Below are positions 1 to 32,441 of a DNA stretch of 32,441 nucleotides, one piece after another. The translations under genes and the position numbers were made by a program. Within the stretch, counting starts at the first letter, position 1, and the number at the start of each line of letters is the position of its first letter. The notes beneath the pieces are model-generated. The model was not told where the DNA came from and ran no database searches. It was given only the letters and a program-made list of their open reading frames with translations. The stretch comes from an uncultured bacterium (GTDB lineage: Bacteria; Patescibacteriota; Minisyncoccia; Moranbacterales; UBA2206). Where the stretch lies: positions 1 through 32,441 of the forward strand of contig CAIMIV010000059.1 of NCBI GenBank assembly GCA_903841185.1, read 5' to 3'.

Positions 1-104
1 ATGCCAATCTGGGAGTTGTAGATGAGTGAAATAATTTCCTCAAATAATTCTTACTATACTTTTACAGGAGTTGGTTATGCCACTATGGTAATCCGTTTTT
101 TAAG
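1..104. other. Window edge, no gene seen
   Basis: This is the stretch 3' of the first minus-strand gene. All three minus-strand frames hold stops, and the plus-strand open frame that starts here lies antisense to the glycosyltransferase. I see no terminator hairpin. It may hold the lost C-terminal end of that glycosyltransferase, but I could not recover one by frame shifting. Confidence 0.4.
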
Positions 105-1472
105 TTACAATAAAATTATTCCTTTCTCATATTTGACTACCCTTTCTGCAGGTGCCGTTCCACTAAATACGGCCAGTGGGTATCCCATATGCATTATCTC
201 TTCAGCGGTATATGAAAAAGTTTCAGGAGTAATTGATGGAATAAAAAATAAGTCAATTTTATTCTTTTTAACAATTTCAGTCAGCTGTAATCGATCATAT
301 TTTCCGGTTATCTCCAAATGGGGGTTTGAAATATTTTCACCAGAAATTCCTATGATGACAATTTTAAATAAATTAATATCGTACTCATCCCAGAATTCAA
401 GCAATTTCCTTATAACATTAAGACCTTTTTGCGTATTAATTGACCCCAAGACCCCAACCCTGTAGGGAGGATCGTGTTTTATGGGAAAATGAATATTCCC
501 TATGTCATCTAAAGTATGATGCTTTATAGTAATTTTATTGTTTCCTATATTAAAATCCCTAAAGGCTTTTTCAATAATTATTTTAGAGACATTAGAAAAA
601 CACAAAATATTATCAGTTATTCTCAACAACTTAGCAAATTTTTTTCTCCACAAAAAAACATCTCTATACTGTGGATAAAAAATCTTAAAATCACCATTAT
701 TGCGTTGCATGCATGCAACGCACTTTCCTACTGGGGGAACATTGCAATATCGATTTTTGTGATTCAATAATACATAATTAGGGCAAACTTGTAAATAATC
801 ATTCACCGCTACGGTCAAAGTAAAATTAAATCTCGTCTTAAGCTGTATTATCTTATCAAGTGTTTTAAATATCTTTGGATAGGAAAATAAATTATTTACA
901 AAAACTTCAGAGACTTTCAAATTTTCATACAATATAGTAATACCAGAAAAATACTTTAAATAATACTCATCAGAAGAATTGACTCCAAAAAAATTGAGAC
1001 GATATAAATTTAGCAATGGCACATAGGCAATATGTAGCACATCGCTATTTACTCTTTTCTCTTCTATTATTTTTTTCGAATATAGATTTGCACCTCCGCC
1101 GAGAGAATGATCAATTATCATAAATGATTCTTTGCGTAGTTTTTCTTTGTCTGGAAAACAACCCCAATTAAACATTTTTACATTAAAATCTAGCTTATCA
1201 ATTTGGGATTGTGATGAATATAACCAAACTGAAAAAACACTCCTGATATTTAGAATATTGGTCCTGGTGATGATATTGTAGAAAAAAGATATATTCCGCC
1301 TATTAATTCTTTTTTTTATCTTATTATATGTGCGATTTAGAAATTTAAACTTAAAATATTTATGAATTTTTAAATCACTAAACAAATTAAGAATAATAAA
1401 AAAAGACTTTAAAAGCTTAAAAAATAAGCGCGGTATATATTTTTTTATTTTTAATTTATAAAAATTTTTCAT
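105..1472 (-). CDS. GT4-type glycosyltransferase, C-terminus short
   Basis: Probable glycosyltransferase of the GT-B fold (GT4-like) acting at the cytoplasmic face of the membrane in surface polysaccharide assembly. The acceptor and donor sugars cannot be told. Residues 125-131 form a GGGANLY loop of the kind that starts the N-terminal Rossmann domain. A cysteine set follows: DY..VC-P (Cys230), YC (Cys243) and C..C (Cys251, Cys254), a pattern I know from capsular polysaccharide glycosyltransferases. The donor-site half holds VGVLGSINTQKG (339-350) and PETFSYTAEEIMHMG (416-430), with the E-x7-E-like helix. The first 90 residues are basic and not recognised. The protein stops right after PAERVVKYEKGIILL, where family members usually run 20-50 residues further, so a late truncation or frameshift is likely. 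It is the last gene of the minus-strand operon, 33 bases after the methyltransferase stop. No ribosome-binding site is visible. Confidence 0.75.
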   Translation of the reverse strand: MKNFYKLKIKKYIPRLFFKLLKSFFIILNLFSDLKIHKYFKFKFLNRTYNKIKKRINRRNISFFYNIITRTNILNIRSVFSVWLYSSQSQIDKLDFNVKMFNWGCFPDKEKLRKESFMIIDHSLGGGANLYSKKIIEEKRVNSDVLHIAYVPLLNLYRLNFFGVNSSDEYYLKYFSGITILYENLKVSEVFVNNLFSYPKIFKTLDKIIQLKTRFNFTLTVAVNDYLQVCPNYVLLNHKNRYCNVPPVGKCVACMQRNNGDFKIFYPQYRDVFLWRKKFAKLLRITDNILCFSNVSKIIIEKAFRDFNIGNNKITIKHHTLDDIGNIHFPIKHDPPYRVGVLGSINTQKGLNVIRKLLEFWDEYDINLFKIVIIGISGENISNPHLEITGKYDRLQLTEIVKKNKIDLFFIPSITPETFSYTAEEIMHMGYPLAVFSGTAPAERVVKYEKGIILL

Positions 1473-1505
1473 TTCAAAAGTCTTCTATTGTTAAATATGT
1501 ATTAT

Positions 1506-2342
1506 TTATTGTGATTTTCTTATTCTACGCAAATACCAGTCGCGTATTTTCCAAAATTTTGAAGACTTCATAAAATTTACTTCTTTATTCTTATTCTCTA
1601 TTTCCTTATTCTTATCCTCTATTAAATTATTAACTTTTTCAAGGGCATCTAATGTAAAATTAATTTCTTTGTTTTTTTTATCTTCAGCCATATATGAATA
1701 TCGCATCTGCCATTCTTTCTCCAAAGGAATTAAATCATCACATTTATTGGAATCCTTAAATAATACTCCCAGGCCATAGGAATGATGAAATTCTATAGTT
1801 TTATGTTCTTTTTTCAGTTCTTCCCAAAATTTAAATACTCCAAAATCCTCCTTATTTATGAAAATATCATGAAATAATATCACCCCGTCATCAGCAACTT
1901 TATTAATCCAGGTTTCATAATCATGCTTCACTCCTTCATATGTATGTAATCCGTCAATATGTAAAATATTAATTGTCTTATCCTTGAACTGAGATACCGC
2001 GTCATCAAAGCTCATCTTCATCAAAAAACATTCGAGCTCTCCGTAATACGTTTTTACGAGATTATTAACATCTCGAAAAACATTATCGTTAAATTTTCCC
2101 ATATGCAGATCGCCTTGCCATGTATCAACCGCGAAAACCCGCGTACCACAATTTTCATCTTTAACGCCTTGTAAAAATGAACACAATGATGTTCCTCTCC
2201 ATGTTCCAAGCTCCACTATAACTAATGGTTTTGAATTTCTAACCAACTCATATGCAAAATTTTTATGTCCAGTCCAGTGTAATCCGACATCATTTAAGGC
2301 TTTTTCGTATTCAAATTTTGGTTCATAATGTGTCCACTTCAT
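1506..2342 (-). CDS. Class I SAM-dependent methyltransferase with coiled-coil tail
   Basis: Likely methyltransferase (Methyltransf_24 type) that modifies a polysaccharide sugar or a lipid-linked precursor. The SAM-binding core is seen as VIVELGTWRGTSLCSFL (residues 41-57), then FAVDTW (motif II acidic residue), the ILHIDGLHTYEGVKHDYETW segment with His/Asp residues typical of the TylF-like and cephalosporin-hydroxylase-like group, and DGVILFHDI. From about residue 215 on, the chain is charged and helical (repeated ENKNKE), and it ends with SKFWKIRDWYLRRI, a tail I recognise from other polysaccharide-cluster transferases, where it probably sits at the membrane. The start codon overlaps the stop of the upstream acetyltransferase gene (ATGA type), so translation is coupled. 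Confidence 0.8.
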   Translation of the reverse strand: MKWTHYEPKFEYEKALNDVGLHWTGHKNFAYELVRNSKPLVIVELGTWRGTSLCSFLQGVKDENCGTRVFAVDTWQGDLHMGKFNDNVFRDVNNLVKTYYGELECFLMKMSFDDAVSQFKDKTINILHIDGLHTYEGVKHDYETWINKVADDGVILFHDIFINKEDFGVFKFWEELKKEHKTIEFHHSYGLGVLFKDSNKCDDLIPLEKEWQMRYSYMAEDKKNKEINFTLDALEKVNNLIEDKNKEIENKNKEVNFMKSSKFWKIRDWYLRRIRKSQ

Positions 2343-2923
2343 ATTTTTTTTAGTTCTTCAATATTTAAACTACAGAGAATAGAAACATTATCTCTAATTT
2401 TTTCTTCTGACCAATTCCACCACTGTAAATTTTGTAAAAATTCAACATCTGAATCGCTAAATCTCCTCTTGATTTCTTTCGACGGATTTCCAACGACAAC
2501 TGCATAGGGACGCACGTCCTTTGCAACAACAGCCATGGATCCGATAACTGCACCATTCCCGATATTAACTCCGGAAAGTATTGTTGCGCCATGTCCAATC
2601 CAAACATCATTTCCGATAATTACATCTCCCTTTGTGGCAGGATGACCAGTAATATCTTTGGCCTCTGGCCAGAGCTCATTTAGTTGAGGTGCTGAAAATG
2701 GATATGTCGTAATCCAATCTAAACGGTGATTTCCTCCAAGGAGAATTTTTACATCATCAGCAATTGAACAATATCTCCCAATAACTACTCGCGATTTTTC
2801 TCCCCAATGCAAAATTCTTGGCATACCATATGAATATTCTCCCACCTTAGCAAGACCATTAATGATATAATCTGCCATCCTATGTTTTGTGTAAAGTTCT
2901 TCAAATCCCATATTTATTTCCAA
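2339..2923 (-). CDS. CatB-type hexapeptide-repeat O-acetyltransferase
   Basis: Left-handed beta-helix acyltransferase of the xenobiotic acetyltransferase (CatB/VatD) group, 194 residues. It would move an acetyl group from acetyl-CoA to a sugar hydroxyl of the polysaccharide. The hexapeptide repeats are clear: VVIGRYCSIADDVKILLGGNHRLDW (with the His of the family's active site), then VIIGNDVWIGHGATILSGV and IGNGAVIGSMAVVAKDV, followed by the PYAVVVGNPSKEIKRRF turn that closes the helix. Length fits the family. The gene overlaps the wzt-type gene by 10 bases upstream and the methyltransferase by 4 bases downstream. An internal ATG at codon 5 is a possible alternative start. Confidence 0.85.
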   Translation of the reverse strand: MEINMGFEELYTKHRMADYIINGLAKVGEYSYGMPRILHWGEKSRVVIGRYCSIADDVKILLGGNHRLDWITTYPFSAPQLNELWPEAKDITGHPATKGDVIIGNDVWIGHGATILSGVNIGNGAVIGSMAVVAKDVRPYAVVVGNPSKEIKRRFSDSDVEFLQNLQWWNWSEEKIRDNVSILCSLNIEELKKI

Positions 2924-4236
2924 TTATACTCAATGTGTATTATACCTTGATTTTGATCCCTAGACACAACCTTAAATAATTTTGATTTTTCCAAAAAATC
3001 CACCATTTGAGATACTTCCTTTCCCCAAATTCCAGACTGCACAAAATAAGCATTAGTTTTTAATGGAATATTTTTATAATCAACTTGATAATAGCCACTT
3101 TTTAAATATTTTTCAGTATCAATCTTATCCAAAATAGTATTAATTCCGAAAATATAATCACTTTCTTGATTAAATATCGCAATCCCAAAATTTAATTTTT
3201 CAATGGGCTTATTTTTTTTAAAATAAACTCGAATAGAAAGATCATCTCCTGTCTGAAAAACACTCTTTGCTTTTCCATCTTTATCCAAGAGTTCAACCTT
3301 AGTAATTTCCGCCACCTTGTTTTTCCTTTCTTCCGCTAGCCTTATTTTTTCTTCTGCGATTCTTTTTTCCTCGGCTTCTAATTCCGATCCTTTCATATTA
3401 GCTAAATTTTTCTCTGCATCCCCTATTTTAGCTTTTTCTTCATCGAACATCCGCTTCTCTTCATCGGACATATTTTGATAAACATATTCATTACCCACCT
3501 CTTCAGCTTTACCTATCTTAACAATTTTTCCATTGCGAAGCAACATGGCTCGATCACAATATCTTTGCACCACGGCAATATCGTGGGTCACAATAATCAC
3601 CGTTCTTCCCATATCTCGATATTTATTAAATTCCTCCAAGCATTTGGACTGAAAATTACTATCCCCGACTGCTAACACTTCATCCATCAAGAGAATATCC
3701 CGATTAGCATGGATGGAAACACTGAAAGCCAAACGGACACTCATCCCGGAAGAATAATTTTTCAATTTTTGATCAATGAATCGCTCCAGCTCTGAAAATT
3801 TCACAATAGAGTCGAATTTGGCATCAATTTGCTTTTCGCTCATGCCCAGAACTGTGGCATTCAAATAGACATTGTCGCGGCCGGAAAGCTCGGGATTGAA
3901 GCCGATGCCCAATTCCAAAAACGGCGAAATCATGCCGTCAATTTGCACCTTTCCCTGATCCGCCTGATAGATGCCCGCCAAAACTTTCAACAGGGTCGAT
4001 TTTCCGCTGCCATTTCTTCCAATGATGCCAAAAAACTCACCCTTTTTCACCTCGAAAGAAACGTCATCCAACGCCTTGAATTCCTCAAACCCTTTATTTC
4101 TCTTTAAAACACCCGTCACGGCGCCTCGAATACTACTCACCTTTTCATGAGGGATTCTGAAGGTTTTACTCACTCCTTGAACAGAGATAGCAATTTCATT
4201 TGTCTTATTTAAAGCTTTTTTTTCAACTATTGACAT
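2914..4236 (-). CDS. wzt: Wzt-type ABC transporter ATP-binding protein
   Basis: ATPase of an ABC-2 polysaccharide (O-antigen or teichoic-acid-like) exporter. Walker A GRNGSGKST is at 73-81, the signature YSSGM at 161-165, Walker B ILLMDE at 181-186 and the switch histidine at 218. Residues 256-310 form a highly charged coiled coil (MSDEEKRMF.., EEKRIAEEK). About 311-440 matches the Wzt C-terminal carbohydrate-binding domain in outline (VELLDKDGKAK, TGDDLSIRVYF, FGIAIFN). This domain normally reads the polymer's end modification, which fits the acetyl- and methyltransferase genes directly downstream. The only Wzm-type permease in view lies about 14 kb away at 18.2-19.0 kb. A truncated second copy of the N-terminal part lies upstream at 4.7-5.1 kb. 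A TATAAT box about 24 bases before the ATG is a possible promoter element; no Shine-Dalgarno is seen. Confidence 0.92.
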   Translation of the reverse strand: MSIVEKKALNKTNEIAISVQGVSKTFRIPHEKVSSIRGAVTGVLKRNKGFEEFKALDDVSFEVKKGEFFGIIGRNGSGKSTLLKVLAGIYQADQGKVQIDGMISPFLELGIGFNPELSGRDNVYLNATVLGMSEKQIDAKFDSIVKFSELERFIDQKLKNYSSGMSVRLAFSVSIHANRDILLMDEVLAVGDSNFQSKCLEEFNKYRDMGRTVIIVTHDIAVVQRYCDRAMLLRNGKIVKIGKAEEVGNEYVYQNMSDEEKRMFDEEKAKIGDAEKNLANMKGSELEAEEKRIAEEKIRLAEERKNKVAEITKVELLDKDGKAKSVFQTGDDLSIRVYFKKNKPIEKLNFGIAIFNQESDYIFGINTILDKIDTEKYLKSGYYQVDYKNIPLKTNAYFVQSGIWGKEVSQMVDFLEKSKLFKVVSRDQNQGIIHIEYNWK

Positions 4237-4293
4237 AATTTAGGTTGTATAGTAGTATTATATAACAATGGCATCCCGCAAGGGAAGCTCCGA

Positions 4294-4320
4294 GACTCCG
4301 CTTAGGCGGAGTCGTTTTTT
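4294..4320 (+). terminator. Perfect hairpin with T-run, plus-strand sense
   Basis: GACTCCGC-TTAG-GCGGAGTC is a perfect 8-bp stem followed by G and six T. It is a textbook intrinsic terminator for plus-strand transcription. The odd point is that no plus-strand gene precedes it; it would stop antisense transcripts of the wzt operon or is the leftover of a lost gene. It overlaps the 3' end of the mazF-like pseudogene. Confidence 0.6.
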
Positions 4321-4721
4321 ATTCTTTCAAAAATTTCATAACCATATTAATTATTGTAACAAAATCCTTCTCTTGTATCAAGCCAAGTCGTCTCAAAAAT
4401 CTTCTCGTACTCACTACCCTCAACTGAAAAATAATAGCCGAAAATAATTTATCATTGTGATAATATTGGACATAATAGGGGGTGATTCTTTGCCTTTGAG
4501 CTTAAGGGAATAATAAGAGCGAGATGCCTGCTTATTTTCTTCAGGACAAGAACGGGTCTTTCGAAATTTTCATTTTTTCCATCCTGCTCATATCCAACAT
4601 TCACTCCAAGAGCGCACCACCAAATTTCTTTTTTCCTGAAATAAATATTTCTCTCATCACAATGAATTTCTTGCTTTTTTTGATTCCAAATTTCAAACTC
4701 TTTTTTATTTTTATCTTCCAT
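4319..4721 (-). pseudogene. MazF/PemK-like toxin gene, +1 frameshift
   Basis: Endoribonuclease-type toxin of the MazF/PemK fold, here broken. The first frame gives FRKKEIWWCALGVNVGYEQDG and FERPVLVLKK, the beta-strand block with the RPVLV motif, then LALIIPLSSKAKN, and runs into a stop at 4452. Shifting frame at the run of five G (plus strand 4478-4482, five C in the gene) restores the rest of the family sequence: PYYVQYYHNDKLFSAIIFQLRV, STRRFLRRLGLIQEKDF and VTIINMVMKFLKE, ending at 4319. So one extra C explains the break. A sequencing error in the homopolymer is the other explanation; phase variation at five C is unlikely. No antitoxin gene is adjacent. It has a consensus promoter (4792-4820) and AGGGAG eight bases before the ATG, the only good Shine-Dalgarno in the window. 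Confidence 0.75.
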
Positions 4722-4746
4722 TTTACTTTCTCCCTAAAAAACAAAC

Positions 4747-4774
4747 CCCGCCATGCCAAAATGGTCAGGACGGG
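4747..4774. repeat. CCCGCC..GACGGG palindrome, short member
   Basis: Twenty-eight bases that begin CCCGCC and end GACGGG, with the inner pair ATGCC / TGGTCA around AAAA. It shares its ends with the 42-45-base elements at 4868, 8689, 13792 and 29728 but has a different centre. It lies in the leader of the mazF-like gene. Confidence 0.5.
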
Positions 4775-4791
4775 TGATTTTAGATGTTTTA

Positions 4792-4820
4792 ATTATATCA
4801 AAAAATGAAAAAGCTGTCAA
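4792..4820 (-). promoter_or_regulatory. Consensus promoter of the mazF-like gene
   Basis: On the minus strand TTGACA (4820-4815), a 17-base spacer and TATAAT (4797-4792): both boxes match the sigma-70 consensus exactly. It lies where the truncated wzt copy loses its homology and points at the mazF-like pseudogene 71 bases downstream. Confidence 0.75.
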
Positions 4821-4867
4821 AATCCTTAGCCTTGTTGATTTCCCCGAGCCATTGCGGCCGATGATGC

Positions 4868-4912
4868 TCCGCCTCGGCTCGACGAGCAAGTCGTCTTGCG
4901 AGTCGAGACGGG
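4868..4912. repeat. 45-base palindromic element inside wzt fragment (family A)
   Basis: Exactly 45 bases are inserted inside the GGC glycine codon of GEFF-G-IIGR: removing them restores GGC and the sequence of the intact paralogue. The element begins TCCGCCTCGGCTC and ends GAGTCGAGACGGG, with an inner hairpin GACGA-GCAAG-TCGTC. Its outer arms match the intergenic elements at 8689-8730, 13792-13836 and 29728-29769. Confidence 0.85.
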
Positions 4913-4948
4913 CGAAAAACTCGCCTTTTTTCACCTCAAAAGAAACGT

Positions 4949-4996
4949 CACCAGTTAAATAGTTGGCTCCAAAAGAGCCAAATTTAACGGGGCAGG
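4949..4996. repeat. 48-base palindromic element inside wzt fragment (family B)
   Basis: Forty-eight bases are inserted after GATG in the reading frame GAT-GAC (Asp-Asp in the paralogue), again keeping the frame. The core stem is GTTAAAT-AG-TTGGCTC / GAGCCAA-ATTTAAC around a CAAAA loop. In gene sense it starts CCTGCCCCGT, the same edge as the insert in the histidine kinase remnant at 29963-30001. Confidence 0.8.
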
Positions 4997-5154
4997 CATC
5001 CAGCGCCTTGAATTCCTCATAGCCTCCATTTTTAAAAGCGCTCGTCACCGCACCCCGAATTGAAGTCACCTTTTCGTGAGGTATTCTGAAAGTCTTGGAA
5101 ACGTTTTTGACACTTATTGCGATATCTTTATCCATTGTTATATTATATTACATC

Positions 5155-5182
5155 TTGACTATCTTGTCATCCTCTCTATAAA
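5155..5182 (+). promoter_or_regulatory. Possible distal promoter of the SpoIID gene
   Basis: TTGACT (5155-5160), 16 bases, TATAAA (5177-5182) on the plus strand. It is a fair sigma-70 match and would give a leader of about 100 bases. The closer 5226-5255 site looks at least as good, so this one is tentative. Confidence 0.35.
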
Positions 5183-5225
5183 CAAGCTCGAATGCAAATT
5201 CGAAAGCATCGAACCCATGACAATC

Positions 5226-5255
5226 TTAGACCTTTTACTCTTTTTATGCTACAAT
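5226..5255 (+). promoter_or_regulatory. Extended -10 promoter of the SpoIID gene
   Basis: TTAGAC (5226-5231), 18 bases, TACAAT (5250-5255) with the extended -10 TGC directly before it. Transcription would start near 5262, about 30 bases before the ATG at 5292. Confidence 0.55.
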
Positions 5256-5291
5256 ACACGTAGAAATCTAATCAAAAACAAATATATTTTC

Positions 5292-6608
5292 ATGAAAAAA
5301 CATCTTCTTTTCTTATTCCTCACCTCCCTATTCTTCTTAACCGTAAACGTTTCCCAGACCAAGGCTGCTTATGTCTCTGAGGGCACATCTTTTTATGCAT
5401 ACAATCAACAGAACCAATATATATCAGAAGGCTTTGCTTTTTATGCCTACGACACACAGCAAGCATCCACGTTGCCAGTCTATCGCTTTTTGAAATCAAC
5501 AGATGGAACTCGTTTTTATACGATTTCAGAAGCTGAGAAAAATAACATAAATTCACATCCTGAGTGGGAGTTTAAATCCGAAGGAGTTGCTTTTTATGCC
5601 TATGACACACAGCAAGCATCCACGTTGCCAGTCTATCGCTTTTTGAATTCAACGAACGGAACTCGTTTTTATACGATTTCAGAAGCTGAGAAAAATTATC
5701 TGATTATGTCAACTCTCGGTCCAGACATTTCCGTCGGACTATGGAGTTATACCACAGATGATATTCGTGCTACTCCTTTCAAAATCCAAGCCAACAAAAC
5801 CTATAACATCAAAAACAAAAATGGAAGTGTCATTGCCCAAGTCCCCGGCGGGACCATCACTCGCGTGACCTATGACACCAATGGCAATTTGAAAATATCC
5901 GGTTCCATCGCCGACACCCTTTCCAATCAAGAAGTTTCTTTCGACGCGGCGGACGGCGACAACACCAATATGGTTTTTGACATCTATCGCCCCAATTCCT
6001 CCTATGACCAATATCGTGGCAAGGTCAAAGTCCGATACACCGATTCCAATAATATCTGGGTCATCAACACGCTGCCACTTGAACACTACATTTGGGGCGA
6101 AGGAGAAACCACAGGCACGGGCGACATAGATCACACCAAGGTCATGACCTCCATTTTCCGCACCTATGGCTATTGGTATGTGAAATATGCCACCAAATAT
6201 GCGCCCTATGGCTTTCAGATCAGAAGCGATTCCGGCTCACAAATCTATGCCGGTTATGACTGGGAAATCGCCCATCCCAATATCAGAAAAGCTGCCGAGG
6301 CCACCCGAGGCGTTGTGGCGACCTATGCTTCGGACGTGGCTCTGACGCCATATTCTTCTTGGACAGACGGCCGCACGCGCAGTTTTCAAGAACGCTGGGG
6401 ATCAACAGCCTATCCTTGGTGCCAATCGGTTCCTGATCCCTATGGCAAACATCCCACGATGACCACTGCCCAGTTGGAAGCCGCCGGCAATCACATGGTT
6501 GGAATGTCAGCTAATGGGTCGGTTAATTTGGCCGCGAATTATGATTGGTCATATGATAGGATTTTGAAATACTATTATACGGGAATCGGACTGACGCCGG
6601 TATACTAA
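5292..6608 (+). CDS. Secreted protein with DUF5648-type repeats and SpoIID domain
   Basis: Exported cell-wall protein of 438 residues, counted from the ATG at 5292. An in-frame open stretch upstream has no signal and is rejected as start. Residues 1-25 form a signal peptide ending QTKA-AYV. Next come repeats of the type EG.AFYAY, PVYRFL.ST.GTRFYTISEAEK, which I assign to the DUF5648/lysozyme-associated family; two of them are almost identical in DNA. About residue 155 to the end resembles SpoIID/LytB: YRGKVKVRY, IWVINTLPLEHYIWGEGE, the HTKVMTSIFRTYGYWYV helix and the SDSGSQIYAGYDWE block. SpoIID proteins cut glycan strands of peptidoglycan or enhance an amidase; the catalytic glutamate would be in GEGE. 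No ribosome-binding site is visible. The next gene starts 19 bases downstream. Confidence 0.82.
   Translation: MKKHLLFLFLTSLFFLTVNVSQTKAAYVSEGTSFYAYNQQNQYISEGFAFYAYDTQQASTLPVYRFLKSTDGTRFYTISEAEKNNINSHPEWEFKSEGVAFYAYDTQQASTLPVYRFLNSTNGTRFYTISEAEKNYLIMSTLGPDISVGLWSYTTDDIRATPFKIQANKTYNIKNKNGSVIAQVPGGTITRVTYDTNGNLKISGSIADTLSNQEVSFDAADGDNTNMVFDIYRPNSSYDQYRGKVKVRYTDSNNIWVINTLPLEHYIWGEGETTGTGDIDHTKVMTSIFRTYGYWYVKYATKYAPYGFQIRSDSGSQIYAGYDWEIAHPNIRKAAEATRGVVATYASDVALTPYSSWTDGRTRSFQERWGSTAYPWCQSVPDPYGKHPTMTTAQLEAAGNHMVGMSANGSVNLAANYDWSYDRILKYYYTGIGLTPVY
5436..5699 (+). repeat. Recent 153-base in-gene tandem duplication
   Basis: About 110 bases from 5436 recur from 5589, a period of 153 bases (51 codons), with only a handful of base changes. 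They encode the AFYAYDTQQASTLPVYRFL repeat unit. Synonymous positions are also conserved, so the duplication or conversion is recent. Confidence 0.8.
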
Positions 6609-6627
6609 CATAAAATCTAAAATCCAA

Positions 6628-7245
6628 ATGACAAATAATATGACTAAGTTTTTCAAAATCATCATCATTCTCGTCCTTTTTGGTGTTTTCACCTACTTTA
6701 CTTATCCTGTCATAAAAAACAGGTACTTTAATAATTCTCCCAGTGTCTCTATTGCACCCGACTCTCTCGAATCAAATCTCGCCACTCCACAAAATCCAGA
6801 TAACACCACTCCGCCGTCCAACTTCAATGAAAATTCTGCCGAAGAAAATGCGCCTGCAAGTCTTGAGGATTCTTTGTCCGGTAAAACAACTCCCATCGAT
6901 CCAAATGCCATCGTCAATATCAATGAGCGCGGAACGAAGAACAGTGAAAATCTCGCTCACATCACCACCGAGCATTGCACAAACAATTGCAACGCTTTTG
7001 CGATGGACTTCAAACTGCTGGAATATTGCCAACAAGTCTGCGGTCTCGTTCCAGTCAAGGATGTTTCCAATTGTGATGGCAAAAAAGACCTGGAAAAAGA
7101 CTACTGCTTGAAAGACCTCGCTATCACCAAAAAAGACTCCAAACTTTGCAACAACATCAAAGATGCAAATATTAAACTTACCTGTCAAAACAGAATCCTT
7201 GAAGACACCATTGAAAGCCAACAAAAATCTGAGCCCGCTTTTTAA
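6628..7245 (+). CDS. Membrane-anchored cysteine-rich protein, paralogue 1
   Basis: Unknown function, 205 residues. One N-terminal membrane segment (about 8-27) is followed by a low-complexity Pro/Asn/Ser spacer (35-105) and a C-terminal cysteine domain with the pattern HCTNNC, YCQQVCG, NC, YC, LC, TC. The protein at 13896-14447 has the same layout and the block YCQQVCG..PVK plus KKDLEKDYCLKDLAITK almost unchanged. The eight conserved cysteines suggest disulfides outside the membrane. The last residues (DTIESQQKSEPAF) differ from the paralogue's EDLLEKM end, and directly after the stop lies a leftover of a paralogue tail. It probably shares the transcript of the SpoIID gene and ends before a strong terminator. 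Confidence 0.72.
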   Translation: MTNNMTKFFKIIIILVLFGVFTYFTYPVIKNRYFNNSPSVSIAPDSLESNLATPQNPDNTTPPSNFNENSAEENAPASLEDSLSGKTTPIDPNAIVNINERGTKNSENLAHITTEHCTNNCNAFAMDFKLLEYCQQVCGLVPVKDVSNCDGKKDLEKDYCLKDLAITKKDSKLCNNIKDANIKLTCQNRILEDTIESQQKSEPAF

Positions 7246-7317
7246 ATCAACATCTGCAAAAACGCCGACATCAAACTGACCTGCCAGAACCGTATTGCGG
7301 AAGATTTGATGGATAAG
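7246..7317 (+). pseudogene. Remnant of a third cysteine-rich paralogue tail
   Basis: Directly after the stop of the preceding gene, in the same frame, the sequence reads ICKNADIKLTCQNRIAEDLMDKL. This matches the C-terminal end of both cysteine-rich paralogues (C..I.DANIKLTCQNRILED and RKTCRNRIAEDLLEKM). It has no start of its own. It is best explained as the tail of a tandem copy left after recombination. Confidence 0.7.
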
Positions 7318-7362
7318 CTGTGCTATAAATCCAAACTATTAAACAGCTTTCCACTTTCCATA

Positions 7363-7396
7363 AAAAAATAGCCCTCTTTGATGATGGCTATTTTTT
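7363..7396. terminator. Bidirectional terminator
   Basis: AAAAAATAGCC (7363-7373) pairs perfectly with GGCTATTTTTT (7386-7396). It has a T-run on both strands and lies between convergent genes. Confidence 0.8.
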
Positions 7397-7846
7397 AATT
7401 ATTTTCCAATACCCTCCCTTGTCCGGACCAATTCGTTTCAATAGACCTTTTTCTTTTAACACTTTCAAATTCCACTCCACACCTCTTCTGCTTAAGCCAA
7501 TTTTTTTCGCAATATCATCTTGAGTAACATTTTTATTTTCACTTATCAATGCCAGTATTTTCTCCACAGTTTTCTCCACAGTTTTCTGAGTATTTTCGTC
7601 ATTTTCAAGTCGCTCTCTAATGCTTTTTTTCTGCAAATCAGGTCTTGCAAAGGTGAGTGTAAACCAATGATCATCCGTCTCAATTATTGGATCTGCCATT
7701 TTATATTTTCTCAATGCCCGTCTAATTCGCAAAAACCCAGAACCACTTTTCTCAACCAAATCCATCCGTTGCATCAAACCAAAAAGTAGATTATTTCTCG
7801 AGAGACTTCTCTTGCCAATGTTTTCCAAAGTCATTCCTTTTACCAA
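7388..7846 (-). pseudogene. 5'-truncated AlbA_2/HATPase_c_4-type regulator
   Basis: C-terminal third of a protein like the full-length one at 9698-11092. It begins within the ATP-binding domain (GGLVKGMTLENIGKRSLSRNN, LLFGLMQRMDLVEKSGSGFLRI), followed by FARPDLQKKS, a TVEKTVEK linker and a winged-helix end (LGLSRRGVEWNLKVLKEKG). The last 20 residues are identical to the paralogue, and the DNA is nearly so. The AlbA_2 domain and most of the ATPase are missing; a stop lies just upstream of SGGL in this frame. A short product from ATG 7834 or TTG 7846 could still be made and bind DNA, but decay is more likely. Confidence 0.7.
7558..7587 (-). repeat. 12-base tandem repeat encoding TVEK linker
   Basis: Two and a half copies of a 12-base unit (TTCTCCACAGTT on the plus strand) encode TVEKTVEK between the ATPase and DNA-binding parts. 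The full-length paralogue has a different 12-base repeat at the same place. Confidence 0.65.
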
Positions 7847-8224
7847 TCCACCCGACTTTTATGGCAATATCGCTTGGCATAATTTTAAATTTCGAGTTTC
7901 GAATTCTGTTTAACAATTATCAATGCGTGAAGATACAAGGTACAAGAAACAATAATCAAACAAATCCCAAAATTCAATAACCAAACAGATAAACTCTTGA
8001 TTATTAGGGGATTATTTGAACCTTGCATCTTATTCAGCATCCGTATCCATTATCTAATAATACCTAATAAACACATAAAATACAATAGCCAGACAGCAAA
8101 GATACAAGGCGCAAGAAAACGAGAAGTAGCCAAAAAAAGGTAAAGGTATTCAAATTACAAACGCTTGATTATTGTGTTTTGGTGTTTGTGATTTGTTCGG
8201 TGTTTGTACCTTGGTGTTTGTATC
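7847..8224. repeat. Gene-free stretch with degenerate interspersed repeats
   Basis: No gene is seen. The stretch holds AT-rich filler of the type agatacaaggtacaag (7930-7946) and gatacaaggcgcaag (8101-8115). The reverse-oriented partner gtttgtaccttggtgtttg is at 8202-8220, so the two ends form a loose inverted repeat. Similar words recur at 8649-8675 and 9590-9615. Confidence 0.55.
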
Positions 8225-8605
8225 TTATTTGACGTTGGTGATTGTTGCTTTTCCTTCTATTTTGCTTATTATAGCTGATAGTATATTCTTTAGCTCTAAT
8301 GATTCTTGTTTGATTTCTTGCATCCGAGATTTCAATTCCGGATTAGCCTCCTCAATAAGATCCAGCCAATGCATTGCTTCCTTGGCTTCTTTTCTGGAAA
8401 TCTTCATTCGCATTATCAAATCTTTTTTGCCCAAGGAATCATTCGCTTCTCGATAATTTGCGCCAACAGAGCCAGCAGAGCCAACTGCTTGTCCTGATAG
8501 TCTGTTATTTATTGAATTTTTTGACAAAGAAGTGCACAACCGCACTACCCGCTTTGCAAATTCAGTTGTTCTTTCCTCTAAATCAAATTTATGTTTATTT
8601 TCCAT
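8225..8605 (-). CDS. Four-helix-bundle protein (S23/IVS type)
   Basis: 126 residues of the four-helix-bundle family first known from 23S rRNA intervening sequences. The family signature is clear: FAKRVVRLC, the first helix end SAGSVGANYREAND, then KKDLIMRMKISRKEAKEAMHWLDLI. Its molecular role is not established; members form pentamers and often stand alone in accessory DNA, as here. Residues 1-15 are polar and the start ATG at 8605 fits the family length. No ribosome-binding site is seen. The gene is bounded on both sides by degenerate repeat filler. Confidence 0.85.
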   Translation of the reverse strand: MENKHKFDLEERTTEFAKRVVRLCTSLSKNSINNRLSGQAVGSAGSVGANYREANDSLGKKDLIMRMKISRKEAKEAMHWLDLIEEANPELKSRMQEIKQESLELKNILSAIISKIEGKATITNVK

Positions 8606-8648
8606 ACATTTTTTTGATTATTGAATCTTGATGTTTGTTTCTTACTTG

Positions 8649-8675
8649 GTGTTTGTACCTTGTTTTTTGTATCTT
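8649..8675 (+). repeat. Degenerate GTTTGTACCTTG repeat
   Basis: The words gtttgtaccttg and tttgtatctt occur here, as at 8201-8226 and 9590-9615, and inverted at 7930-7946. Confidence 0.5.
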
Positions 8676-8688
8676 TTTTGCGTGTTTG

Positions 8689-8730
8689 CCCGCCTCGGCT
8701 TGACGAAGCGTCAGCCTGAGTCGAGACGGG
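8689..8730. repeat. 42-base palindromic element (family A), intergenic
   Basis: It begins CCCGCCTCGGCT and ends AGTCGAGACGGG, which pair with one mismatch and one G-T. A perfect inner hairpin TGACG-AAG-CGTCA sits between them. All 42 bases are identical to 29728-29769, 21 kb away. It lies just past the end of the hepT-like gene. Confidence 0.88.
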
Positions 8731-8736
8731 GGATTT

Positions 8737-9132
8737 TTACAGCTTTGCTTTTTCTTTTATTTTTTTCGATATAGCTTCCGCAACCTCCAAGTACATCGAC
8801 AATCTTCTGTATAATTCATTGGCCATCTCCTCTGAGTATGTGTGCACTGATAAATTCCTATCATCTGTCATACTCATGCATATCTCAATATCCGCATCAG
8901 ATATTTCCAATGTAGCACGAATTTCTCGAAAACAGGATTTGGGAGAACTGCATTCCACCCCCTCAATTTCCTTGAGGTACTTTTTTGCTACTTTCCACAA
9001 CAATTCAAAAGAAAATTCGTATCGCTGAATTGACGCATCCCTATTCAAATCAGAAAAAGGCGCCTCCAAAGCCCTCTTCCATACTCTCAACGCTTGTTCC
9101 AATTGAGCATATTTTTCTTCTAGATAATCCAT
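8737..9132 (-). CDS. hepT: HepT-like toxin / nucleotidyltransferase partner
   Basis: Helical protein of 131 residues of the HI0074/HepT group. It carries the segment ASIQRYEFSFELLWKVAKKYL and the motif R-x4-H-x-Y (Arg92, His97, Tyr99 in DRNLSVHTY), which in HepT toxins forms the HEPN RNase site. The gene overlaps the MntA-type nucleotidyltransferase gene upstream by 13 bases, the usual order and coupling of MntA/HepT modules, where the nucleotidyltransferase AMPylates the tyrosine to silence the toxin. Whether this HI0074-like branch acts as a toxin or as a substrate-binding subunit cannot be told from sequence. Confidence 0.85.
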   Translation of the reverse strand: MDYLEEKYAQLEQALRVWKRALEAPFSDLNRDASIQRYEFSFELLWKVAKKYLKEIEGVECSSPKSCFREIRATLEISDADIEICMSMTDDRNLSVHTYSEEMANELYRRLSMYLEVAEAISKKIKEKAKL

Positions 9133-9407
9133 ATTTTTAGACCATTCAACACGCGAGCGCGGAATGGGTCTTTAGTTTGATTAATGTCCACTACATCAAA
9201 TTTATAGGGCAACGTTGATTCTTCCAAATCATCCTTTATCCGATAGATTGCCTTTTCGATTTCCGGCCGCGTGCTCACAATCGCCAAATCCACATCCCCA
9301 AATTTTTCCTGATCCACGCTAGAGCCAAAAACAAAAACCCTCTCACCTGCCACCAGGTGCTTTTCCAAAATTTCTTTTATTCTCACAATATATTTTTCAT
9401 TCACCAT
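9120..9407 (-). CDS. mntA: MntA-type minimal nucleotidyltransferase (antitoxin)
   Basis: 95 residues of the minimal nucleotidyltransferase fold. The active site reads FGSS (Gly28-Ser29) followed after eight residues by D-V-D (Asp38, Asp40), a slightly shorter loop than the usual GS-x9/10-DxD. The third acidic strand is KFDVVDI. As the upstream partner of the HepT-like gene it would be the antitoxin that adds AMP to the partner's tyrosine. The start ATG at 9407 has no ribosome-binding site; an AT-rich repeat region lies upstream. Confidence 0.85.
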   Translation of the reverse strand: MVNEKYIVRIKEILEKHLVAGERVFVFGSSVDQEKFGDVDLAIVSTRPEIEKAIYRIKDDLEESTLPYKFDVVDINQTKDPFRARVLNGLKIWII

Positions 9408-9697
9408 AATAAGCTAATCTTAGCCTAAAAAAGAAAAAAAAGCAACCAGATAATTTATTATTCATTTATAGCATGCAGCATGTAATTGAAAATTTAAATC
9501 ACTGGAAATTCATTGAAAATTAGTCATTGGTTATTGAAAATTGCCATGACTGAGTTTTATTTGTCATTTGGATTTTGGATTTTGTTTGATGTTTGTACCT
9601 TGGTTATTGTATCTTTCAAACTATTCAAAATTAATTCAAACCATCCTCAATCACTCTCCCATTATATTACATTCTCCCTATTCTGTCATTCAGAGCT
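9408..9697. repeat. Gene-free stretch with copies of dispersed repeats
   Basis: No gene is seen. It holds ATAGCATGCAGCATGTAA (9468-9485), whose complement recurs exactly at 18174-18191; the words ttggttattgaaaatt (9526-9541, also 18142-18157); and gtttgtaccttgg (9590-9602). It therefore looks like a graveyard of small repeats. Confidence 0.55.
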
Positions 9698-11092
9698 CTA
9701 TTTTTTAATTATTTTCCAATACCCGCCCTTGTCTGGACCAATTCGTTTCAATAGACCTTTTTCTTTTAACACAACTATATTATTTCTGATATTTTTTTCA
9801 TTAATGCCAACTTTTGCACTCAACTCTTTTTGCGTAATATTTTGATTTTTTTCTATCTCAATAATTATTTTTCTTTGATTATCAGTCAATTTTTCTAGGT
9901 CTTTTTCTAGGTCTTTTTCTAGGTCTTTTTCAGTCACCTTTTCGTATTCCGTTCTTCTTTGCTCAACGCTCATTTTTTGCAAATCAGGTCTTTCAAAAGA
10001 AATACCAAAATAAACATCGCTAACATCAATAATGGGATGTGGCAAAAGATATTTTTCCATCATCTCATTAATTCTCATTAAACCAGAACCAATTTTTTCG
10101 ACAAGATCCATTCTCTGCATCAAGCCAAATAGCAAATTGTTTCGTGGATAACTCTTCTTATACAAATCTTCGACTTTGATGTTTCCAATTAATCTCCCTG
10201 GATTATCGATTACCACCCTGTCGGAAAATATACTAATCTGAATACTAGCGGTTGAAAAATAATCACGATGAGCAATGGCATTTAGCAATGCCTCCCTCAA
10301 TGCTTTTTCTGGTAATTCCAATATTTCTTCTCGAGGCCCACCCTTTATGATAAATTCCGTGTTCAGCTTTGAACGTAAATAATTCATAGCACTTTCATAA
10401 TTACTAAACAAATCTCCATCAAATTCCTTGGTATCAATGATTTTTGTCTTAGTTTTACCCATGAAAAGAGCACAGATTATAGTGGCACTGCGGGCAATTC
10501 TTGTCGCTTTTTTACAAAACAACAAAGCACCTGCGTTTTTTATTGTTTCTCCGCTTAATAAGTCTAAATTTTTCAAGATGTCTTTACGACTCAGTTTGGT
10601 TTTGATGTTCATCCTGGACAAAAAATTTTCATAAGCGCTCTCATTAAAATCCCTATCAAAGCTAAATTTCTGATTCGGTGCCTCATCAAAAAGAACTAGT
10701 CCTTCCTTTTGAAAAAATTCCTTAATTTCATTTCTCGTGAGTTGCTGACTATTGGCTCCTTGGCGCAAATAGAACTTTCCCCCGATTGAATAGGGTTTTT
10801 CCTTGCCCTCCGGCACATCGATAACCAAGATATCCTCCATTTCTTGCAAGTGGATGGTCATTTTTGGATCAAGATTTCTGCCGATGGTTTGAATTTCTGA
10901 CTTCAAGCTGTTGCTGATTTTAATTCCTTTTTTCTTTCCAGTATCAGTTATGCCAATGAATATCTTTCCGCCAGAAGCATTGGTAAAAGCACACATCTCT
11001 TTAGCGATGGAATTACTATAAGCCTCTTTGAATTCAATATTATATCCTTCCCCTTGGCTGATGTGGAATTCTAATTCTTTTTTTGTAAGCAT
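9698..11092 (-). CDS. AlbA_2-domain/HATPase_c_4 regulator with winged helix
   Basis: Full-length 464-residue member of the 'RecG-like/AlbA_2' family, found widely as putative transcription regulators or defence-associated proteins. About residues 15-125 are the AlbA_2 (Schlafen-related) domain: EFKEAYSNSIAKEMCAFTN, ASGGKIFIGITDTG, KPYSIGGKFYLRQGANS. Residues 250-370 are the HATPase_c_4 part: LPEKALREALLNAIAHRDY, VVIDNPGRLIG, NNLLFGLMQRMDLVEKIGSGLMRI. A linker of DLEK repeats leads to a C-terminal winged helix (ITQKELSAKVGINEKNIRNNIVVLKEKG). A truncated paralogue lies at 7388-7846. A perfect 12-bp inverted repeat at 11134-11163 sits in front of the gene and may be its operator. Confidence 0.85.
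   Translation of the reverse strand: MLTKKELEFHISQGEGYNIEFKEAYSNSIAKEMCAFTNASGGKIFIGITDTGKKKGIKISNSLKSEIQTIGRNLDPKMTIHLQEMEDILVIDVPEGKEKPYSIGGKFYLRQGANSQQLTRNEIKEFFQKEGLVLFDEAPNQKFSFDRDFNESAYENFLSRMNIKTKLSRKDILKNLDLLSGETIKNAGALLFCKKATRIARSATIICALFMGKTKTKIIDTKEFDGDLFSNYESAMNYLRSKLNTEFIIKGGPREEILELPEKALREALLNAIAHRDYFSTASIQISIFSDRVVIDNPGRLIGNIKVEDLYKKSYPRNNLLFGLMQRMDLVEKIGSGLMRINEMMEKYLLPHPIIDVSDVYFGISFERPDLQKMSVEQRRTEYEKVTEKDLEKDLEKDLEKLTDNQRKIIIEIEKNQNITQKELSAKVGINEKNIRNNIVVLKEKGLLKRIGPDKGGYWKIIKK
9890..9931 (-). repeat. 12-base tandem repeat encoding DLEK linker
   Basis: About three and a half copies of CTTTTTCTAGGT (plus strand) encode EKDLEKDLEKDLEK. Copy number can change by slippage without loss of frame, so linker length is probably variable between strains. 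Confidence 0.8.
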
Positions 11093-11133
11093 GTTTTTGA
11101 ATATAACAATTATGCAAGCCTAGAAAGACTTTT

Positions 11134-11163
11134 TTTAATTATGGCAAATTCGCCATAATTAAA
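11134..11163. promoter_or_regulatory. Perfect inverted repeat before the AlbA_2 gene
   Basis: TTTAATTATGGC (11134-11145) and GCCATAATTAAA (11152-11163) are perfect complements around AAATTC. It lies between the stop of the unknown gene at 11173 and the start of the AlbA_2 gene at 11092. The T-run is on the wrong side for a minus-strand terminator, so an operator for the downstream regulator is a better guess. Confidence 0.55.
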
Positions 11164-11172
11164 TTTTGAAAT

Positions 11173-12039
11173 TTAATCTTTATTTGACACCACATTCACT
11201 TCCTTCAACTCATTGAAATCCCTCCACTCGATTAAATTGGTTTCTGAGAGAGTTTTTTCAGCCTCCTTGCCTTTCAAGTAATAATTCCAGCCAATATCGT
11301 AGCGAGGAATGGTCAGCGAGAAAAATTCCTTAATGAAGTATAGCTCATTATCACTGCCATACAGGAACAAAAATGATTTTATTGGCTTTGTTTTATTTAT
11401 TAGGCTAAAACCGAAAATAAATTTGGAGTTTGTTTCGCGACCACCCGATGATCCACCTCCACCTTTTCGAAAAACTTTTTTACCATCCCCTTGCCAAACA
11501 AAAATATTGTCATATGGATTTCGCCAATCCACATGATTCAAAGGAGATGGCAAATTATAATATCTCTTTCTGTTAATTTCTACGCGTGGCTTGAAAAGCT
11601 TTTCATGATTTTTATATTTTTTTAATATTCTTTCCTTATATCTAGGCTCTAATTCATTTTTAATAATATAATCATCCAATTCATTTTTCATTTTTTCTTT
11701 TTTCCAAAGGGCTGTGTATTTATCCAGCCATTTTGCGTATAATTCATTGCCCTCACGATGACCAAATTCAATAAAAAAATATTTATACAAAAGTTCCATG
11801 TACCGAGATTGGATTGGCACCTGTGTTTTTTCAACGTATTTCTTATTATTCCAGAATTTTGGATCGAGATTATTAATAATGACAGTAATGGTGTATGGAT
11901 TTTTATTTTTCAATTCTTGAGCGATTGCTTTGTGGTCATTGGGCACATCAAAAGCATGTTCAGATATCGAAAAAATTTCCGAATCATATTCTTGACTCAG
12001 CTTGGATTTATTAATTTTAATATTTTTATTAACTGCCAT
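11173..12039 (-). CDS. Hypothetical protein, not recognised
   Basis: 288 residues that I cannot place in a family. The first 110 residues are mixed alpha/beta (YTITVIINNLDPKFWNNKKYVEK), then a strongly charged helical part (KEKMKNELDDYIIKNELEPRYKERILKKYKNHEK), then a Trp/Tyr-rich part (NHVDWRNPYDNIFVWQGDGKKVF) with a glycine-rich turn (RKGGGGSSGGRE) and a beta-rich end. No signal peptide or membrane segment is seen. Its end (LIEWRDFNELKEV) resembles the end of the DUF1016 fragment at 13106 (HIQWKDFMKLKEL), and both genes have the same promoter-operator block, so the two loci share ancestry at both ends. It stands in an island of toxin- and defence-like genes. Confidence 0.6.
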   Translation of the reverse strand: MAVNKNIKINKSKLSQEYDSEIFSISEHAFDVPNDHKAIAQELKNKNPYTITVIINNLDPKFWNNKKYVEKTQVPIQSRYMELLYKYFFIEFGHREGNELYAKWLDKYTALWKKEKMKNELDDYIIKNELEPRYKERILKKYKNHEKLFKPRVEINRKRYYNLPSPLNHVDWRNPYDNIFVWQGDGKKVFRKGGGGSSGGRETNSKFIFGFSLINKTKPIKSFLFLYGSDNELYFIKEFFSLTIPRYDIGWNYYLKGKEAEKTLSETNLIEWRDFNELKEVNVVSNKD

Positions 12040-12068
12040 ATTAGTGGATCAATTGTTATGATGATGAT

Positions 12069-12102
12069 ATTATATCACTATATGCAAAAATTGTCCAATT
12101 TT
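12069..12102 (-). promoter_or_regulatory. Promoter with overlapping palindromic operator, copy 1
   Basis: On the minus strand TGGACA (12097-12092), 17 bases and TATAAT (12074-12069) face the unknown gene at 11173-12039. The perfect palindrome AAAATTG-TC-CAATTTT (12087-12102) covers the -35 box. The same block recurs at 13515-13548 before the DUF1016 fragment. Confidence 0.68.
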
Positions 12103-12121
12103 GTTATCAAGCTTTCCAATA

Positions 12122-12150
12122 TTGACAATTCCACAATAATCACATATAAT
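12122..12150 (+). promoter_or_regulatory. Consensus promoter of small gene at 12174
   Basis: TTGACA (12122-12127), 17 bases and TATAAT (12145-12150): both boxes perfect. Transcription would start near 12157, giving a leader of about 17 bases without Shine-Dalgarno. It is divergent from the operator-controlled promoter at 12069-12102. Confidence 0.75.
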
Positions 12151-12173
12151 AAAGAATCGCTAAACGCAACATT

Positions 12174-12377
12174 ATGTTAAAAAAAATAATTTCAAAATTT
12201 TCAAATAAGAAAAATGTTCCCAAGAAAGGGGTCAATTTTTTCGATTTATCTCAAATTGAAAAAGAAAAAATAATAAAGAAGGCCGCGGAACTCTCATCTC
12301 AGGATCAAAAAAAGATGCTCAAGGAATATGAGCGCAAATTTGGCGAACTTCAAACCAACTCTTGCAAATATTTGTAG
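12174..12377 (+). CDS. Small charged helical protein, unknown
   Basis: 67 residues, lysine-rich, predicted helical (FFDLSQIEKEKIIKKAAELSSQDQKKMLKEYERKF). No family is recognised; similar short lysine-rich proteins are common in CPR genomes. The perfect promoter directly upstream makes it a believable gene in spite of its size. Its stop codon TAG lies inside the REP palindrome at 12374-12392, so the original 3' end may have been replaced when the REP arrived. Confidence 0.6.
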   Translation: MLKKIISKFSNKKNVPKKGVNFFDLSQIEKEKIIKKAAELSSQDQKKMLKEYERKFGELQTNSCKYL

Positions 12378-12392
12378 GGGTTTCACCCCTAC
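12374..12392. repeat. REP palindrome copy 1
   Basis: GTAGGGGTTTCACCCCTAC, with arms GTAGGGGT/ACCCCTAC around TTC. It is identical to 12840-12858 and 13053-13071. It supplies the stop codon of the small gene upstream and lies four bases from the end of the convergent RAYT gene. Confidence 0.9.
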
Positions 12393-12396
12393 GAGT

Positions 12397-13038
12397 TTAT
12401 TCATCTTCCAATAAATATCGTCCAAGCTCCTTTCTATGGCGTGCTATCTCTTTTGTATTAACAGCAACAAATTCTTCATAATCACCCTCGTCTTTAAATT
12501 GACTCAAAATTACAGCTGGACTACAAAACTCATCCGCACCATTATTCAAGTAATTTTTAAAGCTAGATATAAATATTTTTGACTTGTGAATGATATTATT
12601 GCCATTAACATATGCTGACAAATATAACAAATAATCGTTAGTATCTACATGTACGGCCTTAAATCTTCCCTGAAATAATGACCCGCTTCTTCTATACTTA
12701 TGATTAAAGTACCCGGTGTATCCACCACCAATGCGCTTCATAAATTCTGATACGCCACCATCACTTAACTGCTTTAATATGAAATGAAAATGATTTGGAA
12801 GTAAATTATAGGCAACTATCTCAACCAACGCCCCATCATGTAGGGGTTTCACCCCTACATCACTCACTCTGTTTTTTATATACAGACTGATGATGGGCTC
12901 TATTTGATTAAATTCCTTTATTGATTTGAGAAACCTTGAATAATCATGCCTATCTGCAAAAATATTTCGCTTATCTACCCCACGGTTAAATACGTGGTAA
13001 TATTCTCCATTCACAAATTTAAAAGAAAAATTGCCCAT
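12397..13038 (-). CDS. REP-associated tyrosine transposase (RAYT)
   Basis: 213-residue single-strand transposase of the Y1/IS200-like superfamily, RAYT branch. It carries the N-terminal GEYYHVFNRGVDKRNIFADRHDY motif, the metal-binding HUH as NHFHF (His83, His85), and GGYTGYFNHKYRRSGSLFQGRFKA with the catalytic tyrosine (Tyr107 by position). RAYTs act on REP palindromes, and three identical 19-base palindromes lie here: one before the gene, one after it and one within it. The internal copy encodes VGVKPLH (residues 61-67) in an extra loop between KNRVS and LVEIVAYNLLP, where other family members read straight through. All catalytic motifs are intact, so it may be active in spite of the insert. 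No ribosome-binding site is seen. Confidence 0.92.
   Translation of the reverse strand: MGNFSFKFVNGEYYHVFNRGVDKRNIFADRHDYSRFLKSIKEFNQIEPIISLYIKNRVSDVGVKPLHDGALVEIVAYNLLPNHFHFILKQLSDGGVSEFMKRIGGGYTGYFNHKYRRSGSLFQGRFKAVHVDTNDYLLYLSAYVNGNNIIHKSKIFISSFKNYLNNGADEFCSPAVILSQFKDEGDYEEFVAVNTKEIARHRKELGRYLLEDE
12840..12858. repeat. REP palindrome copy 2, inside the RAYT gene
   Basis: Identical 19-base palindrome inside the coding region. Together with its flanks it adds about 11 codons in frame, between the N-terminal part and the HUH strand. Confidence 0.92.
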
Positions 13039-13052
13039 TTATTTTTTATTTT

Positions 13053-13071
13053 GTAGGGGTTTCACCCCTAC
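13053..13071. repeat. REP palindrome copy 3
   Basis: Identical to the other two copies; it lies 15 bases upstream of the RAYT start codon. A folded REP in the leader could influence RAYT translation. Confidence 0.9.
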
Positions 13072-13105
13072 ATTATTTATTAACTATTTCTAAAAATTAC
13101 TTTTT

Positions 13106-13486
13106 TCATAGCATTATCAATTCTTTCAATTTCATAAAATCCTTCCACTGGATATGCCCCCAAGGTATTTGTCCCACAGCTTGTGGGACTATTTCTTGCT
13201 TACCAAAAAACTGAAAGAAATTTTTCATATAAAACAATTTGGTACGAGAAAAACCACTCAGGTCCGGAAATGACGTTTTGAGATCAAATTCAATCTGCCC
13301 AATCAAATCATCGCCCCAATTAGAGTTTTTTTGCTTTTCTGCAATTTGCCCGCCAATATGATAGTAAAGATTGATTAGCTCGCTATTTACACTCCTAACA
13401 ACTCTATTTCTAGCCTGTTGGATGCTCTGTTTTATTTGGCTTATAAAAACTTGATAATCTTTTGTAACTAAAAAATCATTAGACAT
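13106..13486 (-). pseudogene. DUF1016 (YhcG) N-terminal domain, truncated chimera
   Basis: 126 residues. Up to about residue 110 this is the DUF1016 N-terminal domain found in YhcG-type nucleases: FISQIKQSIQQARNRVVRSVNSELINLYYHIGGQIAEKQ, WGDDLIGQIEFDLKTSFPDLSGFSRTKLFYMKNFF and VGQIPWGH. A complete protein continues into a PD-(D/E)xK nuclease domain, which is absent. After WGH the chain turns into IQWKDFMKLKELIML, which looks like the end of the unknown protein at 11173 (IEWRDFNELKEVNVV). The 5' end also carries the same promoter-operator block as that gene. So the piece looks like a DUF1016 N-terminus captured between the two ends of another cassette. A short DNA-binding or decoy protein may still be made. 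Confidence 0.7.
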
Positions 13487-13514
13487 ATTAGTGAATAAAA
13501 ATTATTATAATGAT

Positions 13515-13548
13515 ATTATATCACTACATGCAAAAATTGTCCAATTTT
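13515..13548 (-). promoter_or_regulatory. Promoter with overlapping palindromic operator, copy 2
   Basis: TGGACA (13543-13538), 17 bases and TATAAT (13520-13515) on the minus strand, with the palindrome AAAATTGTCCAATTTT at 13533-13548. It is nearly the same as the block at 12069-12102 and stands at almost the same distance from the start codon (28 against 29 bases). Confidence 0.68.
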
Positions 13549-13556
13549 ATAGCTTA

Positions 13557-13767
13557 GCACTACGCTAGTGCGGAATAAAACATTTCCTCGCCCACAGCGA
13601 AGTGCGTTTCTAAATTTCAGCGCGAGAGCGTTAAGAAATTACCTACCAACACTCCTTTTAGCATTTATGGGAATTTTAGCGAAATAAGCTAGAAATTTAG
13701 ACAGCACGAGCCTGGGCAGCAGTTTCTTTTTGCCACTTTCTTTGCTGCCAAAGAAAATGGCGAACCA
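13557..13767 (+). repeat. Structured intergenic element, copy 1 (candidate RNA or folded MITE)
   Basis: It consists of several hairpins in a row: a 5' hairpin GCACTA-CGC-TAGTGC (13557-13571); an outer stem GTTTCTAAATTTCAGC (13606-13621) with GCTAGAAATTTAGAC (13688-13702); an inner stem CGTTAAGAAATT.CC (13629-13643) with GGGAATTTTAGCG (13669-13681); and a 3' hairpin GCCACTTTCTTTG/CAAAGAAAATGGC (13732-13761), then GCGAACC. The core from CGTTAAGAAATT to TTTTAGCGAA is almost identical to 20105-20160, while the outer and 3' stems differ in sequence but still pair. The rest of the gene-free stretch 13487-13895 holds a promoter block, a family A palindrome and no gene. Confidence 0.7.
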
Positions 13768-13791
13768 TAATTTGTTGAGATTTTAGATTTG

Positions 13792-13836
13792 CCCACCTCG
13801 GATCGGCAAGTGGTCTCCTCCACGAGTCGAGACGGG
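13792..13836. repeat. 45-base palindromic element (family A), intergenic
   Basis: It begins CCCACCTCGGATCG and ends CGAGTCGAGACGGG, with an inner GTGG-TCTCCT-CCAC hairpin. Outer arms are shared with 4868, 8689 and 29728, and the centre differs. It lies before the cysteine-rich gene at 13896, between the structured repeat and the probable promoter region (a TATACT box at about 13865). Confidence 0.75.
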
Positions 13837-13895
13837 AGATTTAGACCTATGGTCTGTTTCGTGCTATACTGAGGCTAGAAAAATAAAAATCTTTT

Positions 13896-14447
13896 ATGAA
13901 AAAAACAATCACCACCCTCATCATCCTTGGCGCCATTGGCGCGCTAGCTTTTTTCATCTATCCTGTCATACGTGACCGCTATTTCGCCAAAACCGCCGTG
14001 CTCATAGAAAATAATTCCAGCACGTCATCTTCCACCTCTGCAACTTCGACAGAAACACCCGCCGTTGAAAATCCAACTGCCGGAGAGAATGCAATCAGTC
14101 CAACCCCTCCGGAAGAAATCAATCAAAATTCCACTGAAAATTCCGCAGGAAGCGGCACCACCGGCAACATCAAGGCTAACATCACTCCGACTCACTGCAC
14201 TGATGACTGCAAGGCTTTTGCCAACGACCTAGTGCTGTTTGCCTATTGCCAGCAAGTGTGCGGCATCTCACCCGTCAAAACCAACGCCACGAGTTGTGAC
14301 GCCAAAAAAGATCTGGAAAAAGATTATTGCCTCAAAGACCTGGCCATCACCAAAGATGACGCTGCTCTGTGTAAACCCATTGTGGACGACAACATTCGCA
14401 AAACTTGTCGCAATCGCATCGCCGAAGACCTATTGGAAAAGATGTAA
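13896..14447 (+). CDS. Membrane-anchored cysteine-rich protein, paralogue 2
   Basis: 183 residues, function unknown. One N-terminal membrane segment (about 4-22, LIILGAIGALAFFIYPV) is followed by a Ser/Thr/Pro/Asn-rich spacer (38-100) and a cysteine domain: HCTDDC, YCQQVCG, SC, YC, LC, TC. Compared with 6628-7245, both the YPVI..RYF stretch after the membrane segment and the block KKDLEKDYCLKDLAITK are the same, while the spacer is different. This points to selection on the anchor and the cysteine domain only. The domain is probably outside the cytoplasmic membrane and disulfide bonded. It ends EDLLEKM, the form also seen in the remnant at 7246-7317. Convergent with the next gene. Confidence 0.72.
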   Translation: MKKTITTLIILGAIGALAFFIYPVIRDRYFAKTAVLIENNSSTSSSTSATSTETPAVENPTAGENAISPTPPEEINQNSTENSAGSGTTGNIKANITPTHCTDDCKAFANDLVLFAYCQQVCGISPVKTNATSCDAKKDLEKDYCLKDLAITKDDAALCKPIVDDNIRKTCRNRIAEDLLEKM

Positions 14448-14458
14448 TATATATTTTT

Positions 14459-14860
14459 TTATTTTTTCTTCGAAAGTTGATATGCGATTATGGATACACT
14501 AACCACCACATAGATAGCTGACGAAAAAAACGCCACTGTGCCTTTTTCAATAGGAATCATCCAGTTGCTGGCATATGAGGGAGCTATCAAAATTGCCAAC
14601 ATAGAAAGAGGGATCCAAACGCGAGAAAACTTCCACCAAGCTTGAAAAACAGTTTCTTTCATTTTGTAGGTGATGAGAGAGAAAATAAATAATGGAATGA
14701 TTGGAAAAAGCGTTATAGCAAATGCTTCAAAAAAATTAGCACAATAGCTATAACTATACGATGGACACAGACCTATTTGTCTAGAAAAAACAAACCCGAG
14801 AAATAAAACTATCAATATCAGAGATATGGACGGTATGCTTTTTTTTATTATACTTTTCAT
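14459..14860 (-). CDS. Small four-segment membrane protein, unknown
   Basis: 133 residues with about four hydrophobic segments (10-28, 45-65, 80-97, 105-127). A short loop after the first segment holds LCPSYSYSYC with two cysteines. The end is KKK. No family is recognised with certainty; proteins of this size and layout are common in CPR genomes. It lies 28 bases after the stop of the large secreted lipase-like gene, in the same direction, so it is probably on the same transcript. Confidence 0.6.
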   Translation of the reverse strand: MKSIIKKSIPSISLILIVLFLGFVFSRQIGLCPSYSYSYCANFFEAFAITLFPIIPLFIFSLITYKMKETVFQAWWKFSRVWIPLSMLAILIAPSYASNWMIPIEKGTVAFFSSAIYVVVSVSIIAYQLSKKK

Positions 14861-14888
14861 AACTTTTTATTACTTTTATTTTATAAAT

Positions 14889-17800
14889 TTAAACCCTATC
14901 AGCTTCTCTATACCCCCACTTTCTAACTCCAAAAATAACAATTATCAATAAGACGATGAGACTAATAAAAATTTCTTTTCTAATTAAATTTTCATTCTCC
15001 TCATCATTCATTCTATTTTCCCATTTATTTTCTTTTTTATCAACTGCATCATTTCTTGTTTCAATGTAGGCATTTGTATTGGGAATAATAAAAGCATCCG
15101 CGAGCTTTGCTCCAATAGAGGCCATCGGCGTGGTTTTTATTATTGCAGCAACCTGAGTTGTTTTTTTCTTTTTGTGTTTGTGATTATTTCCATTGCTATC
15201 ATTATCATCATTCTGTACGTCTTTTTCAATTCTAATCAAATCACCGCTGGTCACTGTGCCATTGAGAATTGGCGCCACTTCATAATCATATACCCCATCT
15301 CCATTCTCATCAATGCTCATTTTTGAGACACTGGCCAGACTATTTGAAATGTCCAGCATCACTTTTGTCTTTGGAGTAGTGGGCATGTCTTTGAACGTAA
15401 TCCTATTGAGCGATTTGTCCCCTCGCAACTCATCCACAGAAAAAGTGAACGTGCCATCCCCATAGCCATCCATCACAATATGTTGACCTGAGCCTTCATC
15501 AGAAAAAATATATTTCACATCGCCAAATTGCTGATAATATGTTCCGGAAATCCGTTCTTCAATTTTTCCATTTTTGTCGATGCCGGTATGCACGCCTTGA
15601 GCGTCATAGATGTTGAGGGTAAGTGGAGAATGCAGAGAATATTGAAGGCGGTCTTTATTTGAAGCAAGTGGGACTTCAGTAGAAAGATAGGTGTAATCTG
15701 AAATATTTTTAGTCTTGTTTTCAATATTATCCTCAATAAAAGAACAGAGACTAGAAATTTCAAGTATGTCAGCATGCTTAGTATTAAAAAATCTACTAGC
15801 AATAATCCTATTATAAAGACTATTATATTTTGCCATATCGACCCAATACCTATCTACATTCCCCATCCACAAAGCACTCGGCGTGACCACTGTGCCATCT
15901 CCATCAATCGTGAATTTGAAATCCGGATTAAGATATTCTGTGCTTTGTCCGCAAACAGGATCACAAGGCTTCCATCGCTCAGCGCCATAATCAATATCAC
16001 TCAAACTAGGCACGCCCCAACCGGCAATTTGGACTATTTTTACGCCTTCCGGCGCAATCCAATTATCCAAATCATTGTGTACATTGTTAGCTTTTTCTAA
16101 TAGGTTTTCCTTTAATCTTGAAGGACTATCGGTATCAGAATCAATCGCTGAAACTCGCCTGAAATCATCCGTCATAAAGTCATCCATTTTCTCCTTTGAA
16201 TTAATCGAACTATCATAGCGATTTTTCCAGTCTTTCGATGCATCTAAATCAAATTTCAAAACTGGGGTTTCCACGGTGGAAAAATATTTTTCACTTGGCA
16301 GAAGATTATAGGCTCCCGGCATATTTTCGCTCAACCCTCTGGCAGTCTGAGTGCTAAAAACCGGAAGGATACCTTGATCCTTGCCGTGCAACATCCCTGC
16401 CACCGCAGCTGGGGTGCCCACTTGCGGCACAGCCACAAAAATAATTTTATCCACTAGACTTTTAGCCATCTCACTTCCCAGCTCCTTCATTAACGCCTTA
16501 GTCAGAAGACCGCCAGTAGAATGAGCGACGATGGTTACCTTTCCTGTCTTAGAATTTTCCGCCAATGTGTGGATACTGCTGATTATTGATCCATCTTTTA
16601 ATATATCATCCAATGACAAGCGCCAATCATAGGCGATAGCCTTCCAATCATTTATCACTTTATCATCATTTTTCATTTTGTTCATCTGCTCAATGAACGA
16701 TTTATAAATATTAGACCCGACAGGCGTTTCATCCAGTACGTCGCCCGTTTTTGTATACATGCTATTAATGCTTTTGCCATCTGAATCTAAATATAACCGA
16801 CGCACATCGTCATTACAATTTGGCTCCCAAGCCTTATTTAGGCTTTTTTCATCATAAGGACAATTTGAATCAATATTACTATACAATCGACTCGCTTCAA
16901 GCCCAGGCAAAAACAAAACATTAGAGACTTTTGGAGTATCTGCAAACTCTACATTACTCCAACCATCCAATGTGTAATCGCCTGCAATAGACTCCCCCAC
17001 ACCTATTCCATTTGTTTTCGGACCGCTTGCATCCCCATACCAATTATTTTTGAGCGTCACTTTAGTCTTGTCATGCCAACTAGGGTCGCTTTCCACTGCG
17101 CGTTGGCAAGAAGTATTACAAACTTCACCATAAAGACTATAATCATCAGCATAATGACTCTTGCATTCATTAAAGCAGTTTTCAAATAGGGTGTTGTGCA
17201 AGTTCGTGTTTGTGACATTGGAAAGCATGGCAGTGTTTTGGGAATTGTGTTGAAAATTGGAATTTTCGATATGCAAAAAACTTTCCGTATTCCAATCACC
17301 ATATTCCATGGCAACTTTGACGTCAGCATGAGCATTGTTTTCAAAAGTACAATTTTGCATAGTCACTCTGCCGGAATAGAAAGCCACGGCCGGAGCCACT
17401 TTCTCAGCTGGAGCGGCATAGGCAGTGGGAAGCAACATATCCTTAATGCTATTATTCAGACTCAAGGCAGGACAATTAGTTGTATCATAGGAATACTCGC
17501 CGCCCATAGCTGAAAACTCCACAAACTCAAAAATAGACTCCGGGTCATCATCATAATTGCCCGGACCACGCAACTCAATGGTGCCAGTTGACGCCACAAA
17601 GCAGTGCGGGTCATAGAGCCCACCCTCTGCAAAAACAGGCGGAATTCCAGCCAATTTGATTCTTGCGTCCATCGTGCCGATTGCCACGATACTGCCATAA
17701 ATATATAGATGGCGAAAAGCCAGTTGCGATCCTTTTTCAATGGTCAGGGTCACTCCCCAATCCACATAGATATTGTCATAGTGAGACAAATCCGTGTCAT

Positions 17801-17960
17801 TGTTCCAAGTAGTGTCCTCGCTGATATGCACATCTTCCAAGGGCTGTGACTCGCCTGCCACAACATTTTGCGAGAGATAAAAAAAATCAATCCGCAGCGG
17901 ACTGATTGCCAGGAAAGCAATTAGGATTAGGACAACTATTTTTTTACCAGCTCGCTGCAT
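14889..17960 (-). CDS. Large secreted beta-helix/LCAT-like hydrolase with C-terminal anchor
   Basis: 1023 residues. An N-terminal signal or anchor (8-22) leads to a right-handed beta-helix (about 45-340: LTIEKGSQLAFRHLYIYGSI, VTMQNCTFENNAHADV, LHIENSNFQHNSQNTAML, VTLKNNWYGDASGP). Next is an alpha/beta-hydrolase of the lecithin:cholesterol acyltransferase type (about 346-735). It opens with VLFLPGLEASRLY and WEP, has the nucleophile elbow IVAHSTGG (Ser481), the acid in DGDGT (686-690) and a histidine in KHADIL (His729). A beta-rich region, a His/Lys-rich stretch (HKHKKKK) and a C-terminal membrane segment (about 990-1010, ISLIVLLIIVIFGV) follow, ending in a short basic tail. So it is probably displayed on the surface and acts on lipids or acyl esters, possibly of a host cell. 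Triad assignment is by pattern only. Confidence 0.85.
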   Translation of the reverse strand: MQRAGKKIVVLILIAFLAISPLRIDFFYLSQNVVAGESQPLEDVHISEDTTWNNDTDLSHYDNIYVDWGVTLTIEKGSQLAFRHLYIYGSIVAIGTMDARIKLAGIPPVFAEGGLYDPHCFVASTGTIELRGPGNYDDDPESIFEFVEFSAMGGEYSYDTTNCPALSLNNSIKDMLLPTAYAAPAEKVAPAVAFYSGRVTMQNCTFENNAHADVKVAMEYGDWNTESFLHIENSNFQHNSQNTAMLSNVTNTNLHNTLFENCFNECKSHYADDYSLYGEVCNTSCQRAVESDPSWHDKTKVTLKNNWYGDASGPKTNGIGVGESIAGDYTLDGWSNVEFADTPKVSNVLFLPGLEASRLYSNIDSNCPYDEKSLNKAWEPNCNDDVRRLYLDSDGKSINSMYTKTGDVLDETPVGSNIYKSFIEQMNKMKNDDKVINDWKAIAYDWRLSLDDILKDGSIISSIHTLAENSKTGKVTIVAHSTGGLLTKALMKELGSEMAKSLVDKIIFVAVPQVGTPAAVAGMLHGKDQGILPVFSTQTARGLSENMPGAYNLLPSEKYFSTVETPVLKFDLDASKDWKNRYDSSINSKEKMDDFMTDDFRRVSAIDSDTDSPSRLKENLLEKANNVHNDLDNWIAPEGVKIVQIAGWGVPSLSDIDYGAERWKPCDPVCGQSTEYLNPDFKFTIDGDGTVVTPSALWMGNVDRYWVDMAKYNSLYNRIIASRFFNTKHADILEISSLCSFIEDNIENKTKNISDYTYLSTEVPLASNKDRLQYSLHSPLTLNIYDAQGVHTGIDKNGKIEERISGTYYQQFGDVKYIFSDEGSGQHIVMDGYGDGTFTFSVDELRGDKSLNRITFKDMPTTPKTKVMLDISNSLASVSKMSIDENGDGVYDYEVAPILNGTVTSGDLIRIEKDVQNDDNDSNGNNHKHKKKKTTQVAAIIKTTPMASIGAKLADAFIIPNTNAYIETRNDAVDKKENKWENRMNDEENENLIRKEIFISLIVLLIIVIFGVRKWGYREADRV

Positions 17961-18035
17961 TTTTTTAGAAGATTATTTTTTTATATTTTTATTATAACAT
18001 GAAATGCTTCTTTTTTTCAAAAGGTGTCAAGAGTG

Positions 18036-18134
18036 GTTTGCCATTTTTCTTTAGTGACAAAATGCAACGCTAATTTTTCTTAACAGAAAAATTCAAGTGT
18101 CCATTTTCTTTTGGGGAAAAGAAAAATGGCGAAC
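18036..18134. repeat. MITE-like inverted-repeat element
   Basis: The left end GTTTGCCATTTTTCTTT (18036-18052) is complementary to the right end AAAAGAAAAATGGCGAAC (18117-18134), with one mismatch and one length difference. The right end, with its own CCATTTTCTTTT hairpin arm, is the same as the 3' hairpin of the structured element at 20211-20245. There is no reading frame inside. Confidence 0.6.
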
Positions 18135-18170
18135 TGTATGAATTGGTTATTGAAAATTTACATTTGCCTT

Positions 18171-18195
18171 ATGTTACATGCTGCATGCTATATGT
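18171..18195. repeat. ATGTTACATGCTGCATGC repeat
   Basis: The 18-mer TTACATGCTGCATGCTAT (18174-18191) recurs as its exact complement at 9468-9485; the neighbouring words ttggttattgaaaatt are shared too. It touches the 3' end of the permease gene. Confidence 0.6.
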
Positions 18196-18972
18196 CTAGA
18201 TGTTTTCCGCAATTCGCGGAGACATTTTGCGGTAGGACCAGATGCTAAAAGCAAAACCACCTAAGACAATCGCCATGAAAGTGGCATATTGCCCCAGGGT
18301 GGCAAAATGATTGTTGATGAGCGATTCCTTGGTGAAGTGGATAATGAAAGCCAAAGGGTTAAGCAAAATCAAAGTGTGATATTTAGCTGGCAAAGTGGAT
18401 AAGGGATAGATGATCGGCGAACCGTACATAATGATCATCAGCAACACTTCCCAAATCATTGAGAGGTCACGAAATTTCACATAGAGCGGGGCGGTGATGA
18501 GCGCAAAGGACAAAACGAGTATATAAATAAAAAAAGAAAACAACAAAAACATCCCGATGGCCGGAAGACTAGGCATAAAACCTTTAATGGCAAAAAAGAA
18601 AATAATCACCACTAGATTCATCAGGAAAATCAGCGTGGCGTTGATGGTGGAGGCTAGAATAATAGTCCAGCGTGGAACATAGATCTTGGTTACCAGTTGC
18701 GACTTGCTTAGCAGCGAGTTCATCCCGGCGCCAGTCCCTTCGGCAAAAAAATAGAACATCATCAAACTCACCAACAATTGCAAAGAATAGGTGTCGACAC
18801 CCCCAGTTCGTGGATTGAAAACAGAAGAAAAAACAAAATTCAAAATGGCAAAAGTCAAAAGAGGCTTCAACAGCGCCCACAGATAGCCCAAAACACTGCC
18901 ATGATAGCGCAGCTTGAAATCCGTCTTGGCCAGCATCCAAATCAATTCCTTGTAATTTTCGTGATGACGCAT
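18196..18972 (-). CDS. wzm: Wzm-type ABC-2 permease for polysaccharide export
   Basis: 258 residues with about six membrane segments, matching the ABC-2 polysaccharide permease family. It opens with YKELIWMLAKTDFKLRYHGSVLGYLWALLKPLLTF, the amphipathic N-terminus and first segment typical of Wzm/RfbA/TagG. The loop GGVDTYSLQLLVSLMMFYFFAEGTGAGMNSLLSKSQLVTKIYVPRW and the motif YVKFRDLSMIWEVLLMIIMYGSPIIYPLS are also standard. It must pair with a Wzt-type ATPase; the candidates are the intact gene at 2914-4236 and formerly the broken copy at 4734-5135. Wzm and Wzt are normally adjacent, so their separation by about 14 kb suggests that the island between them was inserted or rearranged. It lies downstream of the epimerase gene. 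Confidence 0.92.
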   Translation of the reverse strand: MRHHENYKELIWMLAKTDFKLRYHGSVLGYLWALLKPLLTFAILNFVFSSVFNPRTGGVDTYSLQLLVSLMMFYFFAEGTGAGMNSLLSKSQLVTKIYVPRWTIILASTINATLIFLMNLVVIIFFFAIKGFMPSLPAIGMFLLFSFFIYILVLSFALITAPLYVKFRDLSMIWEVLLMIIMYGSPIIYPLSTLPAKYHTLILLNPLAFIIHFTKESLINNHFATLGQYATFMAIVLGGFAFSIWSYRKMSPRIAENI

Positions 18973-19066
18973 TGGTAATTTTTAGTTTCGAATTTTGAAT
19001 TTCGAATCAAATCTTAATGTTTAATTTTTTAATTTAGAAATTCTAAATTTATACTATTCTATCCAT

Positions 19067-20023
19067 CTAGTAATTTTGCTTGTTTTCATTATACCACGCC
19101 ACGAAATTTTTCATACCATCCTCGATTTTGGTCTTCGGGTCATAGCCCAACATCTTGCGGGCCTTGGTAATGTCAGCATAGGTAATCGGCACATCGCCGG
19201 AAAACATCGGATATTCCTTGATATTGGCTTTCTTGCCCAGACACTTTTCCACCACCGCGATGAAACTATTGAGATCAATGGTGTCCGAATTGCCCAGGTT
19301 GAAAATTTCATAGCCAAAAACCCGATCAATGGCCGCAATCACCCCATCCACGATGTCGTCGATATAGGTGTAGTCGCGCCGGGTGGATCCGTCACCAAAT
19401 CTTTTCACTTCTGTCCCCTCATCAATCCATTTGGTGCACAAAAACGGAAACATGTCCGGTCGGCCGCCCGGTCCATAGACCGTAAATGGTCTGATGACGT
19501 TGACATTCAACTTGTGCAAATAGTGATAGGCGTGTGCCATCAACTCCGTGGCTTTTTTGGTGGCCGCATAGGGAGAGATGGGAAAATCAACATTATCAGT
19601 TTCTGCAAACGGAACTTTTTTGTTTTCACCATAGACGGAAGATGAGCTGGTCAAGACGAAATTTTCAATGCCAAAATCTTTGGACAAATCCAGTAGGTTC
19701 AAAGTGCCGATATAATTGGTGTTGGCATAGATGAAAGGATCGGCGATGCTGGGACGCACCCCGGCGCGCGCCGCCGGATGGAAGACACGGTCAAATTTTT
19801 CCGTCGCAAAAATCTTTTTCAACAATTCATAGTCCGTGATGTCTCCGCGATACAATTTGTAATTCGGATTGGCCGCAAATTGCGCCACGTTGGCCTCCTT
19901 CACTTTCGGAGAATAGTAGTCATTGAAACTATCCACACACACCACACTATCACCTCTTTCCAATAATTTTTTAGTGACAGCCGAACCAATAAATCCCGCT
20001 CCCCCCGTTACCAATATTTTCAT
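19067..20023 (-). CDS. NAD-dependent sugar nucleotide epimerase (UDP-glucuronate 4-epimerase-like)
   Basis: Extended short-chain dehydrogenase that would convert a UDP-hexuronate or hexose at C4 for polysaccharide synthesis. I start at the ATG of MKILVTGGAGFIG (20023), which gives 318 residues; the longer frame adds 15 residues before the Rossmann strand with no homology. The NAD site is GGAGFIG (7-13), the catalytic set SSSSVYG (126-132) and Tyr152/Lys156 in SPYAATK. VNVIRPFTVYGPGGRPDMFPF and RRDYTYIDDIVDGV fit the UDP-glucuronate 4-epimerase/CapI subgroup best; GalE or WbpP-like specificity is possible. It lies upstream of the permease gene in the same direction. Confidence 0.88.
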   Translation of the reverse strand: MKILVTGGAGFIGSAVTKKLLERGDSVVCVDSFNDYYSPKVKEANVAQFAANPNYKLYRGDITDYELLKKIFATEKFDRVFHPAARAGVRPSIADPFIYANTNYIGTLNLLDLSKDFGIENFVLTSSSSVYGENKKVPFAETDNVDFPISPYAATKKATELMAHAYHYLHKLNVNVIRPFTVYGPGGRPDMFPFLCTKWIDEGTEVKRFGDGSTRRDYTYIDDIVDGVIAAIDRVFGYEIFNLGNSDTIDLNSFIAVVEKCLGKKANIKEYPMFSGDVPITYADITKARKMLGYDPKTKIEDGMKNFVAWYNENKQNY

Positions 20024-20060
20024 AATTTTAGTATTATTTAACTTTTTTAAAAAATAATTT

Positions 20061-20245
20061 TTCCGCACTTGCGGAATACCAAGTTACAAATTGAAACTTG
20101 TGCGCGTTAAGAAATTTCCTACCAACACTCTTTTTTAGCATTTTCGGGAATTTTAGCGAACAAGTTGAGAATTTGTCTTGGGATGCAGCCGTGCGGCCTT
20201 TTTCTTTTTAGCCACTTTTCTTTTGGGAAAAGAAAAATGGCGAAC
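20061..20245 (+). repeat. Structured intergenic element, copy 2 (candidate RNA or folded MITE)
   Basis: It has the same order of parts as 13557-13767. A 5' hairpin TTCCGCA-CT-TGCGGAA (20061-20076) comes first. An outer stem runs from 20079-20100 to 20161-20181 (CCAAG..CAAATT..ACTTG with CAAGTTGAGAATTTG.CTTGG). The inner stem CGTTAAGAAATTTCC (20105-20119) pairs with GGGAATTTTAGCG (20146-20158). A GCCGTGCGGC hairpin and the 3' hairpin GCCACTTTTCTTTT/AAAAGAAAAATGGC (20211-20241) follow, then GCGAACC. The outer and 3' stems differ in sequence from copy 1, yet pair as well. It lies between minus-strand genes but is in plus orientation by its core. Confidence 0.7.
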
Positions 20246-20263
20246 CCTTAATTTACTCTTAAA

Positions 20264-21460
20264 TTATCTCGACAATGTTATCATTTCTCTCAGGTATGCA
20301 TAATACTCCTCCTCATGACTATTCTCAATCGTATAATCCGCCAACACTTTGGCGCGCGCCGCTTGCCCCATGCGAACGCGCAACTCGCAATCCACGACCA
20401 ATTTTTCAATTTTCTCTATCCATTCTAATGCATCTCCGGCCAAAAAGCCATCCACCCCGTCGACAATAGCCTCGCTGAAAGTTTGATTGCGCACCGCCAC
20501 CAGGGGCACCTCCAGGGCACCTGTTTCAATGAATCGGATTTCTGATTTGGACTGGCAAAAAGGATCATCCAGTACCAGCGGGTAGAGACTGATGTCCACT
20601 TGGTGCACATTGGCATAATATTTGTCCCGATTCACTAATGGCATGATGACAATCCTCTCGCCAAAAACATGCAGCTCGCTCGCCACGTCCAGTGGCCCGG
20701 CCAGATAGAGTTTTGTTTGCGGAAATTTTTTCAAAATCGCACACAAGGCCGGCACAATGGTGGCAAAATCCCGATTGTGACTGTGCGTCCCGCTGAAATA
20801 GCCTAGGCGCACCCACTCATCTTTTTCCTTGGGAACATTCTGCAAGATATGTTTCACTACCGCCAACTCATGCGCCGACATTTTGTTTTTCACCACAAAC
20901 ACTTTTTTTCCATAACCGCGCAAAATGTCCGCCAAAAAAGATGTCGAAGTGGTGCACGTCCGCACATAAGCATCTCGTAAAATTTCTTCTCCCACCCCTT
21001 TGGCATATTGCATTTTTTCAAAAGCCCCCATCTTGTTCTGATACAAATCCGTGGCGTGCATATATTGCGTATCAAAAACCAAATCATCCGTTTCAAAAAT
21101 AATTTCTTTCTGCTGGGCTTTTATTTTCGCCACCAACTTTCGGGTGCCACTGGTTTCCAAGGTACGATGAAAAATGAAAACCTGGAACCGTCCGGCGCTC
21201 CAAGATAAGAGCGGATTGTCTTGCAACATCACCACCGTCTTGATGCCGTGAGCAGTAAGCTCTTCCGCTTGATTATAGGCGCGATAGTGGGCGCTGTCTC
21301 CCACCCCGCCGGTGATTATCAAAACGTCCCCGGAGGAAAAGTTGCACAAATTTTTCGCAAAGACAACCCCATAGCCCAATACCCGCCGGCCGCCCACAAG
21401 CAGACCATCGCGTCGGATAGTAGTGAAAGCTTTGCCAAGTTTAATCAGCATCAATTTCAT
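20264..21460 (-). CDS. GT4-type glycosyltransferase
   Basis: 398-residue GT-B fold glycosyltransferase of unknown sugar specificity. The N-terminal part has GDVLIITGGVGDSAHYRAYNQAEELTAHGIKTVVM, then KEIIFETDDLVFD, a strand-turn typical of the 'GT with EDDL' subgroup in surface-polysaccharide loci. The C-terminal donor domain holds VRLGYFSGTHSHNRDFATIVPAL, TKLYLAGPLD and the donor-binding segment QSKSEIRFIETGALEVPLVAV. The start codon overlaps the end of the DUF4012 gene by 4 bases, so the two are coupled. Just downstream lies the second copy of the structured repeat element, which separates this gene from the epimerase. Confidence 0.82.
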   Translation of the reverse strand: MKLMLIKLGKAFTTIRRDGLLVGGRRVLGYGVVFAKNLCNFSSGDVLIITGGVGDSAHYRAYNQAEELTAHGIKTVVMLQDNPLLSWSAGRFQVFIFHRTLETSGTRKLVAKIKAQQKEIIFETDDLVFDTQYMHATDLYQNKMGAFEKMQYAKGVGEEILRDAYVRTCTTSTSFLADILRGYGKKVFVVKNKMSAHELAVVKHILQNVPKEKDEWVRLGYFSGTHSHNRDFATIVPALCAILKKFPQTKLYLAGPLDVASELHVFGERIVIMPLVNRDKYYANVHQVDISLYPLVLDDPFCQSKSEIRFIETGALEVPLVAVRNQTFSEAIVDGVDGFLAGDALEWIEKIEKLVVDCELRVRMGQAARAKVLADYTIENSHEEEYYAYLREMITLSR

Positions 21461-22881
21461 TGGTTTATTTGAAAATTTAGATCCCCTTGCAAAACACCTT
21501 CCTGATTGAATTCCTTGCCTTCCTTGGTTTTGATATGGATTTTGATCGGCACATCTCCCACCCCCGATTGCTTTTGCACCAACAAACGATAGTCATCCTG
21601 AGTAAAGTTGTTTGGTAATTCATATTTGATCATCGCAGCGGTTTGTGTCCGCATCACCGTGTGCAAAATGAACCCGAAATAGGTCTTGCCGAATTCTGTG
21701 CCGTTGCTTCCCAGCGGCGAAACCATTTTGTTCTCCAGGAGCTTAGCTCCTTCCGGCACATACACCCGCAGATAGGAATGATAGTCGCTTGTGCGCCAGT
21801 CCCCCACCTGGGCTGTATTTTTATACAAAAAATTCAAAGTGACAATCGGCTTTTCCCCCGTCAGATCCAAGTCATAGCTGATTTCTCGCTTCATATAATA
21901 ATCCGTTTTCAACGCTCCCATATTGGAATCCACCATCATCAGATAATCCCCGCCCCAACTATTTGCCACCTTGCCGCTCCAATGTACGTCATCTACTAAT
22001 TTTTGCAAATTCTCATCACTCAGGTTTAGCATAATATTTTTATTCTGCAATTCCTTATGAAAAAAATCGGCTATTTTGGGCACATCCCCAATATTAGAAA
22101 GTTTCTTCACAATCACCAAGGCTAGATTTTTCATAATCGCTTTTCTATTCTGCGTATCCAAGCTCTGATCCAGCAGATAGGGCTTTTCCACCAACTCCTC
22201 TAATTTCAAAGTGGCGTTAGTGCTATCAAAAACTGTGGCATTGCCGGGAGCAGAAAGTGGCCCGGTCAGTTGAAAGACATCATTGAAAGCTTGGGAATCC
22301 ACCGCAATCACTCCATCAAATTTGCTGGGTGATCCGGCTAGGCGCAAGAAATATTCCGCCTTGGCTACGTTGGTAGGAAAATCCGGTGAAAAGTTAGAGT
22401 CTCTAAATTTCCAATTTTTCAGGCTCAATTTTTTTGCCAGCACGGCCGGAGGCTCCACACCATCCGGAATTCTTTGATCCAAAAGATTAGCATCTTCCAC
22501 AAAAGTCGAAACCACTTCCCCATTTTTTATTTTCACTATGGCATATTGACCCAAGAAACCTCCGCCCGGACGCAACTCCATGCTATTTTGCAACATCAAG
22601 AGAAAAGTTCGAGTAGCCCCATCCTGCTTGGAAAATTCCTGCACTAGTTGGTTGACTACCGACAATTCTTTTTGTTCATCCGGCGGAATGAGCAAGAGGC
22701 TGGAAATTTTGTCCGCTATATTCAGAGCGCTGATAGCCACCATTTTCTTATTATCTTTGAAAAAAATGAAGCCGCCATAGCCACCAATAATGACCAAGCC
22801 TATTATTATGCTGCGAATAATTACTTTTTTTGTAAAAAAACCTTGCAGTCTCATGGCGAAATCCATTAATCTTTTTTTCAT
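21457..22881 (-). CDS. DUF4012 membrane-anchored protein
   Basis: 474 residues with a basic N-terminus and one membrane segment (about 20-41, VIIRSIIIGLVIIGGYGGFIF). The remainder, outside the membrane, matches DUF4012: RTFLLMLQNSMELRPGGGFLGQYAIVKIKNGEV (91-123), then SPDFPTNVAKAEYFLRLAG, FDGVIAVDSQAFNDVFQLTG and a beta-rich end (YLRVYVPEGAKLLE, LVQKQSGVGDVPIKIHI). Function of the family is not known; it recalls LytR-Cps2A-Psr-type proteins in its DG.IAVD segment and is frequent near CPR polysaccharide genes. It is the upstream partner of the glycosyltransferase at 20264. Its 5' end is separated from the next gene by the MITE at 22893-23054. Confidence 0.82.
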   Translation of the reverse strand: MKKRLMDFAMRLQGFFTKKVIIRSIIIGLVIIGGYGGFIFFKDNKKMVAISALNIADKISSLLLIPPDEQKELSVVNQLVQEFSKQDGATRTFLLMLQNSMELRPGGGFLGQYAIVKIKNGEVVSTFVEDANLLDQRIPDGVEPPAVLAKKLSLKNWKFRDSNFSPDFPTNVAKAEYFLRLAGSPSKFDGVIAVDSQAFNDVFQLTGPLSAPGNATVFDSTNATLKLEELVEKPYLLDQSLDTQNRKAIMKNLALVIVKKLSNIGDVPKIADFFHKELQNKNIMLNLSDENLQKLVDDVHWSGKVANSWGGDYLMMVDSNMGALKTDYYMKREISYDLDLTGEKPIVTLNFLYKNTAQVGDWRTSDYHSYLRVYVPEGAKLLENKMVSPLGSNGTEFGKTYFGFILHTVMRTQTAAMIKYELPNNFTQDDYRLLVQKQSGVGDVPIKIHIKTKEGKEFNQEGVLQGDLNFQINQ

Positions 22882-22892
22882 GTTTGTTTTGT

Positions 22893-23054
22893 TAGACCTA
22901 TTGCATAATAATTTACTACTGCAATTCCCATATTTTGGTCAAATTTTCTAAAAATTTTCTTGGCTTAGCTACGGCTAAACCGCAAAAATTATTTGAAAAA
23001 TTATGCCGCAAAATCTGAAAATTTCGCTACGTAACTTATTATGCAATAGGTCTA
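22893..23054. mobile_element. 162-base MITE with 19-base terminal inverted repeats
   Basis: TAGACCTATTGCATAATAA (22893-22911) and its perfect complement (23036-23054) bound a non-coding AT-rich body that also holds smaller complementary words (aaattttcttgg, ccgcaaaaattatttg). This is a MITE by structure. TIRs of the form AGACCTATTGCATAATAA resemble those of IS5/IS4-type elements, so such a transposase elsewhere in the genome may move it. Its right end supplies the TAG stop codon of the glycosyltransferase at 23052. Confidence 0.85.
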
Positions 23055-24230
23055 TTTTTTGAGTGAATTATAAATGACATCCAATTGCTGTCCCGGTTTG
23101 TCCCAGCTAAATTCTTGCGCTCTTTTTTTATTCGCCGTGCCTTTTTCCAACATTTCCGCCGGCTGAATAGCCAAATGCAAAATACCATTGGCAATCTCGG
23201 TCGAAGTCATTTCACTGCAAAAATAAGCACTGTCTCCCAAATAATGACGATTATTCGGTTTATCAAAACACACGATCGGCAATCCAGCCGCCATATAGTT
23301 GAGCATTTTGCCGCTGGCTTGCGCTGTGTCACAGTCCTTGGGATCCACCGCGATGTCACAGGCTTTCAAAAATTCCGGCAATTTGAAATAATCCAACGGG
23401 GAGACCAGGCGCACTGAGTTTTCCAAATGATGCATCTTGATGAAGCTTTGCACCTGCTGAGCAGGAAAACCTCCAATCAGGAAAAAAATATCAATACGCT
23501 TTTCCAACACCAAGTGAATGGCATCCAGCAAATAATCAATCCCTTTATTAGTGACTAGTCCGCCGGTATAACCCACAATAAACCGTTCTTTGGGCAATTC
23601 CAATTCCTGACGAATTTCCTCTTTGGTCGCCGCCACATGAAAACTGTCCAAATTGATGCCGTCTAGCAGCACTTCGCATTTTTGATCGGTGCGCCATTGA
23701 GAAACTTCCTGCGCCCCCTCCCAAGAACTGGCAATGGCAAAGTCGCCCAAGTTGCTGATTATTTTTTCGATGACGGAAAAAACCGTTTTCAATCCTCGCT
23801 TCAAATAACCATGCGAAACCATCTCCTTGGTCAGGCTGCCATGGAAATCGGCCACTAATTTCATTTTCCGCCAAAAAAGCACTTTTTGAATAATCCACCC
23901 AATCAACACACCCTCATGGAGATGACCATGAATGATGTCCGGTTTTTGCGTGCGCGCCAAATAAAAAACTTTGCGAATCAGCATAATATCCAAAGCAATT
24001 TTTTGCCAGTCCGGACCCGCCTCGAGTTTTTTATACCAAAAAAGCAAGCGCCGAATGCGCCGAACATCAATCTGCGTTTTCGTCTGCGTATCAATATCCT
24101 GCCCGATGTGATAGGTGGCGATAGTTATTTGGTGGCCTAATTTTTCCAATGCCAGCGCCTCTTCCAGAATCCGGATATGCGTTCCGCGGTTAGAAAAAAA
24201 AGGCGTTGGTGCAACGACTAATATTCTCAT
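23052..24230 (-). CDS. GT4-type glycosyltransferase, stop codon from a MITE
   Basis: Glycosyltransferase of the GT4 family, 392 residues from the ATG of MRILVVAPTPFFSNRGTH (24230); the longer frame adds seven residues that come from a repeat upstream. The N-terminal domain has RGTHIRILEEALALEKLGHQITIATYH and the acceptor-side HGHLHEGVLIGW. The C-terminal domain has RFIVGYTGGLVTNKGIDYLLDAI, DIFFLIGGFP and the donor motif ACDIAVDPKDCDTAQASGKMLNYMAAGLPIVCFD. The gene ends with LDVIYNSLKK-TAG, where the stop lies in the last three bases of the MITE; only a few C-terminal residues can have been lost. The small interruption is unlikely to harm the enzyme. Confidence 0.88.
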   Translation of the reverse strand: MRILVVAPTPFFSNRGTHIRILEEALALEKLGHQITIATYHIGQDIDTQTKTQIDVRRIRRLLFWYKKLEAGPDWQKIALDIMLIRKVFYLARTQKPDIIHGHLHEGVLIGWIIQKVLFWRKMKLVADFHGSLTKEMVSHGYLKRGLKTVFSVIEKIISNLGDFAIASSWEGAQEVSQWRTDQKCEVLLDGINLDSFHVAATKEEIRQELELPKERFIVGYTGGLVTNKGIDYLLDAIHLVLEKRIDIFFLIGGFPAQQVQSFIKMHHLENSVRLVSPLDYFKLPEFLKACDIAVDPKDCDTAQASGKMLNYMAAGLPIVCFDKPNNRHYLGDSAYFCSEMTSTEIANGILHLAIQPAEMLEKGTANKKRAQEFSWDKPGQQLDVIYNSLKK

Positions 24231-24331
24231 GTAACATGAAACATACGGCATGAAACAGGTCTATTAATTAAATTGCAATAGAAACAACTACGAAAGTGGT
24301 TGTTTCATGTTTCATATCATATGCTATATGT
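24231..24331. repeat. Repeat region with GNRA-type hairpin
   Basis: At 24281-24306 the arms GAAACAACTAC and GTGGTTGTTTC enclose a GAAA tetraloop, with 11 pairs including one G-T. On both sides lie copies of catgaaacat-type words (24237-24257 and 24301-24316), and a gctatatgt end resembles 18187-18195. It lies between divergent genes. Confidence 0.5.
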
Positions 24332-24357
24332 TTACATTTTAACCTAAAAATTACGGT

Positions 24358-24386
24358 TTGGCAAAAGGCGCATTAGGCTATATAAT
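24358..24386 (+). promoter_or_regulatory. Promoter of the GT-C membrane protein gene
   Basis: TTGGCA (24358-24363), 17 bases, TATAAT (24381-24386). The start would be near 24393, leaving a leader of about 14 bases without Shine-Dalgarno. Confidence 0.65.
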
Positions 24387-24406
24387 GAGAATAGTTAAGA
24401 CTTTTT

Positions 24407-26281
24407 ATGACGAAGCTAAAAATACCGCAGACAAGCCATCCGGGTAAAGAAAAAATACTTAAGTTTTATACCAAATTTAAGGCTTTTTTTAGTACCAAAA
24501 CAAATTTAGACAGCCATCAACTCTTTACGATTTTTGCTCTTTTTTGGGTTGGTCTATGCTGGCTAGGTCTCATCTTGTCACTCTTAGACATTTTTTATGC
24601 GACTTTTTTCGTAGCCTATCTTTTTTTCGGCTTCGCTGTTTTTATTTATATCCTCAATTTCAATCAGACGAAAATCGAAATAAAACCCCATCTTTTTTGG
24701 CTTTTCCTAATCTCCCTGCTGGCTGTTTTTGTTTTTTCCTACTACACCACTCCCACCATTTTTTCCGGTCGCGATCAAGGCTCACTTAGTGAAGCCGCCA
24801 TTCAACTAGCACAAAACCATCGCCTTACCTTTTCTTTTGATGGTCAGAAAGAATTCTTTCACATCTATGGACCAGGCCAAGCGCTTAATTTCCCCGGCTT
24901 TATCTATACCCCCGGTGGCGAACTCACTACCCAATTTCCTTTCGGCTATATCACTTGGCTGGCCGTTTTCTATGCCATGTTTGGCCTCCATGGTTTTGTA
25001 GTGGCCAATAGCATCACCTTCGTTATCTTTCTTTTCTCCTTCTATTTAGTCACTCGCTTTTATCTGCGTCCCGCTTCTTCAATGGTCGCCGTCCTGCTCG
25101 TGCTGACTTCCTTTGCCTTTTCTTGGTTTTTCAAATTCACCCTCAGCGAAAATCTCGGCGCCATGCTGACTTGGTTTGGCATCTACGCCTTTGTGATGTT
25201 CGCGCAGAAAAAGAAACGCTTCTATCTATTGGCCTCACTTTTTTCTTTCACCATGCTGGTTTTTGCTCGTATTGAGGCTATTGGTTTTCTCACTATCATC
25301 ATCCTCATTCTCCTCATCAAATACAAGGATTGGAAATATCTAGTCTTCGTGGTGATTGGAAAAAAAATATTGCTCCTACTGGGAGGATTCCTCCTACTGT
25401 ATTTTTTTAACCTAGCCTTTGATACACAATCCTATCTATTCATGCTAAAAAGCATTTTGCATCCCTTTCTTTCTCTCGGGTCTGGTCTCAAAGATTATTC
25501 TACCTCTTCTTCCATCACTTTTTTTAGCACCGCCACCTATACCCTGAAAATTCTGTTCGCCTACGGCCTAATTAATTTCATTCTCTTCAGCTTGGTCGGC
25601 GTGGTCTATCTCTGGCGCCACAAAAAATTCAATATCCTCCTGCCTTTTCTCATTGTCTTGCCCTCTTTTATCTATATCATCTACCCCAGCATCTCTTCAG
25701 ACCATCCTTGGATGCTCCGCCGGTTTGTTTTTTCCGTACTCCCGGTCAGCATTTTCTATACAGTATGGTTTTTTGATTGGTTTTTCAAAAAAAGAATGTA
25801 TTTTTACCTCTTTTCCGCCGTTCTCCTGGTCACTAATCTCCTGGTTTTTCTGCCCTATCTCACCATCTCACCAAACAAAAATCTCCTCGCTGAGGTGCAA
25901 AAAATCAGCAGCAATTTCAAAAGTTCCGATCTGATTCTAGTGGACAGGGACGCCACCGGCGACGGCTGGTCGATGATGACCGATCCTATGCATTCCCAAT
26001 TTGGTCTGCAGGCAGTATATTTTTTCAATCCCAAAGACTTAGATAAGATAAACAAAAAGAAATTCACCGGTATCTATTTCATCATTCCCGATAACAAAAT
26101 AGAATTCTATCAAAAAGCCGACCTTTTCAAAAGACTGGCACCCATCAAGGATTATTCCTTTTCCCTAAAAAGCCTGGATGTATTGCTGGCCAACAAGGAA
26201 ACGCTCTATGCCAGCTCAATCAGACTCCCCGAGGAAAAAGAGATTATTGTGACCGGAAAAATTTATCAATTAAAGTATTAA
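24407..26281 (+). CDS. GT-C-type polytopic membrane glycosyltransferase
   Basis: 624 residues with about eleven membrane segments. After the first three segments comes a loop with FSGRDQGSLSEAAIQLAQNHRLTF (119-142), where the acidic residue after GR is at the place of the catalytic aspartate of PMT/ArnT-like (GT39/GT83) enzymes that use polyprenyl-phosphate sugars. It continues with FHIYGPGQALNFPGFIYTP, PFGYITWLAVFYAMFGLHG and long hydrophobic blocks; the last 120 residues form an outside domain (SDLILVDRDATGDGWSMMTDPMH). It may glycosylate surface proteins or polysaccharide. It is the first gene of a plus-strand operon; the next gene starts 15 bases after its stop. Confidence 0.82.
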   Translation: MTKLKIPQTSHPGKEKILKFYTKFKAFFSTKTNLDSHQLFTIFALFWVGLCWLGLILSLLDIFYATFFVAYLFFGFAVFIYILNFNQTKIEIKPHLFWLFLISLLAVFVFSYYTTPTIFSGRDQGSLSEAAIQLAQNHRLTFSFDGQKEFFHIYGPGQALNFPGFIYTPGGELTTQFPFGYITWLAVFYAMFGLHGFVVANSITFVIFLFSFYLVTRFYLRPASSMVAVLLVLTSFAFSWFFKFTLSENLGAMLTWFGIYAFVMFAQKKKRFYLLASLFSFTMLVFARIEAIGFLTIIILILLIKYKDWKYLVFVVIGKKILLLLGGFLLLYFFNLAFDTQSYLFMLKSILHPFLSLGSGLKDYSTSSSITFFSTATYTLKILFAYGLINFILFSLVGVVYLWRHKKFNILLPFLIVLPSFIYIIYPSISSDHPWMLRRFVFSVLPVSIFYTVWFFDWFFKKRMYFYLFSAVLLVTNLLVFLPYLTISPNKNLLAEVQKISSNFKSSDLILVDRDATGDGWSMMTDPMHSQFGLQAVYFFNPKDLDKINKKKFTGIYFIIPDNKIEFYQKADLFKRLAPIKDYSFSLKSLDVLLANKETLYASSIRLPEEKEIIVTGKIYQLKY

Positions 26282-26296
26282 TTTTTTTAAAAATAT

Positions 26297-27628
26297 ATGT
26301 ATCTTGATCTCACCCCTGAAATAAGTTTGGATGCTAAAAATTTGCGCCGCTATCGCAGGTTGCGCCTCTTACTATACACCTCTTCGTTCCTACTTGCTGG
26401 CTATCTAGCCTTCCATATTCTTTTCCCTTCGCTTTTTTTTGAATTTTCCTTCAATAACCCTAAGGCTAAAAGTAATACCGTCATCGATCCACGCAAAGAA
26501 GATGGCTCTCCTCTAGAAAAGGGTGCTTTACCGGCAGGAAAAAATGCCTTCTTCAACACTTCTCTCATCGGCAACTATTCCACTGCCCTGACTTCCTTTA
26601 CGCTGGATAAAAAATCTGCGACCTTCTCTGCTCCGGAGGTGAGCGTGCAAAAATCCTACGCCGCCTTCCTCTATCCCGAGGGTGATCCACTAGGATTTCG
26701 CAACGGAACGCTATTGAAAAATAAAGCAGACTACTACATCATTTCCCATGGCAAGCTGAAAAAATTCACCGATTCGGCCACCATTGATGCATTGGGATTT
26801 CCTCGCAATGGATTTGTAATAGCAGAAGACTCCGAGCTTCAATATAACCCCCCCGGACAAGATATCAAAAAAGAAACCGGCTATCCGGAAGACACCCTTT
26901 TTCATATCCAGGATGATTATTATGCCTTGCAAAACAACACGCTGAAAAAATTTGTCAGCGAGGCCGCCTTTTTCACCTATTACAAGAAAAATCAGACTAT
27001 CGAAAAGCCGGCTGAATTTTTAGGAAAATATGCTGCCACGGATGAGCCCATCGGGTTTGCAGAGGGCTCTCTCCTTTCCTATGCTGACACTATTTATGTT
27101 GTTACGGATAACAGCGTCTTCCCTATCGACAGCCCCATTACTTTTACCGGTAAAGGTTTTGATTGGAACGATGTTGTCCCTGTCAGCGCCGATGAAATAG
27201 CCCTCTACAAAAAAGAAAACCTCTTCACCATCGCCAATGATCATCCTAACGGAACCATTTTCACTACTACTGAAGACCAGCGCCACTATTTGATTGCCGA
27301 CCAGAAAAAACATCTTCTGCCGGGGGATAGCATCTTTGCCTCCTGGATCAACACCACTCCCATTCCGGTTTCCCAAAAAAGTCTAGCCATTACGAGCAGC
27401 TGCCGACCCAAAAAAGCTCTCTTCAAACTCAATGCCTTTGAGTGTGCGATTCCTATTGCCGCGATGCAAAACCTCATAGGCAGTGATTATATTTTTTCCT
27501 TGCAACCGGATACCAAAATCATTCTCGACTCCATCCAAGTGGAATTTAAGAAAGATGTTGGCGTAGGCAATCTCAGATTCACCTTGAGCGAATTAATTAA
27601 CCGCATAAAAAACAACTATGCTCCATAA
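26297..27628 (+). CDS. Anchored protein with repeated surface-domain modules
   Basis: 443 residues with one N-terminal membrane segment (about 24-48, LLLYTSSFLLAGYLAFHILFPSLFF). Outside part: several diverged modules of the form GTLLKNKADYYIISHGKLKKFTDSATIDALGF, DTLFHIQDDYYALQNNTLKKFVSEAAF, GSLLSYADTIYVVTDNSVFPIDSPITF and GTIFTTTEDQRHYLIADQKKHLLPGDSIF. I recognise this 'G-T-L-hydrophobic-Y-x-I-x-x-G-x-x-R/K-x-F' module from many CPR surface proteins but know no function for it. Near the end the pair SSCRPKK and FECAIP holds two cysteines. The gene overlaps the next one by 11 bases and probably works with the preceding glycosyltransferase. Confidence 0.72.
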   Translation: MYLDLTPEISLDAKNLRRYRRLRLLLYTSSFLLAGYLAFHILFPSLFFEFSFNNPKAKSNTVIDPRKEDGSPLEKGALPAGKNAFFNTSLIGNYSTALTSFTLDKKSATFSAPEVSVQKSYAAFLYPEGDPLGFRNGTLLKNKADYYIISHGKLKKFTDSATIDALGFPRNGFVIAEDSELQYNPPGQDIKKETGYPEDTLFHIQDDYYALQNNTLKKFVSEAAFFTYYKKNQTIEKPAEFLGKYAATDEPIGFAEGSLLSYADTIYVVTDNSVFPIDSPITFTGKGFDWNDVVPVSADEIALYKKENLFTIANDHPNGTIFTTTEDQRHYLIADQKKHLLPGDSIFASWINTTPIPVSQKSLAITSSCRPKKALFKLNAFECAIPIAAMQNLIGSDYIFSLQPDTKIILDSIQVEFKKDVGVGNLRFTLSELINRIKNNYAP

Positions 27629-28016
27629 AAATAAACTAAAAAATATTTTGCACACCCAAGGTCCCCTGCTATATAAACTCTCTGGGGATAGCTTGCTGAT
27701 TCTGCTGTTCTTTTTTTTCTTAGTACTCATAGCGGAAGGACTTTTGCCCGGCGTCATCTCCTCCCATATCGGACTATATGTCATCGTGATGCTGCTTTGC
27801 GCTAATCTTTTTTTCACTATCCATCTGGCCAATCAACTCGCCCCGGCAGAAAAAAAAATCCCTTCCAAAAAAATTATTTGGGGCGCATTGAGCATGCTAG
27901 TCCTCCTGGTGTTCAACGCTCTACTGAGCCTCTCCCTGCTTCTTAATCTTTTTCTCCTCCTGCTATCTGGAGTAACGATTTTCTACATCTTCCGGGTTTT
28001 TCAAGAAGAAAAATAA
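27618..28016 (+). CDS. Small membrane protein, unknown
   Basis: 132 residues with four hydrophobic segments (about 24-46, 50-70, 87-107 and 108-125) and a short C-terminal tail FQEEK. No family recognised. It starts inside the end of the preceding gene (11-base overlap), so it is translationally coupled to it. This makes it a likely partner of the GT-C protein and the repeat protein. Confidence 0.65.
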   Translation: MLHKNKLKNILHTQGPLLYKLSGDSLLILLFFFFLVLIAEGLLPGVISSHIGLYVIVMLLCANLFFTIHLANQLAPAEKKIPSKKIIWGALSMLVLLVFNALLSLSLLLNLFLLLLSGVTIFYIFRVFQEEK

Positions 28017-28073
28017 AAAAAGATATCCTAAACAGACCCCACTACTAAACTTTAATTATCGCTATTTTCCCCC

Positions 28074-28102
28074 TAGACAAAGTCTCTTTTTAGAGATAAA
28101 AT
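28074..28102 (+). promoter_or_regulatory. Promoter of the PEGA protein gene
   Basis: TAGACA (28074-28079), 17 bases, TAAAAT (28097-28102). The ATG follows only 11 bases after the -10 box, so the mRNA would be almost leaderless. Confidence 0.6.
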
Positions 28103-28113
28103 GGGGTTACATT

Positions 28114-29643
28114 ATGGAAAAATTAAAAAGAGCCATCTTCTTTTGGACTTTAGTGCTAATTTTCATCATCACGGCTCCGGCAATAGTGATGTATGCCAAG
28201 GGCTATCGCTTCGACTTCAGTCGAGGGGTTTTTGTGCACAGCGGAACCATTTCTATCAAATCCAATCCGCAAGATATTCAAATTAGCATTAATGGCAAAA
28301 CAGAAGGCGCTCAATCCATCAATCGCATCAACAACTCCTACAACATCAGTGGCCTCCTACCGAATAACTACGCCATCTCCGCCAGCGCCGAAGGCTACCA
28401 AACTTGGAGCAAAAAAACTGATGTCCACAGCGGACTAGCCAGTGAATTTTGGAATGTCATCCTCGCCCGCAACACCTATCCCCGCATGGATTATGCCACC
28501 GGAGGCATTGAAAAATTTTTCATCTCTCCCAAGAGCAGCCTGCTGATCTATACTAAAAATTCCCAACAAAATTTGACCGCCAACATTTTTGATATTAAAA
28601 ACAAAACTATCGTCAGCAGTTTCACTTTTCCCGGCTGGAAATTCATCCCCGATGCCCGCCAAGAAAATATCGAGTGGTCTCCGCAAGAGGACTATATCTC
28701 CGTACCGGTGGAAAAATTACCCGCCGAGGCCGTGCCAGCTAAGCAAAAAATGAGCTCCCAAAAAGATAGCACTCCGCAATATTCCTATTTCATCATCGAT
28801 ACCGCCAAAAAAACTTTTTTCAATCTCAATGAGCTGTTGAAAAATAATGACATCAACTATGTGCGTTGGGATCCCAGGGACAAAAACTATCTCTTCTATC
28901 TCAGTGGGGATGTGTTGTATCGCGCCAATATCAATAATACCGATGATTTGACCGCCATCGCGCAAGACATTTCCAGCTTTGATTTGTCCAAAACCAATGT
29001 CTATTATTCGCAAATGCCCAACGAGCTAGTATATAAAGCGGAGTTGAATGGCTCCGGCAACCGGATTCAGCTAACCAGCGATTTTCCCGAGGACATCACC
29101 CGCAATTTCCGCCTCATCGCCTATGATGATAATCGCATCGCTTTTTTCACGCAAAATAAAACGGTGTATATTTTCAACGCCGGAGAATTTGACACCTACT
29201 TCAAAAAGCTAGGCACCGACATCGAAGGCATCCAGTTTTCCGATGATGGCAAGAAGATGCTCTATTGGACCAAGAATCAAATCTCCACCTACTATTTGCG
29301 CAACTGGAACGTAGCACCACTACGCAGCGAAAACACTTCCGAAGATGTCACCCGCTATGCGGACGAAATTAAAAACGTCCAGTGGTTCAAGGACTATGAG
29401 CACGTGATTTTCTCGCTGGGCAACCAAATGAAATTCATCGAACTGGATCCGCGTGACCATAGAAATTGCATGGACCTACCGCAAACCACCCTAGGCGATC
29501 CCATTGTCGGCTATAACCTCTACCTGGAAAAACTCTTCTTCATCGATACCAAGGATTCCTCCACCAATCTCTATTCCATCAACTTCCCGGAAACCCTGCC
29601 CTTCCTAGGAGTCTTCAATCAAAACCAGCCCGCTACGCAATAG
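28114..29643 (+). CDS. PEGA-domain protein with beta-propeller-like region
   Basis: 509 residues. A membrane segment (8-27, IFFWTLVLIFIITAPAIVMY) is followed by a PEGA domain (about 43-115: GTISIKSNPQDIQISINGKTEGAQSINRINNSYNISGLLPNNYAISASAEGYQTWSK in outline). The rest resembles a beta-propeller of WD40/TolB type (SPKSSLLIYTKNSQQN, WSPQEDYISVPVEK, RWDPRDKNYLFYL, FSDDGKKMLYWTKNQ, FKDYEHVIFSLGNQ). PEGA proteins of this layout are widespread in CPR and other bacteria and sit at the cell surface; their role is unknown. It has its own promoter and a strong terminator directly after it. Confidence 0.85.
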   Translation: MEKLKRAIFFWTLVLIFIITAPAIVMYAKGYRFDFSRGVFVHSGTISIKSNPQDIQISINGKTEGAQSINRINNSYNISGLLPNNYAISASAEGYQTWSKKTDVHSGLASEFWNVILARNTYPRMDYATGGIEKFFISPKSSLLIYTKNSQQNLTANIFDIKNKTIVSSFTFPGWKFIPDARQENIEWSPQEDYISVPVEKLPAEAVPAKQKMSSQKDSTPQYSYFIIDTAKKTFFNLNELLKNNDINYVRWDPRDKNYLFYLSGDVLYRANINNTDDLTAIAQDISSFDLSKTNVYYSQMPNELVYKAELNGSGNRIQLTSDFPEDITRNFRLIAYDDNRIAFFTQNKTVYIFNAGEFDTYFKKLGTDIEGIQFSDDGKKMLYWTKNQISTYYLRNWNVAPLRSENTSEDVTRYADEIKNVQWFKDYEHVIFSLGNQMKFIELDPRDHRNCMDLPQTTLGDPIVGYNLYLEKLFFIDTKDSSTNLYSINFPETLPFLGVFNQNQPATQ

Positions 29644-29654
29644 TAACCCCAACT

Positions 29655-29679
29655 AAAAAAGCCCGTGGGGGCTTTTTTT
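29655..29679 (+). terminator. Terminator of the PEGA gene
   Basis: AAAAAAGCCC and GGGCTTTTTTT pair around a GTGG loop, 12 bases after the stop. It has a T-run on both strands. Confidence 0.85.
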
Positions 29680-29727
29680 GCTGGGATATTTTAGAGAATT
29701 AACTCCTTAATTTTAAATTCAAAATTA

Positions 29728-29769
29728 CCCGCCTCGGCTTGACGAAGCGTCAGCCTGAGTCGAGACGGG
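29728..29769. repeat. 42-base palindromic element (family A), intergenic
   Basis: All 42 bases are identical to 8689-8730. It lies between the PEGA-gene terminator and the histidine kinase remnant. Confidence 0.88.
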
Positions 29770-29788
29770 GAAATTAGAAATTTCCGTC

Positions 29789-30091
29789 CTATTCCCATTT
29801 CGCCAACAACTCTTCCGATTGCACTAGCGGGATTTCGATGATGAAACGCGAACCGCGGTCTTGGCCGTCGGATTCGGCCCAGACCTTTCCGCCATTGGAT
29901 TCGATCATATTGCGGCCGACATAGAGCCTCAGGCCGGTGCCGCCGGTGTTGAGACGCGAGATGCCTGCCCCGTAGCAAGTCGCCTCGACTTTGCTTCTGG
30001 GGTCCTTGCCCCGCGAAAATTTGGCAAACAAATAGGGCAGTTCCGTAGCCGGCACGCCGATGCCGGTGTCTGACACGGTGATGCGAGCGTT
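29789..30091 (-). pseudogene. 3' remnant of a histidine kinase (HATPase_c) with in-frame insert
   Basis: It codes for the last part of a sensor kinase ATPase domain: NARITVSDTGIGVP (G1 box), LPYLFAKFSRGKD (F box), then ISRLNTGGTGLRLYVGRNMIESNGGKVWAES and GSRFIIEIPL. The dimerisation domain, the N box and everything before are missing; sequence homology ends within 30092-30097, where a TAG stop follows in frame. Between GKD and ISRL sit 13 extra codons (PRSKVEATCYGAG) from a palindromic element. The second glycine of GTGLGL is Arg, another sign of decay. It abuts the stop codon of the reductase/AspRS fusion, which marks a recombination boundary. Confidence 0.82.
29963..30001. repeat. 39-base palindromic element inside the kinase remnant (family B)
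   Basis: The stem CCCCGTAGCAAGTCG / CGACTTTGCTTCTGGGG around CCT fills an exact 39-base in-frame insert. Its edge GCCTGCCCCGT is shared with the 48-base insert at 4949-4996, where it runs in the opposite sense to the host gene. Confidence 0.75.
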
Positions 30092-30097
30092 CTATTT

Positions 30098-32107
30098 TTA
30101 TGGAATAAGATTTTTAAAAGTTCTCGGGAAAACAACAGCATCCGACACCATCTCAAGATCCAGCAACTTCGCAAACAAACGATCTATGCCGAGCCCAAAA
30201 CCGCCATGAGATTCTGAACCATCAACAATGGATAGATAAAAACTATAATCACCTGGATCAATACCTGAAAGACGCATTGATTTTTCTATACTAGATCGAT
30301 CAGTTTCCCTAATTGCTCCACTTGCTAATTCCCATCCTGCCATAATAATGTCAAAAGTTTCAGTTAATCCGTCATCAATTTTCTTGGTATAAAATTTCTT
30401 TATAGTATCTGGATAATTTCTTACAACAAAAACATCACTATTGCGCTCCCGCTTGATTATTTGCCCAAGTTTTGCCTCTCCAATTAATCCAAGATCCTCA
30501 CCTAATGCGATATTGTGACCCCTAGAATTTAAAATGCCCACAGCTTCTTTATATGTCATAACCGGCACTAAATCTATGTCTGGTAAGATAAGATTTTTAT
30601 TTTTAATTTGATGAGAATGCTCTATACGTTTCCTAGCATCAAGAATCATCGAGTAAGCCAACTTGTATACCTCATCTAAATTCTTAGGTTGGCTAAACTC
30701 AACATCTAAACCAATTGATTCTTGCAAGTGCCTATATGACTGACTAGTTTCTGCTCGCCAAAAGGGGCCTATCTCATAAATTTTTTTGAGACCAGATACT
30801 ACGATCATTTGTTTATAAATCTGATTTGATTGCCGTAAAAATGCTTGCGATCCATCTTGCCAAGAAACATTTATAGCGCCACCCTTGTCCACCTTAGGTG
30901 GGTCAGTTGAAATACCAACAATATATGGCGTAGTAACCTCGATAAATCCCATTTTATCTAAAAAGCTTCGTATTGATTTATATCCAGTATTTCTAATTCC
31001 AAATATTTTCAATTTTTCATCATCCAATTTACAAGCAATTTCTTTTTTTTGTTTATTAAAGGTAATCTTTCCGATTTCCTTCTTTAAGCTATCCACTGCC
31101 GTGAAGACATATTTATTTATAATCTCACGGGATTTATTGATTTCTGATTTACGTTTATCAATATTGTTATTCGCTTCTAGTGATATATCCTCAATGTTAA
31201 TAATCCTTACCTCAGACATACTCCTTAATAGCAGTGAGGGACTAGCCAAGTCAACTAACAGTTTTGGCTTTGTATTTATTTTTTCTACCTGACCTAATAA
31301 ACTTTTAATGTATTCTTCAGTTTCACCATTTGAACTGATAGCAACAACGATACATTGACTATCCAATAAATTAGAATAATCAGCCATTTCAACCACATCA
31401 ACATTTTTTTCTTTTTTTATTTCAGCAAGAGCATCTGCGGATCTATTGGCAATTTTTAGATGATAACCAAGCTCATTATTAAGAATTTTTGCAATTAATT
31501 TTCCTGTTTTTCCATAGCCTATAAGTGAAATTGTGCCTCCTTTTTCAATTTTTTGACTAACTATTTCTGCAGCAATTCTTTCAAGTGAAGTGTTTCCAGC
31601 AAATAAATTTGTTCTAAGTTTTACTTCCGAAGCAAGGCTCTTAATCCATAAGCTTATTATTGGAAATGTTGGATTAGTTGGTTGAATTTTGATAGCAATT
31701 TGCAGAGCATCGCTTACTTGTGATAAAACCTGAGAATCGCCTATGGTAACGCTATGTAGACCAACAGAACATTCTCCCAAATATCTTATAGCCTCACTAT
31801 TTTCAAAAAATTTTATGGATTTTATTGAATCAACAACCCCACTTCTAGATAATTTATCCCAAACACTCAGTACTCTCCCTTGAATAAAATCTTTTGAAAG
31901 ATTATCATAATAGCAAAAAATAACCATAACCGCATTACACTTTTCTATAATTACAAGCTGCTCCACTTGAAAACCAAGCTCTTTTTTAAAATTAGAGATT
32001 GTTTCTACGTCATTATTCAAGTAAGCACTTGAAAGCTTACCAAGAGATTGACTATCAAGTCGCTGGAAATTTAAAGACGCACAAGCTATGTTTATTGGTA
32101 GATGCAT
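30098..32107 (-). CDS. Glutamyl-tRNA reductase-like / aspartyl-tRNA synthetase-like fusion enzyme
   Basis: 669 residues joining two enzyme types. Residues 1-150 resemble the GluTR catalytic domain: VIIEKCNAV holds the thioester cysteine (Cys57, next to Asn58), and GLHSVTIGDSQVLSQV matches the GLDS..GE.QI.GQV block. Residues 160-310 are the NADPH domain (SLIGYGKTGKLIAKIL with G197/G199/G202, KIANRS, VVAISSNGE, LLVDLASP). A helical piece (315-345) replaces most of the GluTR dimerisation domain. Residues 365-669 are a class II synthetase core closest to archaeal-type AspRS: FLRQSNQIYKQM (Asp-binding QS.Q..K), motif 2 FWRAETSQSYRHLQESIGLDVEF, ELASG.IR, and motif 3 GGFGLGIDRL. The OB-fold anticodon domain is absent. 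GluTR's usual Arg, His and Glu at the substrate site are changed (Ala59, Tyr109, Asp124). I infer aminoacylation followed by NADPH reduction to an amino aldehyde, perhaps from Asp. The gene starts 17 bases after an SDR gene. Confidence 0.85.
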   Translation of the reverse strand: MHLPINIACASLNFQRLDSQSLGKLSSAYLNNDVETISNFKKELGFQVEQLVIIEKCNAVMVIFCYYDNLSKDFIQGRVLSVWDKLSRSGVVDSIKSIKFFENSEAIRYLGECSVGLHSVTIGDSQVLSQVSDALQIAIKIQPTNPTFPIISLWIKSLASEVKLRTNLFAGNTSLERIAAEIVSQKIEKGGTISLIGYGKTGKLIAKILNNELGYHLKIANRSADALAEIKKEKNVDVVEMADYSNLLDSQCIVVAISSNGETEEYIKSLLGQVEKINTKPKLLVDLASPSLLLRSMSEVRIINIEDISLEANNNIDKRKSEINKSREIINKYVFTAVDSLKKEIGKITFNKQKKEIACKLDDEKLKIFGIRNTGYKSIRSFLDKMGFIEVTTPYIVGISTDPPKVDKGGAINVSWQDGSQAFLRQSNQIYKQMIVVSGLKKIYEIGPFWRAETSQSYRHLQESIGLDVEFSQPKNLDEVYKLAYSMILDARKRIEHSHQIKNKNLILPDIDLVPVMTYKEAVGILNSRGHNIALGEDLGLIGEAKLGQIIKRERNSDVFVVRNYPDTIKKFYTKKIDDGLTETFDIIMAGWELASGAIRETDRSSIEKSMRLSGIDPGDYSFYLSIVDGSESHGGFGLGIDRLFAKLLDLEMVSDAVVFPRTFKNLIP

Positions 32108-32124
32108 GAATTTTTTGTCATTAT

Positions 32125-32441
32125 TTATTCTCTATAGACTACATCAACCGACGCTTGATGCAATGGCGTAATCGTTATTTCACAAATTTGAACATGTTGT
32201 GGCATTGATATTACATATGAGACAGTGTCAGCTACATCATCAGCAGTTAGCGGTTTTATTCCTCTATACACATCATTAGCTCTTTCTAAATCCCCACGAA
32301 AACGAACATTACTAAAATTTGTTTCAACTAAGCCAGGCTGAATATTCGTCACTTTAATATTTTTATCTACAAGCTCTTTACGCAATCCGTCACTGATAAA
32401 TTTTACTGCCGACTTAGTTGCGGCATAAACAGCGCCTTTGG
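32125..32441 (-). CDS. Short-chain dehydrogenase/reductase, 5' part outside the window
   Basis: Only the C-terminal 105 residues are in view; the start lies beyond the right edge. The visible part opens with KGAVYAATKSAVKFISDGLRKEL, which has the SDR catalytic Tyr-x3-Lys (YAATK). It goes on with IKVTNIQPGLVETNFSNVRF and LTADDVADTVSYVISMPQHVQICEITITP, most like YdfG-type NADP-dependent 3-hydroxy acid dehydrogenases. An aldehyde or hydroxy acid would be its substrate. It lies directly upstream of the reductase/AspRS fusion, same strand, so the two are very likely co-expressed. An internal TTG at 32385 could be mistaken for a start but lies after the active site. Confidence 0.9.
   Translation of the reverse strand, partial: KGAVYAATKSAVKFISDGLRKELVDKNIKVTNIQPGLVETNFSNVRFRGDLERANDVYRGIKPLTADDVADTVSYVISMPQHVQICEITITPLHQASVDVVYRE

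Follow-up and report, generated by a model that had tools for sequence, protein, structure and literature searches.

To our knowledge, no enzyme besides glutamyl-tRNA reductase (GluTR, HemA) has been described that reduces an aminoacyl-tRNA; in GluTR, the arginine that follows the Cys-Asn pair, together with a histidine, belongs to the substrate site. Its reaction with Glu-tRNA proceeds through an enzyme thioester, which is then reduced by NADPH (PMC7242693). In ErdS, a fungal fusion of aspartyl-tRNA synthetase (AspRS) with DUF2156, and in LysX (LysRS-MprF), amino acid activation and the enzyme that consumes its product are contained in one polypeptide, which combines tRNA aspartylation or lysylation with acyl transfer onto a lipid (PMC9437257). 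Synthetase cores can also load thiols: the acceptor of the SerRS-like aa:CP ligases is the phosphopantetheine of a carrier protein, and AspRS is able to pass aspartate to free thiols as Asp~S thioesters (PMC5370406). SbzA and AcmF are synthetase relatives that have been recruited for aminoacyl-tRNA-dependent biosynthesis, where the aminoacyl group is transferred onto a sulfonamide or sulfamate; a review of such natural-product enzymes mentions no reductase or aldehyde chemistry (PMC12945691).

We analysed a window of 32,441 nucleotides (contig CAIMIV010000059.1, positions 1 to 32,441) from an uncultured bacterium of the Patescibacteriota. One of its reading frames (30098..32107, reverse strand; 669 aa, ATG start) had been described in an earlier note as a GluTR-like reductase fused to an AspRS-like core without an anticodon domain, and Pfam and fold matches, together with recurrence of the frame in other genomes, agree with this description. 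The fusion resembles ErdS and LysX in joining activation to consumption; unlike them, its synthetase part has no anticodon domain and its partner is a reductase. The proposed acceptor, a cysteine of the reductase in the same chain, distinguishes it from the aa:CP ligases and AspRS, and its reductase chemistry from SbzA and AcmF. A literature search found no GluTR-AspRS fusion and no published precedent for the architecture, for which the note had likewise named no standard pathway. The fusion and the AspRS and short-chain dehydrogenase/reductase (SDR) encoded beside it point to an undescribed pathway from aspartate to an amino aldehyde or alcohol.

Architecture and recurrence of the fusion protein

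Pfam searches with the fusion protein identified GlutR_N at residues 37-147 (E 1.3e-9), a Shikimate_DH/NADP domain at residues 189-308 (E 4.4e-11) and tRNA-synt_2 at residues 363-663 (E 5e-51). No anticodon-binding OB domain (PF01336) was detected in the protein by Pfam, and GlutR_dimer (PF00745) was absent from both the protein and the whole window genome. All features of the protein lie on the reverse strand. The GluTR-like N-terminal catalytic domain (aa 1-165; 31613..32107) was assigned from the GlutR_N match, a profile alignment and an invariant Lys-Cys-Asn, with the Cys57 codon at 31937-31939. It is followed by an NADPH-binding Rossmann domain (aa 171-321; 31145..31597), which was recognised from the Shikimate_DH match, contains the motifs GYGKTG and ANRS, and matched in fold the GluTR nucleotide-binding domain 3oj0 as well as 1gpj. 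Secondary structure in the model places the counterpart of the GluTR 'spinal' helix at aa ~305-358 (31034..31195), and the synthetase core begins at the end of this helix, where the dimerisation domain of GluTR would be expected. This AspRS-like class II catalytic core (aa 360-669; 30101..31030), identified from tRNA-synt_2, the 1b8a match and a tree, contains motifs 1-3 and a pocket made up of QSxQxxK and R600.

A full-length AlphaFold model had a mean pLDDT of 82.6 and a pTM of 0.49, at which the halves can be read singly but their relative placement cannot. The structure search with the full model listed the synthetase half only, so a separate model of the reductase half was made and used as a query. 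Residues 3-360 matched residues 1-341 of Methanopyrus kandleri GluTR (1gpj; Z 25.3, 332 aligned, rmsd 3.5), a match that stops at residue 341 of about 404, and residues 360-669 matched residues 126-438 of Thermococcus kodakarensis AspRS (1b8a; Z 35.6, 300 aligned). Taken together, the two matches put the join at the start of the GluTR dimerisation domain and just past the end of the AspRS anticodon domain. As modelled, the N-terminal half is a complete GluTR fold minus the C-terminal dimerisation domain, joined at approximately residue 360 to the AspRS core. The likeness to GluTR (1gpj, and 4n7r from Arabidopsis) thus covers the fold of residues 1-360, the Cys-Asn pair, the NADPH-binding Rossmann domain and the spinal helix; unlike GluTR, the fusion has no dimerisation domain and is joined to a synthetase core. 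Class II cores of the AspRS type themselves form dimers, and the fused core may therefore have taken over from the lost dimerisation domain.

Among NCBIfam families, the N-terminal half was nearest to HemA (92.1 bits, cut-off 209.55; TIGR01035) and the C-terminal half to archaeal-type AspRS (235.5 bits, cut-off 353; NF003483), the latter scoring 110.7 bits against asparagine synthetase A (AsnA; cut-off 368, NF005052). Judged by these scores, the halves are clearly related to HemA and AspRS and belong to neither family.

The same fusion was present in five further species, at 35-57% overall identity (n=6 in total). Genome G005, from the same family as the window genome, encodes a full-length fusion of about 50% identity. 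In G140, from the same class, the protein lies in two frames broken at the domain junction (L026 8745-8823); the two deposited assemblies of this sample both show the break, which may be a sequencing error, a pseudogene or a true split. We rejected G140 as a split-gene form of the system, because it carries the same fusion with a single frame break at the junction. A search of genome collections added L031 (bacterium BP9.bin93) and L035 (Candidatus Falkowbacteria), and provided independent records for G005 (L034) and G140 (L032 and L033). The L033 contig is binned as Flavobacteriaceae but bears the operon of the Azambacteria from the same sample, and is mis-binned. A profile of the reductase half found the fusion in 3 of the 384 genomes of the class, in one more (G815, identical to L031) among 380 genomes of the phylum, and in a distant sixth (G1114) among 374 genomes of the class of G815. 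All carriers are Patescibacteria, or probably so, an assignment based on named relatives (L032 Azambacteria, L034 Parcubacteria, L035 Falkowbacteria).

The earlier note had suggested looking for the fusion in other genomes and had named an assembly join as the finding that would overturn it. That five other species carry the fusion excludes both an assembly chimera and chance, and the fusion cores form one clade in the tree (support 100/99). The fusion system, though genuine, is rare and its distribution patchy. In L035 the fusion has a GC content of 35% within flanks of 42-45%. No full-length match was found that would indicate viral, phage or plasmid carriage, and PADLOC gave no match to a defence system.

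Active-site residues in the two halves

In a family profile aligned with Arabidopsis GluTR, Cys57 falls on the column of the GluTR catalytic cysteine, as the note had assumed, and the catalytic cysteine of the distant fusion in G1114 aligns likewise with the Arabidopsis and M. kandleri enzymes. Lys-Cys-Asn and the NADPH-site motifs GxGxxG and NR[ST] are kept in all six fusions, and their conservation at 35-57% overall identity suggests that the reductase site is under constraint. The arginine that follows Cys-Asn in both 1gpj and 4n7r is replaced by alanine in five of the six fusions and by cysteine in G1114. At the position of the GluTR histidine, tyrosine or phenylalanine is found in five of six; since G1114, the most distant copy, still has histidine, its loss would be a later change. 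The alignments indicate that the catalytic parts are held, while a substrate-recognition position is changed in every copy. The residues read in the earlier note (Cys57, Asn58, Ala59, Tyr109, Asp124 and Q426-S427-x-Q429-x-x-K432) were all correct. Its claim that GluTR substrate-site residues had been lost is strong for Ala59, the arginine being absent from all six copies, and needs qualifying for the histidine in view of G1114.

In the synthetase cores, Q426, S427, Q429, K432, R451, H460, E593, S596, R600 and R643 are invariant (6/6). By comparison with AspRS, these residues would serve ATP binding and the pocket for the aspartate side chain; the pocket comprises Q426, S427, Q429, K432 and R600, and is conserved together with the ATP motifs. 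The TEGG loop of AspRS normally reads the amino group of the substrate. In its place, the five close fusions have TDPxKxDKGG and the G1114 fusion has TDPxxxD. In the window protein the altered gating loop, TDPPKVDKGG (aa ~399-410; 30878..30913, reverse strand), was located by alignment with archaeal AspRS and AsnA, and has low confidence in the AlphaFold model. Archaeal AsnA (3p8t) has TDP at the same loop position. The change hints that recognition of the amino group, or the carboxylate that is activated, differs from AspRS, and with the amino-group loop replaced the fused core may act on something other than plain aspartate.

The fused core therefore has features of two described enzymes. 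It resembles archaeal-type AspRS (T. kodakarensis 1b8a/3nel) in its catalytic core, motifs 1-3 and aspartate side-chain pocket, and differs in the missing anticodon domain, the altered loop and a score below the family cut-off. With archaeal AsnA it shares an AspRS/AsnRS-like core without an anticodon domain and the TDP loop; unlike AsnA, it has an AspRS-like pocket and an attached reductase, and it scores weakly against the AsnA family (111 bits, cut-off 368). AsnA forms a long branch in the synthetase tree. A free-standing core of the TDP type, 324 aa in length, adjoins the operon in L031.

The operon and its surroundings

In four genomes (the window genome, G005, G140 and L031), which represent four species across different families and classes, the fusion gene is found in the order AspRS - SDR - fusion on one strand, with intergenic gaps of at most 17 nt or overlapping genes. 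The window contains the 3' part of the SDR gene (32125..32439, reverse strand; whole gene C59:32125-32877), identified as an open reading frame with YdfG as its NCBIfam match; the reading frame of the operon AspRS (C59:32883-34274) lies outside the window. This AspRS is a complete bacterial-type enzyme with an OB domain and without the GAD insertion, and scored 610 bits against a curated cut-off of 443. Another AspRS, of the archaeal type, is encoded elsewhere in all four operon genomes, and in the window genome and G005 it lies within a response regulator - AspRS - transporter locus, where relatives without the operon have their AspRS. The operon AspRS is thus an extra copy, and is unlikely to be the housekeeping enzyme.

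The four operon AspRSs form one clade (support 99/95). Identities for all three operon genes pair the window genome with L031, and G005 with G140. The window genome and G005 share one family and L031 lies outside their class, so the pairing contradicts taxonomy and indicates, from gene comparison, that the operon is transferred horizontally as a unit. The L035 genome has the fusion but no SDR homologue and no operon or bacterial-type AspRS, and hence neither partner is strictly needed.

The SDR gave a strong Pfam match to the SDR family and had YdfG as its best NCBIfam family, at 226 bits below the cut-off of 411 (NF007829). Among solved structures, those closest to it include YMR226C, sulfoacetaldehyde reductase and clavaldehyde dehydrogenase. 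YdfG and these enzymes use NADP and have small substrates, either carboxy- or sulfo-aldehydes or else beta-hydroxy acids, and aspartate 1-semialdehyde would fit this substrate type. No transporter or peptide gene is conserved across the operon. One tRNA-Asp was present among 30 listed loci of 39 tRNA scan matches in the window genome, and no dedicated extra tRNA-Asp was seen among the loci listed.

Next to the fusion gene, at 29646..30090 (reverse strand), blastn and a HATPase_c remnant revealed the partial, diverged 3' end of a histidine kinase gene, including its terminator. The operon separates it from the intact histidine kinase gene (C59:36138-37889); the copies are 76% identical over 301 nt by blastn, and an insertion in the window copy accounts for approximately half of the difference. 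On sequence grounds this flanking duplicate looks like an insertion or duplication scar. Amidohydrolase_2 genes flank the operon at C59:34397-35431 (L024 5398-6432) and at L031 8907-9896, but were rejected as a conserved operon member, since the two copies are 21% identical over part of their length. Genes for a glycosyltransferase 2 and a nucleotidyltransferase-like protein occur together in L031 (1423-4405) and L110 (633-4489); the pair adjoins the free TDP-loop core in L031 and the distant fusion in G1114, and these are possible further pathway genes.

Among Patescibacteria, the AspRS at the response regulator - AspRS - transporter locus is archaeal-type in some genomes and of the bacterial type without GAD in others (L028 and L070 versus L062-L068), a variation at one syntenic locus that is an in-place replacement of a translation enzyme. 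Elsewhere in the window, 9698-11092 (reverse strand) encodes a protein with Schlafen AlbA_2, RecG C-terminal-like and winged-helix regions, and 14889-17960 (reverse strand) a 1023-aa protein with a lecithin:cholesterol acyltransferase-like domain, which is unusual for such a small genome.

A proposed pathway and its alternatives

The reading we prefer, tentatively and at somewhat under an even chance, is that the fusion serves as reductase in a small, horizontally mobile biosynthetic operon, in which C1-activated aspartate or an analogue passes through a thioester on Cys57 to an aldehyde and on to the SDR. In the first step, aspartate or a close acid analogue would be activated at C1 and attached to Cys57 through a thioester bond; the loader is most likely the fused AspRS-like core, either via its own adenylate or with aspartate from the Asp-tRNA of the operon AspRS. 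As the retained GluTR residues and fold suggest, NADPH would then reduce the thioester to a free alpha-amino aldehyde, which with aspartate would be aspartate 1-semialdehyde, (S)-3-amino-4-oxobutanoate. From its family, the YdfG-like SDR would be expected to reduce this carboxy-aldehyde to 3-amino-4-hydroxybutanoate. The thioester chemistry of GluTR and thiol transfer by AspRS together provide for such a simple scheme of loading, reduction and release.

The loss of both tRNA-holding parts and the occurrence of the fusion alone in L035 favour an adenylate as the donor; the dedicated AspRS in the operon favours a tRNA donor or self-resistance. Direct transfer from the core to Cys57 is hypothetical, domain placement being uncertain at the pTM of the model. 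We consider it possible, though doubtful, that the fusion is a tRNA-free aminoacyl reductase, in which an AspRS-derived core would make the aminoacyl adenylate, a cysteine in the GluTR-derived domain of the same polypeptide would receive it, and an amino aldehyde would be released. The earlier note had proposed that one polypeptide charges a tRNA with aspartate or a related acid and reduces it. This proposal is supported in part: the reductase chemistry is retained (cysteine, asparagine and NADPH site), Glu-type specificity residues are lost and an Asp-type pocket is kept. Self-charging of a tRNA has fared less well: both halves are without the parts that usually hold the body of the tRNA (in GluTR, presumably the dimerisation domain), and a complete AspRS is encoded in the same operon, beyond the window edge and thus out of sight of the note.

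A somewhat unlikely alternative, and the one that survives best, separates the two halves functionally: the operon AspRS would charge tRNA-Asp, the GluTR half would reduce Asp-tRNA just as GluTR does Glu-tRNA, and the core would be a downstream AsnA-like carboxylate-amine ligase acting on the product or on aspartate. A full second AspRS with an OB domain in every operon, the TDP loop common to the core and 3p8t, and the free-standing core beside the L031 operon all agree with such a division; AsnA activates the beta-carboxylate (PMC5370406). However, the core scores higher against AspRS than AsnA (235 vs 111 bits) and keeps the QSxQxxK pocket of AspRS, the GluTR half is without its dimerisation domain, and L035 has no dedicated AspRS.

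It is improbable that the product of the operon is an AspRS inhibitor, derived for instance from the amino alcohol of aspartate, with the second AspRS as a self-resistance copy. That AspRS does differ in type from the other in each of the four operon genomes, the L031 and G1114 loci include glycosyltransferase 2 and nucleotidyltransferase-like neighbours, and SbzA combines a duplicated synthetase for self-resistance with tRNA-dependent biosynthesis (PMC12945691). Nevertheless, the operon has no conserved transporter or peptide, archaeal-type AspRS is also usual in relatives without the operon, and no inhibitor is known; this explanation is, moreover, compatible with the preferred one rather than exclusive of it. 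We regard as quite improbable a role outside biosynthesis, in which the fusion would deacylate or reduce Asp-tRNA, as a redox-gated sensor or in quality control, or would aspartylate RNA or protein. Synthetase relatives such as AS-A and YadB often modify other acceptors (PMC9437257), and there is only one tRNA-Asp among the tRNA loci listed; but the SDR in the same operon suggests a small-molecule product, a rare, patchy and mobile distribution is unlike that of a translation factor, and no defence family matched. That the fusion is the GluTR of the organism, supplying 5-aminolevulinate for tetrapyrroles, is very improbable and was rejected: despite a GluTR fold with the catalytic cysteine and NADPH site, the arginine is lost in six of six copies and the histidine in five, the HemA score of 92 bits is far under the cut-off of 210, the dimerisation domain is missing here and GlutR_dimer from the window genome, HemB was not found in any of the five fusion genomes searched, and the neighbours are an AspRS and an SDR, all of which supports the role outside haem synthesis that the note had proposed.

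If the fusion is indeed the reductase of a biosynthetic operon, aminoacyl-tRNA or aminoacyl-adenylate chemistry would extend to amino aldehydes and amino alcohols. The tRNA-free version would be a carboxylic acid reductase made from parts of translation and the haem pathway, carried on a mobile operon. The proteins of the pathway are of ordinary size and directly assayable. Patescibacteria have small genomes and are usually regarded as poor in biosynthetic pathways, and the operon would reveal such a pathway in this group.
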